From NCBI RefSeq assembly GCF_003391115.1, contig NZ_QTJP01000001.1:248001-312000 (forward strand): DNA of 64,000 bases. Reading direction: 5' to 3'. The notes beneath the pieces are model-generated. The model searched no databases. It saw only the letters and a list, made by a program, of their open reading frames with translations, and was not told where the DNA came from. Positions within the stretch are counted from its first letter, which is position 1. Every line of letters starts with the position of its first letter. Origin of the DNA: Sphingomonas crusticola. GTDB lineage: Bacteria > Pseudomonadota > Alphaproteobacteria > Sphingomonadales > Sphingomonadaceae. The translations under genes and the position numbers were made by a program. Positions 1 through 64,000 of the stretch are shown here, piece by piece.

Positions 1-305
1 GCATTGTCATAGCCGTCGAGCGTTGCGAGCAGCCGGCCGCTGGTGACGTTGCTGGTCAGCGCCTCGGCATCATAAGGCGTGCGGGTCAGCAGAATGGGTG
101 CGTCGTGCGCGCCCTTGGGAATGAGAATGACGGCATGGAGTTTGACGCCGTCGCGCATCGGAATGTCGACCGCACGCCGCTCATGATCCCAGCTTTCGGT
201 CGCTGGAATGATATTGGCGGGCGTCTCATTGTAGGGCGGGGGCGGGGCGGCGCTCGCGACGGCCGCCATAGAAGCGATAACTACCAAAAACACCGCGCGG
301 ATCAT
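1..305 (-). CDS. CocE/NonD family hydrolase (N-terminal part; runs off the window)
   Basis: Only the first 101 residues are present; the rest lies left of base 1. The sequence starts with a hydrophobic signal peptide (residues 1 to about 19, ending ASAA) and a Pro-rich linker. It then has the typical opening of the CocE/NonD (X-Pro dipeptidyl-peptidase S15-like) fold: VDIPMRDGVKLHAVI followed by APILLTRTPYDA. Family members are alpha/beta hydrolases acting on esters or amides such as acyl-cephalosporins or dipeptides, often in the periplasm. The catalytic Ser lies beyond the window, so the substrate cannot be judged. The ATG at 305 directly precedes the signal sequence. Confidence 0.8.
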   Translation of the reverse strand, partial: MIRAVFLVVIASMAAVASAAPPPPYNETPANIIPATESWDHERRAVDIPMRDGVKLHAVILIPKGAHDAPILLTRTPYDAEALTSNVTSGRLLATLDGYDN

Positions 306-354
306 GCGATTCCCCCAGTCGACGCGCTGTTATCGACCGGGGGAGAAAGCCTGT

Positions 355-657
355 CTAGGCGACGCGGGCGCCGGTAATCGGGAAGCTGCCGAAGATGCCC
401 GCCTTGACCTTCCCATCGAGCGTATCGCCCGTAATCGTCGCCTTGCAGGAGAGCGTCACCGGCATCGGTTTGGAGACGTGCATCGTCCAGGACAATGTGT
501 CGCCGTCCACCAGGCCGTCGTCGATCTCCTTGCGACCAATCTCGCCTTCGGCCGACCCGGAGAAGCTGTCGCCGGCGCTGACTACCGTCAGCAGGAATTC
601 CTGGGCGCCCATCGGGCTTTCAACCGTGCAGTTCCACTTGCCGTCAACTTCGGCCAT
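355..657 (-). CDS. Conserved hypothetical protein, 100 aa
   Basis: The protein starts MAEVDGKWNCTVES and has the feel of a small beta-rich, soluble, lipocalin-like domain: alternating strands, with TVESPMGAQEFLLTVV and later KVKAGIFGSFPITG. There is no signal peptide or membrane segment. The start at 657 is set by AGGAG seven bases upstream of the ATG; the frame stays open further upstream but without a ribosome-binding site. It lies between the CocE-type hydrolase on the same strand and divergent clpB. I do not recognise a named function. The WxxTVESPMG opening is shared by small sphingomonad proteins of unknown role. Confidence 0.7.
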   Translation of the reverse strand: MAEVDGKWNCTVESPMGAQEFLLTVVSAGDSFSGSAEGEIGRKEIDDGLVDGDTLSWTMHVSKPMPVTLSCKATITGDTLDGKVKAGIFGSFPITGARVA

Positions 658-779
658 GCCAATCTCCTGATACGCGACGCGATACACGCGGCGGCTTTTG
701 CGGGTGACGGGAAAAAGATCAAGCGGCGCCTTGTGTTGCTGAATTACCACACCATATCGCGGCGGAAAGGGAGGCTGAA

Positions 780-3359
780 TTGAACCTCGAAAAGTTTACT
801 GAGCGCGCCAAGGGATTCCTACAGGCGGCGCAGACCGTTTCCATTCGCATGAGCCACCAGCGGATTTCGCCCGAGCACCTGCTGAAGGCGCTGCTGGAAG
901 ATGAGCAAGGCATGGCATCAGGGCTCATTCGCGCTGCCGGCGGCGATCCCGCAATCGCGCTAAGTGCTACAGACGCGGCGCTGGCGAGGATCCCGGTCGT
1001 TTCGGGCGGCGGCGCCCAGCAGACACCCGGTATCGATAACGATCTCGTCCGCATCCTCGATCAGGCCGAGCAGATCGCGCAGAAATCCGGCGATTCCTAC
1101 GTTACAGTCGAGCGGATGTTGCTGGCGCTGGCGCTGGCAAAGACGTCGGCGGCGGGCAAGGCGCTCGCCGATGCAGGCGTAAAGCCCGAGGCGCTCAACA
1201 GCGCGATCAACGAGCTGCGCGGCGGACGCACCGCGGATACCGCTTCGGCCGAAGATCGTTACGATGCGCTGCGCAAGTTCGCGCGCGACCTCACCGAGGC
1301 TGCACGTGAGGGTAAGCTCGATCCGGTGATCGGCCGCGACGAAGAGATCCGCCGCACCATCCAGATCCTGGCGCGGCGCACGAAGAACAACCCCGTCCTG
1401 ATCGGCGAGCCCGGCACCGGCAAGACCGCGATCGCCGAAGGTCTCGCGCTGCGTATCGCCAATGGCGATGTGCCCGATGGCCTGAAGGACCGCAAATTGA
1501 TGGCGCTCGACATGGGCAGCCTGATCGCGGGTGCAAAATATCGCGGTGAATTCGAGGAGCGGCTTAAGGGTGTGCTGGACGAGGTGAAGGGCGCCGAAGG
1601 GCACATCATCCTGTTCATCGACGAGATGCACACGCTGGTCGGCGCTGGCAAATCCGAAGGCGCGATGGACGCGGGCAATCTGCTCAAGCCGGCGCTTGCC
1701 CGGGGCGAGCTGCATTGCATCGGCGCGACGACGCTCGACGAATATCGCAAATATGTCGAGAAGGACCCCGCCCTGCAGCGGCGCTTCCAGCCGGTGTTCG
1801 TCGGCGAGCCGACGGTCGAGGATACGATCTCGATCCTGCGCGGCCTGAAGGAAAAGTACGAGCTGCACCATGGCGTGCGCATCGCCGACGGGGCTCTGGT
1901 CGCGGCGGCGACCCTGTCCAACCGCTACATCACCGACCGCTTCCTGCCGGACAAGGCGATCGACCTGATGGACGAGGCCGCGTCGCGCCTGCGGATGGAG
2001 GTGGAAAGCAAGCCCGAGGAGATCGAAAGCCTCGATCGCCGCATCATCCGCCTCAAGATCGAGCGCGAGGCGCTGTCGAAGGAAAGCGATCAAGCGTCCA
2101 AGGATCGCCTCACCACGCTGGAGCGAGATCTCGCTGAGCTTGAGCAGCAGTCGGCCGAGCTGACCGCGCGGTGGCAGGCTGAGAAAGAGAAGATCAACGC
2201 CGAGACCAAGATCAAGGAGCAGCTGGATCAGGCGCGCACCGCGCTCGATCAGGCCCAGCGCTCCGGCGATCTCGCCAAGGCGGGCGAGCTTTCCTACGGC
2301 ACGATCCCGGCACTAGAGCGCCAGCTTGCCGAAGCCGAGGGTGCGGCCAAGGGCGCAATGGTGCGCGAGGAGGTTACGGCCGAGGATATTGCCGGTGTGG
2401 TGGCACGCTGGACCGGCATTCCGGTCGAGCGGATGCTGCAGGGCGAGCGCGAGAAGTTGCTGCGGATGGAAGAGGTGATCGGCGCTCGCGTGATCGGCCA
2501 GGCCGATGCGGTCGCCGCCGTCTCGCGTGCCGTCCGTCGCGCGCGCGCCGGCCTGCAGGATCCCAACCGGCCGCTCGGCTCATTCCTCTTCCTGGGGCCG
2601 ACCGGCGTCGGCAAGACCGAGCTTACCAAGGCGCTCGCCGGCTATCTGTTCGACGACGATAGCGCGATGGTCCGTATCGACATGAGCGAGTTCATGGAGA
2701 AGCATAGCGTCGCCCGCCTGATCGGCGCGCCTCCGGGCTATGTCGGCTATGAGGAAGGCGGCGTGCTGACCGAGGCGGTGCGGCGCCGGCCCTATCAGGT
2801 TGTCCTGTTCGACGAGGTCGAAAAGGCCCACGGCGACGTGTTCAACATCCTGTTGCAGGTGCTCGACGACGGCCGGCTGACGGACGGGCAGGGGCGGACG
2901 GTGGATTTCACCAACACGCTCATCATCCTGACCTCGAACCTCGGCTCGCAATTCCTGGCCAACCTGCCGGAGGATGCGTCGACCGAGGTGGTCGAGCCGC
3001 AGGTGATGGAGGTCGTGCGCGCGCATTTCCGCCCGGAATTCCTCAACCGGCTGGACGAGATCATCCTGTTCCACCGGCTCGGACAGGCGCATATGGGCCC
3101 GATCGTCGACATCCAGGTCGGCCGCGTCCAGAAATTGCTGACCGACCGTAAGGTGACGCTGCGGCTCTCCGACGGTGCCCGCGAATGGCTTGGCCGGGTC
3201 GGCTATGATCCGGTCTACGGCGCACGGCCGTTGAAGCGCGCGGTGCAGAAATATCTGCAGGACCCGCTCGCCGAGGCGATCTTGCGGGGTGATGTGCCCG
3301 ATGGAGCCACGGTCGAGGTTGACGACGCCGATGGCAAGCTTGCGTTGAACGTCATCTAG
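780..3359 (+). CDS. clpB: ATP-dependent disaggregase ClpB
   Basis: This Hsp100 chaperone works with DnaK to extract polypeptides from aggregates in the cytoplasm. All domains are present over 859 aa, the usual ClpB length: the double Clp N domain (1-145), AAA+ module 1 with Walker A GEPGTGKT near residue 209, the long coiled-coil M domain (about 405-525) that separates ClpB from ClpA and ClpC, AAA+ module 2 with Walker A GPTGVGKT near residue 606, and the D2-small C-terminus. The start codon is TTG at 780, giving the family N-terminus MNLEKFT, with AGGGAGG a few bases upstream. No in-frame ATG fits. It ends at a strong terminator shared with the opposing TonB receptor. Confidence 0.97.
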
Positions 3360-3367
3360 TCGCTGCT

Positions 3368-3385
3368 CCCCGGCTAAAGCCGGGG
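3368..3385. repeat. CCCCGGC-type palindromic intergenic repeat
   Basis: Perfect 8-bp arms CCCCGGCT and AGCCGGGG around an AA loop, just after the clpB stop. Similar GC-rich palindromes occur at 17166-17228 and 34217-34234, with a partial copy near 39150. They look like one dispersed repeat family of the sphingomonad type. Confidence 0.5.
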
Positions 3386-3434
3386 CCCGGGCTGTCATCG
3401 TTGCGGCCAACGCGTTGGCCCGACGCATAAGAAA

Positions 3435-3460
3435 AGGGGCGGCTCTTGCGAGCCGCCCCT
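3435..3460. terminator. Bidirectional rho-independent terminator
   Basis: The 11-bp perfect stem AGGGGCGGCTC / GAGCCGCCCCT has a TTGC loop. A T-rich tract (3461-3468) follows on the plus strand and an A tract (3432-3435) lies on the other side, so it can end both clpB (+) and the TonB receptor (-), whose stop is at 3490. Confidence 0.85.
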
Positions 3461-3489
3461 CTCTTTTTGCTCGTTCAGGTTTCTGAAGA

Positions 3490-6400
3490 TCAGAACTTGA
3501 AGCTCGCGCCGGCGCGGAAGGTCCGGCCGATGACGCCGGCATAATGCCAGGTCGGCAGATAGTTGATGCCCGAGTAGGACGCCGGAGCGATCGGAGCCTT
3601 CTCGTTCGTGAAGTTACCAACATCGACGTAGAAGGTGAACTTGTCGTTCACTTCATACGAGGCATGAAGGTCGGCGTAGATGAACTTCTTGATGTAGCAG
3701 AAGTTATCCGTGTTGCCGGTCGAGTAGAGATTATTGGCGCAGCTGAGATCGATCTTGCCGGTGGCAGGATCGGCATCATATTCGTCGGCGCCAACCGACT
3801 TGATGCGCGAGACATAGTAGGTCGTCGCCGCGATCGAGAACTTGCCGACATCGAGCGAGTTCATCCAGTTGCCGCGAACGCGCGGCGTGCCCGCACCGGA
3901 CGAAAGCTCGTACGGTCCGAGGGTGCCGACATATTTGCGGACGATGCCGTCGCCGAAATTGACGTTGTACTTCAGGATGTAGGTCACGTCCGCCCGGCTG
4001 GTGAAGCGAACACCGTCGCCCAGCGGGATGTTGGCGGTAGCCGAGAAGTCGAGACCCTGGGTCTTGAAGTAACCCGCGTTAACATAGGGTCCGTTGATGA
4101 CCAGCACACGGGGCAGGGCATTCGGGAACAGCGGATCGATCGCGTCGACCGCGGAGACCGAATAGCCGGGGATTGCCGCGACCGCCGCACGTGCGGCAGC
4201 TTCCGTGGTCTGGCTGAAGTAGGCCGCACGTGCCTTGCCCGCGTCGGGACCGGCAACGATCACGTTGGTCTTCTTCACGTTATAATAATCGGCCGTGAGG
4301 CTGAGCCAGCGCACCGGCTGAGCCACCACACCAGCGGTGAAGCTGGTCGACTTTTCAGGCTTCAGATCCGGGTTGCCCGCGAAACCGCCACCGACGCTGA
4401 ATGGCAGCGCGTAAGGATTGGTGGTGCTGCAGCTCGTGGTCGTCCCGGTACCGCCATGTGCCAGCACGAAGCTGCAAGGCGGCGAGTAGGTCACGAAGCC
4501 CGGGAAGCTCGAGCGCGGATTGCTTTCCGCGAACGTCGGTGCACGGAAGCCCTTCGAGAAGGTGCCGCGCAGCGCGATCTCCTTGATCGGGTTCCACTTT
4601 GCGCCGATCTTCGGCGAGAAGTGGCTGAAGCCCTCCGAATAATGATCGTAACGGCCCGAAATGTCGACGCCGAGGGACTGGAGAACCGGCACGCCCAATT
4701 CGAAATAGCCTGCCGACACGGTGTGCTTACCGAAGGCGGCAGCCGTGTTGGCATAATTGGCCAGCACGGGGTTGAGGCTGTTATTCTCCTCGACTTCGCG
4801 GCGGATCTGCCCGCCGACGACCAGCTGCGCCATGCCGCCGGGGAGCTCGAACAGGTCCTTGCTGATCGACGCGTCAAGCGAGGCCATCGACGTGTGCGAA
4901 TCGACGCTGAGGTTCGGAGCGATCTGCTGACGAACCGCGTCGCTGTTCGTGTACGGGTTGATGAAATTATACGCGCCGGTGTTGATCGCCTGCTTGAGCC
5001 CGGCAATGTTGATCACGCCGAAGGCATTGATCGTCAGATTGTCCTTGGCGCCGACCGCGTCGACGCGCCAGTTCCAATCATCGCCGAAGCTGCCCTTCAG
5101 GCCGGCCGCACCACGAATGACTTCGTTGATACGATGGGTGCCGGTCGGAATATCGCCGAACAGGTAATAGATGCGCGCCGCGCCATTGGCCGGATCGCCG
5201 GCGAAGGCCGCCGCATAGGGATTGTTCGGGTTGAGACGGCGGTCCGCCGCGGTGGCGCAATTCACGCCCGCTCCGCAGACATAGACCGGCAGCACGACGC
5301 CGGGGTTGTTCGAGGCGGTCTGCGGCGCGGCGCCGTAAGGCTGGCGCTGGCGGATGCCGACCGGGATCGCCTTGATGTCCACCTCGTTGTGCGAGAAGGT
5401 GCCGGTGATGTAGCCCTCGATATTGTCGTTCAAGCGGATGCTCAGGCGGCCGGTCGCGGAATAACGCTCCTGCTTCGGCTGGATCTGCGAATAATCATAG
5501 GTGTTGTCGTGCGCGCAACCGACACCGCCGGCGGCGCCCGTCACCGTGTAGGTCCGGCCGCAACCGGAGAGATTGAGCGAGGTGTAGGTCCCGACGGCGG
5601 CGGTTCCGCCCGTGAAGGGATCATTCAGATCGCTCTGCGTCGTGCGACGGACAACCGCGTTGATCGTCGGCGTCGAAAGCGAGCTGTCGGCGGTGTTGCC
5701 GTCGTTGCCGCCGATCGAGCTGAGGTCGGTCGTGTTGAACGGGAAGCCGCGATCCTTGACCGCGACGCGGCCATCATGCTGGTATTCGCCGTTGACGTAG
5801 AAGTTCCAGCCGGTGGCGTCATAGTCGCCATAGCCCAGCGTCAGGTTGGCGCGCTGGCGGGCAGCGTCGCCATGCTGGCTGATGCCGCCTTCGACAGTGC
5901 CGGCGACGCCCTGGAAGTTCTTCTTCATGATGATGTTGACCACGCCGCCGATCGCGTCGGCACCATAGGTCGAGGATGCACCATCCTTCAGCACTTCGAC
6001 CCGCTCGACCGCGCTGAACGGGATCGAGTTGAGATCGGTGTAGGCATTGTGGCCGTCGTCGTTGAGCGGGAAGTTGGTCGAACGCAGGCCGTCGATGAGG
6101 ACCAGCGTCGAGGAGACGCCGAGACCGCGCAGCGAAACCGCCGCGCCGCCGGCGGAGAAGCCGCCCTGGAAGCCGGTCGAGATCGAGCCGGCGCCGTCGG
6201 CCGAGACCGAGCGGATCGCATCGTTGATGTTGGTGATGCCGCTCTTCACGAGGCTGTCCGCGGTCAGCACGGTGACGGGCGACGGAGTCTCGGTGGAGGT
6301 GCGGCGCAGCAGCGAGCCGGTCACGACGATTTCGTCGCCCTGCGTGCCCGTCTGCTGGACGCCGGTGGCGGCATCAACGGCGGCGGGGCTGTTCGGGCCA

Positions 6401-6552
6401 GTGGCCTCGGACGGAGCGGGCGGGGTCGGCGTGGTGGTGGCGGCCGGTACCTGGGCAAATGCCGGAGCGGCAAGCGAGGCCAAGGCGAGCGACGCGAGAG
6501 TGGGAAGGGCCGAGCCGGCAAGCAGGCGTCGGGCCGAGATGGTGGAAATCAT
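3490..6552 (-). CDS. TonB-dependent outer-membrane receptor, 1020 aa
   Basis: It transports an unknown large substrate across the outer membrane using TonB energy. A signal peptide ends near residue 33 (AAPAFA). A low-complexity Thr/Pro linker and a TonB box-like DEIVVTGS (about 72-79) follow. The plug domain includes SPVTVLTADSL, a VSLRGLG segment and VLIDGLR, then VERVEVLKDGASSTYGADAIGGVVNII. The 22-strand barrel ends ...RAGASFKF with the terminal Phe expected for BAM insertion. Many DxNxxN-rich loops and the Cys-containing loops fit the large receptors of Sphingomonadales that take up sugars or peptides. No Fur box is visible, and no neighbouring hydrolase reveals the ligand. A GGGGGC motif about 10 bases upstream serves as a weak ribosome-binding site. 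Confidence 0.93.
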   Translation of the reverse strand: MISTISARRLLAGSALPTLASLALASLAAPAFAQVPAATTTPTPPAPSEATGPNSPAAVDAATGVQQTGTQGDEIVVTGSLLRRTSTETPSPVTVLTADSLVKSGITNINDAIRSVSADGAGSISTGFQGGFSAGGAAVSLRGLGVSSTLVLIDGLRSTNFPLNDDGHNAYTDLNSIPFSAVERVEVLKDGASSTYGADAIGGVVNIIMKKNFQGVAGTVEGGISQHGDAARQRANLTLGYGDYDATGWNFYVNGEYQHDGRVAVKDRGFPFNTTDLSSIGGNDGNTADSSLSTPTINAVVRRTTQSDLNDPFTGGTAAVGTYTSLNLSGCGRTYTVTGAAGGVGCAHDNTYDYSQIQPKQERYSATGRLSIRLNDNIEGYITGTFSHNEVDIKAIPVGIRQRQPYGAAPQTASNNPGVVLPVYVCGAGVNCATAADRRLNPNNPYAAAFAGDPANGAARIYYLFGDIPTGTHRINEVIRGAAGLKGSFGDDWNWRVDAVGAKDNLTINAFGVINIAGLKQAINTGAYNFINPYTNSDAVRQQIAPNLSVDSHTSMASLDASISKDLFELPGGMAQLVVGGQIRREVEENNSLNPVLANYANTAAAFGKHTVSAGYFELGVPVLQSLGVDISGRYDHYSEGFSHFSPKIGAKWNPIKEIALRGTFSKGFRAPTFAESNPRSSFPGFVTYSPPCSFVLAHGGTGTTTSCSTTNPYALPFSVGGGFAGNPDLKPEKSTSFTAGVVAQPVRWLSLTADYYNVKKTNVIVAGPDAGKARAAYFSQTTEAAARAAVAAIPGYSVSAVDAIDPLFPNALPRVLVINGPYVNAGYFKTQGLDFSATANIPLGDGVRFTSRADVTYILKYNVNFGDGIVRKYVGTLGPYELSSGAGTPRVRGNWMNSLDVGKFSIAATTYYVSRIKSVGADEYDADPATGKIDLSCANNLYSTGNTDNFCYIKKFIYADLHASYEVNDKFTFYVDVGNFTNEKAPIAPASYSGINYLPTWHYAGVIGRTFRAGASFKF

Positions 6553-7030
6553 AGCGATTAAGCCCCCGAAAGGTCGGCCCGGTGTCCCCTAAGGCCGAAT
6601 TGGTTGTCTCTGCTGCATGCGCGAATGCAATTGCCGCAAAGCCTGTTCGCACGATGCGCATTCGTTCCCACCGTGTAAACTTTTCTGGGGGAGGATGTGC
6701 ATCTTCTCAGGGTTCTGTCGTATTTTCGCAACAGAGCCCGCCTAGGAGTTCAGCCTCTTGCGCCTCCCGCAGGCGCGAACAATATTTCAAATTCGGGCTT
6801 AGAAACGCGCTTTGGACGACATTTCATGCCAATCGACGCACGATTATTCCCGAGCCTGATCTACGCCGCCCGCGCGCTCCGGCAGACGGCCGACCAAGAC
6901 TGCTGACCAAAAGGCGTTCCGCCGCCGATCTGTCCGCCCGCCTCCGCCGCCAGGCCCGTTGGGAGGCGGTGGCGCGTAGCGCGGGAAGCGGGGTTTTTTT
7001 TGAGGATCGCTTTCCCTAAGGCTGACTGCA
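6553..7030. other. 478-bp intergenic region between divergent TonB receptor and ybgC
   Basis: No convincing gene is present: the open frames here lack ribosome-binding sites and family-like sequence. The region must hold the promoters of both flanking transcription units. An inverted repeat (CCGCCTCC near 6938-6945 and GGAGGCGG at 6962-6969) and a run of eight T at about 6993-7000 lie just upstream of ybgC. Together they could act as an attenuator or end a short leader RNA, but the stem next to the T run is weak. Confidence 0.4.
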
Positions 7031-7495
7031 ATGGAGTGTGCACAGTCAGACCGGCCCTATGCGGGCCGCTTCCTCGACGGAGAGCATCGCTTCACGGTGC
7101 GCGTGTATTATGAAGATACCGACGCCGGGGGTGTGGTCTATCATGCCAATTTCCTGCGTTTCTTCGAGCGGGCGCGCACGGATATGCTTGCGCTGGCCGG
7201 GGCCGACATTGCGGCCACGCTGAACGCGAAAGAGGGCGGCTATGTCGTCGCCGCCGCCGACCTCAGATATTTGCGGCCGGCCCGCCTTGGCGAGGTGCTG
7301 ATCATCCTCAGCCGCCTGGTTGAGGTGCGGCAGGCGGCATGCACCATTCAGCAAAGAGTCATGCGCGACGATCAGATGCTGGTCGAAGGCAAGCTGACCG
7401 TCGCCTTCGTCGGCACCGACGGGCGACCGAAGCGCCAGCCCACGGCGTGGATCGAGGCATTTCAGGGTTTCAACGGAGCAGAACAAAAAACATGA
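7031..7495 (+). CDS. ybgC: Tol-Pal-associated acyl-CoA thioesterase YbgC
   Basis: A hot-dog-fold 4-hydroxybenzoyl-CoA-type thioesterase of 154 aa. The catalytic signature YYEDTDAGGVVYHANFLRFFERAR sits at about residues 22-45 with the conserved Asp. YbgC proteins hydrolyse short or medium acyl-CoA or acyl-ACP and are thought to link lipid metabolism to the Tol-Pal envelope complex. It is the first gene of the tol-pal operon, and its stop overlaps the tolQ start (ATGA). It is not preceded by ruvABC as in many proteobacteria. Confidence 0.93.
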   Translation: MECAQSDRPYAGRFLDGEHRFTVRVYYEDTDAGGVVYHANFLRFFERARTDMLALAGADIAATLNAKEGGYVVAAADLRYLRPARLGEVLIILSRLVEVRQAACTIQQRVMRDDQMLVEGKLTVAFVGTDGRPKRQPTAWIEAFQGFNGAEQKT

Positions 7496-8186
7496 ACGGC
7501 CTAACCGTTACCACCGCGCAGGCGGCCATTTCTCCGATCGCTCTGTTTCTCCACGCCGATATTGTCGTGAAGATCGTGATGATTGGCCTCCTGCTGGCAA
7601 GCTTGTGGACGTGGACGATCATTTTCGGCCGCGGCAGCGTGCTGCGCCGTGCGGATCGGGCGAGCGCGGACTTCGAGAGCGATTTCGCCAAGGCGCCCGA
7701 CATCGACCGTTTCTATCAGGAGCGCGGCAAGGCGGATGCGCCCGCGGCGCGTATATTCGCGGCCGGTATTGACGAGTGGCGGCAATCCACCGCCAGCCGC
7801 CGCCTCGATCGGCAGGCGGCGCGCGACCGGCTTGGCGTCGCCATGGCGTCGGCGAGCGCGGCCGAGGTCGAGAGCTTGTCCAACGGCCTTAACATTCTCG
7901 CCACGATCGGCAGCGTCTGCCCGTTCGTCGGCCTGTTCGGCACCGTGTGGGGCATCATGCGCTCGTTCGCGGACATTGCGGCATCCCAGAATACCAGCTT
8001 CGGCGCGGTCGCACCGGGCATTGCAGAGGCGTTGTTCGCGACCGCGTTGGGCCTGTTCGCGGCGATCCCGGCGACCATCGCTTACAACCGCATGGTGTAC
8101 CGCCTCGACCGGATCGAGGCGCGCGTCAATCGCTTCGCCGACCGCTTTCACGCGACCTTGAGCCGCGAGCTGGACGGCGAAGCCTG

Positions 8187-8187
<1 letters not shown>
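7492..8187 (+). CDS. tolQ: Tol-Pal proton channel subunit TolQ
   Basis: MotA/TolQ/ExbB family inner-membrane protein, 231 aa. It has an N-terminal transmembrane helix (about residues 24-42), a cytoplasmic loop, and two further helices within LATIGSVCPFVGLFGTVWGIMRSF and LFATALGLFAAIPATIAYNRM. These helices surround TolR to form the proton-driven motor that pulls on TolA and Pal during cell constriction. The start at 7492 overlaps the ybgC stop. The frame is open further upstream, but that part lies within ybgC. Confidence 0.95.
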
Positions 8188-8623
<436 letters not shown>

Positions 8624-8624
<1 letters not shown>

Positions 8625-9502
8625 TGGATCGTACCGACGGCCGGGGCCTCGCGGTCGCGATTGTCGGCCACCTGATAGTGTTCGCGGCGCTGACGCTCGG
8701 CATCGCGCATCGCGTGCCGCCGGTGCACGCGCCGGTCGAGACGATGGATGTCCAACTGGTCGACGCGGTCGGCTTGCGTTCGGCCGCGCCCGAACCGGCG
8801 ACCGAGGCGCCGCGCGAAATGCAGGCGCCCGATGCCGGGGCACCGGTTGAGGCGCCGCCGCCTGCACCCAGCGCGACCCCGCCAACGCTCGCACCGACAC
8901 CGACGCCACCGAAGCCGGCGCCACCGACGCCCGCGCCCGCGCCGGCTAAGCCTGCTCCGGCCAAGCCCCAGCCGACGCCTACGGCAAAGCCGTCCCCGCC
9001 GTCGCGTCCGCTCACCGACATTCTCAAGGACGTGCAGTCGAAGGCGCGCAACGAGCAGGCGGGCAGCAATGCCCAGGCCAAGGCCGATCGCGCCGCTGCC
9101 GCGAAGGTCGGCAGCCTGTTGAAAGGCGTCATTGGCGCTTCGGCCGGCAAGGGCGAAAAGCCGCGGGCGGCCGTGTCCGGAGCCGCGATGAACGGGCTGG
9201 CGGCAGCCATAAAGCGTCAGGTCCAGCCCTGCTACGAACTCGGCGGGCTCGGGGGCACGCCGGCAATGCAGATCGTCACGACGCTGCGCTTGCGCTACAA
9301 CAAGGATGGATCGGTCGCGGGAAACCCCCAACTCGTCGATCAGACGGGGGTTAATGCGGGCAACCGCGCCTATGCCCAGCAGATCGCGGAAGTGGCACGC
9401 CGCGCCGTGCTACGCTGCTCGCCGGTCCATCTGCCGGCCGAATTGTATGAAGGCGGATGGGACGATCTCGATTTCCGCTTCACACCCGGACAAATGCAAT
9501 GA
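8624..9502 (+). CDS. tolA: Tol-Pal trans-envelope protein TolA (TonB/TolA family)
   Basis: It spans the periplasm between the TolQR motor and TolB/Pal. It has one N-terminal transmembrane helix (about residues 8-27), a central region very rich in Pro and Ala (about 80-130), a short Ala/Lys/Gln-rich stretch, and a C-terminal globular domain (about 190-292) containing VQPCYELGGLGG and TTLRLRYNKDGSV, typical of TolA domain III in alphaproteobacteria. The long Ala-Lys helical domain II of Escherichia coli TolA is replaced by a TonB-like Pro-rich spacer. The ATG at 8624 overlaps the tolR stop; a GTG one codon earlier is possible. 292 aa. Confidence 0.9.
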
Positions 9503-9531
9503 CGCCGGACACGAATATGGTTGGAGGATGG

Positions 9532-10914
9532 ATGAAGAGGCTACGTCTCCTGGTTTCGCTGGGCTTGCTGCTCCTTCCAGGTGCCGCCGTCGCGCAGGCG
9601 CCGGAGGTCCAGCCCGGCCCCGGGCCGGCGGCCGGAGCCGGACCGGCGCCGGGTCAGCGGCTCACGGTCGACATCAGCGGCGGAATCTCGCAGCCGATGC
9701 CGATCGCTATCCCCGTAATGCCCACGCCCAATGCGGTCACGACCGCGGCCGGACCGACCGAGGCGCTCGGCGGGCAGGTGTCCGAGATCATAACCAACGA
9801 TCTCAAAAATAGCGGCTTGTTCTCGCCCTTGCCCAAGGGGCAGCTCCAACCGGTGAGCTTCGCGCAGGCGTCGGCGCCCGATTACGGCGCATGGCTGCCG
9901 ACGGGCGCGCAGGCGCTGGTGCAGGGTTTCGTCCAGGCCAATGGCGATGGCACACTCACCGTCGGTTGCTACCTTTACGACGTCTTCGCCAAGAACGAGA
10001 TGGCGCGGCAGGGCTTCGTCGTAAAGCCGTCCGAATGGCGCCGCGCGGCTCATAAATGCGCCGACACGGTCTATGCCCGCCTCACCGGCGAGGGCCCCTA
10101 TTTCGATAGCCAGGTGATCTATGTCTCCGAAACCGGGCCGAAGAAAAACCGCACCAAGCGACTGGCGATCATGGACCAGGACGGCGCCAATCATCGCTTC
10201 ATCACCAACGGCCAGAGCCTCGTCCTGACGCCGCGCTTCGCGCCCGCGCGCCAGACGGTTGTGTTCATGTCGTTCGAGAATGACCAGCCGCGCGTCTACG
10301 TCTACGACGTGGGTTCGGGCCGCAAGCGGCTGGTGGTCGACCAGCCCTATACGACCTTCGCGCCGCGCTTTTCGCCCGACGGCCGCTCGATCCTGTTCTC
10401 GATGATCGTCAACGGCAATTGCGACATCTATCGTGTCTCGTCGAGCGGCGGCGCGGCGACCCGGCTGACGACCTCGCCGGGGATCGATACCGGTGGCAGC
10501 TATTCGCCCGACGGCAGCAAGATCGTGTTCGAAAGCGATCGCTCCGGCACGCAGCAGCTCTATGTGATGAGCGCCGATGGTTCAGGCCAACGGCGGATCA
10601 GCTTTGGCGGTGGCCGCTACGCAACCCCGGTCTGGAGCCCGCGCGGCGACCTCATCGCCTACACGCATATCGGTGGCGGCTTCTCGGTCGGCACGATGGG
10701 AGTTGACGGCTCGGGCGCGAAGAACCTCACCAATGGTTGGCAGGACGAAGGCCCAACCTGGGCGCCTAATGGGCGCGTGCTGATGTTCTTCCGCACCGCC
10801 CAGGGCTCGGGCCGCGCCGATTTGTGGTCGGTCGATCTGACCGGCGTCAACGAGCGCCGCGTGCCGACGCCGCTCGATGGATCGGACCCCGCCTGGGGAC
10901 CGTTACTACCCTGA
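9532..10914 (+). CDS. tolB: Tol-Pal periplasmic beta-propeller protein TolB
   Basis: Periplasmic partner of Pal, 460 aa. A clear signal peptide (residues 1-22, ending AVAQA) precedes a Pro/Gly-rich linker and the TolB N-terminal alpha/beta domain. A six-bladed propeller follows with repeated PD40 motifs such as FAPRFSPDGRSILFSM, GSYSPDGSKIVFES and ATPVWSPRGDLIAYTH. I chose the ATG at 9532 because GGAGG lies upstream and the signal peptide starts there; an ATG at 9499 overlapping the tolA stop would add 11 residues. The distal pal follows after 26 bases. Confidence 0.95.
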   Translation: MKRLRLLVSLGLLLLPGAAVAQAPEVQPGPGPAAGAGPAPGQRLTVDISGGISQPMPIAIPVMPTPNAVTTAAGPTEALGGQVSEIITNDLKNSGLFSPLPKGQLQPVSFAQASAPDYGAWLPTGAQALVQGFVQANGDGTLTVGCYLYDVFAKNEMARQGFVVKPSEWRRAAHKCADTVYARLTGEGPYFDSQVIYVSETGPKKNRTKRLAIMDQDGANHRFITNGQSLVLTPRFAPARQTVVFMSFENDQPRVYVYDVGSGRKRLVVDQPYTTFAPRFSPDGRSILFSMIVNGNCDIYRVSSSGGAATRLTTSPGIDTGGSYSPDGSKIVFESDRSGTQQLYVMSADGSGQRRISFGGGRYATPVWSPRGDLIAYTHIGGGFSVGTMGVDGSGAKNLTNGWQDEGPTWAPNGRVLMFFRTAQGSGRADLWSVDLTGVNERRVPTPLDGSDPAWGPLLP

Positions 10915-10940
10915 TCAACTATAACCGAAGGAGTGCAACG

Positions 10941-11465
10941 ATGAACAAGACGACCATGCTGCTGACCACGGCAGCCCTGATCGCCGTTGCCGGCTGCACC
11001 AAGAAGCCGCCGGCCAAGCTGCCGCCGCCGCCGCCAAGCGGCACCACCACGACCGGGCAGGACAGTGGCAGCACGACGACGGATGCCACGAACGGCGTCA
11101 CCCCGGGTTCGCGCGCCGATATGCTGGCGCAGGCGGGGACCGATACGGTCCATTTCGCCACCGACAGTTCGGATATCGACAGCGAAGCGACCGCCATCCT
11201 GACCCGGCAGGCGGCGTGGTTGCGCAAATATCCGAATGTCCGCGTCACCGTGGAAGGCCATTGCGACGAACGCGGCACGCGCGAATATAACCTCGCGCTC
11301 GGCGATCGTCGCGCCAATTCGGCCAAGAATTTCCTGATCAATGCCGGCATAAGCGCGGCGCGCATCAGCGTGATCAGCTACGGCAAGGAACGCCCGGTCG
11401 CGGCTGGCTCCGACGAGGAAAGCTGGGCGCAGAACCGCCGTGCGGTCACCGTCGTTCCGCAATAG
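10941..11465 (+). CDS. pal: Peptidoglycan-associated lipoprotein Pal
   Basis: Outer-membrane lipoprotein that anchors the membrane to peptidoglycan; 174 aa. The lipobox VAGC puts the lipidated Cys at residue 19. A Pro- and Thr-rich linker follows (about 22-60), then the OmpA-like domain with VHFATDSSDID, VTVEGHCDERGTREYNLALG DRRA (Asp and Arg bind diaminopimelate) and SYGKERPV. GAAGGAG lies just upstream of the ATG. The next gene is on the opposite strand, so the usual distal gene cpoB/ybgF is absent from this operon. Confidence 0.97.
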   Translation: MNKTTMLLTTAALIAVAGCTKKPPAKLPPPPPSGTTTTGQDSGSTTTDATNGVTPGSRADMLAQAGTDTVHFATDSSDIDSEATAILTRQAAWLRKYPNVRVTVEGHCDERGTREYNLALGDRRANSAKNFLINAGISAARISVISYGKERPVAAGSDEESWAQNRRAVTVVPQ

Positions 11466-11472
11466 TCGCAAG

Positions 11473-11496
11473 GCTCCTCCCTTTCGCGGGAGGAGC
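11473..11496. terminator. Hairpin between convergent pal and exonuclease gene
   Basis: The perfect 9-bp stem GCTCCTCCC / GGGAGGAGC has a TTTCGC loop and sits between the pal stop (11465) and the opposing stop at 11502. The T tracts on both sides are weak, so termination is inferred from position and stem strength. Confidence 0.5.
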
Positions 11497-11501
11497 TAGC
11501 T

Positions 11502-11954
11502 TTATCGTTCGGTGGACAGGACGAAGTCCCGCAGGGCGCGTGCATCATGCAAGGCGTTGTGCGGGACTTTGCTGTTGCGCGCGGTCGAAAAGCCCGGTGT
11601 CCGCAGGAAGTGGAAGCGGATGTTGGTCACGTCGACGATCTCGCCGTCCCCGGTTTGTAACAGCCGGCAGAACAATGCGATGTCCTCCGGCCAGTCTGCG
11701 ACGATTTCAGGCTCAGGATCGGTGCGCAGATAGGCGGCGATGTCGTGCGCCGCAGCGATCGGGTCGAGCTGGTTGTAGAGCATGGTCGGCACGCTCTTCA
11801 AATAAGGGATGACGTGCTGTGCGACCCACGGCAACGGCTCCTCAGCCATCGGCACGACCACATAATAATCCTGATCGCCCTCCTCCGATGCGAGGCCCAG
11901 GCTGATCAGGCAGCCGCCGAAGCCGTTAAACTCCGTATCCAGAAAATAGCGCAT
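11502..11954 (-). CDS. DEDDh-type 3'-5' exoribonuclease (Rv2179c-like)
   Basis: A 150-aa protein starting MRYFLDTEFNGFGG, which supplies the first two acidic ligands (DTE) of the DEDD exonuclease fold. An internal DWPEDIALF segment and the C-terminal HNALHDARALRDFV (final His and Asp) complete the site. The length and the tyrosine-rich VGLASEEGDQDYYVV-like strand match the small Rv2179c-like exoribonuclease family, which degrades short 3' RNA overhangs. Its ATG overlaps the stop of the upstream S1/P1 nuclease (ATGA), so the two nucleases are translationally coupled. No signal peptide: it should act in the cytoplasm, unlike its partner. Confidence 0.82.
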   Translation of the reverse strand: MRYFLDTEFNGFGGCLISLGLASEEGDQDYYVVVPMAEEPLPWVAQHVIPYLKSVPTMLYNQLDPIAAAHDIAAYLRTDPEPEIVADWPEDIALFCRLLQTGDGEIVDVTNIRFHFLRTPGFSTARNSKVPHNALHDARALRDFVLSTER

Positions 11955-12859
11955 CAGCCCTTCTTCGGCGGCTTCGGCGGATGAGCCACCTCGGGGTGAT
12001 TGCCGTCGAGCGCCTCGTCCAGCAGCCGCGCCAGCCGGATGCCGCCCTTGGCGACTTGCAGGCGCAGCGCGGGCATCAATTCCACGATCTTGGCCTGGTC
12101 GAATGTCACCTTGGCCGGCGCCGGCGATGCGCACGGATCCGCGATCACGCTGCCATAAACGATGGTTTTCGCCAGCTGCCAGCTCTCGCGGCTCCAATCT
12201 TCGAGCGACCCCTGGGCCAGCACGGCACGATCGGCTGGCGGCACCTGCGACAGGATGCCATCGGCGCCGCCGGGCGGCGATGAGATTGCCCGATCGGCGA
12301 GCAGACCGTCCCACACGGAATGGAGGTTGGTGCGCGGTATGAAGCCGTAGCTCACCTTGACCTTGTTGCCGCCCTGATCGCCGTCATGTTCCGCGCCATG
12401 CAGCGGCTGATGCAGATCGCCGGTGAAATGGACCAGGAATGCCAGCGCCATCAGGCGGTCACGGGCGGGCAATTCCCGGTCGGCGACCATGCGCTGCGCC
12501 CGCGCGATCTGCTTGGACACGCAATTGCCGTCGGCACACCATTCCTTAAGGTCGAACGGTTTGCAGATGTCGACGTCCTGGAAGTGCCAATTATAGGCAT
12601 AATTGAACCGGTCGCCGAGCGTCTTGATGCAATCCGGCCAGACCGACGCCTCCTCGATCGTCCGGGCCGGACAGGTCGGGGTCTCCAGCACTTTCTGCCG
12701 CTTGAGCAGCCACTCGATGGATTGCCTCGTCCGCGGCTGCACCAGCTTCATCGCGACTTCGGCGGTGGTCTCGTGCCCATATTCCCACCAGGCAAAAGCA
12801 GGGGAGGGGAGGAGCAACAGGGCGAACGCTGCCAGCAGCGCCTGGAGGGACCGGATCAT
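11954..12859 (-). CDS. Secreted S1/P1-type nuclease
   Basis: A trinuclear zinc nuclease that cleaves single-stranded DNA or RNA and 3'-nucleotides; 301 aa. A signal peptide (MIRSLQALLAAF... ending AFA, about residue 23) is followed at once by WWEYGHETTAEVA. In this family cleavage exposes the N-terminal Trp, whose amino group and carbonyl bind zinc. HFTGDLHQPLHGAEHDGDQGGN holds further His/Asp ligands, and NLHSVWD and later His residues complete the site. Several Cys probably form disulfides in the periplasm. The ATG at 12859 begins the signal peptide. It likely scavenges nucleotides or phosphate. Confidence 0.92.
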   Translation of the reverse strand: MIRSLQALLAAFALLLLPSPAFAWWEYGHETTAEVAMKLVQPRTRQSIEWLLKRQKVLETPTCPARTIEEASVWPDCIKTLGDRFNYAYNWHFQDVDICKPFDLKEWCADGNCVSKQIARAQRMVADRELPARDRLMALAFLVHFTGDLHQPLHGAEHDGDQGGNKVKVSYGFIPRTNLHSVWDGLLADRAISSPPGGADGILSQVPPADRAVLAQGSLEDWSRESWQLAKTIVYGSVIADPCASPAPAKVTFDQAKIVELMPALRLQVAKGGIRLARLLDEALDGNHPEVAHPPKPPKKG

Positions 12860-12896
12860 GCAAGGCCGGTTAGACCAGCCGCATGACGGCGCAAGG

Positions 12897-13829
12897 TCAT
12901 TCGTCGCCGTAGATCGCGATCTCGGGCAAAGAATCATGCGTCGCCATGGCGCGATACATCGCCTTGGTGTTGAAGGCCCAGCCGCCGGAGCCGTCGGGCG
13001 AGACCACGATCACGCCGCCTTTGCCGTCCATGTCGCCCAATTCGTCGATCAGTGTATCGGCCGCATCCTCGATGGTCCAACCGGCCAGACGGACGCGCGC
13101 GCAAATCTCATGCGCTACGCCCAGCCGGATGAAATATTCACCCGCGCCGGTGCACGAAACCGCCGCTGCGCGATCGTCGGCATAGGTGCCGGCGCCAATC
13201 AGCGGCGAATCACCGACGCGGCCCCATTTCTTGCCCGTGAGCCCGCCGGTGGAGGTCGCAGCCGCGACATGGCCGCTGCCGTCGACGGCCACCGCGCCGA
13301 CCGTCCCATATTTCATGGCGCTGTCGAACGGCAGGTCGGGATTAGCGAGAATTTCATCGAGCTGCCGCCGCCGCTCGGGTGTCTCGAACCAGCCCGGGTC
13401 GGCCGCCTCCACTTCGTGGGCACGGCCGAACGCGTCCGCGCCGGCGCCCGCGAGGAATACGTGGGTCGAACGATCCATCACTTCGCGCGCCAGCAGGATC
13501 GGATTCTTGGTCGAGCGCACGCCTGCCACCGCACCGGCCTTAAGAGCGGCGCCGTCCATGATCGCGGCGTCACATTCGATGCGGCCCTCGGCGGTAAAGA
13601 CCGATCCGCGCCCGGCGTTGAAGTGGGGATCGTCCTCCAGCACGCGTACGGCCGCCTGCACCGCATCCAACGCCGTTCCGCCATCACGCAGGAGGAACGC
13701 CCCGGCGTCGAGCGCTGCGCCGAGCGCGGTGCGAGCCGCGGCATCTTCGGCAGGTGCCAGATTGTCGCGCGTCATGCTGCCCGCACCACCGTGGATGACG
13801 ATCGTCCAGGTTGGCGCGGGCGTTGACAT
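12897..13829 (-). CDS. Isoaspartyl peptidase/L-asparaginase (Ntn hydrolase)
   Basis: A 310-aa plant-type asparaginase (IaaA family). It is made as a precursor that cleaves itself before the nucleophile Thr176 in KYGTVGAVAVD, giving alpha and beta subunits; it then hydrolyses isoaspartyl dipeptides and asparagine. Other family marks are VIHGGAGS near the N-terminus, FNAGRGSVFT, DAAIMDG, and STGGLTGKKWGRVGDSPLIGAG in the beta subunit. There is no signal peptide, so it is cytoplasmic. It sits 37 bases upstream of the S1/P1 nuclease gene and may be co-transcribed with it. Confidence 0.93.
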   Translation of the reverse strand: MSTPAPTWTIVIHGGAGSMTRDNLAPAEDAAARTALGAALDAGAFLLRDGGTALDAVQAAVRVLEDDPHFNAGRGSVFTAEGRIECDAAIMDGAALKAGAVAGVRSTKNPILLAREVMDRSTHVFLAGAGADAFGRAHEVEAADPGWFETPERRRQLDEILANPDLPFDSAMKYGTVGAVAVDGSGHVAAATSTGGLTGKKWGRVGDSPLIGAGTYADDRAAAVSCTGAGEYFIRLGVAHEICARVRLAGWTIEDAADTLIDELGDMDGKGGVIVVSPDGSGGWAFNTKAMYRAMATHDSLPEIAIYGDE

Positions 13830-13838
13830 GATGCCGGT

Positions 13839-15023
13839 CTAGACCAGCACGTGCCCGGCGGAAACCGGCTTGGTGGCGGTCTGGCGCTTCAGTCCGATCA
13901 GCGGCCGCAGCGGAGCGATGTTTCGGCCGATCAGATAGAACAGCCAGCATCCCGCGAACGTCGCCACCACCAGGATCAGGAAGCGTTCCAGCCCAGTCGT
14001 CGGCGTGCTCAGCAACCAATAGCCCACGACCAAGATCAACGTCTGGTGGACGATGTAAAAGGGGAATACCGCTTCCGCGAGCATCGGCCGCCATTTGCTG
14101 TCATGGTTCCAGTGCGTTTCGGCGAGGCCGATCAGCGCCACGATCGCGCCCCATGCCTCGGTCGAGCGCGCGATCCGGTACAGCAGGCTGAGCGCGTAGC
14201 TCAATCGCGCGTCGCCCGGATAAGCGAGTTCCGCCCACGCAAGATAGGCCCAACCCAGAAGTGCGGCGATGCCTGCAATCTTCCACCAGCGAGCGACGGC
14301 AGCGCGAACGGGATGCGAGTGGCGTAACAGGATCCCGAACAGGAAGGCGCTGAAATAGTCGAGATGTGCGCTCCAGTCGTTGACGAACAAATGCGTGTCG
14401 GACCAGCCGGGCGACACGAAATTGTGGATGCAGAAGAAGGCGGTAATGCCGATCGGCAGCAACGCCGGTCCCGCCAACGACCGCTCCGCCACGCGCTTCG
14501 CGCGCTCTTTCCATGCCCCTGGCAAGGTCAGCAACGCACCCCACAGCAGTGTGTAGGCAAGCAGATAGACCACGAACCACAGATGCATATAGGTCGGCAC
14601 GATCACGCCATCGATCGCCTGCGGCCGGTAATAATCGTGCAGGAGGAAATAGCCGAAGCCATGGGAATAACCATGCTGTGTCACCAGTTCGACCCACGGC
14701 TGCGGCGTCACGATCACCGCCATCCCGAACAGCAAAGGGATGCCAAGCCGCGCCAGCCGGGAGCGCATGAGCGCACCGACGCTGGGGCTGCGCGCGAACA
14801 GAGCCGCGCTAGCGAAACCCGAGACCACGAACAGCAGCGAAAGGCGCCACGGGTTGGTGAGAAACATCGGCACGACCGTCCAGTCGATCGGCGGGGTCAT
14901 CTTGACCGAAAATGCCCACGGCACGAACGCCATGCCGACATGGTAGAGGATGAGAAGCTGGAAGGCGCCGATCCGCAGCCAATCCATGCCGTAATGCCGG
15001 TGCGCCGGCCTGCCCGTTTCCAT
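13839..15023 (-). CDS. Acyltransferase family 3 (OpgC-like) membrane protein
   Basis: An integral membrane O-acyltransferase of 394 aa with about ten transmembrane helices. The N-terminus GMDWLRIGAFQLLILYHVGMAF carries the conserved Arg and His (YHVGM) of the acyltransferase-3 fold. HLWFVVYLLAY and FPFYIVHQTLILVVGYW are further family landmarks. Members acylate periplasmic glucans, lipopolysaccharide or other envelope sugars; the substrate here is unknown. I chose the ATG at 15023 because GGAG lies eight bases upstream; an ATG two codons earlier is too close to that site. It diverges from the LytTR regulator 74 bases away, a likely regulator. Confidence 0.87.
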   Translation of the reverse strand: METGRPAHRHYGMDWLRIGAFQLLILYHVGMAFVPWAFSVKMTPPIDWTVVPMFLTNPWRLSLLFVVSGFASAALFARSPSVGALMRSRLARLGIPLLFGMAVIVTPQPWVELVTQHGYSHGFGYFLLHDYYRPQAIDGVIVPTYMHLWFVVYLLAYTLLWGALLTLPGAWKERAKRVAERSLAGPALLPIGITAFFCIHNFVSPGWSDTHLFVNDWSAHLDYFSAFLFGILLRHSHPVRAAVARWWKIAGIAALLGWAYLAWAELAYPGDARLSYALSLLYRIARSTEAWGAIVALIGLAETHWNHDSKWRPMLAEAVFPFYIVHQTLILVVGYWLLSTPTTGLERFLILVVATFAGCWLFYLIGRNIAPLRPLIGLKRQTATKPVSAGHVLV

Positions 15024-15097
15024 TGCCATATCTCCGCTGGCAGTTGCTGGTGGAGCGGGGCTAGATCGGTGGGGCGGGCGATCGCTACAGGCAGGGG

Positions 15098-15973
15098 ATG
15101 TCCGGCGGCACCATGGGGATGAGCGAAAACGTGGCAGGGACGAACGGCGGGGGTGCGGGGGCGAGCGGCACGCGTCGCAAGCTCGCAATGCTCATGGCGG
15201 CCATCTTCCTGCTCGTGCTGGCGCTGATCACGGTCGGCAACGCCGAATCCATGATCAGCGATTTCGACGCCGCCGGCGTGCACGAGACGGTGGCGCATAT
15301 CTGGATCTGGCAGGCGACGAGCATATTCGCCTGGTTAAGCGTGGCGGCGCTGATCTGGTGGGCGGTCGCGCGCATCCGGCCGCCGCGTTTTTCGTGGCCC
15401 GTGGCCGCAATTCTCTTCCTGGCCGGCCTGCCGATCGCCTCCGGCATCCACATCGCCTTGATGATCGCGTTGCGGAACGTTGCTTACGCGCTTGAGGGCG
15501 CGACCTATCATTTCCAGGGCGGTATCGCGAACCCGTATCTGTACGAATTTCGCAAGGATATCCCGACCTATCTCCAGTTCGTGGCGCTGGCCGCACTGTG
15601 CCAATGGCTGCTCGCACGCGTCGGCACTGCGCCCGTGGCGGCCGATCTGCCACGGGACCGCTATCTGGCGGTCAGCGACGGCGCCGTGACGCATCAGGTG
15701 CCGATCGCCGACATCGTCCAGCTCGTCGCGGCAGGCAATTATGTCGAGATAGAAGTCGCGGGCCGGACCCTGCTCAATCGCGCGACCCTCGCGACGATGG
15801 AGACGGAGCTGGGCGGGCGCTTCGTCCGCATCCACCGCAGTCGGCTCGTCAATCGCGACGCCATCCGCCGGATCGAGACCAACCAGTCGGGCGATTTCGT
15901 AGTGGTACTGGCCGACGGCCGGAGCGTGAAGGGCAGCCGCCGCTATCGGGCGGGTGTAGAACAGCGTCTTTGA
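15098..15973 (+). CDS. Membrane-anchored LytTR-family transcriptional regulator
   Basis: 291 aa. The N-terminal half has about four transmembrane helices (roughly residues 28-46, 68-88, 98-120 and 150-168). The C-terminal LytTR DNA-binding domain (about 190-288) shows VPIADIVQLVAAGNYVEIEV, TMETELGGRFVRIHRSRLVN and GSRRYRAGVEQRL, all typical. There is no receiver domain, so it probably senses a membrane or lipid signal directly and binds DNA while anchored. It is divergent from the acyltransferase gene, its likely target. Start: ATG 15098 after AGGGG; ATGs at 15113 and 15119 are alternatives. Confidence 0.88.
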   Translation: MSGGTMGMSENVAGTNGGGAGASGTRRKLAMLMAAIFLLVLALITVGNAESMISDFDAAGVHETVAHIWIWQATSIFAWLSVAALIWWAVARIRPPRFSWPVAAILFLAGLPIASGIHIALMIALRNVAYALEGATYHFQGGIANPYLYEFRKDIPTYLQFVALAALCQWLLARVGTAPVAADLPRDRYLAVSDGAVTHQVPIADIVQLVAAGNYVEIEVAGRTLLNRATLATMETELGGRFVRIHRSRLVNRDAIRRIETNQSGDFVVVLADGRSVKGSRRYRAGVEQRL

Positions 15974-16003
15974 ACCGTAAGCGCGAACGCCTATAGAGGG
16001 TTC

Positions 16004-17131
16004 ATGTCCTCCATACGCCCCTGGCGCGATATCACGCGCCGCCAGTCTCGCCAGATCATGGTCGGCAACGTACCGGTCGGGGGCGGCGCGCCGATCACCG
16101 TGCAGACGATGACCAATACGCCGACGGACGACGTGCGTGCCACGGTCGACCAGATCCGCCGCTGCGAGGAAGCGGGCGCGGACATCATCCGCGTCTCCTG
16201 TCCGGACGAGGCCTCGACCGCAGCGTTGCGCCAGATCGTGCGCGCGTCGCGCATACCGATCGTGGCGGATATCCATTTCCACTATAAGCGCGCGCTCGAG
16301 GCGGCGGATGCGGGCGCTGCCTGCCTGCGCATCAATCCGGGCAATATCGGTTCCGCCGCCCGCGTTGCCGAGGTCGTGCGCGCGGCCAAGGCCAATGGCT
16401 GCTCGATGCGGATCGGCGTCAATGCCGGCAGCCTTGAGCGCGATTTGCTCGAAAAATATGGCGAACCTTGCCCGGAGGCGCTGGTCGAGAGCGCCCTCGA
16501 CCATATCAAATATCTGCAGGACCTCGACTTCCACGAATATAAGGTCGCGGTGAAGGCGTCGGACCTGTTCCTCGCCGTTGCCGCCTATCAGCAGCTCGCC
16601 GATGTCGTCGATTGTCCGCTGCACCTGGGTATCACCGAGGCGGGCGGACTGATTGGGGGCACCGTCAAATCCTCGATCGGCATGGGCAGCCTGCTGTGGT
16701 TCGGCATCGGCGACACGATCCGCGTCTCGCTCTCGGCCGAGCCCGAGGAAGAAGTGCGCGTCGGCTTCGAGATGCTGAAGGCGCTCGGATTGCGCCAGCG
16801 CGGCGTGCGCGTCATTTCCTGCCCGTCCTGCGCGCGCCAGGGCTTCGACGTGATCCGCACCGTGGAAGCATTGGAGTCGCGGCTGACGCACATTCGCACG
16901 CCGATGTCGCTGTCTGTCCTCGGCTGTGTCGTCAACGGCCCGGGCGAAGCGCGCGAGACGGATATCGGTCTTACCGGCGGCGGTAACGGCAAGCATATGG
17001 TATATTTGTCCGGCGTGACCGATCACACCGTCCAGGACGAGGATATGATCGAGCATATCGTTCGACTGGTCGAGGCCAAGGCCGCCGAGATTGAAGCGGC
17101 CAACGCGGCCCTCGCCGTGGCGGCGGAGTGA
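16004..17131 (+). CDS. ispG: 4-hydroxy-3-methylbut-2-enyl diphosphate synthase IspG
   Basis: Penultimate enzyme of the MEP isoprenoid pathway, reducing methylerythritol cyclodiphosphate to HMBPP with a 4Fe-4S cluster. 375 aa, the normal bacterial length. The N-terminal TIM barrel shows [21 protein letters not shown], and the C-terminal cluster ligands are CPSCARQG (Cys272, Cys275) and [12 protein letters not shown] (Cys308, plus Glu). The start ATG at 16004 follows AGAGGG. It is 30 bases downstream of the LytTR gene and could share its transcript. A large hairpin lies 35 bases after its stop. Confidence 0.97.
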
Positions 17132-17165
17132 ATATCGCTCGCGAGGCGACACTATCGATGCATTA

Positions 17166-17228
17166 TTCCCCGACGAGAGCCGGGGCCCAGTACCGGCCGG
17201 TGACCCGCGCCCCGGCTCTCGTCGGGAA
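17166..17228. repeat. 63-bp inverted repeat between ispG and the DMT transporter
   Basis: Arms of about 20 bases (left TTCCCCGACGAGAGCCGGGG, right its complement with one base bulge) flank a spacer that itself contains the palindrome ACCGGCCGGT. This is a GC-rich sphingomonad-type intergenic repeat and could stall transcription out of ispG. It ends one base before an in-frame ATG at 17229 of the next gene. Confidence 0.75.
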
Positions 17229-17246
17229 ATGGCAGAGGGCCGGGCC

Positions 17247-18146
17247 GTGACTCGATCAACAAGCCGCCCGATCGTTCCTTTCCTCGTTGCATGCCTCGGC
17301 ATCGCGACTTTCTCCTGCATGGACGCGGTCATGAAGCGGGTGTCGATCGATATCGGCGCCTATAATGCGATGCTGTGGCGCTCGCTGGTCGGGCTGGCGA
17401 TGAGCGCGGTGCCGTTCCTTATCCTGCGCGAGACATGGCCGGCGCGCGGCCGCATCCTCCTCCACATCAAGCGCAGCGGCGCTGCGGGCATTTCGGTGTT
17501 CCTGTTCTTTTGGGGGCTGGTGCGCGTGCCGATGGCCGAAGGCGTCGCGCTCACTTTCCTGTCGCCGATCATTGCCCTGCTGCTCGCGGCACCGATGCTG
17601 GGGGAGAAAATCCGTCGTAGCGCGATCGTCGCCTGTGCACTCGCTTTCGCCGGTGTGATCGTGATCGTCATCGGCAAGAGCGGGGAGGGCGGCGGCCCGC
17701 AGGCGCTGCATGGCGCGATAGCGATCGTCATCGCCAGCCTGTTCTATGCCTATAATCTGGTGCTGCTACGCCGTTCAGCCTTGCTGGCAGGCGCGATCGA
17801 GATCACCTTTTTCACCAATCTGGTCTTCTCGGGCCTGTTCGTACTGGGGGCGCCGGTTGCGGCGATAGCGCTCCCGCTGCAATACGCGCCGCTGATTTGC
17901 CTGGCGGCCGGCCTGGCGATCATATCGTCGCTGCTGATCGCCTGGGCCTATGCCCGGGCCGAGGCGCAGCGGCTTTTGCCGGTGGAGTTCACCGCCTTTG
18001 TGTGGGCGGCTATCTTGGGAGCGATCGTGTTCGGAGAGAGAGTGCTGCCCCTGACCTTATTGGGTGCCGCGATGATCATCGGCGGCTGCGCGATCGCGAT
18101 GCGTGGCAAGGCGACGCCGGGTCCTGCGACCGAGGCGGCCGCATGA
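17247..18146 (+). CDS. DMT superfamily transporter (EamA family)
   Basis: An inner-membrane protein of 299 aa with about ten transmembrane helices in two EamA halves. The first half begins PFLVACLGIATFSCMDAVMKR and includes VPMAEGVALTFLSPIIALLLAA; the second includes SLFYAYNLVLLRRSALL and VEFTAFVWAAILGAIVFGE. EamA proteins export or import small metabolites such as amino acids; the substrate is unknown. I chose the GTG at 17247 because GAGGG lies seven bases upstream. The ATG at 17229 abuts a long hairpin that would hide its ribosome-binding site. The stop overlaps the next start (ATGA). Confidence 0.88.
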   Translation: MTRSTSRPIVPFLVACLGIATFSCMDAVMKRVSIDIGAYNAMLWRSLVGLAMSAVPFLILRETWPARGRILLHIKRSGAAGISVFLFFWGLVRVPMAEGVALTFLSPIIALLLAAPMLGEKIRRSAIVACALAFAGVIVIVIGKSGEGGGPQALHGAIAIVIASLFYAYNLVLLRRSALLAGAIEITFFTNLVFSGLFVLGAPVAAIALPLQYAPLICLAAGLAIISSLLIAWAYARAEAQRLLPVEFTAFVWAAILGAIVFGERVLPLTLLGAAMIIGGCAIAMRGKATPGPATEAAA

Positions 18147-18613
18147 TCGTGCGCCGTGCCAGCCCGGCCGACGTTCCCGCCATCCTGCGGCTGATCGTCG
18201 CGCTCGCGACCTATGAGCGCGAGCCGGACGCGGTCGCCGCGACCGAGCAGTCGTTGACCGAAACATTGTTCGCTGACGATGCTCAAGTTCACGCCTTTGT
18301 AGCTGAAATTGAAGGCGATATTGCCGGAATTGCGATCTGGTTTCTCAATTATTCCACCTGGACCGGCCGCCCCGGAATTTATCTGGAGGACCTGTTCGTC
18401 GCCGACGAAGCGCGCGGAACCGGCGCCGGCAAGGCCCTGTTCCAGGCGCTGGCACGCGAAGCGCAGGCGCGCGGCTGTGCCCGGATCGACTGGGCGGTGC
18501 TCGACTGGAACACGTCCGCCATGGATTTCTATCGCGCGATCGGGGGCCGGGCTCAAAGCGGATGGCAGCCCTGGCGCCTGGACGGCCCGGCTTTAGCGAA
18601 AATGGCCCAATGA
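18143..18613 (+). CDS. GNAT family N-acetyltransferase (diamine/SSAT-like)
   Basis: A cytoplasmic acetyl-CoA-dependent transferase of 156 aa. YLEDLFVADEARGTGAGKALF (about residues 81-101) is the beta4 strand and acetyl-CoA-binding loop, and DWAVLDWNTSAMDFYRAIGG is motif B. The EDLFV and LDWN combination is typical of spermidine/diamine acetyltransferase-like members, but substrate is not proven. Its start overlaps the transporter stop and its stop overlaps the ATPase start, both as ATGA. Confidence 0.88.
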   Translation: MIVRRASPADVPAILRLIVALATYEREPDAVAATEQSLTETLFADDAQVHAFVAEIEGDIAGIAIWFLNYSTWTGRPGIYLEDLFVADEARGTGAGKALFQALAREAQARGCARIDWAVLDWNTSAMDFYRAIGGRAQSGWQPWRLDGPALAKMAQ

Positions 18614-19428
18614 CCAACGACATCCTCGCGCGGATCGCGGCCGCGCTCGAACGGATTGCTCCACCGGCGCCCGTCGGTGACGATCCGCTGGCGCACCCCG
18701 CTTATGTCTGGCGCGACGGCGCGCTGCAGGCCGCACGCGCCTTTGCGCCGCTGCCGCTGACATTGCTGGAGGGCATGGATGCCCAGAAGGAAGCCGTGCT
18801 CGGCAATATGCGGCGCCTCGGCCAGGGCCTGCCCGCGCATGACGTGCTGTTGTGGGGCGCGCGCGGGACCGGCAAGTCGGCGCTGGTCAAGGCGGCAATC
18901 GGCCAGATCCAAGCCGAGGGCGGCTCGATCGCCCTGGTCGAGGTGGCGGGCGACGGACTGGCCGAGCTTCCCGGCCTGTTCGCAGCGCTCGCGGATGTGC
19001 CCCGCGCCTTCGTACTGTTCATTGACGATCTCGGCTTCGCCGAGCCGAGCGAGGCACCGCGCTTGCTGCGTTCGGTGCTCGAGGGCGGAGCGGAGGCGCG
19101 GCCGGCCAACGCGCGGCTGCATGTCACCGCCAATCGCCGGCACATCCTGGCGCGCGATATGGCGGAGCAGGACAGCGCCATCAATCCGCGCGACGTCGCC
19201 GACGACAAGCTCGCACTGGCCGACCGTTTCGGGCTGAGCCTGGGCTTCCATGTCATCAATCAGCCGACCTACGTGGCCATGTTGGAAGGCTATGCCCGCC
19301 AATATGGCCTGACCCTGGATCCCCACGACGCCATCACCTGGGCCACGCAACGTGGTGGCCGCTCCGGGCGCGTCGCATGGCAATATGTGGTCGAAATGGC
19401 GGGCCGGCAGGGGAAGAGGCTCGGCTGA
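18610..19428 (+). CDS. AAA+ family ATPase, DUF815
   Basis: 272-aa protein of the DUF815 (PF05673) P-loop ATPase family. After a short N-terminal domain comes LLEGMDAQKEAVLGNMRRL, then Walker A WGARGTGKSALVKA (about residues 80-92) and Walker B FVLFIDDLGF (about 136-145). The ARLHVTANRRHI and DDKLALADRFGLSLGF segments are family-specific. No cellular role is established; DnaA-like loading or regulatory functions have been suggested for similar ATPases. The ATG is fused to the upstream GNAT stop (ATGA). Confidence 0.88.
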   Translation: MTNDILARIAAALERIAPPAPVGDDPLAHPAYVWRDGALQAARAFAPLPLTLLEGMDAQKEAVLGNMRRLGQGLPAHDVLLWGARGTGKSALVKAAIGQIQAEGGSIALVEVAGDGLAELPGLFAALADVPRAFVLFIDDLGFAEPSEAPRLLRSVLEGGAEARPANARLHVTANRRHILARDMAEQDSAINPRDVADDKLALADRFGLSLGFHVINQPTYVAMLEGYARQYGLTLDPHDAITWATQRGGRSGRVAWQYVVEMAGRQGKRLG

Positions 19429-19522
19429 AGCAGGTTATCGGGTTCTTTATGAAGCCAGCAGAGGTGACGGGAGCTGGCGAAGCCCGCTAAGCGTCTGAAA
19501 ATTCTGATTCACGGAGCGCATC

Positions 19523-21331
19523 ATGGACCGTCGTGCTTTCCTTGCTTCGAGCGCAGCGGCCCTGGCGGCGGCTGGCATCCCTGAGTGCGCCCTGGCGCAG
19601 GCCGGCGATGCGCAGCTCAATGCGCTGTTCGACGCGATCTTCGCCGATCTGCTGCAGCAATCGCCCGAACTGGCGACCTCGCTGGGTCTCGACAAAGGCG
19701 CGCACGCCGCAGCCAAGCACCAGCTGTCCGATCGATCGGCAGCAGAGTCCGCGCGCGATGCCGCGCGCACACGCGCCTGGATTGCGCGCCTTGAGGCCAT
19801 TGATGCTTCCGGTCTGTCCGACGCGGCCGCGCTCAATCGCGATGTCATCCTTTACTCGATGAAAAGCCGCAATCTGCCCTACGAGCAGTTTGGCATCGAC
19901 AGCGCCCAGCGGCCTTATCGCATTTACCAGCAGGGGGGCGCTTATTACTCGGTGCCAGACTTCCTCAACGGATCGCACAGTATCGCGACTGCCGAAGATT
20001 GCGAGGCCTATCTCGATCGCCTCGCGCAATTCGCACGCGCGCTCGATCAGGACAGCGAAGTGCAACGTGCGCAGGCCGCGCGCGGTTTGCTCGCGCCGGA
20101 TTTCAGTCTCGACCTAACGCTCGGGCAAATGGCCAAATTGCGCGGCCCTGCCGCCGCGCAAAGTGCGATGGTGCGCTCGCTCGTCACACGCGCGCAGGCA
20201 AGGAACATCGCAGGCGATTGGCAAGCGCGAGCCGCTTCGATCGTCGATCGGCAGGTCTATCCTGCGCTCGACCGCCAGATCGCCTTGCTCAGGCAGCTGC
20301 GTCCCGGCGCGAGCAACATCGCCGGCATCTGGCGGCTGCCGAATGGCGACGAAATCTACGCCGCCGCGCTCGAACAGGCGACTACCACCACGCTTACGCC
20401 TGCCGAGGTGCAGAAACTCGGCCTCGAGCAGGTGGCATCGATCAGCGCCGACCTCGACACGATCCTCAAGAGCCAGGGCTATAGCAAAGGCTCGGTTGGC
20501 GAGCGGCTGACCGCGCTCAACAACGATCCCAGCCAGCTCTACGCCGACAGCGCCGAGGGGCGGCTGGCGTTGATCGCCAGCCTCAATGCGGGCGTCAAGG
20601 ACATGTATGGGCGGCTGCCACGCGCGTTTGCGGACATGCCGCGCACCCCGCTCGAAATCCGCGCGGTCCCGGTCGAGATCCAAGACGGCGCGTCCAATGG
20701 CTATTATCAGCGCGGAGCGCTCGATGGATCGCGCCCTGCGATCTACTTCATCAATCTGAAGGATGTCGGCGACTGGCCCAAATATGGGCTGCCGTCCCTG
20801 ACCTATCATGAGGGCGTTCCCGGTCACCATCTTCAGATCAGCGTCGCGCAGGAATCCAAGGACATCCCGATCCTGCGCAAGGCGTCGGGCTTCTTTTCCG
20901 CTTATACCGAAGGCTGGGCGCTCTACGCCGAGCAGCTTGCGAACGAGCTGCATGCCTATCAGACGCCGCTGGAGCGCGCCGGCTATCTCCAGTCCTTCCT
21001 GTTCCGCGCCGCGCGGCTGGTGGTGGATACGGGTCTCCACGCACGCAAATGGACGCGTGAACAGGCCACCGATTATCTGGTCGCCACCACCGGCTTCGCG
21101 CGCGCACGCTCCCAGCGCGAAGTCGAACGTTATTGCACGATGGCGGGGCAGGCGTGCAGCTACAAGGTCGGTCACATGACCTGGACCGCGGCCCGCGCGC
21201 GGGCGGAGAAAGCGCTCGGCGCGCGGTTCGAGCTGCGCGAATTCCACAAGGTGCTGCGTGACGGCGCGATGCCGCTCACGATCCTCGACCGTCGCATCGA
21301 TGCTCGCACGGCGGCGCTGCTCAAGGCCTGA
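19523..21331 (+). CDS. DUF885 family metallopeptidase-like protein, exported
   Basis: 602 aa. The N-terminus MDRRAFLASSAAALAAAG is a twin-arginine (Tat) signal, predicting export of a folded protein to the periplasm. The rest is the all-helical DUF885 domain, related to M32/M3-type zinc peptidases, with the active-site motif YHEGVPGHHLQ (about residues 430-440) and the downstream helix SAYTEGWALYAEQLA that carries the third ligand Glu. SYKVGHMTW near the C-terminus is also conserved. Substrates of this family are mostly unknown. It has about 95 bases of its own upstream region. Confidence 0.9.
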   Translation: MDRRAFLASSAAALAAAGIPECALAQAGDAQLNALFDAIFADLLQQSPELATSLGLDKGAHAAAKHQLSDRSAAESARDAARTRAWIARLEAIDASGLSDAAALNRDVILYSMKSRNLPYEQFGIDSAQRPYRIYQQGGAYYSVPDFLNGSHSIATAEDCEAYLDRLAQFARALDQDSEVQRAQAARGLLAPDFSLDLTLGQMAKLRGPAAAQSAMVRSLVTRAQARNIAGDWQARAASIVDRQVYPALDRQIALLRQLRPGASNIAGIWRLPNGDEIYAAALEQATTTTLTPAEVQKLGLEQVASISADLDTILKSQGYSKGSVGERLTALNNDPSQLYADSAEGRLALIASLNAGVKDMYGRLPRAFADMPRTPLEIRAVPVEIQDGASNGYYQRGALDGSRPAIYFINLKDVGDWPKYGLPSLTYHEGVPGHHLQISVAQESKDIPILRKASGFFSAYTEGWALYAEQLANELHAYQTPLERAGYLQSFLFRAARLVVDTGLHARKWTREQATDYLVATTGFARARSQREVERYCTMAGQACSYKVGHMTWTAARARAEKALGARFELREFHKVLRDGAMPLTILDRRIDARTAALLKA

Positions 21332-21390
21332 TCAGGGAACGCTCTTCTGTCATGCTGCGTTACGGGTCAGCAACGAACAGGAGGATTTCA

Positions 21391-21513
21391 ATGTCGGACG
21401 ATCATAAGGAAGTTGTCGTAGAGAAGACCGGCGTGAACGTCGCCGGGATCATCGCCGCGGTCGCGCTGTTGATCGCCGTCGTGGCGGTGCTCCACTATTT
21501 CGGCATGATCTAA
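21391..21513 (+). CDS. Small single-pass membrane protein, 40 aa
   Basis: A short open frame with a strong ribosome-binding site (AGGAGG eight bases before ATG). The protein has a charged head MSDDHKEVVVEKTG and then one hydrophobic helix, residues 16-36 (VNVAGIIAAVALL and on), with a short tail HYFGMI. The arrangement suggests an N-in inner-membrane anchor. It overlaps the 3' end of the convergent marR gene by four bases. I do not recognise a family; it resembles the many uncharacterised small membrane proteins of bacteria. Confidence 0.72.
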   Translation: MSDDHKEVVVEKTGVNVAGIIAAVALLIAVVAVLHYFGMI

Positions 21514-21965
21514 GCTTCGTCGCGGACGGCCAGCGTCGCCTGCTGCACGCGTAGCAGCATCGCGCTGAACGCCACGACATCTTCGGGCGCGAAATCCGCG
21601 AAGATGCGGCGCTCCAGTTCCAAGGCCTTGGGCGCGATCGCTGCATAGAGATCGCGCCCGCTCTTCGTCAGATGCAGCGACTGGGAGCGGCGGTCGCTGC
21701 TGTGCGGCCGCCGTTCGACCAGGCCACGCTCGACCAGGGCGATGGTCGCGCGGCTGACCGTCACCTTGTCCATTCGCGTCCGCCGGCCGACTTGCTGCTG
21801 GGTCGTGCCCTCGTCTTCCGCGATGACTGCGATCAATCGCCATTCCGGAATCGTGAGGCCGAACAGGGCCTGATAGGTGCTGGCGATCGTTTCGCTCACG
21901 AGGTTCGACGTCACCGAGAGCCGGAAAGGGATGAATGCGTCGAGGCGCAGCGGATCGGCGACCAT
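21510..21965 (-). CDS. MarR family transcriptional regulator of the tyrosine-catabolic genes (putative)
   Basis: A winged-helix regulator of 151 aa. The recognition region TQQQVGRRTRMDKVTVSRAT and wing LVERGLVERRPHSSDRRSQSLHL are typical MarR features; the N- and C-terminal helices form the dimer. It diverges from hppD with 76 bases between starts, the usual layout for MarR repressors of aromatic catabolism that respond to homogentisate or a related ligand. The start at 21965 is the family N-terminus; the longer open frame overlaps hppD. Control of hppD is inferred from position and from the inverted repeat at 21989. Confidence 0.88.
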   Translation of the reverse strand: MVADPLRLDAFIPFRLSVTSNLVSETIASTYQALFGLTIPEWRLIAVIAEDEGTTQQQVGRRTRMDKVTVSRATIALVERGLVERRPHSSDRRSQSLHLTKSGRDLYAAIAPKALELERRIFADFAPEDVVAFSAMLLRVQQATLAVRDEA

Positions 21966-21988
21966 GCGCGTTGGTAACCTTTGACACG

Positions 21989-22010
21989 ATCTTCGCAAAG
22001 CGGCAAAGAT
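21989..22010. promoter_or_regulatory. Candidate MarR operator between marR and hppD
   Basis: The 22-bp imperfect inverted repeat has arms ATCTTCGC and GCAAAGAT, matching at seven of eight positions around a six-base centre. MarR dimers usually bind such sites of 16-22 bp. It lies 24 bases from the marR ATG and 32 from the hppD ATG, so binding could block both promoters. Confidence 0.42.
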
Positions 22011-22041
22011 AGTTTCACCTGATACCAGTTTGGAGGCGGCC

Positions 22042-23091
22042 ATGGCCAGCAATCCCGTCGACCCGCAAAACCCGTTGGGCCTCAACGGCTTCGAGTTTGT
22101 CGAGTTCACCTCGCCCGATCCGGAGGCGATGGGCCGCCAGTTCGAGCAGATGGGCTTCGTTCCCAGCCACCGCCATCCGACCAAGAACATTACCCGCTAC
22201 AAGCAGGGCCGCATCAACCTGATGCTCAACCGCGACGCCGCCGGCCGCGTGGCGGAGTTCCGCAACGCCCACGGTGCCTCTGCCAGCGCAATGGCGTTCC
22301 GCGTCGCCGATCCGCAGGCGGCGCTGGAATGGGCGCTCGCCAATGGCGGAAAGGCGACCGAAGAGGACGACACCGTCATCGAGGGGATTGGCGGTTCCTA
22401 TCTCTATTTCATCAAGGACGGCAGCGACCTCTACGCCGACTGGGCCGAATTTGACGGCTGGCGCGCGGCGGAAGCCGCCAACAATGTCGGCCTCGATCTG
22501 CTCGATCACCTCACGCACAATGTGAAGCGCGGCCAGATGCGCGTCTGGTCCGAATTCTACCGCACCCTGTTCGGCTTCGAAGAGCAGAAATATTTCGACA
22601 TCAAGGGCAAGGCGACCGGCCTGTTCAGCCAGGCGATGATCGCGCCCGACAAGGCAATCCGCATCCCGCTCAACGAAAGCCAGGACGAGCATAGCCAGAT
22701 CGAGGAATTCATCCGCGATTATCAGGGCGAGGGGATCCAGCATCTCGCGCTCACCACCGACGACATTTACGACACCGTCGAACGGCTGCGTGCACGCGGC
22801 GTTCGCCTGCAGGACACGATCGAGACCTATTACGAGCTGGTCGACAAGCGCGTCCCCGGCCATGGCGAGGATCTCGAACGCCTCCGCAAAAACCGCATCC
22901 TCATTGACGGCGACATCGGCGACGAGGGGCTTCTGCTGCAGATTTTCACCGAGAATATGTTCGGCCCGATCTTTTTCGAAATCATTCAGCGCAAGGGCAA
23001 TGAAGGCTTCGGCAACGGCAATTTCCAGGCGCTGTACGAATCGATCGAGCTCGACCAGATCCGTCGGGGCGTGATCACCGTCGACGAATAG
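22042..23091 (+). CDS. hppD: 4-hydroxyphenylpyruvate dioxygenase
   Basis: This Fe(II) enzyme converts 4-hydroxyphenylpyruvate to homogentisate, the second step of tyrosine breakdown. 349 aa in two VOC (glyoxalase-like) halves. Metal ligands are visible in LDHLTHNV (His156), GIQHLALTTDD (His234) and FFEIIQRKG (Glu313). The C-terminal FGNGNFQALYESIE is the family hallmark. Start: ATG 22042 with GGAGG five bases upstream. It is separated from hmgA by an 86-bp inverted repeat but belongs to the same pathway; the divergent marR probably controls it. Confidence 0.97.
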   Translation: MASNPVDPQNPLGLNGFEFVEFTSPDPEAMGRQFEQMGFVPSHRHPTKNITRYKQGRINLMLNRDAAGRVAEFRNAHGASASAMAFRVADPQAALEWALANGGKATEEDDTVIEGIGGSYLYFIKDGSDLYADWAEFDGWRAAEAANNVGLDLLDHLTHNVKRGQMRVWSEFYRTLFGFEEQKYFDIKGKATGLFSQAMIAPDKAIRIPLNESQDEHSQIEEFIRDYQGEGIQHLALTTDDIYDTVERLRARGVRLQDTIETYYELVDKRVPGHGEDLERLRKNRILIDGDIGDEGLLLQIFTENMFGPIFFEIIQRKGNEGFGNGNFQALYESIELDQIRRGVITVDE

Positions 23092-23108
23092 ATCTTAAAA
23101 GCCGCTCA

Positions 23109-23194
23109 TCCTGAGGAGGTATTGAGCTTGTCGAAATGCCGTCTCGAGGGATCCTCCGAGACGAGGCTTCGACAAGCTCAGCCTCTCCTCAGGA
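23109..23194. repeat. 86-bp long inverted repeat (sphingomonad REP-like element)
   Basis: The two arms read TCCTGAGGAGG...TTGAGCTTGTCGAA and TTCGACAAGCTCA...CCTCAGGA and can fold into a near-continuous hairpin between hppD and hmgA. The TTCGACAAGCTCA core is a frequent intergenic repeat in sphingomonads. It may end or attenuate the hppD transcript. Confidence 0.8.
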
Positions 23195-23220
23195 GGGGCG
23201 GGACTGTGTAGGCACGTCCC

Positions 23221-24504
23221 ATGACCGATTACCTCACCGGCTTCGGCAGTCATTTCGCGAGCGAAGCCGTGCCCGGCGCGCTGCCGGTCGGCCGCAACTC
23301 GCCCCAGAAAGCGCCGTTCGGCCTCTACGCCGAGCAATTGTCCGGCACCGCGTTCACCGCGCCGCGGGCCGAGAATAAGCGCTCCTGGCTCTATCGGCTG
23401 CGACCAACCGCAAGCCATCCGCCGTACAAGCCTTATGACGGCGCGCCATTGCTGCGCTCCGCACCGTTCGATGAGCTGCCACCCACCCCCAATCGCCTGC
23501 GCTGGGACCCTTTGCCGCTGCCTGAGGTGCCGACCGACTTTATCGACGGCCTGACCTCCTATGGCGGCAATGGCGACGTCGCGACGGGGGCGGGGATCGG
23601 TATCCACCTCTATACCGCCAACGCCTCGATGGCGGGCCGCGCTTTCCAGAATGCCGATGGCGAATTGCTGATCGTGCCGCAACAAGGCGCGCTGACTATC
23701 GTCACGGAACTTGGCCGCATCGACGTGGCACCACTGCAGATCGTCCTCATCCCGCGCGGAATACGGTTCCGCGTCGAACTTGCCGGACCATCGCGCGGTT
23801 ACGTCTGCGAAAATTATGGCGCGCCCTTCCGGCTGCCGGACCTCGGCCCGATCGGCTCTAACGGCCTCGCCAATTCGCGTGACTTCGAAACGCCGGTAGC
23901 CTGGTTTGAGGATGTCGACACGCCGTGCGAGGTCATCCAGAAATTCCAGGGCAGATTGTGGGCGACCACGCTCGACCACAGTCCATTCGATGTCGTCGCC
24001 TGGCACGGCAATCTCGCGCCCTGCCGCTATGACCTGACCCGCTTCAACACGATCAACACCGTCAGCTTCGACCATCCCGACCCGTCGATCTTCACCGTGC
24101 TGACTTCGCCAAGCGAGATCCACGGCACGGCTAATTGCGATTTCGTGATCTTCCCGCCGCGCTGGATGGTGGCCGAGGGCACATTCCGCCCGCCCTGGTT
24201 CCATCGTAATGTGATGAGCGAATATATGGGCCTGATCGAAGGCGCCTATGATGCAAAGGAGGGCGGCTTTGCCCCCGGCGGGGCATCCTTGCACAACCAG
24301 ATGTCGGGCCACGGCCCCGATCAGCCGAGTTATGGGAAGGCCGTTGCCGCCGAGCTCAAACCCCACAAGATCGAAGGGACAATGGCCTTCATGTTCGAAA
24401 GCCGCTGGGTGATCCGCCCGACCCGCTGGGCGAGCGAAACGCCGCTCTGCCAGCTCGATTATGACGATTGCTGGTCCGGCTTCGACAAGGCCAAGCTGCC
24501 ATGA
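23221..24504 (+). CDS. hmgA: Homogentisate 1,2-dioxygenase
   Basis: It opens the homogentisate ring to maleylacetoacetate using non-haem iron; 427 aa, standard length. It starts [22 protein letters not shown], as the family does. The cupin core contains [18 protein letters not shown], and the iron-binding region is [18 protein letters not shown] with the later NQMSGHGPD His. The stop overlaps the fahA start (ATGA). It lies just after the 86-bp repeat, with no obvious strong ribosome-binding site. Confidence 0.97.
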
Positions 24505-25790
24505 GCGCGATCGACGAAACCCACGATCCGGCGCGCACGTCCTGGATCGAATCCGCCAACGGCCACCCCGATTTCCCGATCCAGAATTTGCCGCTCGGCA
24601 TCTTCTCGCCGCCCGGCCATCACGCGCGGCCAGGCGTGGCGATCGGCGACAGGATCCTCGAGCTGAGCGGGGTAGGGGCCTTGCTGCCGGAGGCGGTCGG
24701 CCATTTGCTGACCGGCACCACGCTCAACCCGCTGCTCGCTCTGCCGTCAGCCGATCGCTTGGCGATGCGCCGGCGTTTGTCGCAATTATTGTCCGATCCG
24801 GCCAATCGGGACGCGCTCACGCCGTTGCTGCACAGGGCTGCCGAGTGCGTGGTGCATCTGCCGGCCGCGATCGGCGATTACACCGATTTCTATGTCGGCA
24901 TTCATCATGCCATGAATGTCGGCAAGCAGTTCCGGCCCGACAATCCGCTGCTGCCCAATTACAAATATGTGCCGATCGGCTATCACGGTCGCGCCTCGTC
25001 GGTCCGCCCGACCGGCGTGCCGGTCGTGCGTCCCAACGGTCAGCGCAAGGGCCCGGACGAGGATGCGCCGAGCTTCGGGCCATCGCGCCGGTTGGATTAC
25101 GAGCTCGAGCTCGGCATCTGGGTCGGGAAAGGCAATGAGCTCGGCCGCCCGATCCCGATCAGGGAAGCACCGCAACATATTGCCGGCTATTGCCTGCTCA
25201 ACGACTGGTCGGCGCGCGACATTCAGGCGTGGGAATATCAGCCGCTTGGGCCGTTCCTCGCCAAGAATTTTCATTCGACCATCTCGCCCTGGGTGGTGAC
25301 GGCCGAGGCGCTGGCACCGTTCCGCCTGCCCCAGCCGCCACGGCCGGAGGGCGACCCGCAGCCTTTGGCTTACCTGCTCGACACGCACGACCAGCAACAC
25401 GGCGCGTTCGCCCTGGAGCTGGAGGTGCGCATCGCCAGTGAGCAGATGCGCCGCGAGGACACGGCGCCGTTCGTGCTCAGCCGCGGCCCTGCCACCAACA
25501 TGTATTGGACGATGGCGCAGATCGTCACCCACCATGCCTCCAACGGTTGCAACCTTCAGCCGGGCGACCTGATCGGCACCGGTACCATCTCGGCCGCCGA
25601 GGCGGGCGGTTTCGGCAGCCTGCTGGAGATCAGCCAGGGCGGGAAGGCGCCGGTGACTTTACCCACGGGCGAAACGCGCACGTTCCTCGCCGATGGAGAC
25701 GAGGTCATCCTACGGGCGACGGCCCGGGCGGACGGCTATGTGCCGATCGGTTTCGGTGCGTGCAGCGCGGTGATATTGCCTGCGCCATGA
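24501..25790 (+). CDS. fahA: Fumarylacetoacetase
   Basis: It hydrolyses fumarylacetoacetate to fumarate and acetoacetate, the last step of tyrosine degradation; 429 aa. An N-terminal SH3-like domain ([15 protein letters not shown]) is followed by the FAH fold with metal ligands in [27 protein letters not shown] and [13 protein letters not shown]. The C-terminal [10 protein letters not shown] belongs to the fold. It is translationally coupled on both sides: ATGA with hmgA and ATGA with maiA. Confidence 0.97.
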
Positions 25791-26434
25791 GCAAGCTGAT
25801 CCTCCATGGCTATTGGCGCTCCAGCGCCGCCTATCGCGTGCGGATCGCGCTCAACCTCAAGGGGCTCGCCTATGACCAGGTCGGGCATGATCTCAGACGC
25901 GGCGAGCAGAAAAACCCGGCGTATCGCGCCATTGCCCCTGCCGGACTGGTGCCGGCGGTGGAATATGAAGGCCAAACGTTCATCCAAAGCCTTGCCATCC
26001 TCGAATGGCTGGAGGAACGTTGGCCCAGCCCGGCCTTGCTCCCCGGCGCAATCGAGCAGCGCGCGATCGTCCGCGCGATGGCAGGGACGATCGCTGCCGA
26101 CATTCACCCTCTCAACAACCTTCGTATTCTCAAATATTTAAAGAACGAATTTGAAAGGCCGCAACAGCAGATTGACGGCTGGGTTGCGCATTGGATCGAC
26201 GAGGGATTCGCCGCGCTGGAAGTGATGATCGCCCGCCATGGCAACGGCTTCGCCTTTGGCGATTTTCCGACCATGGCCGACTGTTTCGTGGTGCCGCAGG
26301 TCTATAATGCCGAGCGTGTCGGCATCGATCTGGCCCCATATCCGCAGCTGACCGCCGCAGCCGCTACGGCGCGCGCGCACCCGGCATTCGCCGCCGCGCA
26401 TCCCGATCGCCAGCCCGACGCCGATCCCGCGTGA
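25787..26434 (+). CDS. maiA: Maleylacetoacetate isomerase (zeta-class GST)
   Basis: Glutathione-dependent cis-trans isomerase between hmgA and fahA in the pathway; 215 aa. The zeta-class active-site motif is LHGYWRSSAAYRVRIALN (the SSxxxRVR pattern, about residues 6-23). The thioredoxin-like half continues with GLVPAVEYEGQTFIQSLAILEWLEE, and the helical half contains ADIHPLNNLRILKYL and FPTMADCFVVPQVYNA. Its stop overlaps the GTG of the Rieske gene. Confidence 0.95.
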   Translation: MSKLILHGYWRSSAAYRVRIALNLKGLAYDQVGHDLRRGEQKNPAYRAIAPAGLVPAVEYEGQTFIQSLAILEWLEERWPSPALLPGAIEQRAIVRAMAGTIAADIHPLNNLRILKYLKNEFERPQQQIDGWVAHWIDEGFAALEVMIARHGNGFAFGDFPTMADCFVVPQVYNAERVGIDLAPYPQLTAAAATARAHPAFAAAHPDRQPDADPA

Positions 26435-26793
26435 CCGACGCTGAACGGCTGACCGAAGCTCCGCCCGGCGTTCGCCTTGCTGCCTTCGCCGATATCCCCG
26501 ACGGAACCGCCCGCAATTTCGTGCTGCAGATGAAGGCCGGCCGCTTCCACGGCTTCATCGTCCGCAAGGGCGATCGAATATTCGGCTATCGCGACCGCTG
26601 CCCGCATGCGGGCCTGCCGCTCGCGCAGGAACTCGACCGCTATCTAACGCCCGACGGCAGCCTGATCGCCTGTTCGTGGCATGGCGCCTTGTTCGATATC
26701 GCGAGCGGGCGCTGTGTCGGCGGACCGTGCGCCGGATCGGTGCTACCGGCTTGGTCGGTGACGGTGACCGACGGCTGGATCGTTACCGCTTAG
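26431..26793 (+). CDS. Rieske (2Fe-2S) domain protein
   Basis: A 120-aa, single-domain Rieske protein. The cluster motifs are CPHAGLPL (about residues 58-65) and CSWHGALFD (about 81-89), the CxH and CxxH ligands. There is no transmembrane anchor or signal peptide, so it resembles soluble Rieske ferredoxins rather than the bc1 subunit. It starts with GTG fused to the maiA stop (GTGA), which places it in the tyrosine-catabolic operon. No partner oxygenase is next to it, and its electron acceptor is unknown. Confidence 0.88.
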   Translation: MTDAERLTEAPPGVRLAAFADIPDGTARNFVLQMKAGRFHGFIVRKGDRIFGYRDRCPHAGLPLAQELDRYLTPDGSLIACSWHGALFDIASGRCVGGPCAGSVLPAWSVTVTDGWIVTA

Positions 26794-26906
26794 CGGCGCT
26801 GGATTGTGGCATCGCAATCACCAACTTCCGGCACATAATTGCTCGACAAGGCGCCCCTTATTGGCCACCGGGACGGCTCCGGATTGCCATCCAGCTTCAG
26901 GCCATC

Positions 26907-27182
26907 ATGATCGCCAGCAACAAGCACAGTGTCGACGACCCGGTGGCGATCGCCCTGCGCGCGCTTGCCTGGACGGTGAGCGATCAGGCACGCGCCGACC
27001 GCATGCTGGCGCTCACCGGGCTCGATAGCGACGACCTGCGCGATCGCGCGATGGAGCCGGCGGTACTGGCCGCGCTGCTCGGCTTCCTAGAAGCCTTTGA
27101 GCCCGATTTGATCGCCTGTGCGGAGGCGCTGGCTGTTCGTCCGCAGGCGCTGGTCGATGCGCGCGAGGCGCTGGAAGCGTGA
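26907..27182 (+). CDS. DUF3572 family protein
   Basis: A 91-aa, all-helical acidic protein with VAIALRALAWTVSDQARADRMLALTGLDSDDLRDRA and ALLGFLEAFEPDLIACAEAL, the DUF3572 pattern found widely in alphaproteobacteria. The function is unknown. The TGLD.DDLR segment recalls a short death-domain-like or helix-turn-helix bundle. Its stop overlaps the GTG start of the HAD-like gene. 113 bases separate it from the Rieske gene, so it may have its own promoter. Confidence 0.82.
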   Translation: MIASNKHSVDDPVAIALRALAWTVSDQARADRMLALTGLDSDDLRDRAMEPAVLAALLGFLEAFEPDLIACAEALAVRPQALVDAREALEA

Positions 27183-27802
27183 CCCGCCCCCTGCTCATCA
27201 CCGACTGCGACGAAGTCCTTCTGCACATGGTGCGACACTTCGGCGAATGGCTCGACGAGGCCCACGGCATCGATTTTCGACCCGAAGGCGGCGCCTTCGA
27301 GACCGCCTTGACCCATCGCGAATCCGGCACGCTCGTCCCGACCCCGCAGGTCTGGCCGCTGCTCGATGGTTTCTTCCGCACCGAAATGGACCGCCAGACG
27401 CTGGCGCCCGGCGCGGGCGAGGCCTTGGAACGGATCGGCCAGGTCGCCGACATCGTCATCCTTACCAACCTCCAGGATTGGTGCCACGCCGGGCGGGTGG
27501 CACAGCTCGACGCGCTCGGCATCCGCTACCGCGTCGTGTGCAATCAGGGTGGCAAGGGGCGGCCGGTGGCCCAGCTCGCGGCCGAGCATGGATCGAGCGT
27601 CACCGTCTTCGTCGACGATCTCGAGACGCATCACACCTCGGTCGCCCGCCACGCACCCGACGTCTTCCGGCTTCATATGATTGCGGAGCCGTCGATCGCG
27701 CCGACCATCCCGCCCGCCGCACACGCCCACGCCCGCATCGATGCTTGGGACGACGCGGTGGAATGGGTGTTGGCGCGGTTCAGAGGCGAGCCGATCTCAT
27801 GA
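27179..27802 (+). CDS. HAD superfamily hydrolase-like protein
   Basis: A 207-aa protein with the HAD motifs in order: LLITDCDEVLL (motif I DxD, residues 5-15), VILTNLQDW (motif II Thr, about 94-101), a Lys-containing QGGKGRP (motif III, about 123-129) and VFVDDLETH (motif IV, about 143-151). This predicts a Mg-dependent phosphatase or related activity; the substrate is unknown. The GTG start overlaps the DUF3572 stop (GTGA), so the pair is probably co-translated. Confidence 0.82.
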   Translation: MTRPLLITDCDEVLLHMVRHFGEWLDEAHGIDFRPEGGAFETALTHRESGTLVPTPQVWPLLDGFFRTEMDRQTLAPGAGEALERIGQVADIVILTNLQDWCHAGRVAQLDALGIRYRVVCNQGGKGRPVAQLAAEHGSSVTVFVDDLETHHTSVARHAPDVFRLHMIAEPSIAPTIPPAAHAHARIDAWDDAVEWVLARFRGEPIS

Positions 27803-27858
27803 TCGCACCATTTCTTCCGTCGCCGAGTTTCCGCCAGTCCTAGATCGCTTGGCTCCGC

Positions 27859-28518
27859 TTACACCGGCGGATCAGGCTGGTCTGATCTACCCGGGATAAA
27901 CGCGCTCGTATAAGGCGAATGCACGCGCCATCCGATTGCCTCATACAAGCCGCGCCCCATCTCGGTTGCTGCCAGCACGCCGGTTTGCGCGCTGCGATCC
28001 AAAGCCTCGTTAGCCAACGCTGCCATGAGCGCGCGCCCCAGTCCGCGGCGTTGGTGCGCCTCCTGCGTTCGTATCTGATCGAAGATCGCAGCACCCTCGA
28101 CCGTTACCAGCCGTCCCCGCGCCGCCAGGTCCTCAGCGCGGTGGATCGACGCCGTCAGCACCCCGTCCTCTTGCACGAACGACAGCCGATATTCGTCTGC
28201 CAGGGGGCAGCGGGTCGGGCGCAGCTCGGCCGCCATCATATATGTCGGCGGCGTGCGGATCTGCCATTGCGCCGGCAGCAAGGCCCGAACATCCGCCTCC
28301 GGTGCGCAGACCTTCAGATAGATCCAAGGCTCGTTAATGGTCCTGCCAAGCGCGGCAATCCCTGCTGTGTCCAAGGTCGCGAACAGATAGCGCGCCCGCT
28401 GATCGGCCAGGCCGACTTCAAGATAATGCCCGCTCTTGTAAGGGACGGGTGGCGCGACGTCGCGCGTGATCGCCCAACCCTTGATCCACAATGCGATCAG
28501 ATCGGGGTCGGCGGCCAT
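27859..28518 (-). CDS. GNAT family N-acetyltransferase
   Basis: 219 aa with a divergent N-terminal half (VPYKSGHYLEVGLADQRARYLF) and a C-terminal GNAT core. TQEAHQRRGLGRALMAALANEAL (about residues 153-175) is the acetyl-CoA-binding loop, and MGRGLYEAIGWRVHS is motif B. The substrate is unknown. It is transcribed towards the HAD gene and diverges from ridA, with 74 bases between the two starts. Confidence 0.85.
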   Translation of the reverse strand: MAADPDLIALWIKGWAITRDVAPPVPYKSGHYLEVGLADQRARYLFATLDTAGIAALGRTINEPWIYLKVCAPEADVRALLPAQWQIRTPPTYMMAAELRPTRCPLADEYRLSFVQEDGVLTASIHRAEDLAARGRLVTVEGAAIFDQIRTQEAHQRRGLGRALMAALANEALDRSAQTGVLAATEMGRGLYEAIGWRVHSPYTSAFIPGRSDQPDPPV

Positions 28519-28592
28519 GATCTGCCGCTATCGCGCGCTTATCCGCGCCGCAACCGCTTGACGCTCGCCCCCGACCGTCCGAAGGCGCGGCC

Positions 28593-29051
28593 ATGAGCAT
28601 CGAAACCCGCCTCGCCGAACTCGGCATCGCCCTTCCCGAACCTGCCGCTCCGGTCGCCGCCTATGTGCCGGCGGTCGAGGCCAATGGCCTGCTCCACATT
28701 TCCGGGCAATTGCCGTTCCTCGACGGCAAGGTGATGACCGGCCGCTGCGGCGAAACCGAGGACGAGGATTATGGGCGCCGGGCGGCCGAGCGGTGTGCGG
28801 TGATGCTGCTCGCCCAGATCAAGAAGGCGCTGGGCTCGCTCGACCGGGTCGAACGCGTCGTGAAGCTGGGCGTGTTCGTCTCGTCGAGCGCGCATTTCAC
28901 CGCCCAGCCACAGGTCGCCAATGGCGCGTCCGAGCTGATGCAGCAGGTGTTCGGCGATGCCGGCCGGCATGCTCGCAGCGCGGTCGGCGTGCCGGTCCTG
29001 CCCCTCAATGCGGTGGTCGAAGTCGACGCGATCGTCCAAGTCCGGAGCTAA
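28593..29051 (+). CDS. RidA family protein (enamine/imine deaminase-like)
   Basis: A 152-aa YjgF/YER057c/UK114 protein of the longer (about 150-aa) subgroup. LLHISGQLPFLDGKVMTGRCGE, a central ALGSLDRVERVVKLGVFVSSS and GRHARSAVGVPVLPLNAVVEVDAIV are present; the near-C-terminal Arg in HARSAVG is the catalytic position of RidA proteins. Members hydrolyse reactive imines from PLP enzymes or have other roles. The start at 28593 is the first ATG of the family N-terminus. It lies four bases before the next gene, so the two are co-transcribed. Confidence 0.9.
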   Translation: MSIETRLAELGIALPEPAAPVAAYVPAVEANGLLHISGQLPFLDGKVMTGRCGETEDEDYGRRAAERCAVMLLAQIKKALGSLDRVERVVKLGVFVSSSAHFTAQPQVANGASELMQQVFGDAGRHARSAVGVPVLPLNAVVEVDAIVQVRS

Positions 29052-29055
29052 TCCG

Positions 29056-30240
29056 GTGACTGAAGTCGTCGCGCGCATGGCCGACGGCATCGCCGCCTTT
29101 TCGGCAGAGCAATGGGATGCGTGTGCCGGCGACGATAATCCCTTCGTCAGCCATGCTTTCCTGAGCGCGCTCGAGGATTCGGGCAGCGCCATTGCCCATA
29201 CCGGCTGGCAGGCGGTGCCGATCGCGATCGACGGAGCCGACGGCGCGCCCGCTGCGATCCTGCCCGCTTACGCCAAGAGCCACAGCCAGGGCGAATATGT
29301 GTTCGACCATGGCTGGGCGGACGCCTGGGAGCGGGCAGGGCGGTCTTATTATCCCAAGCTCCAGATCGCCGTGCCTTTCTCGCCCGTGCCCGGCCCACGC
29401 CTGCTGCTGCGCGATCCGGCACTGGCCCTGGCTTTGATCGCGGCGGCCGAGGCCGTCGTTCAGCAGAATGATTTGTCTTCCGCCCACGCCACGTTCGTGG
29501 AGGGCGCGCAATTGCCGCTGTTCGAGGCCGCAGGCTGGCTGATCCGTGCCGATCGTCAGTTCCACTGGTTCAACAACGATTACAACGACTTCAATGGCTT
29601 TCTTGAGGCCTTGTCGTCGCGTAAGCGGAAGGCGATCCGCAAGGAGCGGGCGGCGGCGCGCGAGGGCCTCGAATTCCTGCACCTGACGGGCGCCGACATA
29701 CAGGAATCCCATTGGGACGCCTTTTGGCATTTCTATCAGGATACCGGTGCGCGCAAATGGGGCCGGCCCTACCTCAAGCGCAGCTTCTTCACTTTGCTCG
29801 GGCAGCGCATGGGCGAGAAGGTCGTGCTGATGCTGGCGCTGCGCGACGGCACACCGATCGCCGGCGCGCTTAACCTGCTCGGCAGCGACACGCTTTACGG
29901 CCGTTATTGGGGGTCGAGCGAGGAGGTGCCCTTCCTCCACTTCGAGCTCTGTTATTATCAGGCCATCGACGTCGCGATCGAACGCGGCCTACTGCGGGTC
30001 GAAGCCGGCGCCCAAGGGGAGCACAAGCTCGCCCGCGGCTATCTGCCTACCCCGACCTTCTCTGCCCACTACATCCCCGATCCGGGTTTCCGCCGCGCGG
30101 TCGCCGACTATCTCGAGCAGGAGCGCCGCATGATCGCCGAGAATATCGAGGCGTTGGAGGAGGAGGCGCCCTATCGCAAGGATGCGTCCCGAGAAGAACT
30201 CGCTCTCCATCCCGAACGTGACCGATTTCCGGCCGGGTAA
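29056..30240 (+). CDS. GNAT/FemAB-like protein, DUF482 (PF04339)
   Basis: A 394-aa protein of the peptidogalycan biosynthesis-like DUF482 family: two tandem GNAT-fold halves. NPFVSHAFLSALEDSGSA near the start, YPKLQIAVPFSPVPGPRLL, DYNDFNGFLEALSSRKRK and YRKDASREELAL at the end are family hallmarks. It probably transfers an acyl or aminoacyl group, but no substrate is known. Start: GTG 29056 with GGAG eight bases upstream; the ATG at 29077 is an alternative. It directly follows ridA. Confidence 0.87.
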   Translation: MTEVVARMADGIAAFSAEQWDACAGDDNPFVSHAFLSALEDSGSAIAHTGWQAVPIAIDGADGAPAAILPAYAKSHSQGEYVFDHGWADAWERAGRSYYPKLQIAVPFSPVPGPRLLLRDPALALALIAAAEAVVQQNDLSSAHATFVEGAQLPLFEAAGWLIRADRQFHWFNNDYNDFNGFLEALSSRKRKAIRKERAAAREGLEFLHLTGADIQESHWDAFWHFYQDTGARKWGRPYLKRSFFTLLGQRMGEKVVLMLALRDGTPIAGALNLLGSDTLYGRYWGSSEEVPFLHFELCYYQAIDVAIERGLLRVEAGAQGEHKLARGYLPTPTFSAHYIPDPGFRRAVADYLEQERRMIAENIEALEEEAPYRKDASREELALHPERDRFPAG

Positions 30241-30280
30241 CGCCGACCGCACCGATCCGTCGGGGAGCGACGCCAACCGC

Positions 30281-30442
30281 GACTTCGGCCGCAATCGGGC
30301 CTTCCGCCTGGCTCAGAGCGGTGACAGCGGCGGAACGGGGGGCGCCTTGTCGTACGCGACCGTCGGCGCCGAGACTGAGTTTCGCGGCGATGTCGACGGC
30401 GACGGTAGGGCTGATCTGCTCTTGCGGATCGATCGCGGCACC
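30281..30442 (+). pseudogene. Possible remnant of a serralysin-type C-terminal (RTX-associated) domain
   Basis: The 352 bases between the DUF482 gene and the next gene contain one open stretch whose translation includes AFRLAQSGDSGGTGGALSY and GDVDGDGRADLLLRIDR. This order (AF..., G.L.Y, GDVDGDG.ADL...) resembles the C-terminal domain of M10 serralysin-like secreted proteases. There is no start codon of its own, no ribosome-binding site and no upstream protease. After the fragment the frame turns into low-similarity sequence. I read it as a decayed fragment; chance similarity to a Ca-binding DxDGDG loop is possible. The rest of the gap shows nothing. Confidence 0.35.
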
Positions 30443-30591
30443 TGCGAGGCGGCGGCTTCATTCTGTAGGCACCCCCCGAGCGGACGAGCTGGACGGCGGT
30501 CCGCCCACGGTGGGCAGTCGATTGCTCCGCTTCGGCATTCTGCTAATCGTGACGACAGAGCCGTGATAAAACCCACCGGCCGGAGACAGGC

Positions 30592-31074
30592 ATGACGAAG
30601 ACGACGCGCTGGATGGCCGGCTTTGCTTCGTTACTGCTTCTCGTGCCGGTTGCGGCCAATGCGGCGGATGATCCGTTTCTGGGCAGTTGGCGGCTCGACA
30701 AGGCCAAGTCGGTCATTGCGCACGACCCCGGCGTCAAGACCAAGCAGTTCGTGTTTTCGCCCAATGGCGAGGGGGTGATGATCACCGAGACGCTGGAAAT
30801 GGAGGCGGGCAATGGCGAGAAGCAGGTGACCCATCTTCCTTACGTCTACGGCAAGTTCACCCCGCAGCCTGGCCCCGGCTTCGATGCCTTGTCGGTCGTC
30901 AAAACCGACAGCAGGACCGCGCTCTGGACCGCCCAGGCGAAGGGTAAGATTGTTGCGCAGCTGGAGGTGGTCGTATCGGGCGACGGCAAGGAAATGACCT
31001 TCCGCTATTTGTCCACGGCCGCCGATCCCACCGGCGCCGTCACCAAGGACAGGTACGTCTACGACAAAGAGTGA
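30592..31074 (+). CDS. Exported hypothetical protein, lipocalin-like, 160 aa
   Basis: A signal peptide (residues 1-24, ending ANAADD) precedes a beta-rich domain that begins DPFLGSWRLDKAKS, the usual opening of small lipocalin-like periplasmic proteins. Alternating strands KQFVFSPNGEGVMITETLEM and KIVAQLEVVVSGDGKEMTFRY follow. There are no Cys in the mature part. GGAG lies upstream of the ATG at 30592. The function is unknown; ligand binding is a guess from the fold-like pattern. Confidence 0.75.
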   Translation: MTKTTRWMAGFASLLLLVPVAANAADDPFLGSWRLDKAKSVIAHDPGVKTKQFVFSPNGEGVMITETLEMEAGNGEKQVTHLPYVYGKFTPQPGPGFDALSVVKTDSRTALWTAQAKGKIVAQLEVVVSGDGKEMTFRYLSTAADPTGAVTKDRYVYDKE

Positions 31075-31151
31075 CAGCACGGCCACCGGCCTGCACGTCC
31101 CCAGCTCGTCGGAAAATCGCGTCGGCGGCGAGCGGCTTTCGCGAGCCTCTC

Positions 31152-31337
31152 TCAGGCGGGGCGGATTACGTCGAAATGACGGTCGCCCTGCGACACGTCC
31201 ACCTTCACGGCGAGCGGCCAAATGTCGAACAGCGCCAGCGCGCGCCGCCGTGCATCGTCGTCATTGGCGCAGATATCCATGTGCACTGCCGGGCCCGGGC
31301 CGCCAGCGCGGATACATTTGAACGTATAATTTTTCAT
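31152..31337 (-). CDS. Small hypothetical protein, 61 aa
   Basis: Starts MKNYTFKCIRAGGPG with AAGGTGG directly upstream, and contains ANDDDARRRALALFDIWPL, a charged helix. No signal peptide or membrane span. It is the only coding candidate on this strand between 31075 and 31474. I do not recognise its family; the ribosome-binding site and codon use support it as real. Confidence 0.55.
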   Translation of the reverse strand: MKNYTFKCIRAGGPGPAVHMDICANDDDARRRALALFDIWPLAVKVDVSQGDRHFDVIRPA

Positions 31338-31474
31338 CCACCTTTTATATCGGCACTGAAACGATCCCTCCAACAACCTCGATCAATGCTCCGGGTCTCG
31401 CAGTGCGCGCTCCCGAACGCCGTTGCGCGGAATCGCCCGGATCGACATAAGCGCAACCGTCACAGGGGAGCTCA

Positions 31475-32272
31475 ATGGCCGCGCATCGTATCATCTTCGC
31501 CAACGAAAAGGGCGGGTCGGGCAAGTCGACCAGCGCGGTGCACGCCGCGGTCGCGCTCGCTGTGAAGGGGCACAAGGTGTCCGCGCTCGATCTCGACACA
31601 CGCCAGCGCACGTTGGGCCGTTATCTCGATAACCGCGCCGCATTGATGAAGCGCGACGGGCTCGATCTGGCGATGCCGGCCTATCATACGTTCGATCCTG
31701 CGCAGCGTGTGGAAATCGGCGAGAGCCTGGATCAGCTCGCTGCCGATGCCGATTATCTGATCGTCGATACGCCCGGCCGCGACGACGATCATGTCCGCGC
31801 CGCGATCGCCAGCGCCGACACGCTCGTCACCCCGATCAATGACAGCTTCGTCGATCTCGATCTGATCGGCCAGGTCGATCCCGACAATTACAAGATCAAG
31901 CGGCCGAGCTTCTATGCCGAACTGGTGTGGGACGCCCGCAAGGCGCGCGCCAAGCAGGATGGTGGGACGGTCGATTGGGTGGTGATGCGCAACCGCCTCC
32001 AGCACCTCGAAGCGCGCAATATGCGGCGGGTCGCGGCCGCGTTGAACGAATTGTCCAAGCGGGTCGGCTTCCGCGTGATCCCGGGATTGTCGGAACGCGT
32101 CATCTACCGCGAGCTGTTTCCCAAGGGGCTGACCTTGCTCGATCTTGCGGCGATCGGTCAGGATGCGGGCGTGGCCCACATCGCCGCCCGGGGCGAATTG
32201 CGGGAATTGATCGCCGGGCTGCAATTGCCCGAGGCCGCTGCTGCACCCTCGCGCGAGGCGGAGCCGGCATGA
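31475..32272 (+). CDS. mipZ: Division-plane positioning ATPase MipZ
   Basis: A ParA-like ATPase that forms a gradient from the poles with ParB and inhibits FtsZ, placing the septum in alphaproteobacteria. 265 aa. The deviant Walker A is EKGGSGKSTS (residues 11-20), followed by DLDTRQRTLGRYLDNR (MipZ-specific), LIVDTPGRDDDHVR, and SFVDLDLIG with the long DYELVWDAR-like stretch FYAELVWDARKARAKQ. The C-terminal NRLQHLEARNMRRV fits MipZ. AGGGGAG lies upstream of the ATG. Its stop overlaps the start of the next gene (ATGA). Confidence 0.95.
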   Translation: MAAHRIIFANEKGGSGKSTSAVHAAVALAVKGHKVSALDLDTRQRTLGRYLDNRAALMKRDGLDLAMPAYHTFDPAQRVEIGESLDQLAADADYLIVDTPGRDDDHVRAAIASADTLVTPINDSFVDLDLIGQVDPDNYKIKRPSFYAELVWDARKARAKQDGGTVDWVVMRNRLQHLEARNMRRVAAALNELSKRVGFRVIPGLSERVIYRELFPKGLTLLDLAAIGQDAGVAHIAARGELRELIAGLQLPEAAAAPSREAEPA

Positions 32273-32670
32273 TCATCGAGCTGGCTTTGCTCGGCGTCGC
32301 GGCTGTCGCTTACTGGGCGTGGAAGACCAAGGATCCACAAGCGATCCGGATCGGCGACGTCATGGCGGTGCTGGCGGGGCTGATTGCGCTTAAATTGTTC
32401 AGGAGCAACGCCCCTTTGGCGATGATCGCGCTGGGCGGCGCGGGCTGGTGGGTATGGTTCCGGCGCGGCGGCGGTGGCGCCGGCGATCGTGCCATGCGCG
32501 ACGATGAGGCCCGACGCCTGCTCGACGTACCTGCCGATGCCACGGCCGACGAAATCCGCGCCGCGCACCGCCGCCTGGTGGCGCGCCTCCATCCCGATGT
32601 CGGCGGCTCGGCCGACCTGACGAGCCAGATCAATGCTGCGCGCGACACCTTGCTGCGCAACCGCCGGTGA
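32269..32670 (+). CDS. Membrane-anchored DnaJ-domain protein
   Basis: 133 aa. Two N-terminal hydrophobic segments (about residues 3-18 and 30-65) lead to a C-terminal J domain: DEARRLLDVPADATADEIRAAHRRLVARLHPDVGGS with the HPD motif at about residue 112. It resembles the TIM14-like DnaJ proteins of alphaproteobacteria, which probably recruit DnaK to the membrane. It is translationally coupled to mipZ (ATGA). Confidence 0.88.
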   Translation: MIIELALLGVAAVAYWAWKTKDPQAIRIGDVMAVLAGLIALKLFRSNAPLAMIALGGAGWWVWFRRGGGGAGDRAMRDDEARRLLDVPADATADEIRAAHRRLVARLHPDVGGSADLTSQINAARDTLLRNRR

Positions 32671-32720
32671 ACCCGTAACGATCTCGTGCGTCTAGTCGAA
32701 GCGTAACGCTGCGGCCCTAT

Positions 32721-32795
32721 CGTCATCGCGAACGGGGCGAAGCATCCATGCCCCTCCGGCTGGATTGCTTCGTCGCTCCGCTCCGCACAATGACG
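32721..32795. repeat. 75-bp inverted repeat upstream of the phosphomannomutase gene
   Basis: The left arm (CGTCATCGCGAACGGGGCGA, then GCATCCA) and the right arm (TGGATTGCTTCG...CACAATGACG) are imperfect complements. This matches the frequent sphingomonad intergenic repeat with CGTCATTGCGAGC-type ends. Confidence 0.7.
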
Positions 32796-32824
32796 CTAGA
32801 ACCTTTGCCTTCTGGGAGACATTC

Positions 32825-34207
32825 ATGACCCACCGTTTCGATCCGACCTCACTGCGCGAATATGATATCCGCGGGATCGTCGGGAAAACGCTGGGAACCG
32901 AGGATGCCTACGCTATCGGCCGCGGATTCGCTTCGCATGTCCGCCGCGCCGGGGGCACCCGCGTCGCGGTCGGCTGGGACGGGCGGGTTTCCTCTCCGAG
33001 TCTGCGCGACGAGCTGGTGCGCGGCCTCACTGACAGCGGCGTCGATGTCGTGCGCGTCGGTATCGGCCCGACGCCGATGCTGTACTTTGCGGAGGCGACG
33101 CTGGAGGTCGATGGCGCGGTCCAGATCACGGGCAGCCACAATCCCGCCGAATATAACGGCTTCAAGATGGTGCTGCAGCACGGCCCCTTCTTCGGCGACC
33201 AGATCCAGGCGATCGGCAAGATGGCGGCGGAGGGCGACTGGGACGAGGGAACGGGCGAGGTCACCGATTACGATATCGAGGATCTCTACGTCGATCGGCT
33301 GCTGGCGGGCTATGCCGGCGGCGCATTCCGCATCGGCTGGGACAATGGCAATGGCGCGGGCGGGCGCATCCTCGAAAAGCTGGTCGCCAAACTGCCCGGC
33401 GAGCATCATCTGCTCTATACCGAGATCGACGGTAGCTTCCCCAACCACCATCCCGATCCGACCGAGGAAAAGAACCTCGCCGACCTCAAGGCGCTGGTTG
33501 CCGAAAAGAATCTGGATTTCGGCATCGCCTTCGACGGCGACGCCGACCGCATCGGCGCGATCGACGGGCAAGGCCGGGTCGTGTGGGGCGATCAGATTCT
33601 CTCGATCCTGGCCGAGCCGGTACTGCGGGCCGAGCCGGGCGCGACCATCATCGCCGATGTCAAAGCGAGCCAGGCGCTATACGATCGGATCGCAGAACTC
33701 GGCGGTAAGCCATTGATGTGGAAGACGGGTCACTCGCTGATCAAGGTGAAGATGAAGGAAACCGACAGCCCGCTCGCCGGTGAAATGTCGGGCCACATCT
33801 TCTTCCGCCACGAATGGTATGGCTTCGACGACGCGCTCTATGCCGCGGTCCGCCTGATCGGCGCGGTGCGCGTGCTCGGCGGTTCGCTCACCGAGCTCAA
33901 GAGCGCGATGCCGGCCTTCGTCAACACGCCCGAAATGCGCTTCCAGGTCGATGAGAGCCGCAAATTCGCGGTCATCGACGAGATCCTCGACCGGCTCGAA
34001 ACGTCCGGTGCCGAGGTCAACCGCACCGACGGCGCGCGCGTCAACACGCCCGACGGCTGGTGGCTGCTGCGCGCGTCAAACACCCAGGACGTACTCGTCG
34101 CCCGCGCCGAGGCGCGCGATCAGGCCGGGCTCGACCGCCTGCTCGGCCAGATCGACGAGCAGCTCGCTTTGTCGGGGTTGGAGCGCGGTCCGCAAGCCGG
34201 CCATTAA
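32825..34207 (+). CDS. Phosphomannomutase/phosphoglucomutase (AlgC/PgmG type)
   Basis: It interconverts 1- and 6-phosphates of mannose and glucose, feeding exopolysaccharide and lipopolysaccharide synthesis; 460 aa. The phosphoserine motif is [12 protein letters not shown] (Ser104), the Mg-binding loop [10 protein letters not shown] (about residues 237-246), the sugar-specificity loop GEMSGHIFF (about 318-326) and the phosphate-binding site LLRASNTQD near the C-terminus. It is of the bacterial bifunctional type that sphingan-producing Sphingomonas call pgmG. The start ATG at 32825 opens [18 protein letters not shown]. Confidence 0.94.
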
Positions 34208-34216
34208 GCTGCGCCG

Positions 34217-34330
34217 CCCCGGCGGAGGCCGGGGTCGCGGGAGGCTGAGCACGAACCTGAATTTGGACCGCCATGGCGAGTGATGATCCATTCCTCTCCG
34301 GGCCTGGATCGCCACGCGCGTTCCGCGCGT
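34217..34330. repeat. Two palindromic repeats between convergent pgm-type gene and purB
   Basis: CCCCGGC/GCCGGGG (34217-34234, GGAG loop) and ACGCGCG/CGCGCGT (34314-34330, TTC loop) are hairpins in the 175-bp convergent gap. They probably end both transcripts or stabilise their 3' ends. The first is of the same type as 3368-3385. Confidence 0.55.
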
Positions 34331-34382
34331 CGCGATGACGGTTATTGCGCCAGTCGACCGGAAACGCCGCGGGTAGGGAGGC

Positions 34383-35693
34383 TCACGCTTTGCCGAACAC
34401 CCGCTCGAAAATCGTATCGACCTGCCGGAAATGATAGCCGAGATCGAACTTGTCCTCGAGCTCGGCGTCCGAAAGCGTCACCTCGGGATCGGCCTTGAGC
34501 AGCTCGAGCAGCGACAGCTCGCCGTCCGATTCCCAGACCTTCATCGCGTTGCGCTGAACCAGCCGATAGCTGTCCTCGCGACTGACCCCCGCCTGCGTCA
34601 GTGCCAGCAGCACCCGCTGCGAGTGGACCAGCCCGCCCATGCGATCCAGATTCTTCTGCATCCGCGCCGGGTAGACCAGCAATTTGTCCATCACGCCGGT
34701 CAGGCGCGCCAGCGCGAAGTCGAGCGTGATGGTGGAATCCGGGCCGATATAACGCTCGACCGACGAATGGCTGATGTCGCGTTCATGCCACAGCGCGACG
34801 TTTTCCAGCGCCGGCGTCACATAGCCGCGGATCATGCGGGCCAGGCCGGTCAGATTCTCGGTCAGCACCGGGTTGCGTTTGTGCGGCATCGCCGACGAAC
34901 CCTTCTGCCCCGGCGAGAAATATTCCTCCGCCTCCAGCACCTCGGTCCGCTGCAGGTGACGTATTTCCACCGCCAACCGCTCGATCGAGGAGCCGATCAC
35001 GCCCAAGGTCGCGAAATACATGGCATGGCGATCGCGCGGGATGATCTGGGTCGAGACCGGCTCGATGCTCAGCCCCATCTTGGCGGCGACATGTTCCTCG
35101 ACCCGCGGATCGATATTGGCAAAGGTGCCAACCGCGCCTGAGATGGCACAGGTCGCGATATCGGCTCGCGCCGCCAGCAGCCGCGCCTTGTTGCGGCTGA
35201 ACTCAGCATAGGCCTCGGCCAGCTTGAGCCCGAACGTGACCGGCTCGGCATGAATGCCGTGGCTGCGCCCGATGGTCGGCGTCAATTTATGCTCGAACGC
35301 GCGGCGCTTGAGCACCTCCAGCAGCTTATCGAGATCGGCCAGCAACAGGTCCGACGCGCGCGCCAGCTGCACCGACAGGCAGTTGTCGAGGACGTCCGAC
35401 GAGGTCATGCCCTGATGCATGAAGCGCGCTTCGTCGCCGACCTGCTCTGCCACCCAGGTCAGGAAGGCTATGACGTCATGCTTGGTCACCGCCTCGATCG
35501 CGTCGATCGCGGCGACGTCGATCTCGGGGTTGGTCGCCCACCAGTCCCACAGCGCCCTGGCCGCGGTTTTCGGCACGACACCAAGCTCGCCCAGCGCCTC
35601 GGTCGCGTGCGCCTCGATCTCGAACCAGATGCGGAAACGGGTCTGCGGCTCCCAGATGGCAACCATCTCGGGGCGCGAATAACGGGGGATCAT
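34383..35693 (-). CDS. purB: Adenylosuccinate lyase
   Basis: It cleaves SAICAR and adenylosuccinate in purine synthesis; 436 aa, fumarase/aspartase superfamily. MIPRYSRPEMVAIW is the typical start. TSSDVLDNCLSVQL and GRSHGIHAEPVTFG carry the catalytic His regions, and the signature GSSAMPHKRNP (about residues 264-274) is intact. The C-terminal region ends with the PurB domain. It is convergent with the phosphomannomutase gene; radC lies 67 bases upstream on the same strand. Confidence 0.97.
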   Translation of the reverse strand: MIPRYSRPEMVAIWEPQTRFRIWFEIEAHATEALGELGVVPKTAARALWDWWATNPEIDVAAIDAIEAVTKHDVIAFLTWVAEQVGDEARFMHQGMTSSDVLDNCLSVQLARASDLLLADLDKLLEVLKRRAFEHKLTPTIGRSHGIHAEPVTFGLKLAEAYAEFSRNKARLLAARADIATCAISGAVGTFANIDPRVEEHVAAKMGLSIEPVSTQIIPRDRHAMYFATLGVIGSSIERLAVEIRHLQRTEVLEAEEYFSPGQKGSSAMPHKRNPVLTENLTGLARMIRGYVTPALENVALWHERDISHSSVERYIGPDSTITLDFALARLTGVMDKLLVYPARMQKNLDRMGGLVHSQRVLLALTQAGVSREDSYRLVQRNAMKVWESDGELSLLELLKADPEVTLSDAELEDKFDLGYHFRQVDTIFERVFGKA

Positions 35694-35760
35694 GAGCGAA
35701 GCTTTCCAGGGAGGTTTGGCGGCGCGGTAGCAATCGGCGCCGCGAGGTTCAATCCACGCG

Positions 35761-36447
35761 TCAGATCAGGCCGAGGGCCCGCAGGCTCGCATGACCGCTC
35801 GCCCCGACGATGACATGATCGTGAACCTGGATACCGAGCGGCTTGAGCGCGGTGACGATGTCCTTGGTGAGTGCGATGTCCTGGCGGGACGGGGAGGGGT
35901 CTCCGCTGGGATGATTATGCACCAGGATGATCGCAGCCGAGCCCAGTTCCAGCGCGCGGCGCGCCACCTCGCGCACATAGATTGCCGCCTGGTCGATCGA
36001 GCCTTCCGACACCAATTCGTCCCGGATCAGCAAATTGCGCGAATTAAGGTGTAGAACGCGCGCGCTCTCGGTCATGCGGTGCGCCATCGCAGCGTGGAGA
36101 TAGTCGGTGAGCGCCTGCCAGTTGGCCAGCACCGGCCGATTGACCACTTCCCCCTTGAGCAGCCGCACGGCGGATGCCTGCGCGATCTTGATCGCGGCGA
36201 TCGCGCCTTCGCTGAGGCCTTCCCGGGCGAGCGATTCGGCGTCCGCATTGAATACGCCTCCCAGACTACCGAATTCCGCCAGCAAGGCGCGCGCCTGGGG
36301 CTTGGTATCCCGGCGCGGAATTGCCAGCGCCAAGAGATATTCGATCAGCTCATGGTCGAGCAGCGCGTCCGTGCCGCCCGCGATCAGCCGGTTGCGCAGC
36401 CGGCCGCGGTGGCCACTGGCATCGGTCGCGGGATCGGCGTCGCTCAT
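35761..36447 (-). CDS. radC: RadC family JAB/MPN protein
   Basis: 228 aa. The N-terminal helical half contains GHRGRLRNRLIAGG and the helix-hairpin-helix-like GLSEGAIAAIKIAQA. The C-terminal JAMM metalloprotease-like domain has the zinc motif ILVHNHPSGDPSPSRQDIALT and ends VHDHVIVG. Despite the name, RadC's role in repair is unproven. It diverges from atpI, with 142 bases between the starts. Confidence 0.93.
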   Translation of the reverse strand: MSDADPATDASGHRGRLRNRLIAGGTDALLDHELIEYLLALAIPRRDTKPQARALLAEFGSLGGVFNADAESLAREGLSEGAIAAIKIAQASAVRLLKGEVVNRPVLANWQALTDYLHAAMAHRMTESARVLHLNSRNLLIRDELVSEGSIDQAAIYVREVARRALELGSAAIILVHNHPSGDPSPSRQDIALTKDIVTALKPLGIQVHDHVIVGASGHASLRALGLI

Positions 36448-36589
36448 TGGTCCAAGCTAGCGGGAATGCCGGGGAAATCACCCAAAAGTTGACTCGGACG
36501 CCCCCCCTGCTAAAGGGACCGCGCCTGACGGGATCGCCCGCCGGCACGGCCGTCGGCCGGCCCGATCACTGGGTCAGCAGGAGAGTGGC

Positions 36590-36922
36590 GTGACGGCAAA
36601 CGAACCCGGGCAGGATCCGATCGGTACCGATAATCCCACACGGGACGTCCGGCTTTCGCAGCTGGATGCGCGGCTCAAGGCCGCGACAGGCGCCGAACAG
36701 GCAAGGTCAGGAACGGCGCCGCGCAAGCCCGACAAGGGCTATCGTCAAGGCACCCGGGTCCTAACCGAGCTGGTCGCGGGTCCCGCTGGCGGTGCGCTGC
36801 TCGGCTGGTTCCTGGACCGGTTGTTCGGCACGGCGCCCTGGCTCCTGTTGGTGCTGCTGATCCTGGGGATCGCGGTCGCCTTCCGGAATATCTATCGGAT
36901 TTCGCAACAGCGTCCGGAGTGA
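36590..36922 (+). CDS. atpI: ATP synthase protein I (AtpI/AtpZ-like)
   Basis: A 110-aa accessory membrane protein at the head of the F0 operon. After an acidic, unstructured N-terminus (1-55) come two transmembrane helices: VLTELVAGPAGGALLGWFLD and PWLLLVLLILGIAVAF. The AGP.GG.LLG.. motif with conserved Gly is the AtpI hallmark. AtpI helps assemble the c-ring or carries Mg/Ca. Start is GTG 36590 with AGGAG eight bases upstream. Confidence 0.9.
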   Translation: MTANEPGQDPIGTDNPTRDVRLSQLDARLKAATGAEQARSGTAPRKPDKGYRQGTRVLTELVAGPAGGALLGWFLDRLFGTAPWLLLVLLILGIAVAFRNIYRISQQRPE

Positions 36923-36970
36923 TCCGGGCGCTTCGCGCATGATGGTTCACGCGAATAGGGGTTGAGAAGA

Positions 36971-37759
36971 ATGGCGGCTGAAGGATCCGGTATCGATCCC
37001 ATGCATCAGTTCCTGGTCGAGCCCGTGCTCGGCCGGCACCTGACGCTGTACGGCTACGATATCAGCTTCACCAATTCGGCCTTGTTCATGGTGATCACCG
37101 CCGCGGCGCTGTGGATTTTCATGCTCGGCGGCATGCAGCGTAAGCTGGTTCCGGGCCGCTGGCAGGCTGCGGTCGAGGGTATGACCGGGTTCGTCTCCAA
37201 CATGATGGAGACCAACATCGGCCCGCAGGGCAAGAAGTTCACGCCCTACGTCTTCTCGCTGTTCATGTTCATCCTGTTCGCCAACCTGATCGGTCTGTTT
37301 CCGCTCGGCATCGTCCCCGGCTTCCATCCGTTCACCGTGACGAGCCACATTACCGTCACCGCGGTCCTCGCCTTCGTCAGCTTCGGGATCGTGCTGGTCG
37401 TCGGCTTTGCCAAGCACGGTTTGCACTTCTTCTCGCTGTTCGTGCCCCACGGCACTCCCTGGCCGATTGCGCTTTTCGTCGCGCCGATCGAGTTGATGAG
37501 CTTTCTCGTCCGCCCGTTCAGCCTCGGTCTGCGACTGTTCGTGGCGATGACCGCCGGGCACATATTGCTCGACGTGTTCGCCAGCTTCGTGGTGCAGGGG
37601 CTCAACAGCGGGTCGGGCCTCGGCTTTGGGGTCAGCTTCCTGTCGTTCGTCATGATCATCGGCGTGTCGGCGCTCGAGCTGCTTGTGTCCGCCATCCAGG
37701 CCTATGTGTTCGCACTGCTGACGTCGTTATACCTCAACGACGCGGTCAATCTTCACTAA
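36971..37759 (+). CDS. atpB: F0F1 ATP synthase subunit a
   Basis: Membrane proton-channel subunit, 262 aa, about six helices. MHQFLVEPVLG is the typical beginning; the essential Arg188 lies in PFSLGLRLFVAMTAGHILL, which faces the c-ring Glu. SALELLVSAIQAYVFALLTSLYL is the last helix. I chose the ATG at 36971; a TTG three codons earlier is unlikely. Confidence 0.96.
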   Translation: MAAEGSGIDPMHQFLVEPVLGRHLTLYGYDISFTNSALFMVITAAALWIFMLGGMQRKLVPGRWQAAVEGMTGFVSNMMETNIGPQGKKFTPYVFSLFMFILFANLIGLFPLGIVPGFHPFTVTSHITVTAVLAFVSFGIVLVVGFAKHGLHFFSLFVPHGTPWPIALFVAPIELMSFLVRPFSLGLRLFVAMTAGHILLDVFASFVVQGLNSGSGLGFGVSFLSFVMIIGVSALELLVSAIQAYVFALLTSLYLNDAVNLH

Positions 37760-37789
37760 GTACAATCGATACCAAGAAGGGAAGACAAT

Positions 37790-38020
37790 ATGGACGTTAC
37801 CTCTGCCAAAATGATCGGCGCCGGCCTCGCAGCCATCGGTGTCGGCATGGCCGCGCTCGGCGTGGGCAACGTGTTCGGCTCGTTCCTCGAGGGCGCGCTG
37901 CGCAATCCGGGTGCCGCCGATGGCCAGCAGGGCCGCCTGTTCATCGGCTTCGCCGCCGCCGAGCTTCTGGGCCTGATCGCGTTCGTTATCGCGATCCTGA
38001 TCCTGTTCGTCGTCAAGTAA
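37790..38020 (+). CDS. atpE: F0F1 ATP synthase subunit c
   Basis: A 76-aa hairpin of two transmembrane helices. The polar loop has ALRNPGA (Arg38-Asn39-Pro40), and the proton-carrying Glu58 sits in [12 protein letters not shown]. No Na-binding Gln is seen, fitting a proton-driven enzyme. GAAGGGAAG lies upstream of the ATG. Confidence 0.97.
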
Positions 38021-38080
38021 GCTGCAGGGGAGGGCGCCCGGCGCTCTCCCCATTTTTATCACGGCCTTCAAGGGAAGCCG

Positions 38081-38569
38081 ATGCCTCAGATTGATCAGAT
38101 CGCGTCCATTTATGCCTCGCAGCTATTCTGGCTGGTGGTGGTGTTCGGGCTGATCCTGATCGGCAGCTATCTCATGCTGCCGAAGATCCAGGGCACGGTC
38201 GAACAGCGCGACGCGCGCATCAGCGGCGATCTAGCCGCTGCCGAGAAGGCGCGGGCCGAGGCCGACGCGGCCGACGATGCCTATCAGGCCAAGCTCGGCG
38301 CCAGCCGCAGCGAGGCGCAGATGGCGGCGGCCAAGGCCAAGGCGGACGCCGCCACCGCCGCCGAAAAGGCGGTCAAGGCGGCCGACGTCGAGATCCACGC
38401 CAAGCTCGCCGCTGCCGAGGCCCAATTGCAGGGGCAGCAGACTGCTGCCTTGGCCGAGGTCGAAACAGTTGCCGCCGAAGCGGTCCAGGAAATCGTCGCC
38501 AAGGTCGCGGGCCTGAAGGTTGACCAGCAGGCCGCTGCGACCGCGGTCAAGACCGCGCTGACCGCGTAA
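38081..38569 (+). CDS. F0F1 ATP synthase subunit b' (peripheral stalk)
   Basis: 162 aa: one N-terminal transmembrane helix (SQLFWLVVVFGLILIGSYLML) and then a long Ala/Lys/Glu-rich coiled coil starting PKIQGTVEQRDARISGDL. Photosynthetic and alphaproteobacterial synthases use a b/b' heterodimer, and this gene before atpF fits b'. It is followed by atpF 11 bases after its stop. Because atpF' is not a standard single-word symbol here, I leave it blank. Confidence 0.92.
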   Translation: MPQIDQIASIYASQLFWLVVVFGLILIGSYLMLPKIQGTVEQRDARISGDLAAAEKARAEADAADDAYQAKLGASRSEAQMAAAKAKADAATAAEKAVKAADVEIHAKLAAAEAQLQGQQTAALAEVETVAAEAVQEIVAKVAGLKVDQQAAATAVKTALTA

Positions 38570-38580
38570 GGATTGCAAGC

Positions 38581-39135
38581 ATGACCGCTCCCCTTAATGC
38601 GACCACGCTCGCTCAGCCTGAAGCCATGGAGCATGGCGAGATGGCATTCCTCGGCATCAACGCCGGCGGCTTCGTCGCCCTGTCGATGCTGGTAGTGATC
38701 GGCATCCTCATCTGGAGGGGTGCGCCCAAGGCGATCGGTCGCGCACTCGACAACAAGATTGCCGCGATCCGCCAGCAGCTCGACGAAGCGTCAAAGCTGC
38801 GCGCGGAGGCCGAAGCGCTCCGGGCCGAATATCAGGCTAAGGCGGCTGCCGCCCAAAGCGAAGCGGACCAGATCCTGGCGCATGCTCGCGCGGAGGCGGA
38901 CGTGATCCTCGCCGACGCGAAGCAGCACACCGCCTCTCTGATCGAGCGCCGCACGCGCATGGCCGAGGACAAGATCGCTGCCGCCGAACGCACTGCGGTG
39001 GCGGAAGTCCGCGCCCGCGCCGCAGATGCCGCGTCGCGCGCCGCTGCTGCGCTTATCGCCGAGCGGCATGACGCCGAAGGCGACAAAGCCTTGGTTGACA
39101 AGACCATCGCCAATCTCGGTCAGCGCCTGAACTAA
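38581..39135 (+). CDS. atpF: F0F1 ATP synthase subunit b
   Basis: 184 aa: a short N-terminus, a transmembrane helix (about residues 26-44) in INAGGFVALSMLVVIGILIW and an amphipathic helix to the end that holds F1 via delta. RAPKAIGRALDNKIAAI-like sequence is typical of b. It is the last F0 gene; the F1 genes (atpHAGDC) are not in this window, which is normal for alphaproteobacteria. A partial GC palindrome follows near 39150. Confidence 0.93.
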   Translation: MTAPLNATTLAQPEAMEHGEMAFLGINAGGFVALSMLVVIGILIWRGAPKAIGRALDNKIAAIRQQLDEASKLRAEAEALRAEYQAKAAAAQSEADQILAHARAEADVILADAKQHTASLIERRTRMAEDKIAAAERTAVAEVRARAADAASRAAAALIAERHDAEGDKALVDKTIANLGQRLN

Positions 39136-39173
39136 GATAGTCGTTTCCGCCGGAGGCCGGGGCTCAGCAAGCG

Positions 39174-39704
39174 CTAGGTCAGGAAGCTGATGATCGCGTT
39201 GGGGTGGATCGGCAGCTGCGCAAAGCCGGCAACGCTGAACAGCAACGCCAAGCCGCCTGCGCCCCAGCCGAAAAACAGCAGCCACCACGTATCCGCCAAT
39301 GCCGCGATGGCGGTGGTAGCGAGCGCGATCGAGGCGAAGCCTTCGGACAGGTCGAATTGGTCGTCGCGATAGCCGTTGTGGTCATAATCTGCCTTGGCCG
39401 TCTGCGCCTTCGCCTTCAGCTCGATCGATTCCCGCGTATATTTCGCGAGCGCGGCTTGCGCGCGCGGCCGATCGTCGCCGCCCTCTGCCGCCGCAATCTC
39501 TTCCATGTGCAATTTCAGCCGGGTCGCTTGATATTCGTTCCAGGTGTCGATCTGCGTCGCCAGTGCCGCCTGCATGTTCTGGACGATATTGCCGTCCTTG
39601 ATATTGCCGAGCGCCATCAGCACCGACAGAATTACGACTGTCGCCGCGACGGCACGGTTCAATCTCTTGTCCTGCGCCTCGGGAATATCGGGGGCTTCGC
39701 TCAT
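39174..39704 (-). CDS. DUF4337 family membrane protein
   Basis: 176 aa: an N-terminal transmembrane helix (NRAVAATVVILSVLMALGNI), a cytoplasmic or periplasmic helical region with DTWNEYQATRLKLHMEE (the DUF4337 core motif), and two C-terminal hydrophobic helices (FASIALATTAIAALADTWWL and a following one ending in IISFLT). The function is unknown. The start at 39704 has GGAG seven bases upstream; it diverges from uvrC. Confidence 0.88.
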   Translation of the reverse strand: MSEAPDIPEAQDKRLNRAVAATVVILSVLMALGNIKDGNIVQNMQAALATQIDTWNEYQATRLKLHMEEIAAAEGGDDRPRAQAALAKYTRESIELKAKAQTAKADYDHNGYRDDQFDLSEGFASIALATTAIAALADTWWLLFFGWGAGGLALLFSVAGFAQLPIHPNAIISFLT

Positions 39705-39754
39705 CGGCCGCTCCACTGCTGGCATGATCGGGTTTTGGCTCCTAAATCAGCAAT

Positions 39755-41695
39755 GTGAGCGACACCACCAAAGACCTGGGCGACCGTTTCAGCGAGGAGA
39801 AGGCGACCTATTCGGTTCGCGGCGAGGCCGGCGGCGCCGGCGCGCCCGATATCGAGGCGGGCATTGCTGCGATCCGCAACGTCCTCAAGACCTTGCCCGT
39901 ACGGCCGGGCGTTTACCGCATGCTCGATGCGCGCGGCGACGTGCTCTATGTCGGCAAGGCGCGCGCGCTCAAGAATCGCGTCAGCAATTACACGCAGGTC
40001 AGCCGCCTGCCTAAGCGACTGACGCGCATGATCGCGCAAACGCGCGGCATGACGATCGTCACGACGAATACGGAAGCCGAGGCGCTGCTGCTCGAGGCGC
40101 AGCTTATCAAGCGATTCCGGCCGCCGTACAATGTGCTGCTGCGCGACGATAAAAGCTTTCCCTTCATCTTGCTGCGGGAGGATCATGCTTTCCCACGTGC
40201 GCAGCTGCATCGCGGCGCCCGGCGCGCCAAGGGTCAGTATTTCGGGCCATTCGCGGGGGCCGGAGCGGTGAGGAAGACCCTCACCTCGCTACAGAAATTG
40301 TTCCTGTTGCGCTCATGCACCGACAGTTTTTTCGCAAACCGCACGCGACCGTGCTTGCTCCATCAGATCAAGCGCTGCTCGGCGCCGTGCGTCGACCGTA
40401 TCAGCGTCGAGGATTATGCCGAGCTGGTTGCCGATGCGACGGCCTTCCTCGCCGGCAAGTCGACGCAAGTGCAGAAACGGCTGAGCGCGCAGATGGCGGA
40501 AGCGGCCGAAGCGATGGACTTCGAGCTGGCGGCGGTCCTGCGCGACCGGCTGAAGGCTCTGACCTTCATCCAGGGTACGCAGGCGATCAATGCGGATGGC
40601 GTGGACGAGGCCGACGTCTTCGCATTGGCCTGCAAGTCCGGCCAGATCGGCATCCAGGCGTTCTTCATTCGTGGCGGCCAGAATTGGGGGCACCGCGCCT
40701 TCTTCCCGACGCACACGGCCGAAATACCGGAAGATGAAGTTCTGACGAGCTTCATGATGCAATTTTATGAGGAGGTGCCGCCGCCGCGGCTGATCCTGAC
40801 CGACCGGATCCTGCCTGAAGCGGAGCTGGTAGCGGAAGCGCTGGCGGCCAAGGCCGAGCGCAAGGTCGTGCTCAAGGTGCCGCAACGGGGCGAGCAGCGC
40901 CGCTTGCTGGCTCAGGCAACGCGTAACGCGGAAGAAGCGCTCGATCGCAGGCTGGCAGAGGGCGCGACCCAGTCGAGGTTGCTGCGCGAAGTCGCCGACC
41001 TGTTCGAGCTGGAGGCGGTGCCCAACCGGATCGAGATTTACGACAATAGCCATATCATGGGCACGAATATGGTGGGGGCGATGGTGGTGGCGGGGCCGGA
41101 AGGGTTCCGCAATGGCCAGTATCGCAAGTTCAACATCAAGCGCCCCGAGACCGCGCCGGGCGACGACTTCGCGATGATGCGCGAAGTGCTGGAACGGCGC
41201 TTTGCCCGACTGGAGCGCGAGGATCCGGACCGCAAATCCGGCGAATGGCCCGATCTGTTGCTGATCGACGGTGGAAAGGGGCAGGTCTCAGCCGTCTACA
41301 AGACGATGGAAGAGATGGGCGTGCACGACGTGCCGGTGGTCGGCATCTCCAAAGGCCCGGATCGCAACGCGGGGCGCGAGCATTTCCACTTGCCCGACGG
41401 CCGCGAATCAATGCTTCCGATGAACTCGCCCGTCCTGTTTTATCTGCAGCGGTTGCGCGACGAGGCCCACCGCTTCGCAATCGGGGCGCACCGTACCAAG
41501 CGTGCCGCAGCCTTCACCAGCAGCCCGCTCGACGATGTCGCCGGCATCGGGCCGGCGCGCAAGAAGGCATTGTTGATGCATTTTGGCACGGCCAAAGCCG
41601 TCAAGAGCGCCGGGCTGGAGGATCTGCAGAAGGCGCCGGGCGTCTCTGCTGCGATGGCGCGCGCGATCTACGATCACTTTCATCCAAGCGGGTGA
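39755..41695 (+). CDS. uvrC: Excinuclease ABC subunit C
   Basis: The nuclease of nucleotide excision repair, making both incisions around a lesion; 646 aa. An N-terminal extension of about 45 residues precedes the GIY-YIG domain (GVYRMLD, LYVGKARALKNRV, about residues 52-76). The Cys-rich CLLHQIKRCSAPCV, the UVR segment (AEAMDFELAAVLRDRL), the RNase H-like C nuclease (IEIYDNSHIMGTNMVGAMVV, LLIDGGKGQ) and a tandem HhH (VAGIGPARKKALLMHFG, APGVSAAMARAI) follow. Start is GTG 39755 with a weak ribosome-binding site. I see no LexA box in its short upstream region. Confidence 0.96.
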   Translation: MSDTTKDLGDRFSEEKATYSVRGEAGGAGAPDIEAGIAAIRNVLKTLPVRPGVYRMLDARGDVLYVGKARALKNRVSNYTQVSRLPKRLTRMIAQTRGMTIVTTNTEAEALLLEAQLIKRFRPPYNVLLRDDKSFPFILLREDHAFPRAQLHRGARRAKGQYFGPFAGAGAVRKTLTSLQKLFLLRSCTDSFFANRTRPCLLHQIKRCSAPCVDRISVEDYAELVADATAFLAGKSTQVQKRLSAQMAEAAEAMDFELAAVLRDRLKALTFIQGTQAINADGVDEADVFALACKSGQIGIQAFFIRGGQNWGHRAFFPTHTAEIPEDEVLTSFMMQFYEEVPPPRLILTDRILPEAELVAEALAAKAERKVVLKVPQRGEQRRLLAQATRNAEEALDRRLAEGATQSRLLREVADLFELEAVPNRIEIYDNSHIMGTNMVGAMVVAGPEGFRNGQYRKFNIKRPETAPGDDFAMMREVLERRFARLEREDPDRKSGEWPDLLLIDGGKGQVSAVYKTMEEMGVHDVPVVGISKGPDRNAGREHFHLPDGRESMLPMNSPVLFYLQRLRDEAHRFAIGAHRTKRAAAFTSSPLDDVAGIGPARKKALLMHFGTAKAVKSAGLEDLQKAPGVSAAMARAIYDHFHPSG

Positions 41696-41712
41696 CGGCC
41701 TAGCACCGCCTT

Positions 41713-42444
41713 ATGCATGTCGAAGCCCAGGCGATCGTCTGCGCGGTGCGCGCCCACGGCGAGCATGGCGCGATCGTGCGCGCATTCACGCCCACCGACG
41801 GCATGCTGGCAGGCTATGTAAGAGGGGGGCGCTCGCGGCGGCTGCGGCCGATCCTCGTGCCGGGAAATCTCGTCCGCGCGGACTTTCGCGCCCGCACGGA
41901 CGAGCAATTGCCCGCGCTGACGGTCGAGCTCACCGAAAGCCGCGCGTCGATGCTGAGCGAGGCTTTGCCGGTGGCAGCGATCGAATGGACGACCGCCCTG
42001 ACTGCCACCGCCTTACCCGAGGTGCAGCCTTATCCCCGCCTCTATGCGGCGCTCGACGGTGTCCTGGCTGCAGTGGTGGCGGCACCGGCGGCACGGGCCT
42101 GGGCTGCGGCGTTGGTGCGCTACGAACTGCTCCTCCTGTCCGAGCTTGGCTTCGGCCTCGATCTATCGGCGTGCGTCGCCGGCGGGGCGCGCGAGGATTT
42201 GGCCTATGTCAGCCCCAAGAGCGGCGGCGCCGTCAGTCGGACGGCGGGGGAGGGTTATCGCGATCGCCTATTACCGCTGCCCCCCTTCCTCACGGACGGT
42301 GGGGCAGGGGATTGGCAGGATATCATCGACGGCTTCCGTCTGACGGGCCATTTCCTCGAGCGCGATCTTCTCCATGGCCGCGCCGCTGAGATACTGGCCG
42401 CGCGCGAACGCCTGGTCGATCGCTTGAAGCGCGTCACCGGCTGA
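41713..42444 (+). CDS. recO: DNA repair protein RecO
   Basis: 243 aa. It helps RecR load RecA onto SSB-coated DNA. The N-terminal OB fold begins [26 protein letters not shown], and [18 protein letters not shown] is conserved. [33 protein letters not shown] shows the helical middle region; the Cys seen here is single, whereas some RecOs have a four-Cys zinc site. It follows uvrC after 17 bases and is likely co-transcribed. Confidence 0.92.
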
Positions 42445-42471
42445 GACAAAGGAAGGCAAAGGAGTCGCTCA

Positions 42472-43287
42472 ATGCCGGATCAACCCACGATCATCCTCAA
42501 TGATGGCGCGGCGATGCCCCAGCTCGGCTATGGCGTGTTTCTGGTCCCACCGGAGGAGACGGAGCGGTTGGTCGCCGATGCGATCGACCTGGGTTACAAG
42601 GCGGTCGATACCGCCGCTTTCTACCGCAACGAGGCCGGCGTCGGCCGGGCGGTACGCGCCAGCGGCAGGCAGGTGTTCGTCACCACGAAATTGTTCAACG
42701 ACGACCATGGCTATGATCGCGCGCTACGGGCGTTCGACGCGAGCTACGAAGCGCTCGGGCTGGACGTAATTGATCTTTATCTTATCCACTGGCCGGTACC
42801 CCGGCAGGACCTTTACGCCGACAGCTGGAAAGCTTTGGTCCGGCTACGCGACGAGGGTCGGGTCAAATCTATCGGCGTATCCAACTTCACCATGACCCAC
42901 CTTGAGCGCATCATCCACGACACGGGTGTCGTGCCTGCGGTCAACCAGGTTGAGCTACATCCCTATTTTCAGCAGGTTGAGCTGCGCGCTTACCATGACG
43001 AGAACGATATCGTCACAACAAGCTGGTCGCCGCTGGGACGAGGCGGCGTGCTCGCCGATGCCGTGATCGCTAAAATCGCCCGCAAGCATGACCGCACACC
43101 CGCGCAGGTCATCCTCCGCTGGCATATCGACAACGGTCTTACGGTCATTCCGAAATCGTCCAGTCGAGCGCGCCAGGCGGAAAATCTGGACGTGTTCGGC
43201 TTCGCGCTCGACGTCGACGACGTGCATGCGATTGCGCGGCTGGACCGTGCCGATGGCCGGATCGGCCCGGACCCGGAGCTGCTATAG
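42472..43287 (+). CDS. Aldo/keto reductase (2,5-diketogluconate reductase-like)
   Basis: A 271-aa NADPH-dependent TIM-barrel reductase. The catalytic tetrad is present: Asp46 and Tyr51 in AVDTAAFYRNE, Lys73 in VTTKLF and His106 in LIHWP. IPKSSSRARQAENL is the cofactor-binding C-terminal motif. The AFYRNE and PVPRQDLYADSW segments place it in the AKR5-like group acting on sugar ketones or other carbonyls. AAAGGAG lies upstream. It overlaps the convergent OPT gene by six bases. Confidence 0.92.
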   Translation: MPDQPTIILNDGAAMPQLGYGVFLVPPEETERLVADAIDLGYKAVDTAAFYRNEAGVGRAVRASGRQVFVTTKLFNDDHGYDRALRAFDASYEALGLDVIDLYLIHWPVPRQDLYADSWKALVRLRDEGRVKSIGVSNFTMTHLERIIHDTGVVPAVNQVELHPYFQQVELRAYHDENDIVTTSWSPLGRGGVLADAVIAKIARKHDRTPAQVILRWHIDNGLTVIPKSSSRARQAENLDVFGFALDVDDVHAIARLDRADGRIGPDPELL

Positions 43288-45219
43288 GCTGGCGGAGACC
43301 CGCGCGATCCAGCGATAGAGATAAGCGAGGATCGCGCCGAAAACCGCGAGGCCGACAAAAATGGCCGGGGTAGCGAAGCCTTCCCCTACGAGAGCTAGCG
43401 GCGTGCCGCTGCCCGTCGCCACGATGATGCCGGCCAATGCCACCCCGAACAGCCCGTCGCCGACGATGAATCCCGATGCGAGCAACACACCGGTCCGCGC
43501 GGCAACCTCGGTACCGGTTCGCTTCTCGTAAAGGCGGCCGATGATCGCGCCGATGACCACGGGCAGGGTCGCGCCCATTGGCAAATAAATCCCGAGTCCG
43601 ACCGCCAGCGGCGGCACACGCCGTTTGCCCAGCTTGCCGAGCAGGGCATCAATAAGGATCAGCACGATCCCGACAGCGACGCCTGCGCCGATGATCGGCC
43701 AATCCAGGCCGGCACCGAGCACGCCCTTGGCCAACGTGCTGATCAGCGTCGCCTGAGGCGCTGCCAGTGGGGCAGGGGGTGCCGCGCCTTCCAGCGGCGC
43801 GAATCCATAAGCCTGGTTCAAAAGGTTCAGCGCGACCGGAATGACGAGCGAGCCGGCAATGACGCCGATCATCAGTGCCACCTGCTGCTTCCATGGCGTG
43901 GCGCCGACCAGTTGCCCGGTCTTCAGGTCCTGTAGATTGTCGTTCGATATGGTCGCGGTCGAGAAGATCAAGGCGGTCAGGAACAGCGCAAAGGCGACGA
44001 GATGCTGCACGGCGCCGGCTGGCACGTGCGGCTTTACGAAGATCGCCAGCACCAATCCGGCGCCGACCACGCCCAGGATACCCAGCCCCGATACCGGGCT
44101 GTTGGACGCACCGATAAGGCCGGCCATATAACCGCAGACAGCTGCGACGATCGCGCCGGCGATGATGACATAGACGATGCCGAGGATGATCAGCGGCCAC
44201 GTAAGACTCGCGAGCGGGCCGGCGATCAGGAATTCGTAGAGGACGATCGCCAGCGGCACGATCAGCACCATGAGCCCCAGGCCAAGTATCGCCACCGGCA
44301 AATCCTGCTCTTCGATCGCAAGCAACTCATTACCTGCCTTGCGCGAGCGCGAAGCCTCGAGCGAATCTTTCAGCCCGCCGAGGATCGGGACGATCAAGGT
44401 AGCGAGCGTCCACAGAGCCGCGACGCCGATCACCCCCGCGCCGAAGAAGCGCACCTGATGCGCCCACACCGCCTGTGCTGCATCGGGCGTGCCGGCAAGA
44501 TAGGTCAACAATGGTGTGATGATGCCGAAGCCCAGCACCACACCCCACAAAATTGCGAGCCCTACGGTAAGGCCGACGAGATGGCCGGCGCCAATCAGGG
44601 CGAACGACATGCTGGCATCGATTCCCGTTCCCGCCGGACCGACGCGAAACCATTTGCTGATCTCGGCAGTGGCGATCTGGGTTGCTGCCAGGGCCGAATA
44701 GAATGCGGATGCGATGCTGCCTGCGATGATAACGCGCAAACCGACCTTGCTCTCTGCAGCGCCGGCCGCAGTCTCGGAGCCGACCTTGAGCACCGCGGCG
44801 GCGGCAACGCCTTCAGGGTAGGGGAGGTCAGACCCGGTGACCAATGCCCGCCGCAGCGGCACGCTAAACAAGACACCCAGCAGTCCGCCGATGGCGCATA
44901 CGGCGAAGGTCATCCAAAAGCTGAATCCGGTCCACCAGCCGACCATGACCAGGCCGGGCAAGACGTAGCCGATTGAAGACAAGGTACCGGCCGCACTGGC
45001 GATCGTCTGGACGATATTGTTTTCGAAGATGTTGGAATTCTTGAAATTGCGCAGCAGCGCCATCGAGATCACGGCTGCCGGGATGGACGTGGCGATCGTC
45101 AGCCCGACCTTAAGGCCCAGATAAAGATTGGCCGCGGTGAACAGCAGCGTGATGAAACAGCCGAGCGCGATGCCCCGCAGCGTGATCTCGGGCGGGCGGG
45201 AAGCGGGTTTCGAAGCCAT
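43282..45219 (-). CDS. OPT family oligopeptide transporter
   Basis: 645 aa, about 15-16 transmembrane helices. EITLRGIALGCFITLLFTAANLYLGLKVGLTIATSIPAAV is the classic OPT opening; SDLPYPEGVAAAAVLKVG is the conserved gate region. The C-terminal FIVGDGLFGVALAGI helix is also present. Family members take up small peptides or metal chelates by proton symport. No regulatory signal is visible. It is transcribed away from the udgX-like gene upstream on the same strand (39-bp gap). Confidence 0.93.
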   Translation of the reverse strand: MASKPASRPPEITLRGIALGCFITLLFTAANLYLGLKVGLTIATSIPAAVISMALLRNFKNSNIFENNIVQTIASAAGTLSSIGYVLPGLVMVGWWTGFSFWMTFAVCAIGGLLGVLFSVPLRRALVTGSDLPYPEGVAAAAVLKVGSETAAGAAESKVGLRVIIAGSIASAFYSALAATQIATAEISKWFRVGPAGTGIDASMSFALIGAGHLVGLTVGLAILWGVVLGFGIITPLLTYLAGTPDAAQAVWAHQVRFFGAGVIGVAALWTLATLIVPILGGLKDSLEASRSRKAGNELLAIEEQDLPVAILGLGLMVLIVPLAIVLYEFLIAGPLASLTWPLIILGIVYVIIAGAIVAAVCGYMAGLIGASNSPVSGLGILGVVGAGLVLAIFVKPHVPAGAVQHLVAFALFLTALIFSTATISNDNLQDLKTGQLVGATPWKQQVALMIGVIAGSLVIPVALNLLNQAYGFAPLEGAAPPAPLAAPQATLISTLAKGVLGAGLDWPIIGAGVAVGIVLILIDALLGKLGKRRVPPLAVGLGIYLPMGATLPVVIGAIIGRLYEKRTGTEVAARTGVLLASGFIVGDGLFGVALAGIIVATGSGTPLALVGEGFATPAIFVGLAVFGAILAYLYRWIARVSASL

Positions 45220-45258
45220 TGCGCCACCTAGCCGGATGGCCCCGGCAGAGTCGAGCAG

Positions 45259-46659
45259 TCAGGCGAGCGCCGTGAGACGGTCCTTCACCCGCTTCAGATC
45301 TTCGACAAAGCGTCCAAACTCGGCATCCGCCTCATCGCGCTCGTGAATCCGCAGCAAGAAGCTGGGATGGATCGTCGCCCAACCTTCGCTGCCGTCCTCC
45401 AGCCGATGCGCAATGCCCCGGGCGCCACTGATGGTCACCGCCTTGCCAAGCATCTGCCGTGCCGCGGTCGCTCCCAGCGCGACCGTCACAGCAGGTCGGA
45501 TCAACTCACGCTCCTGGCCATACCACCACCGGCAGGCCTGAATTTCGCCGGCATTGGGTTTGGAATGGATGCGGCGTTTGCCACGCTGTTCATATTTGAA
45601 ATGCTTGACCGCGTTGGTAACGTAACTGCGCGCGCGATCGAGGCCGGCCTGTGCGAGCGCTCGATCGAACATCTGACCCGCCGGGCCGATGAACGGCTTT
45701 CCCGCAATGTCCTCCTGATCGCCGGGCTGCTCGCCTACGAACATCAAGCGGGCATCGAGCGGCCCTTCGCCGAACACGGTTTGCGTCGCGTCCTTGTAGA
45801 GCGGGCAGCGCGTGCACCCCATCGCTTCTTCACGCAGCGCTTCCCACGAGCCGGCGACATTGCCTCCCAGATTTTCGCGGCTTGTCGCCACCATCGCGCT
45901 CTCCCGTGCCTGCGCGCCAGCGATCAGGCTGGAGACCAACGCCGTTTCCGGCATGTTTTTCCAATATTTGCGCGGCATTTCCTTCAGCATCGCGCCAATC
46001 TTCACCCGTGCCGGATTGAAGATCGAGGCATAATAAGTCTTCCACGTCTCCTCGAGCGGATCGCCGTCCGGTGCGTCCGCCCGTTGAGCGCCAGGCGCTT
46101 CCCGCAACGTTTCGCCGTCCCAGTGCAGGGACAGTTCCGGGGTCAGGATCGACCAGCGCATCGACGCAAACCGATCAATGAAGAAAGCCGCATTGGCGCG
46201 AACGATGTGGTGGGTGGGCTCGAACCAGGCAACGAAGCCCCGTTGCTCGCCTTCGCCGACTTCCCGAAAACGCAGGAAAGCGCGCATCTTATGGATATCG
46301 CGCCTAACCTCCTTCGCCATGGCTTCTATCCGCCGCAGCAGCGGATCGGTCTGATCCTGGATCAGCAACGGCATAGCGCGCAACCTGAGCAGCATCGAGT
46401 AAAGCAGGCCAAAGCGCTCGGGATCCGAATGGCGGATGGCCGCACGCGCTAAATCGAGAAACGGTCTGGGCACCGAAAAAGGCATTACGCCCGCCACTGC
46501 CGGAGCGGCCCCTCCCGCGGAGGCCAGCAAATCGCCGAACTCATCACCGACGCGCCACGTCACCTCACCCGCCGGCACGCCCGCGCAAGCAAGTTCACGC
46601 GCCTCCAGGCGCCAGCCATCGAAATCGTCTTGGGTGGCAATGGTCGCGACACGCATCAT
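45259..46659 (-). CDS. udgX: DUF4130 (TIGR03915-like) fused to UdgX family uracil-DNA-binding protein
   Basis: 466 aa in two parts. The N-terminal half (about 1-255), starting MRVATIATQDDFDGWRLEARELA, is the DUF4130 module known only as a partner of radical SAM genes. The C-terminal half (about 270-466) is a UdgX-type uracil-DNA glycosylase with GCTRCPLYKDAT (Fe-S Cys pair), GEQPGDQED near residue 309 and the R-loop KRRIHSKP near 358. In UdgX the loop His forms a covalent bond to the deoxyribose after uracil excision, trapping the protein on DNA. The likely start is ATG 46659; a GTG at 46665 is possible. It is the distal gene of the radical SAM operon. Confidence 0.9.
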   Translation of the reverse strand: MMRVATIATQDDFDGWRLEARELACAGVPAGEVTWRVGDEFGDLLASAGGAAPAVAGVMPFSVPRPFLDLARAAIRHSDPERFGLLYSMLLRLRAMPLLIQDQTDPLLRRIEAMAKEVRRDIHKMRAFLRFREVGEGEQRGFVAWFEPTHHIVRANAAFFIDRFASMRWSILTPELSLHWDGETLREAPGAQRADAPDGDPLEETWKTYYASIFNPARVKIGAMLKEMPRKYWKNMPETALVSSLIAGAQARESAMVATSRENLGGNVAGSWEALREEAMGCTRCPLYKDATQTVFGEGPLDARLMFVGEQPGDQEDIAGKPFIGPAGQMFDRALAQAGLDRARSYVTNAVKHFKYEQRGKRRIHSKPNAGEIQACRWWYGQERELIRPAVTVALGATAARQMLGKAVTISGARGIAHRLEDGSEGWATIHPSFLLRIHERDEADAEFGRFVEDLKRVKDRLTALA

Positions 46660-46678
46660 CAGCACGCCGCCATGGCGA

Positions 46679-46810
46679 TCAATCGGTTTCTAAATTTTCC
46701 CCCGCCGTGCGGCCGAAACGCGACGAGAAAACCCAGACCAGGCTCCCACCGGCAATGATCAGCATGGATCCGCCGTAAACTGCCGCAAGCACTCCAAGCA
46801 ACGTCGACAT
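46679..46810 (-). CDS. Small membrane ORF, 43 aa, between the radical SAM and UdgX genes
   Basis: Starts at ATG 46810 after a GGGGGGT stretch. The product has one hydrophobic helix (about residues 4-27, LLGVLAAVYGGSMLIIAGGS), then VWVFSSRFGRTAGEN with a basic turn, so it is predicted as N-out or single-pass with a cytoplasmic tail. Its stop is 20 bases before the UdgX ATG and its start is 113 bases after the radical SAM stop. The operon position supports a real gene; there is no family match that I can name. It could also be untranslated spacer. Confidence 0.5.
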   Translation of the reverse strand: MSTLLGVLAAVYGGSMLIIAGGSLVWVFSSRFGRTAGENLETD

Positions 46811-46922
46811 AGCATGACCCCCCGGTCAATTTCGCTGTACAGCCACATAGCATATTATCGTTAGAAAACAGCATAGAAACCTATCTTCACGGATTGCAAA
46901 TGGTGCATGCGCGAAACGGCCT

Positions 46923-48167
46923 TCATGCCGCGAAGAGTTCCAATTGCGCGGTCGATTTCGCTTCGAGCAGCGGAAACACGCAATCCGCCAGTGCCACCGG
47001 ACGCCAGTCCGCCGCCACAATGAACGGCCGGATCTTTTTGAGGGAAACGGCGAGACGCGCGACGTCCCCGAGTCGCAATGCATGCGTGCGCCGCGAGGAC
47101 AGAATGGCGGCGACCGCCTTGGTACCCAGACCGGGCACGCGCAGCAGCATCTCTTTGGGTGCGCGATTGATATCGACCGGGAAAACTCCGCGAAACTTCA
47201 ATGCCCAGGCAAGTTTGGGGTCCATATCCAGCGGCAGCATGCCATCGTCGCCCGCCGCTGCCGTGACTTCATGAGCGGCAAAGCCGTAAAAGCGCATCAT
47301 CCAATCTGACTGATAAAGCCGATGTTCGCGGATGAGGGGAGGACGCTTTAGCGGCAGGATAGTGCTTGCGTCGGGAATTGGGCTGAACGCGGAATAGTAA
47401 ACCCGCCGCAGCCGGAACTGATCGTAGAGCCGGCTCGCGCTGCCGATGATTTCTGCATCGTTCGCACTGTCTGCGCCCACGATCATCTGCGTCGATTGGC
47501 CGGCCGGAGCGAATTTTGGCGCGGAGCGGTAATGTTTTCTGGCGTCCTGACCATCCTCAATTGCGCCCTTGAGATCGCCCATTGCGCCTTCGATCCGGAC
47601 GCCCGACTTTTCCGGAGCAAGCCTCTTCAGTCCGCTTGCCGTGGGCAATTCGACATTGATCGATAGGCGGTCGGCATAAAGGCCGGCCTGGTGCACCAAT
47701 TCGGGATCGGCATCGGGTATCGTCTTGAGATGGATGTAGCCGCGGAATTGATGATCCTCCCGCAACCGCCGGGCGACTTCCACGATCTGCTCCATCGTGT
47801 AATCCGACGATCGAATGATCCCGGAAGACAGGAACAGTCCCTCGATATAATTGCGCCGATAGAAAGCGAGGGTGAGCTGAACCACCTCGTCTACAGTAAA
47901 GCGTGCGCGGCGAACGTTCGAACTCTTCCGATTTATGCAATAATGACAGTCGAAGATGCAGCTATTGGTCAGCAATATCTTCAGCAGGGAAATACAGCGA
48001 CCGTCGGGCGCGTAAGCGTGACAGATGCCCATGCCGCCATCCGTCGATCCCAGGCCTTTACCATCGCGCGAACTACGCTTCGCGGTACCCGAGGAGGCGC
48101 AGGACGCATCATATTTGGCCGCATCCGCCAGGATCGCCAGCTTTTCTCGGGTGTCGAGTTGCGCCAT
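46923..48167 (-). CDS. Putative DNA modification/repair radical SAM protein (TIGR03916-like)
   Basis: 414 aa. CIFDCHYC (Cys70, Cys74, Cys77) is the CxxxCxxC motif that binds the SAM-cleaving 4Fe-4S cluster. The TIM-barrel core continues through VVQLTLAFYRRNYIEGLFLSSGI and DRLSINVELPTASGLKRLAP. The C-terminal segment EMLLRVPGLGTKAVAAILSS (about 345-365) is a helix-hairpin-helix that binds DNA. The family is linked to UDG genes, but no product is known. Start: ATG 48167 with AGGA five bases upstream, overlapping a putative LexA box; an ATG at 48209 lacks a ribosome-binding site. Confidence 0.9.
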   Translation of the reverse strand: MAQLDTREKLAILADAAKYDASCASSGTAKRSSRDGKGLGSTDGGMGICHAYAPDGRCISLLKILLTNSCIFDCHYCINRKSSNVRRARFTVDEVVQLTLAFYRRNYIEGLFLSSGIIRSSDYTMEQIVEVARRLREDHQFRGYIHLKTIPDADPELVHQAGLYADRLSINVELPTASGLKRLAPEKSGVRIEGAMGDLKGAIEDGQDARKHYRSAPKFAPAGQSTQMIVGADSANDAEIIGSASRLYDQFRLRRVYYSAFSPIPDASTILPLKRPPLIREHRLYQSDWMMRFYGFAAHEVTAAAGDDGMLPLDMDPKLAWALKFRGVFPVDINRAPKEMLLRVPGLGTKAVAAILSSRRTHALRLGDVARLAVSLKKIRPFIVAADWRPVALADCVFPLLEAKSTAQLELFAA

Positions 48168-48169
48168 AT

Positions 48170-48184
48170 GTTCCTGATATGTTC
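48170..48184 (-). promoter_or_regulatory. Putative LexA (SOS) operator GTTC-N7-GTTC
   Basis: The plus strand reads GTTCCTGATATGTTC, an exact match to the GTTC-N7-GTTC direct repeat recognised by alphaproteobacterial LexA. It ends three bases before the radical SAM ATG and covers its ribosome-binding site, so LexA binding would silence the operon until DNA damage. With eight fixed bases a match is expected by chance about once per 65 kb per strand, but this one lies at the head of a DNA-repair-like operon. Confidence 0.65.
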
Positions 48185-48250
48185 GGCCAGCCAAGAAAGC
48201 AACTGGCATCAGCAGTTGACGCGAGAATTCAGGGAGATAGGCGCAGCGCG

Positions 48251-50689
48251 ATGGCTACGATCCTGCGCATATGGCCGATCGCCGCGGCAGTGGTGATTGG
48301 GGCGCCATCACAAGCTACCGTCCCTGAAATCATCGTTACCGCGCAAACGCCTTTGGACGAGAGAAATGGCGCGTTGGGCACTCAGGTAGGCAGCGCCGCC
48401 GACATTGCCGCGATGCATGCGCTCGATCTTTCCGAATATCTCGGGCGCCGCCTGGGCAGCGTCTATATCAACGCCACGCAGAGTAATCCGCTACAGCCGG
48501 ACGTTAATTACCGCGGTTTTACGGCGTCGCCTTTATTGGGAACGCCGCAGGGCTTGTCGGTATTCCTCGACGGCGTGCGCCAGAACCAGCCATTCGGCGA
48601 CGTAGTGAGCTGGGATCTGATCCCGCGAGATGCGATTCTGGTCGTCGATCTGGTGCCCGGCTCAAACCCGCTGTTCGGGCGCAACTCCCTCGGAGGAGCG
48701 TTGGCGATCCATACGCGGGATGGACGCGACGGCGGCGGCACGTCGCTGGAAGCCAATTATGGTTCGCACCGACGCTGGCGGATTGAAGCGGAAACTGCGG
48801 GCTCGCACAACGAAGTTGATTGGTTCATCACCGCTAATCATTTCCAGGAGCGCGGTTGGCGCGATTTTTCGCCGTCAAACGCCGATCAGGTATTCGCGAA
48901 ACTGGGGTGGGGCTCCGGCGGGACGCGGCTGGAATGGTCCGCCAGCTTCGCCGAGAGCGACCTCAATGGTAATGGCCTGCAGGACGTGCGGCTGCTCGCG
49001 GCCGATTACGCCAGCGTCTACACCCAACCAGACAACAGCCAGAACCGCTCCTACGCCAGCACGCTCTCTCTCCGGCACGATTTTGGAAGCGCGCTTACGC
49101 TGCACGGCAACGTTCATTATCGCCATATCCGCTCGCGCACGTATAACGGCGACATCAACGACGATGCGCTGGGGGGAGATTTCTACCAGCCCGACGCGGT
49201 GGAGCAGGGGGCGTTGGCCGCCGCCGGCTATACCGGCTTTCCCGTCAGCGGCGAGACCCAGGATGATGCGCCTTTTCCAAAGTGGCGCTGCATTGCCAAC
49301 ATTCTGCTGGACAGCGAGCCGAATGAAACGTGCAACGGATTGATCAACCGTTCAGCGACCGAGCAACATGACCTGGGCGGATCGGCCGAACTCAGCTGGA
49401 TCACCGGCAATAATCGGCTGGTCGTCGGCGGAACATGGGAGGTGAACCGCGCTCATTTCCGGCAATCTTCGCAGTTCGGCTATCTCACGCCTGCCCATGG
49501 CGTAAACAGCGTCACAGGGCCCGGGGCCTTTGCCGACGGCAGCCAGAATTCCGAGGATGCGTTCGACGCAAGGGCCGATCTTGTCGGCCGCACCGATGGC
49601 GTCAGTCTATTCGCGGCAGACACGCTGAGGCTGCTTCCGCGGCTAAGCCTGGCCATCTCCGGACGCTACGATCGTACGATCATCCGCAACAGCGACGTGA
49701 TCACCCCCGGTGGCGGCCCAGGTTCGCTCGATGGCCACTATCGCTACAACCGCTTCAATCCGGCCGCGACGCTGACGTTTATAGCAAGCCCGACGTTCAC
49801 CGCTTATGCCACACTGGGCCAGAGCAGCCGGGCGCCATCGGCGATTGAGCTTGGCTGCGCGGATCCGGCCAATCCATGCCGTCTTCCCAACGCGCTCGCC
49901 GGCGACCCACCGCTGAAGCAAGTGGTGACTCGCACAGGTGAGCTTGGCGCCCATGGGCGCGTCGCCGGAGTAGGGTGGACCGCCAGCGCGTTCCGCGCTG
50001 ACAATCACGACGACATATTATTCGTCGCGGACGATGCGTCCGGCTTCGGTTATTTCAGGAACTTCGGTCGAACGCGGCGGCAGGGGGTCGAGCTAGGTCT
50101 GGATGCTACACGCGGCCGGCTTACCATGAATGCGCATTACACGTGGCTCGACGCAACCTATCGCACTGCCGAGACGGTCGACGGCAGCGCTAACAGCAGC
50201 AATGACGCCACGGCTCCAGGCTTCGAAGGGGACATCGACATCGATCCGGGTAACCGGATCCCGCTGGTGCCCCACCATATCTTCAAGGCCAGCGCGGCGC
50301 TGCATGTGACTGGCCGCTTCAGCATCAGCGCGGACCTTGTCGCGCAGTCCGGCATGATCGCGCGAGGCAATGAGAATGGCGAGCATCATAGAGACGGCGT
50401 CTATTATTTGGGGTCAGGCCGCTCGCGCGGTTATGCCATCGTAAATCTCGGTCTGGATTGGCGTCGGAGCGCGCACCTCAAATTCTACGCCGAGCTCAGC
50501 AACGCCTTCGACAATCATTATTTCAGCGCCGCCCAGCTTTCCCCGACCGGCTTCAATGCCAACGGTAACTTTGTCGGACGGCCATTTGCCGGGCCGGTCG
50601 TCGACGGCGAGCGGCCGCTCGTCTCGTCCACCTTCTATTCGCCGGGAACGCCGCGGTCGCTCTGGCTGGGCGCGCGCGTTACTTTCTAG
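48251..50689 (+). CDS. TonB-dependent outer-membrane receptor, 812 aa
   Basis: Signal peptide residues 1-23 (ending SQATVPE), TonB-box-like EIIVTAQ, plug domain with DVNYRGFTASPLLGTPQGLSV-type sequence and VDLVPGSNPLFGRNSLGGAL, then the barrel, ending SLWLGARVTF with terminal Phe. It is shorter than the receptor at 3490. Ligand unknown. It diverges from the radical SAM operon (83 bases between starts) and meets the cation exchanger gene tail-to-tail, overlapping it by four bases. Confidence 0.92.
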   Translation: MATILRIWPIAAAVVIGAPSQATVPEIIVTAQTPLDERNGALGTQVGSAADIAAMHALDLSEYLGRRLGSVYINATQSNPLQPDVNYRGFTASPLLGTPQGLSVFLDGVRQNQPFGDVVSWDLIPRDAILVVDLVPGSNPLFGRNSLGGALAIHTRDGRDGGGTSLEANYGSHRRWRIEAETAGSHNEVDWFITANHFQERGWRDFSPSNADQVFAKLGWGSGGTRLEWSASFAESDLNGNGLQDVRLLAADYASVYTQPDNSQNRSYASTLSLRHDFGSALTLHGNVHYRHIRSRTYNGDINDDALGGDFYQPDAVEQGALAAAGYTGFPVSGETQDDAPFPKWRCIANILLDSEPNETCNGLINRSATEQHDLGGSAELSWITGNNRLVVGGTWEVNRAHFRQSSQFGYLTPAHGVNSVTGPGAFADGSQNSEDAFDARADLVGRTDGVSLFAADTLRLLPRLSLAISGRYDRTIIRNSDVITPGGGPGSLDGHYRYNRFNPAATLTFIASPTFTAYATLGQSSRAPSAIELGCADPANPCRLPNALAGDPPLKQVVTRTGELGAHGRVAGVGWTASAFRADNHDDILFVADDASGFGYFRNFGRTRRQGVELGLDATRGRLTMNAHYTWLDATYRTAETVDGSANSSNDATAPGFEGDIDIDPGNRIPLVPHHIFKASAALHVTGRFSISADLVAQSGMIARGNENGEHHRDGVYYLGSGRSRGYAIVNLGLDWRRSAHLKFYAELSNAFDNHYFSAAQLSPTGFNANGNFVGRPFAGPVVDGERPLVSSTFYSPGTPRSLWLGARVTF

Positions 50690-51696
50690 CGGGCCAGGTG
50701 CAGCGCCACCAATGCCCCGGCAAAGACAAGGTAAAGCAGCCCCATTCCAGCGAGCAATCGACGCGAGACGACCCCGCAGCGGAACGCGACATACATGATT
50801 GCCACGGCGACTGCGGTGGTGCCGGCTGCGAGCAGGAGCGGGGCGTCCAGCAGCCATGGTGTCCAGAACAAGCCGAAAGCAGTCGGAACCGTCGCCTGGA
50901 TCATCATCGCGCCGGAGATATTCGCCAGCGCGAGCCGGTATTTGCCTTGCCGCACCCAGATGATCGCATTCATCGTTTCGGGAAGTTCGGTGGCGATCGG
51001 ACTCAGCAGCAGCGCGAGCAGATGCGGCTGCAAACCCAGAGCAGGCCCGATCAGCTCGAGGCGCGACACGAACAGGCGCGAGGCCGCGAAGATGATGGCA
51101 AGCGCGAGCAGCGTCTGGACGATGGCCATGGCGGTGCCGGGCGTGGCGGCATGGCGGGCGAAGGTGAGGGGCTCGGTCTCTCCCTCATTCTCGCCGCGAT
51201 GGCCGCCCATCTCCTTGCGGACGTATAGCGCGTAGGCGCCGAGGAACAGGAGCCCGAGCCAGGGCTTCCCGGCGAAGGCAATTAGGCCCAGGGCAATCTT
51301 CCCTGCGAAGATAGCCAGAAACCAGCCTTGGTCCCGCGCCAGATTCCGGAAATCGCTGCAGATTTCGGGCGTTTTCGGCAGCTTCTGGCGGCTGGTCAGA
51401 AGTACGATCCCGACGGTTGCATAAGCGATCGTCGCCAAGGCGAGCGGGCCTCCAAGCGCCGCACCAACGCCGAGCGCCTTTGATGTCTCGCTGGCACCGA
51501 AGGCGACCGCTACCAAGGTCACTACGCTTTCAGGCAGGGCGGTACCGAAAGCCGCCAGGACGGAGCCGGTGGCCTGCTGGCCGACGGCCAGCTTACGTCC
51601 CACCCACTCGACGCCGTTTACGAACAATTTACAGGAAAAATAGATGGCAAGCGCCGATCCCATCAGCAGCGCAAAATTCAGCCAGAGTATGTGCAT
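50686..51696 (-). CDS. Sodium/calcium exchanger-like (CaCA) membrane protein
   Basis: 336 aa with about ten transmembrane helices in two inverted halves. The alpha-repeats are GTALPESVVTLVAVAFGA (about residues 50-67) and SPIATELPETMNAIIW (about 235-250), each with the acidic residue that binds the cation. An acidic/His-rich cytoplasmic loop (GGHRGENEGETEPL) connects the halves. It likely exchanges Ca or another cation for protons or Na. The ATG at 51696 starts MHILWLNF. Confidence 0.88.
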   Translation of the reverse strand: MHILWLNFALLMGSALAIYFSCKLFVNGVEWVGRKLAVGQQATGSVLAAFGTALPESVVTLVAVAFGASETSKALGVGAALGGPLALATIAYATVGIVLLTSRQKLPKTPEICSDFRNLARDQGWFLAIFAGKIALGLIAFAGKPWLGLLFLGAYALYVRKEMGGHRGENEGETEPLTFARHAATPGTAMAIVQTLLALAIIFAASRLFVSRLELIGPALGLQPHLLALLLSPIATELPETMNAIIWVRQGKYRLALANISGAMMIQATVPTAFGLFWTPWLLDAPLLLAAGTTAVAVAIMYVAFRCGVVSRRLLAGMGLLYLVFAGALVALHLAR

Positions 51697-51950
51697 TCTA
51701 TCGCCCGGGGCCGGAAGGAGACATGCATGAACCGGCAACATGCCCGGCCCGGGCATTCGCCGATCCATGGTCTCGCCAAGCTCTCGCTGCTTTCGCCACG
51801 GCCGAGGGCCGAGTATGTTGACGAACGCCCCGCTGGTGCGGGCGGCTACTCCCCAAGGAAGTTTGCGCTTTGGCAGCGGAGGAGGCTGAGGTCAATCAGG
51901 CGCACGCCCCGTGCCCGCATTGATCTTGATAATATATATTATGTAAAATG

Positions 51951-52559
51951 TTATGGGTTGCGCGGCTGAAGGATGAGCGTCCGGTCTTCTACCCGCCAAG
52001 ATTGCAGGCGCGACAGGAAGTTCATCCCCAAGACGTTCATGTCGCCAAATTCCTGCGCCACGACAACGCGCAGATCCGAAGCCCGGATCGGACCCAGTAC
52101 CAGCCGGGCCACACTGGATGTCCGCGCGAATATCATTCCATCGGCTGTGTCAATCTGCACCGGGAATGGATTTTGCGCGAGATCCAGTCCTGCAGCCTTG
52201 GCGGTTTCCAGGTTGAGTGAGGTCGTGGTTGCGCCGCTGTCGATCATCATCCTGCGTGAAACGCCGTTGATCGACACAGTCGCCCAGAAATGGCCGTCCG
52301 GTGCCATCCGCAGCCGCACCGTGCTTCCGGCGATGTGTTGCTCGTCATCCCTCAGCAAGGACGTAATGCGCGTCCACCCACCGCCGGATAATTCCCGCAT
52401 CGCCCCCAAGATCAGCAGCCCGACGACGAAGATCGCAATCCAAGCGCCCGCCATTGTCAGCGACTTTCGCAGCGATACGCGTCGGGTCAGCAATGCCGAG
52501 AGCGGCAATATCAGCGCCAATATATAGAAAACGGCATTGGCGTGCTGGTCGCTGCTCAT
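51951..52559 (-). CDS. Membrane-anchored retropepsin-like aspartic protease (clan AA)
   Basis: 202 aa. Two N-terminal transmembrane segments (about residues 8-24 and 36-54) are followed by a periplasmic domain with RMMIDSGATTTSLNLETA (the catalytic DSG, Asp107) and the closing GDMNVLGMNFLSRLQSWRVED hairpin. This is the TIGR02281-like family of single-domain retropepsins, which must dimerise to form an active site. No substrate is known. It is the last gene of a run in which each ATG overlaps the previous stop (ATGA with the MBL gene). Confidence 0.9.
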   Translation of the reverse strand: MSSDQHANAVFYILALILPLSALLTRRVSLRKSLTMAGAWIAIFVVGLLILGAMRELSGGGWTRITSLLRDDEQHIAGSTVRLRMAPDGHFWATVSINGVSRRMMIDSGATTTSLNLETAKAAGLDLAQNPFPVQIDTADGMIFARTSSVARLVLGPIRASDLRVVVAQEFGDMNVLGMNFLSRLQSWRVEDRTLILQPRNP

Positions 52560-53323
52560 GGGATCACGACCTCAAGCCCGTCATATCCGGGCTCGATGCC
52601 TTGCGGCAACTCGGCGACGAGCGTGGCATAGTCCATCGATTGATCCATATGCGTCAGGATCGCTCGGCCGGGCCGCACGCGCACGATCGCGTCCAAGGTC
52701 GTCGCGAGATCGGCATGGGTGGGATGTGGCGCGTGCCGCAACGCGTCCACCACCCATACGTCCACACCTGCGAAGAGTTCTTCCATCTCTCCCGTAAGAT
52801 GATGGAAATCGGTGGAATATCCAAAGGAGCCATGGGCGCCATCGAATCGAAACCCAGCGGAAGTTATGCTACCGTGGGGTTGGTCGGCGGTGCGCACTCG
52901 AAGGTCTCCGAGCATCAACTCGTCGTCCAGCAACGTGAGGGTGGCCGTCGGTGGATAGCCGCCACGTCCATGGAAAACGTAGCGGAAACGGCGCTCCAGC
53001 GACTCCAGCGTACGTGCCCGGGCATAACAAGGCACCGGCTTACCCGTCATGTGAAATAGCTGACGCAGGTCATCGATGCCGTGGGTGTGGTCGGCATGTT
53101 CGTGCGTCCACAGCACCGCATCCACGGCCCCGCTATTGGCCATGAGGAGCTGCTGGCGCATGTCCGGGCCCGTGTCGACGAGGATCGTGATCGGGCCGCT
53201 CTGCACCAGGATGGACGCGCGCGTGCGTCGATTGCGCGGCTCGGACGGGTCGCACGCGCCCCAATCATTCCCGATCCGCGGCACGCCGGACGATGTCCCG
53301 CAGCCGAGGAGCGTCAGCTTCAC
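52556..53323 (-). CDS. MBL-fold metallohydrolase (PhnP-like)
   Basis: 255 aa. The metal motif is THEHADHTHG (His74, His76, Asp78, His79), with further ligands in DQPHGS and LTHMDQSMDY. GCGTSSGVPRIG with GNDWGACDP at the N-terminus is typical of the PhnP/RNase Z-like subgroup that acts on cyclic phosphodiesters or similar. Cytoplasmic. Its start overlaps the tatD stop and its stop overlaps the retropepsin start. Confidence 0.92.
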   Translation of the reverse strand: MKLTLLGCGTSSGVPRIGNDWGACDPSEPRNRRTRASILVQSGPITILVDTGPDMRQQLLMANSGAVDAVLWTHEHADHTHGIDDLRQLFHMTGKPVPCYARARTLESLERRFRYVFHGRGGYPPTATLTLLDDELMLGDLRVRTADQPHGSITSAGFRFDGAHGSFGYSTDFHHLTGEMEELFAGVDVWVVDALRHAPHPTHADLATTLDAIVRVRPGRAILTHMDQSMDYATLVAELPQGIEPGYDGLEVVIP

Positions 53324-54096
53324 GCCCGCGCTTTGCTGAACAATGTGAGGAAATTATTGGCGGTCCGCTCCGTCAGCTCATCCAACTCTTCGCCCCGCAG
53401 ATTGGCAATGAAGGCGGCCGTGTCGGCGACAAAAGCAGGCTCGCCGGGCTTTCCCCGGTGCGGCACCGGCGCGAGGAAGGGCGCGTCGGTCTCGATCAAC
53501 ATGCGATCGCCAGGCAATGTCGCGACCGTTTCCTGCAATTTCCGCGCATTCTTGAAAGTTACGATGCCGGCTATCGAGATGTAGAGGCCGAGCTTCAGCA
53601 TCTCCTGGGCAAAGCCGTGGCTTGCCGTGAAGCAATGAATTAAGGCCGGAAAGGCCCCCTTCCCCATTTCATCGGCGATGATCTCCGCAGTATCCGCTTC
53701 GGCCTCGCGCGTATGCACGATGAGCGGCAGGCCGGTCTCGCGCGCGGCTGCGATGTGCGCACGAAAGCTGCGGCGTTGCTGCGCCCGATCCGAATGGTCG
53801 TAGAAATAGTCCAGCCCGGTCTCGCCGATGCCGACGACCTTCGGGTGCGCGGCGGCCGCTATCAATTTGGCCGCATCGACGTCGGGATGCTCATCGGCCT
53901 CATGGGGGTGGATGCCGACGGACGCCCAAACATCGGGCTCGCGCTCGGCTGTGGCGATGATCTCTAGCCATTCGCGTTCGCGTGTCGAGATGTTGAGCAT
54001 GCCGGTCACACCGCGAGCGCGAGCACGCGCAAGCACCGCTGCCTGATCTTCGACCAGTCCCTTATAATTGAGATGGCAGTGGCTATCGATCAGCAT
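53320..54096 (-). CDS. tatD: TatD family metal-dependent DNase
   Basis: 258 aa TIM-barrel hydrolase. Metal ligands: DSHCHL (His6, His8), VVGIGETGLDYFYD (Glu), VHTREAEADT (His), ALIHCFTAS (His) and LIETDAPFLAP (Asp). TatD homologues are 3'-5' exonucleases with roles in oxidative DNA repair. In this run it follows metG, with start and stop sharing a base (TGATG). Confidence 0.92.
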   Translation of the reverse strand: MLIDSHCHLNYKGLVEDQAAVLARARARGVTGMLNISTREREWLEIIATAEREPDVWASVGIHPHEADEHPDVDAAKLIAAAAHPKVVGIGETGLDYFYDHSDRAQQRRSFRAHIAAARETGLPLIVHTREAEADTAEIIADEMGKGAFPALIHCFTASHGFAQEMLKLGLYISIAGIVTFKNARKLQETVATLPGDRMLIETDAPFLAPVPHRGKPGEPAFVADTAAFIANLRGEELDELTERTANNFLTLFSKARA

Positions 54097-55613
54097 CAGC
54101 TTGGCTCCACCCAGCGCGGGAACACACCCTGCGGCGCGGGCAATTGCGTGCCGGGTGCGATCGCTGTGCGCAGTGCCGAGAAATCGCGCGCTTCGGCATC
54201 CTGACCAAGTAAATCAAGCAATGCATCGGCGCTGGCCGGGATCGCCCAGCGTGACAGGATCGCGAGGATGCGCACCGCCTCAGCGGTCCAGTATAGTACG
54301 CCGTCAGCCATCGCCGGATCTTCCTTGCGTAAGGACCAGGGCGCCATGTCGGCGAAATAGCGGTTGGCGAGCGCCACGCCGTCCCACACGATCTCCAGCG
54401 CACGATTGAGCGACAATTCTTCCATCGCCCCCTCGACACGCTCCAATAGTGCGGCCAGCCCGAGTTGGTCGTGGGCTGGGCCGGGTGTGGGTACGACGCC
54501 CCCCGCATTTTTGGCGATGATCGACAGGCAGCGTTGGGCGAGATTGCCGAGGCCATTGGCAAGGTCGGCATTGCAGCGGGTTACAATCGCCTCATGGCTG
54601 TAGCTGCCATCCTGGCCGAAGCTTACCTCGCGCAGCAGGAAATAGCGCAGCTGATCCACGCCATACGTTGCCGCCATTTCAATCGGATCGACGACATTGC
54701 CGACCGATTTCGACATCTTCTCACCCTTGTTGAGCAGGAAGCCGTGGCCGAACACCTGCTTGGGGAGCGGCAAGCCGGCCGACATCAGGAAAGCGGGCCA
54801 ATAGACCGCATGGAAACGCACGATATCCTTGCCGATGACGTGCAGGTCGGCGGGCCAGCGCCCAAAGCCGCCGCCCCCGGCTCCCGGATAACCGGCGCCG
54901 GTCAGATAATTGGTCAGCGCGTCGACCCAGACGTACATGACGTGGCCGGCAGCATCGGGTACCGGCACCCCCCAGTCGAAGCTGGTACGGGAGATCGAGA
55001 GATCCGAAAGCCCGCCGCGCACGAAGCTCGTGACCTCGTTGCGGCGCCCTTCAGGGCGGATGAAATCGGGATTAGCCTCATAATGCGCCAGCAGCTTGTC
55101 AGCATAGGCCGACAGGCGAAAGAACCAGCTCTCTTCGACAGTCCACTCAACAGGGGTTCCCTGCGGGGAAAGCTTCGCCCCCCCTTCCCCGTCAACCAGC
55201 TCTTTCTCGTCGTAGAAGGCCTCGTCGCGGACCGAATACCAGCCTTCGTAGCGGCCGAGATAAATGTCGCCATTGGCCTGCATCGCGCGCCAGATTGCCT
55301 GGCTCGCGTCGTAATGGGCGGCCTCGGTGGTCCGGATAAAACGATCGAATGAAATATTGAGGGACTGATCCATCTCGAGGAAATAGCCCGACATTTCATC
55401 GGCTAGTGCCTTGGGTTCAATGCCCCGAGCCTTGGCCGCCTGCGCCATTTTGAGGCCGTGTTCATCGGTCCCGGTGAGAAAGAACACATCGCGCCCCTGC
55501 ATTCGCCGGTAGCGCGCGATTGCGTCGGTGGCGATCGCCTCATAAGCGTGGCCGATATGCGGCCGCCCGTTGGGATAGGATATTGCGGTAGTGATGTAGA
55601 AGGGCTCGGCCAT
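54096..55613 (-). CDS. metG: Methionyl-tRNA synthetase
   Basis: 505 aa, class I. The HIGH motif is PHIGHAYE (residues 18-25) and KMSKS is [10 protein letters not shown] (about 298). No Cys knuckle is seen in the connective peptide, and the C-terminal tRNA-binding (EMAP) domain is absent, so this is the short MetRS type 2 usual in alphaproteobacteria. [16 protein letters not shown] is diagnostic of this type. It is followed by tatD and preceded by holB five bases upstream. Confidence 0.97.
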
Positions 55614-55618
55614 AGGGC

Positions 55619-56599
55619 TCAGCCTTTAGCGGGCGGGTCTGCCTGAGCAAGCTTTGCGACCAGTCCGGCAATCTCGACGACGGTCAATTGCGGGTCGAGC
55701 GATTGGCGCACCGCGCGGTCCGCAATGTCGCGTGCCTGCCGCCACAAGGCGACTGTATCACCCATATCGGGCCGCCCCCACCGTGCCGCGGCCGCGATAC
55801 GCGAAGGTGCACGCTCGAGAAACGCCTCGTAGCGAGGCTGCGCGCTCTTGGTTGCAAGAGTTCGGCCAAGCGCGGTACGCAGGGCGTTGCTGCTATCGCC
55901 GCGCGCCGCCAGGGTTTCGATCGCCGCATCCAGGCTGGCAATATCAAGTCCAGCGAAGCGCAGCGCGTTGCCGGGCGATCCTTCCGCCACCCGGGTGAGG
56001 CTGTCGACCTCGCTTCCATCCGCCTCGGGAAGGGCATGCCGAAGCACGATCCCTACCTGTTCCGCCGTCAGCGGGCCGAAGCGCAGGAGCCGGCAGCGCG
56101 AGCGGATGGTCGGGAGAAGCCTGCCTGGCGCATGGCTTACCAGCAGAAAAATGGTGCTCGCCGGCGGCTCTTCGAGATTCTTGAGCAAGGCATTGGCGCC
56201 GCCCCGCTCCATATCGTCGATCGCGTCGATCACGACCACGCGGCGCGCCGACATACTCGGCGTGGTGGCAAAAAGGGGCTGGAGGCTGCGGACTTGATCT
56301 ACCGTGATAGATCGGGCCAGGTCCTCCGAATTTGGACGAGGAAGCCGTTCCAACAGCTTGAAATCAGGATGTGATCCGGCGTTGATAAGCGAAGATATTG
56401 TGTGCGTTTCAGGCACCTCCAGCCGGTCCCCCGGCACATCCGGACCCGTGGCGGCCGCCAACAGCCAGCGTGCGGCCGCCCTTGCGAACGTGCCTTTTCC
56501 AACGCCCTCGGGCCCCGCCAGCAGCCATGCATGGTGCAGCCGATCCGATCGCGCAGCATCCAAGAATGCGGCGATCGGCTCCTCATGCCCAACTATCAC
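55619..56599 (-). CDS. holB: DNA polymerase III subunit delta'
   Basis: 326 aa clamp-loader subunit. [16 protein letters not shown] (about residues 24-39) is a Walker A, and [32 protein letters not shown] is the SRC sensor region typical of delta'. The Cys zinc motif of some homologues is not evident. Start: GTG 56599 overlapping the tmk stop (GTGA). Confidence 0.92.
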
Positions 56600-57231
56600 A
56601 ACAAGTCCTCGATCGCCTTCAACAGTCGCCGGGTGATAGTAGGTTGAGGCCCCTCCGCATCGATTATCCTAAAGCGGACCGGTTCAGCCATGGCGATTTT
56701 ATGGAAACTCTGCGCCACCTGCTGATGATAGACCGCGCCTCGTTTGCCAAACCGATCCAGTTGGCCTCGATCGCGGGAAAATTCGCGGGACTTCGCCCGC
56801 GCGGCGTTCATCTCGAGCAGCACGGTACGATCGGGCAGAAGGCCGGCGCTGCCGATCTGATGGAGTGTCCGGATCGCTTCGTCACCAAGCCCGTCAGCAC
56901 CGCCCTGATAGGCGATAGAACTGTCGAGAAAACGATCGCAGATCACCCACCTGCCGGCGTCGAGTGCAGGCAGGATGGTCTTGTCGACATGATCGGCGCG
57001 CGCTGCGGCGAACAGCAAAGCCTCTGAACGCGGACTCCAGCGATCTTCCCGACCTTCCAGCAACAATCCACGAATTGCTTCTGCGCCAGCGCTACCGCCG
57101 GGTTCACGCGTCTCTACCACATCCAGCCCGCGCTCGCGCAACGCCGCCGCAAGTGCACGGGCTTGAGTCGATTTGCCGACGCCCTCTCCGCCTTCAAGGC
57201 TGATGAAACGACCGCGAGCGCCTTGGATCAT
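56596..57231 (-). CDS. tmk: Thymidylate kinase
   Basis: 211 aa, phosphorylates dTMP to dTDP. P-loop ISLEGGEGVGKSTQA (about residues 8-22), DR motif VICDRFLDSSIAYQG and the LID region around EFSRDRGQLDRFGKRG. The ATG at 57231 overlaps the dacA-like stop (ATGA); an earlier in-frame start would overlap that gene more. The tmk-holB order is conserved across bacteria. Confidence 0.95.
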   Translation of the reverse strand: MIQGARGRFISLEGGEGVGKSTQARALAAALRERGLDVVETREPGGSAGAEAIRGLLLEGREDRWSPRSEALLFAAARADHVDKTILPALDAGRWVICDRFLDSSIAYQGGADGLGDEAIRTLHQIGSAGLLPDRTVLLEMNAARAKSREFSRDRGQLDRFGKRGAVYHQQVAQSFHKIAMAEPVRFRIIDAEGPQPTITRRLLKAIEDLL

Positions 57232-58409
57232 GCCATGCCGAGGAGCCGGCGCAACCCTGCCCATACGCGATCGAAGAAGCCCGCTTCGCCGACGTCGGCA
57301 GCTGCGACGAGCGGCACCACCTGCGGCGGGCCATCGGGCGTGCGCACGATCAGGTCGGCGATATGGGTGCCCGCCTTGAACGGTGCGCGGATCGGCCCGT
57401 CATAGGCGACCGAAACTTTCATGTCCGACCCCATGCCGGCCGGCAAAGTCACCGCCAGATCGCGCGGGGCGACCAGGCCGATCTCACGCGCATTGCCCAG
57501 CTGCACTGGTGCCGTGGCGACCTGCTTGCCCTTGGCGAAGAGCGGTTTGGACTGCCATGCATGCAGACCCCAGTTGATGAACGATACCGATTGCTCGATC
57601 CGCTGGTTGAAAGAAGTGAGGCCGGACAGCACCATCACCAGTCGCCGGCCATTCTGCTCGGCCGAGCCGGTGAAGGCGTATCCCGATTCTTCGGTATGGC
57701 CGGTCTTAAGGCCATCCGCGCCTGCGACACGCCCGAGCAGGGGATCACGATTGGCCTGGGTGATGTCTGCCCCGGAGCCGAGAGTCTTTCCCCAGGTGAA
57801 GTTTGGTCGGCTGTAAAATTGCTTATAAAGATTGGGAAAATTCTGGATGGTGGCCGTCGCGAGCGTGGTCAGGTCACGTGCCGTAACATAGCTCACCCCG
57901 CCATCGGGCCAACCGTTGGAAGTGCCGAAATGGCTGTTCTTCAGCCCCAATTCCTGTGCCCGGCGGTTCATCAGCGCCACAAAGGCGGGCTCCGTACCGG
58001 AAACATGCTCCGCGAGCACCACACAGGCATCGTTACCCGACAGCGTGATGATGCCGAGCAGCAGATTGGCGACCGACACGCGCTCGCCTGCCGATAGGAA
58101 CATCGTCGATCCGGCTTCGGGCCCATGCCACTTGCGCCATGTTTCGGGATTGACCGTCGCCATGTCGCTCAGCTTGAGCTCGCCCTTCTTGATCAAGTCG
58201 AAGGCAACATAGACGGTCATCATCTTGGCAAGCGATGCCGGTGGAATGCGCTGGTCGGCATTTTTCGAATAGAGCACCGCGCCCGATGACAGATCCTTCA
58301 TGAAAGCGACGGTTGCCGGCGTATCGAACGGCGGCGCGGCGGCCTCACTCGGGAGTGCGGTAAGCGCGGTGGCGGCAAGGGCGAAAGCGGTGAAGCGGAA
58401 ACGCGTCAT
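57228..58409 (-). CDS. dacA: D-alanyl-D-alanine carboxypeptidase (PBP5/6 family)
   Basis: Periplasmic enzyme that trims peptidoglycan stem peptides; 393 aa. Signal peptide about residues 1-25. The active-site motifs are PASLAKMM (Ser59-x-x-Lys62), SGND (SxN, about residue 118) and GLKTGHTEE (KTG, about 220). A C-terminal domain and the hydrophobic/amphipathic tail FFDRVWAGLRRLLGM anchor it to the membrane. Start: ATG 58409; a second ATG two codons upstream has no room for a ribosome-binding site. It is followed at once by tmk. Confidence 0.93.
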   Translation of the reverse strand: MTRFRFTAFALAATALTALPSEAAAPPFDTPATVAFMKDLSSGAVLYSKNADQRIPPASLAKMMTVYVAFDLIKKGELKLSDMATVNPETWRKWHGPEAGSTMFLSAGERVSVANLLLGIITLSGNDACVVLAEHVSGTEPAFVALMNRRAQELGLKNSHFGTSNGWPDGGVSYVTARDLTTLATATIQNFPNLYKQFYSRPNFTWGKTLGSGADITQANRDPLLGRVAGADGLKTGHTEESGYAFTGSAEQNGRRLVMVLSGLTSFNQRIEQSVSFINWGLHAWQSKPLFAKGKQVATAPVQLGNAREIGLVAPRDLAVTLPAGMGSDMKVSVAYDGPIRAPFKAGTHIADLIVRTPDGPPQVVPLVAAADVGEAGFFDRVWAGLRRLLGMA

Positions 58410-58467
58410 GGTCATCCCGTTATGGTTTAGCTTGTGATAGCGCCCGCCGCCGCGCCGCGCCAAGTCT

Positions 58468-59559
58468 CTATCTCGACACGGCGTCCGAAAGCAGCCCAAC
58501 CGACATCGCGTAGAAGTTGGAGCAATTATAATCGAGGATCGCGCCGTAATTGGTGGTGAGCAGATAGGCGGTCATGCCCGGCCCATCGGGTTCCAGCAGT
58601 CGCGCCAGCTCGCCGTCCGCGGGAGCAGGAAAACCGGCAATCACTACGCCCTTGGCCTTCCATTCGGAGATCGTCAGCCAGCGGCTGAGGCGGGCGTGAA
58701 CCCGCGGGCAGCGCGGCGACACGAGCGGGCTGCGCACCGATGAGCGGTCGAAATCCGCAGGAATGGTAGCTGCTACCCCCCACGGCGTCGCCGGCTTCCA
58801 TCCCGCTTCGCGGAGGTAGGCGGCGATCGAGGCAAGCGCGTCGGCCTTGTTCGTCCAGATATCCGCCTTGCCATCGCCGTCGCCATCGGCGGCCAAACGC
58901 AAATAGACGCTTGGTAGAAATTGGGGATAGCCCGTCGCGCCGGCCCAGCTGCCTTTCATTTCGGCGCGCGTGAACCCGCGGTCGATCAACTTGAGCGTCG
59001 CGATCAGCTCGGCCGTGAACAAGGCGCGGCGGCGCCCTTCGTAAGCTAGCGTTGCAAAGGACCGGATCAGGTCGAAGCTGCCGGTATAGACCCCGTACCC
59101 CGTCTCAAGCCCGAATATAGACAGTGCCACCTTGCCCGGAACGCCGGTGCGCGCCTCATTGCCGGCAAGCTGCGCGCTCAATGTCTGGTAGAGTGTCCGT
59201 CCCTTGTCGATATGCGCCTGATCGACGTGGCTGCGCCGGTAAGAGGCGAACTCCATCGGACCCGGTTGTCCAGCGTTGAGCGTGCCGCCGGGCTGGCCTC
59301 GGTCGAGCCGAATCACGCGGGGATTGAAGGTCAGGCCTGCCGTCTCACGGTCGAAGGTTTGCGGCTTTACCCCTTCCGCAATTGCGCGCGCCCGCAGTCC
59401 GGCGATGAAACTGGTGAAGGCGGCGTCTGCAGCCGGCGGTGTATCATCCGCAGCGGCAGCGGCCGCGGGTTGTTCGGCCTGGGGGGCGACATCCTGCGCC
59501 GCGACCGGTGTTGCGGACACGGCGAGCAGGAGGGCGGAAACGCGAAGCGACAACATCAT
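58468..59559 (-). CDS. Lytic murein transglycosylase (MltB family)
   Basis: 363 aa. Signal peptide (MMLSLRVSALLLAVSATPVAAQD) and an Ala-rich linker precede the catalytic domain. SIFGLETGYGVYTG carries the catalytic Glu, and GSWAGATGYPQFLPSVYLRLAADGDGDGKADIW is the characteristic MltB motif followed by an EF-hand-like loop. A putative peptidoglycan-binding domain ends the protein. ATG 59559 is preceded by GGCAGGGC. It lies 58 bases upstream of dacA on the same strand; the two remodel peptidoglycan together. Confidence 0.9.
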   Translation of the reverse strand: MMLSLRVSALLLAVSATPVAAQDVAPQAEQPAAAAAADDTPPAADAAFTSFIAGLRARAIAEGVKPQTFDRETAGLTFNPRVIRLDRGQPGGTLNAGQPGPMEFASYRRSHVDQAHIDKGRTLYQTLSAQLAGNEARTGVPGKVALSIFGLETGYGVYTGSFDLIRSFATLAYEGRRRALFTAELIATLKLIDRGFTRAEMKGSWAGATGYPQFLPSVYLRLAADGDGDGKADIWTNKADALASIAAYLREAGWKPATPWGVAATIPADFDRSSVRSPLVSPRCPRVHARLSRWLTISEWKAKGVVIAGFPAPADGELARLLEPDGPGMTAYLLTTNYGAILDYNCSNFYAMSVGLLSDAVSR

Positions 59560-59659
59560 GCCCTGCCCTGCCACAATCTGGTATCAAGCGAAAACCCCAT
59601 TGACGATGGACGCGCGAGGCTTGCGCCTCGGCGCCTCCGCCCCCAATAAGCGCGCGTCT

Positions 59660-59749
59660 GGACAGGTGGCCGAGTGGTTTAAGGCAGCGGTCTTGAAAAC
59701 CGCCGTGCGGGGAACCGTACCGTGGGTTCGAATCCCACCCTGTCCGCCA
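59660..59749 (+). tRNA. tRNA-Ser (anticodon UGA)
   Basis: 90 bases including the encoded CCA. The acceptor arms GGACAGG and CCTGTCC pair fully. The anticodon stem GCGGT/ACCGC has the loop CTTGAAA, giving TGA. A long variable arm (class II) and the T loop GGTTCGAAT complete a standard serine tRNA. It stands alone between the transglycosylase and the hydrolase-TPR gene and is the only RNA gene I find. Confidence 0.98.
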
Positions 59750-59764
59750 TCTTGGAGTTCAAGC

Positions 59765-60928
59765 GTGACCGACATCCTCTATCGCTCGCTGGAGCTAGAG
59801 GTTCGGCGCGTGCCGGCTGGGGACGGCCGGCTGCAAGTGGTGACGTTCGACTCCTATCATGAGCCGCCCGGTATGGATCGGCCGGGTTTCGGCGAGGCCT
59901 TCTTCGCAACGGAAGGCATCACCGCCACCCATGTCATGTGTCGTGGCAACGACTGGTTCCAATACCCTGAAATGGCATTGGTTCTTTCGGTGATACGAGA
60001 GGCATGCGCTGATGCCGATCGATTACTGAGCTACGGGTCCAGCATGGGTGGATATGCGGCGCTGCGCTTTGCGGCAGCTGTCGGTGCGAATGCAGCGCTG
60101 GCTTTATCGCCGCAATATTCGCTCGATCGCCGCAAGGCACCGTTCGAGACTCGCTGGGCCTCGGACCGGCGCCGGATACGCTTCATAGAAACGCTCGAAC
60201 GTAGGATCGAGCAGGTTCCACTCATGGTGCTGGCTTATGATCGGACGCTAAAAACAGATTTCGGCCACATGCTCAGATTAAGTGCTGAGGCGGATATCGA
60301 ACAAATCCCCCTACCCTTCGCCGGCCACCCGGTGGGACCTTTCCTCAATGACGTCGCATTACTCCGGCCGTTAGTGTTCGCTGTCCTGAAAGACAGCTTC
60401 GATCAGGAATATTTCCGCGCCACCGCCCGCAAGCGGGCCAGGCGTTCGCCCCACTGGCTCGCCAACCTTGCCGAGCGCCATCCCCGCGCCCACGAAGGCC
60501 GGGGCATCGCGCTGGCCGGGCGTGCGGTGGCATTGGCGCCCGATCATCCTAGCCTCCATGATGCGCTCGCGCGGCGGCTCGCCGCCGCCGGGCGCTACGA
60601 CGAGGCGATCGCGGCGCATCGTCAGGCGGTCGCGCTCGAACCCGTGGTCGATTATCTCTGGGGGCTCAGCAAAACCCTGTCTGCAGCTGGCGATCTCGAT
60701 GCTTCGCTTGAGGTAGCAGAGCGGATCCAGCAGCTTGCCCCTGCTACGGCGGGCTACCATGCCTGGGCAGCGAAATTGCGGGAAGCGCAGCGCGACTGGG
60801 CGGGGGCAGCGTCCGATGTGCAGCGGGCAATCCGCTACGACCGCACCAATCTGCGCTACCGCCTCATGCAGTACAGCCTCCGCTGGCAATCATGGGTCGA
60901 GCGCGGGCGGCGCCTCCTGCGCGGCTGA
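59765..60928 (+). CDS. Alpha/beta-hydrolase-like domain fused to TPR repeats
   Basis: 387 aa. The N-terminal part (1-210) has the nucleophile elbow SYGSSMGGYAALRFA (Ser93), a beta-strand series and PLPFAGHPVGPFL, where His could be the catalytic base. The C-terminal part (about 250-365) contains two or more TPR-like repeats: HPSLHDALARRLAAAGRYDEAIAAHRQAVALEP and ATAGYHAWAAKLREAQRDWAGAASDVQRAIRYD. The GTG start at 59765 follows GGAG by seven bases. Such fusions occur near polysaccharide genes. It overlaps the opposing VanZ-like gene by 39 bases. Function unknown. Confidence 0.8.
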   Translation: MTDILYRSLELEVRRVPAGDGRLQVVTFDSYHEPPGMDRPGFGEAFFATEGITATHVMCRGNDWFQYPEMALVLSVIREACADADRLLSYGSSMGGYAALRFAAAVGANAALALSPQYSLDRRKAPFETRWASDRRRIRFIETLERRIEQVPLMVLAYDRTLKTDFGHMLRLSAEADIEQIPLPFAGHPVGPFLNDVALLRPLVFAVLKDSFDQEYFRATARKRARRSPHWLANLAERHPRAHEGRGIALAGRAVALAPDHPSLHDALARRLAAAGRYDEAIAAHRQAVALEPVVDYLWGLSKTLSAAGDLDASLEVAERIQQLAPATAGYHAWAAKLREAQRDWAGAASDVQRAIRYDRTNLRYRLMQYSLRWQSWVERGRRLLRG

Positions 60929-61294
60929 CGCGCGCCGCGCACGCCGCCTATTTGCCAGCACGGCGAACGGCCAAGCCAGCACCAAGCCGACAAGGATCGC
61001 GACAATATCGGCAAACCAATCGTCCCATTCTGCATCGCGGTGGATGAACGGCACGGCCTGGCTAAGCTCGATGAACGCCCCGAACCCTGCCAGCAAGGCG
61101 AACAACGGCAGCACCGCGAGACGGGGGTAAGCAGCGCGCGCCAGGAAGGTGATGGTGAAGAACGCTGCCATGTGGTTCAGCTTGTCCCACATGCTGATAT
61201 GCGGCGCCTCGGCCGCGGGAAGGACCGCGGAGACGTAGGCGAAGATGACGGCCGCCCAGAAGGCGAGCACGAACAGGCGGTGCAGGGGCGACAT
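60890..61294 (-). CDS. VanZ-like membrane protein
   Basis: 134 aa, about four transmembrane helices: LFVLAFWAAVIFAYVSAVLP, NHMAAFFTITFLARAAY, LAVLPLFALLAGFGAFIEL and ADIVAILVGLVLAWPF. MWDKLNHMAAFF and IELSQAVPFIHRDAEWDDWFADIVAI fit the VanZ-like fold (WDDW..DI). The ATG at 61294 is the family-like start. Function unknown; some VanZ proteins affect teicoplanin or antibiotic resistance. Confidence 0.84.
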   Translation of the reverse strand: MSPLHRLFVLAFWAAVIFAYVSAVLPAAEAPHISMWDKLNHMAAFFTITFLARAAYPRLAVLPLFALLAGFGAFIELSQAVPFIHRDAEWDDWFADIVAILVGLVLAWPFAVLANRRRARRASAAQEAPPALDP

Positions 61295-61376
61295 GCGCAG
61301 CCCCCATGCCCGCTGACACCCTTGGCGTAAAGCAGAGCAATTGCCCGGCGGCCCGCCGATGTGCAAGGGCGGGACA

Positions 61377-62303
61377 GTGACCCAATCGAACGAACTCGAC
61401 CGCCTGATAGCCGCTGCCCGTAACTGGGCGCCCGCAAGAATGGCGCTGGCAACGGTAACCGCGACATGGGGCTCTGCCCCACGGCCGCGTGGCAGTCACA
61501 TGCTGGTCCATGAGGATGGCCGTTTCGAGGGCTCCGTCTCAGGCGGCTGTGTCGAAGGCGAGGTGTTGCACGCAGCTGCCGAAACCGTCGGGGATAGTCA
61601 GACCCGTTTGCTTGATTATGGCGTGGCGGATGACAGCGCGTGGGCGGTGGGCCTCCCGTGCGGCGGGCAGATCGCGGTGATGGTGCAGCCGCTGCGCGCG
61701 GAAGGATTCGCGCCGGAGCTGATCGAAGCTATCGCCGCGGCACGTGCCGCCGGTGCCGCGCTGAGCCTGACTACGGACCTATCAAGCGGACGAACGCGCA
61801 TCGGCGATGCTCCCGGCGAAGGGCGCTTCGTAAATCGATATGCGCCCCCACGCCGCCTGATCATCGTCGGCGCGGTTCAGATCGCGCAGTCGCTCGCCGC
61901 GTTCGCACGCGAACTGGACGTCGCGCCCGTACTGGTCGACCCACGCGGACGCTTTTTGACCGAAGAGCGCTTTCCGGGAACGACATTGGATGACCGGTGG
62001 CCGGATGAGGCAGTCGAAGCCCTGCGCCCCGATGCCGCCACGGCGATAGTGACGCTCAGCCATGACCCAAAGATCGATGATCCCGCATTGGCGGCGGCGC
62101 TGCGTTCGCCTGCTGCCTATATTGCCGCTTTGGGCTCACGACGCAGCCACGCCAAGCGCCTGGAGCGCCTGACTGCGGCAGGCTTCGGTGAAGCCGATCT
62201 GGCGCGCATCGACGCGCCTGCAGGCCTGTCGATAGGCGCACAGGGACCTGCGGAGATCGCGCTGTCGATCGCGTCTGGAATGATCCAGGCGTTCCGGGCC
62301 TAG
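61377..62303 (+). CDS. XdhC/CoxI family protein
   Basis: 308 aa. The N-terminal CoxI domain has TWGSAPRPRGSHMLVHEDGRFEGSVSGGCVEG, and the C-terminal Rossmann domain shows LIIVGAVQIAQSLAAF. ALGSRRSHAKRLERL and GLSIGAQGPAEIALSI are conserved XdhC segments. XdhC proteins deliver and sulfurate the molybdenum cofactor for xanthine dehydrogenase-like enzymes; none is encoded here. Start: GTG 61377 with AAGGGCGGG upstream, or ATG 61359. Its stop codon lies inside a hairpin loop. Confidence 0.88.
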   Translation: MTQSNELDRLIAAARNWAPARMALATVTATWGSAPRPRGSHMLVHEDGRFEGSVSGGCVEGEVLHAAAETVGDSQTRLLDYGVADDSAWAVGLPCGGQIAVMVQPLRAEGFAPELIEAIAAARAAGAALSLTTDLSSGRTRIGDAPGEGRFVNRYAPPRRLIIVGAVQIAQSLAAFARELDVAPVLVDPRGRFLTEERFPGTTLDDRWPDEAVEALRPDAATAIVTLSHDPKIDDPALAAALRSPAAYIAALGSRRSHAKRLERLTAAGFGEADLARIDAPAGLSIGAQGPAEIALSIASGMIQAFRA

Positions 62304-62313
62304 CCGGAACGCC
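62288..62313. terminator. Hairpin at the convergent xdhC/rpmE 3' ends
   Basis: The perfect 10-bp stem GGCGTTCCGG/CCGGAACGCC has a six-base loop (GCCTAG) that contains the xdhC stop codon. On the other strand it starts eight bases after the rpmE stop. No clear T tract, so termination is probable but not certain. Confidence 0.55.
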
Positions 62314-62320
62314 CCGGATA

Positions 62321-62551
62321 TCACTTCTTGCCGAGCGACAGTCCGCCGAAGCGCTTGTTGAAGCGGGCAACTTGGCCGCCCTGATCAAGCATGTGCTGCT
62401 TGCCGCCGGTCCACGCAGGGTGAACGGTAGGATCGATGTCGAGCTGGATTGTGTCGCCTTCCTTGCCCCAGGTGGAGCGAGTCTCGAACACCGTACCGTC
62501 GGTCATCTGGACCTTGATGGCGTGATAAGCGGGGTGGATATTCTTCTTCAT
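62321..62551 (-). CDS. rpmE: 50S ribosomal protein L31
   Basis: 76 aa. [29 protein letters not shown] is the L31 start, and [32 protein letters not shown] the central fold. The zinc-binding Cys of some L31 proteins are missing, as is common in alphaproteobacteria. It is 81 bases downstream of fabZ. Confidence 0.96.
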
Positions 62552-62632
62552 CTGACAAATTCCTGAAATGGCTGGTTTCCGACCAGCCGGAGGAAGCGCG
62601 CCTTTAACGGCACAGCCACGAAAATGAAAGGC

Positions 62633-63106
62633 TTAACCGGCCTTTGGCGGATCGGCGATCATCGCGGTGAAATTGGCCTGCGCCACCACCTTGCCCTCGA
62701 TCAGCGCCCGCCCGGCGAATTTGCACACGCTGGCACGCTTCTGAACGAATTCGACTTCGAGCCGCAGCAATACGCCCGGTTCCACTGGCGCCCGGAATTT
62801 GGCCTCATCGATCGCCATGAAGTAGACGAGCTTGCCCGATCCGGCCAAACCGAGGCTTTCGACCGCGAGGACGCCGGCGGCCTGCGCCAGCGCCTCGACG
62901 ATCAGCACGCCAGGCATGATAGGCCTCCCAGGGAAATGGCCCTGAAAGAAGCTTTCATTGATTGTGACGGCCTTGATCGCGGCGATGCGCTGATCGACTA
63001 CGAGTTCCTCGACCCGGTCGACCAGCAGCATCGGGTAACGATGCGGCAGCGCCGCCATCACCCGCCCGATATGGAGCGGGCCGAGCACTGCCGCCTCTTC
63101 AGCCAT
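62633..63106 (-). CDS. fabZ: 3-hydroxyacyl-[acyl-carrier-protein] dehydratase FabZ
   Basis: 157 aa hot-dog dehydratase of fatty-acid synthesis. The catalytic His is in [13 protein letters not shown] (about residue 22), [22 protein letters not shown] carries the Glu. It also supplies hydroxyacyl chains for lipid A. It shares a single base with the ompH stop (TTA/CAT overlap), giving a tight bamA-ompH-fabZ order typical of proteobacteria, though lpxD is not between them. Confidence 0.97.
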
Positions 63107-63690
63107 TAACGGCCAGGACCGGTTGCCGGCGCCGCCTGCTGCGGCAGGGTGATGCTCGGGTTGGGGAAAGATGCGTCAAGCCGCTGAAGCACGAGCGCAG
63201 TGACGTCGCCCGCAGGATCGGAGGCCAGCACGGAGCCCTTCGGCACGACGACATCGGCCTTGCGCTCGACGCGGATCTGCTCGGCAATCGGCCCGACCTT
63301 GTCGACGATCTGCGACTGGACGAAACGACCGACCGTCTGCACTTCCTGATCCAGCTGGTTGAGCGCATCCTGCGCCGCCTGGGCACGCTCACCGGCCTGG
63401 TTGGCGGCGGTGACGGCGGCCTGTGCCGGCTGAACGCCCGGCTTGGCAGCGGCACGGATCGCATTGACCTGCGTCTGATAGCTCTGCGCGGCGGTGGTGA
63501 ATGCGGTGTTCCGCTGCTGCAGCTGCGTGTCATACTTCGCGTGAAGCTGCGTGTTGCCGCTCTTCGCAGCAGCAGATTCATTGAACACGCGGTTGAAGTC
63601 GACGGTCAGCACACTGCCCGCGGCGAACGCGGGAGCGGCGGTGGCGGCGAGCAGCGCGGCGGCCGCCGACAGCTTAAGGAAAGTCTTCAT
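63106..63690 (-). CDS. ompH: OmpH/Skp periplasmic chaperone
   Basis: 194 aa. Signal peptide 1-23 (ending APAFA), then the OmpH core [21 protein letters not shown], and long helices ([28 protein letters not shown]) that form the tentacle of the Skp trimer. The C-terminal half is Ala/Gln-rich with a short beta-strand segment [11 protein letters not shown]. It holds unfolded outer-membrane proteins in the periplasm for BamA, whose gene is directly upstream. Its stop and the fabZ start share one base. Confidence 0.92.
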
Positions 63691-64000
63691 CAGAATTGAG
63701 TCCCTACGTTGAATGTAAACAGCTTGGTATCATCGCCACGGCGCTTGACGAGAGCCTTGGCCATATCGATGCGGAACGGACCGAACGGCGAATTCCAATT
63801 CACGCCGATGCCGACCGAGACACGTGGCTTCCAAGTATCACCGAGGAACATCTCCTGAAAGCCTGGAATATTGGTCCCCGACGGCGTCAGCCCACTCGGG
63901 CAATTATTCTTCTGGCTGTCGAACGGGATGGATACGGAAGGCAGCGTGTTGGTGTCGGTCGGAATGGCATCGACGCACAGACGCGTGCCGTCGCCATTGA
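63690..64000 (-). CDS. bamA: Outer membrane assembly factor BamA (C-terminal part)
   Basis: The window ends inside this gene; about 102 C-terminal residues are visible. WKPRVSVGIGVNWNSPFGPF (about the last third) and KALVKRRGDDTKLFTFNVGTQF with terminal Phe are characteristic of the Omp85 barrel end and the RGF/VRGF-type strands. A short Cys-flanked loop (Q-K-N-N-C-P-S) lies upstream of the strand. The stop at 63690 shares its last base with the ompH start (TGATG). The rest of the gene lies to the right. Confidence 0.93.
   Translation of the reverse strand, partial: NGDGTRLCVDAIPTDTNTLPSVSIPFDSQKNNCPSGLTPSGTNIPGFQEMFLGDTWKPRVSVGIGVNWNSPFGPFRIDMAKALVKRRGDDTKLFTFNVGTQF

Follow-up and report, generated by a model that had tools for sequence, protein, structure and literature searches.

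Does an exact LexA-type box lying against the start codon of a radical SAM gene in Sphingomonas crusticola act as a LexA operator and, if so, which genes does it govern and how? The window, by which we mean the whole stretch of 64,000 nt that was analysed, contains an exact GTTC-N7-GTTC direct repeat close to the start of this gene. The 15-mer GTTCCTGATATGTTC occupies positions 48170-48184, and read on the strand of the radical SAM gene it is GAACATATCAGGAAC. An earlier note on this DNA had reported the box, and its sequence and coordinates are as described there. The same note set it three bases before the ATG; the box does adjoin the ATG at 48167, but the gap is two bases (48168-48169), three being the difference between the coordinates. 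The box and the genes beside it are these:

48170-48184, minus strand: LexA box, an exact GAAC-N7-GAAC, two bases before the start codon.
46923-48167, minus strand: radical SAM protein of 414 aa (NCBIfam TIGR03916, rSAM_link_UDG; Pfam Radical_SAM).
45259-46665, minus strand: protein of 468 aa in which DUF4130 (TIGR03915) is fused to a UdgX-type domain (TIGR03914), both from NCBIfam.

Taken alone, the motif is weak evidence, since matches with at most one mismatch number 27 in the window against a mean of 39 in shuffles, and exact matches number 72 across the genome against 49 for the reversed pattern. The window holds two exact matches, the second of which (50059-50073) lies inside a TonB gene; it falls outside the 34 best-scoring of the 72 genomic sites and was taken as a chance occurrence. 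On a weight matrix built from the boxes of the same radical SAM gene in 168 relatives, which favours that gene by construction, the box at 48170-48184 scores 26.7 and ranks fifth to sixth among the 72.

The earlier note had proposed comparing both half-sites between related sphingomonads, and this comparison was positive. A search of the family found the radical SAM gene over the cut-off in 67 of 99 genomes, the window's own included, and all 67 were examined. An exact box stands upstream of the gene in 65 of these loci, again counting the window, and the remaining two (L102 and L115) have a box with one mismatch. In its GAAC orientation the box ends exactly two bases 5' of the start codon in 52 of the 67, and the rest of the same loci, 237,562 bases in all, contains four exact matches. 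The class and phylum samples contributed over-cut-off loci from 10/190 and 39/249 genomes respectively (own included), and a further 80 named loci, the best 80 among the matches listed, were added to give 192 loci, or 185 after removal of duplicates. The exact alphaproteobacterial box is upstream in 169 of the 185 distinct loci. Another eight lack it and carry an exact E. coli-type box, CTGT-N8-ACAG, which is found in none of the 169; all eight are among 11 sampled loci that come from outside the class of the window. Neither box is present in exact form in the last eight loci, four of which (L102, L115, L186 and L257) have a one-mismatch box, while L152, L166, a Luteibacter-labelled bin (L248) and a Polaromonas-labelled bin (L249) have no box even at one mismatch. 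As controls, no exact box was found in 738 windows inside the radical SAM genes of the wider set, and exact boxes occur at 16 of 1427 other ORF starts of the same loci, many of these ORFs being spurious. It is this conservation, and not the motif alone, that settles that the box is there by more than chance. Because the box over the gene start has been kept in nearly all relatives examined, we regard it as very probably a true switch induced by DNA damage, and a change of operator type from lineage to lineage is the outcome expected under selection for LexA control.

The genes themselves are well supported as a radical SAM–UdgX pair. The radical SAM protein scores 561 bits against a TIGR03916 cut-off of 343.5, and the cysteines of its CxxxCxxC motif (C70, C74 and C77) are invariant across 14 aligned sequences; we take COG4277 to be this same TIGR03916 family. 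In the DUF4130-UdgX protein, TIGR03915 (304.2 bits) and TIGR03914 (196.8 bits) are both over cut-off. The KRRxH loop, which we assume to be a mark of UdgX, is present in the window's protein, and a strict regular expression for it matches in 48 of 72 loci. Of the 182 loci with at least 500 bases of downstream sequence, 169 have a partner-like UDG gene next on that strand, at an estimated gap of no more than 55 bases in 135 of them and at a longer one in 34, including the window, where the gap is 257 bases. The DUF4130-UdgX gene is probably the second gene of a radical SAM operon, and at this distance it may also have a promoter of its own. Within the gap, at 46679-46810 on the minus strand, we noted by eye a small open frame that would encode a hydrophobic peptide some 43 residues long.

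How the box might act depends on the promoter, for which the following elements were placed:

48197-48202, minus strand: weak -35 element TTGCTT, in the same alignment columns as a TTGAC-like block that relatives conserve.
48174-48179, minus strand: -10 element TATCAG, lying within the box and in register with the TATA-like columns (-12 to -9) of relatives.
48166-48168, minus strand: start of transcription, predicted on the A of the ATG or next to it, given the spacing and the absence of a Shine-Dalgarno signal.

The earlier note had suggested this -35 (48202-48197) and -10 (48179-48174), separated by 17 bases, and had pointed out that the -10 would then fall within the box and the message would have almost no leader. 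The positions are correct, and the suggestion is strengthened by conservation of both sets of columns at a near-fixed distance from the ATG. The 52 two-base-gap loci of the family share a TTGAC-like block at columns -35 to -31 (T in 49/52 at -35, G in 46/52 at -33) and, 17 bases from it, TATA-like sequence at columns -12 to -9; both sets of columns are also prominent among 118 loci with a close box. Where six bases separate box and ATG, the top-scoring -35-like hexamer lies at -37 in all six loci; among 102 two-base-gap loci it lies at -35 in 55 and elsewhere in the remainder. In the window a simple score prefers TTGGCT at -27 to TTGCTT, and the latter is therefore a weak -35. Transcription usually starts 6-8 bases from the -10, and the position of the -10 thus puts the predicted start at or beside the ATG. 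The box is also so close to the gene that the start codon is probably where the message begins. Spacing compatible with this (a box-ATG gap of four bases or fewer) is seen in 119 of the 169 exact-box loci; the other 50 do not fit.

Our preferred reading, to which we give a probability of roughly 0.8 from the sequence evidence, is that an alphaproteobacterial direct-repeat LexA operator laid over the -10 represses the radical SAM and DUF4130-UdgX pair until DNA is damaged, and that the resulting message is leaderless. The operator would cover the -10 of a weak sigma-70-type promoter whose start point is on or next to the ATG, so that bound LexA would keep RNA polymerase off. RecA on single-stranded DNA would then bring about self-cleavage of LexA and transcription of both genes, and the transcript would be translated from the AUG at its 5' end.

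Of the competing explanations, the one that survives best, while still unlikely, keeps the LexA operator and supposes an ordinary leader made from a promoter further upstream, with translation through the AGGA at 48172-48175 and LexA acting as a roadblock. In its favour, the distance from the AGGA to the ATG is suitable, the -35 of the window is weak, a strict consensus scan yields no promoter, and some relatives whose box is further from the ATG carry a Shine-Dalgarno-like sequence. Against this stand the -35 and -10 columns conserved relative to the ATG, and the nature of the AGGA, which the earlier note had read as the ribosome-binding site and which proves to be varying spacer sequence of the box, upstream of the predicted start. 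At the 119 close-box starts Shine-Dalgarno pairing (median -3.3, with 17.6% at or below -6) is on a par with that of 3311 internal ATGs taken as background (median -2.9; 16.9%), and for this reason the AGGA is probably not a ribosome site; it probably lies outside the message altogether. Pairing is stronger at the 35 starts that lie 5-25 bases from the box (median -5.0; 37% at or below -6) and intermediate at 15 further starts (-5.1; 27%). A start at the ATG at 48209, raised in the earlier note as the case in which the box would fall inside the coding region, is unlikely because an in-frame ATG or GTG upstream is missing from 70 of 118 close-box loci. The spacing and the background-level pairing fit a radical SAM message that is probably leaderless, with a predicted 5' end at the AUG.

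Considerably less probable is that the divergent TonB receptor (48251-50689) is under the control of this box too, an effect that had been suggested because the receptor starts nearby. Its ATG at 48251 is indeed 67 bases from the box. Shared control is nevertheless unsupported, because no homologue of the receptor lies beside the radical SAM gene in any of the 183 other loci with at least 700 bases of upstream sequence (tblastn, E 1e-8); moreover, the position of the box tracks the start and the -35 of the radical SAM gene, and the strict scan gives no promoter toward the receptor. A chance match, for which the shuffles and the count for the reversed pattern might speak, can be dismissed, since nearly all relatives keep the box in this position and another LexA motif takes over from it outside the class.

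The preferred reading, a LexA operator merged with the promoter, places the pair among other putative members of a LexA regulon in the same genome. The genome encodes LexA (LexA_DNA_bind and Peptidase_S24; L067), with a box 18 bases from the called start, and RecA (L013), with a box 77 bases from the called start. Exact boxes are also found upstream of uvrA, a uvrD-type helicase gene, a dinB-type polymerase gene, an mmcB-like gene, rmuC, a DUF763 gene, ung, pdeM, a photolyase-related gene and an imuA-like gene, these names being taken from Pfam or NCBIfam. The imuA-like gene, named from a below-cut-off match (36.9 of 150 bits), has its exact box two bases before the ATG, a layout like that of the radical SAM gene. 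Across 59 family genomes the pattern box-NN-ATG occurs 125 times, against eight for the reversed control. Eight of the 125 are one identical sequence, which was considered as a LexA site and rejected because the two copies examined (L301, 2188-2274; L302, 2588-2674) are antisense to the end of a tRNA-Leu; this sequence is a trap for counts of the box motif.

Several further boxes were noted in passing. A second radical SAM gene, of the PA0069 family (NF033668; L012, 1539-2621), has an exact box at 1501, 23 bases before its called start, and high-scoring boxes are near an arginase-family gene (L016, 1501), a C-5 cytosine methylase gene (L083, 1459) and a 474-codon frame (L093, 1508).

In some relatives the pair is found in the neighbourhood of mutasome genes. 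Among the named loci, which are the best 80 among the matches listed, a dnaE2-like gene lies on the same strand, 1.4-1.7 kb past the radical SAM stop, in 13 of the 69 with enough sequence (L198, L199, L204, L206, L209, L216, L219, L220, L222, L226, L227, L228 and L231), and imuA- or imuB-like genes lie upstream of the pair in 14 of 71, usually just upstream where a dnaE2-like gene trails it. In L299 the dnaE2 after the pair was confirmed over cut-off, imuA and imuB scored below theirs, and a carbonic-anhydrase-like gene on the opposite strand separates imuB from the pair; by eye, L297, L298 and L300 resemble this arrangement. Elsewhere the radical SAM gene is divergent from imuA-imuB-dnaE2 (Bradyrhizobium, L263 and L264) or from imuA and imuB (L161-L163), with dnaE2 included wherever the sequence extends that far and with one exact box between. 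The pair resembles the imuA-imuB-dnaE2 cassette in carrying a LexA box and, in a subset of relatives, adjoins its genes, but in the genome of the window the imuA-like gene occupies another part of contig C1 (1,155,576 versus 296,165). Position beside imuA-imuB-dnaE2, or a shared divergent box, in these relatives suggests that the pair may work with translesion synthesis.

There is already published work on SOS control of a radical SAM–UdgX pair, covering Bacteroidetes, Verrucomicrobia and Alphaproteobacteria. The text available from PMC8565304 predicts LexA control of COG1573-COG4277 in Bacteroidetes, and cites reports of its SOS control in Verrucomicrobia (Erill 2016) and in Alphaproteobacteria (da Rocha 2008, Caulobacter). 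That operon is the same kind of pair, a UDG-family gene with a radical SAM partner under a LexA box, but in other lineages and with other boxes, and the available text describes no leaderless, box-merged promoter. Extracts from PMC3765255 connect DUF4130 with radical SAM proteins and with uracil glycosylases within the SOS network, and those from PMC9578287 (Table 1) and PMC12700426 give GTTC-N7-GTTC as the alphaproteobacterial LexA operator, for example in Caulobacter; the window box shares its exact direct repeat and spacing, and differs from the Caulobacter operator as there described in abutting the start codon and containing the -10. The accessible portions of PMC7739468, PMC6120978, PMC9380542 and PMC1839093 hold nothing on the promoter of the pair. 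In the literature searched, as far as its available text goes, we found no description of the merged box, promoter and start for this pair, nor of the pair inside a mutasome locus, and the search returned nothing on UdgX together with radical SAM proteins or on leaderless messages with transcription start sites in Sphingomonas. We conclude that the box is very probably a true LexA operator, of a type already known and serving a gene pair already known from the SOS response. What is refined here is the promoter, which is compact, the start, which is probably leaderless, and the linkage to the mutasome that some relatives show.

A broader proposal, on which we are evenly divided, is that in sphingomonads and several other alphaproteobacteria the -10, operator and ATG form one compact unit giving a LexA-gated leaderless message, a layout that the imuA-like gene shares, and that the mutasome linkage reflects joint work of the pair with translesion synthesis. 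The proposed start makes a sharp prediction, namely a damage-induced transcript beginning at 48166-48168. The comparative data support a place for the poorly understood radical SAM–UdgX cassette in the SOS response of far more species than the few for which it has been reported, with an operator type that changes along with lineage, and the links to mutasome neighbourhoods offer a lead on its function. If our reading is true, DNA damage would in these bacteria switch on repair messages that are translated without a Shine-Dalgarno sequence.
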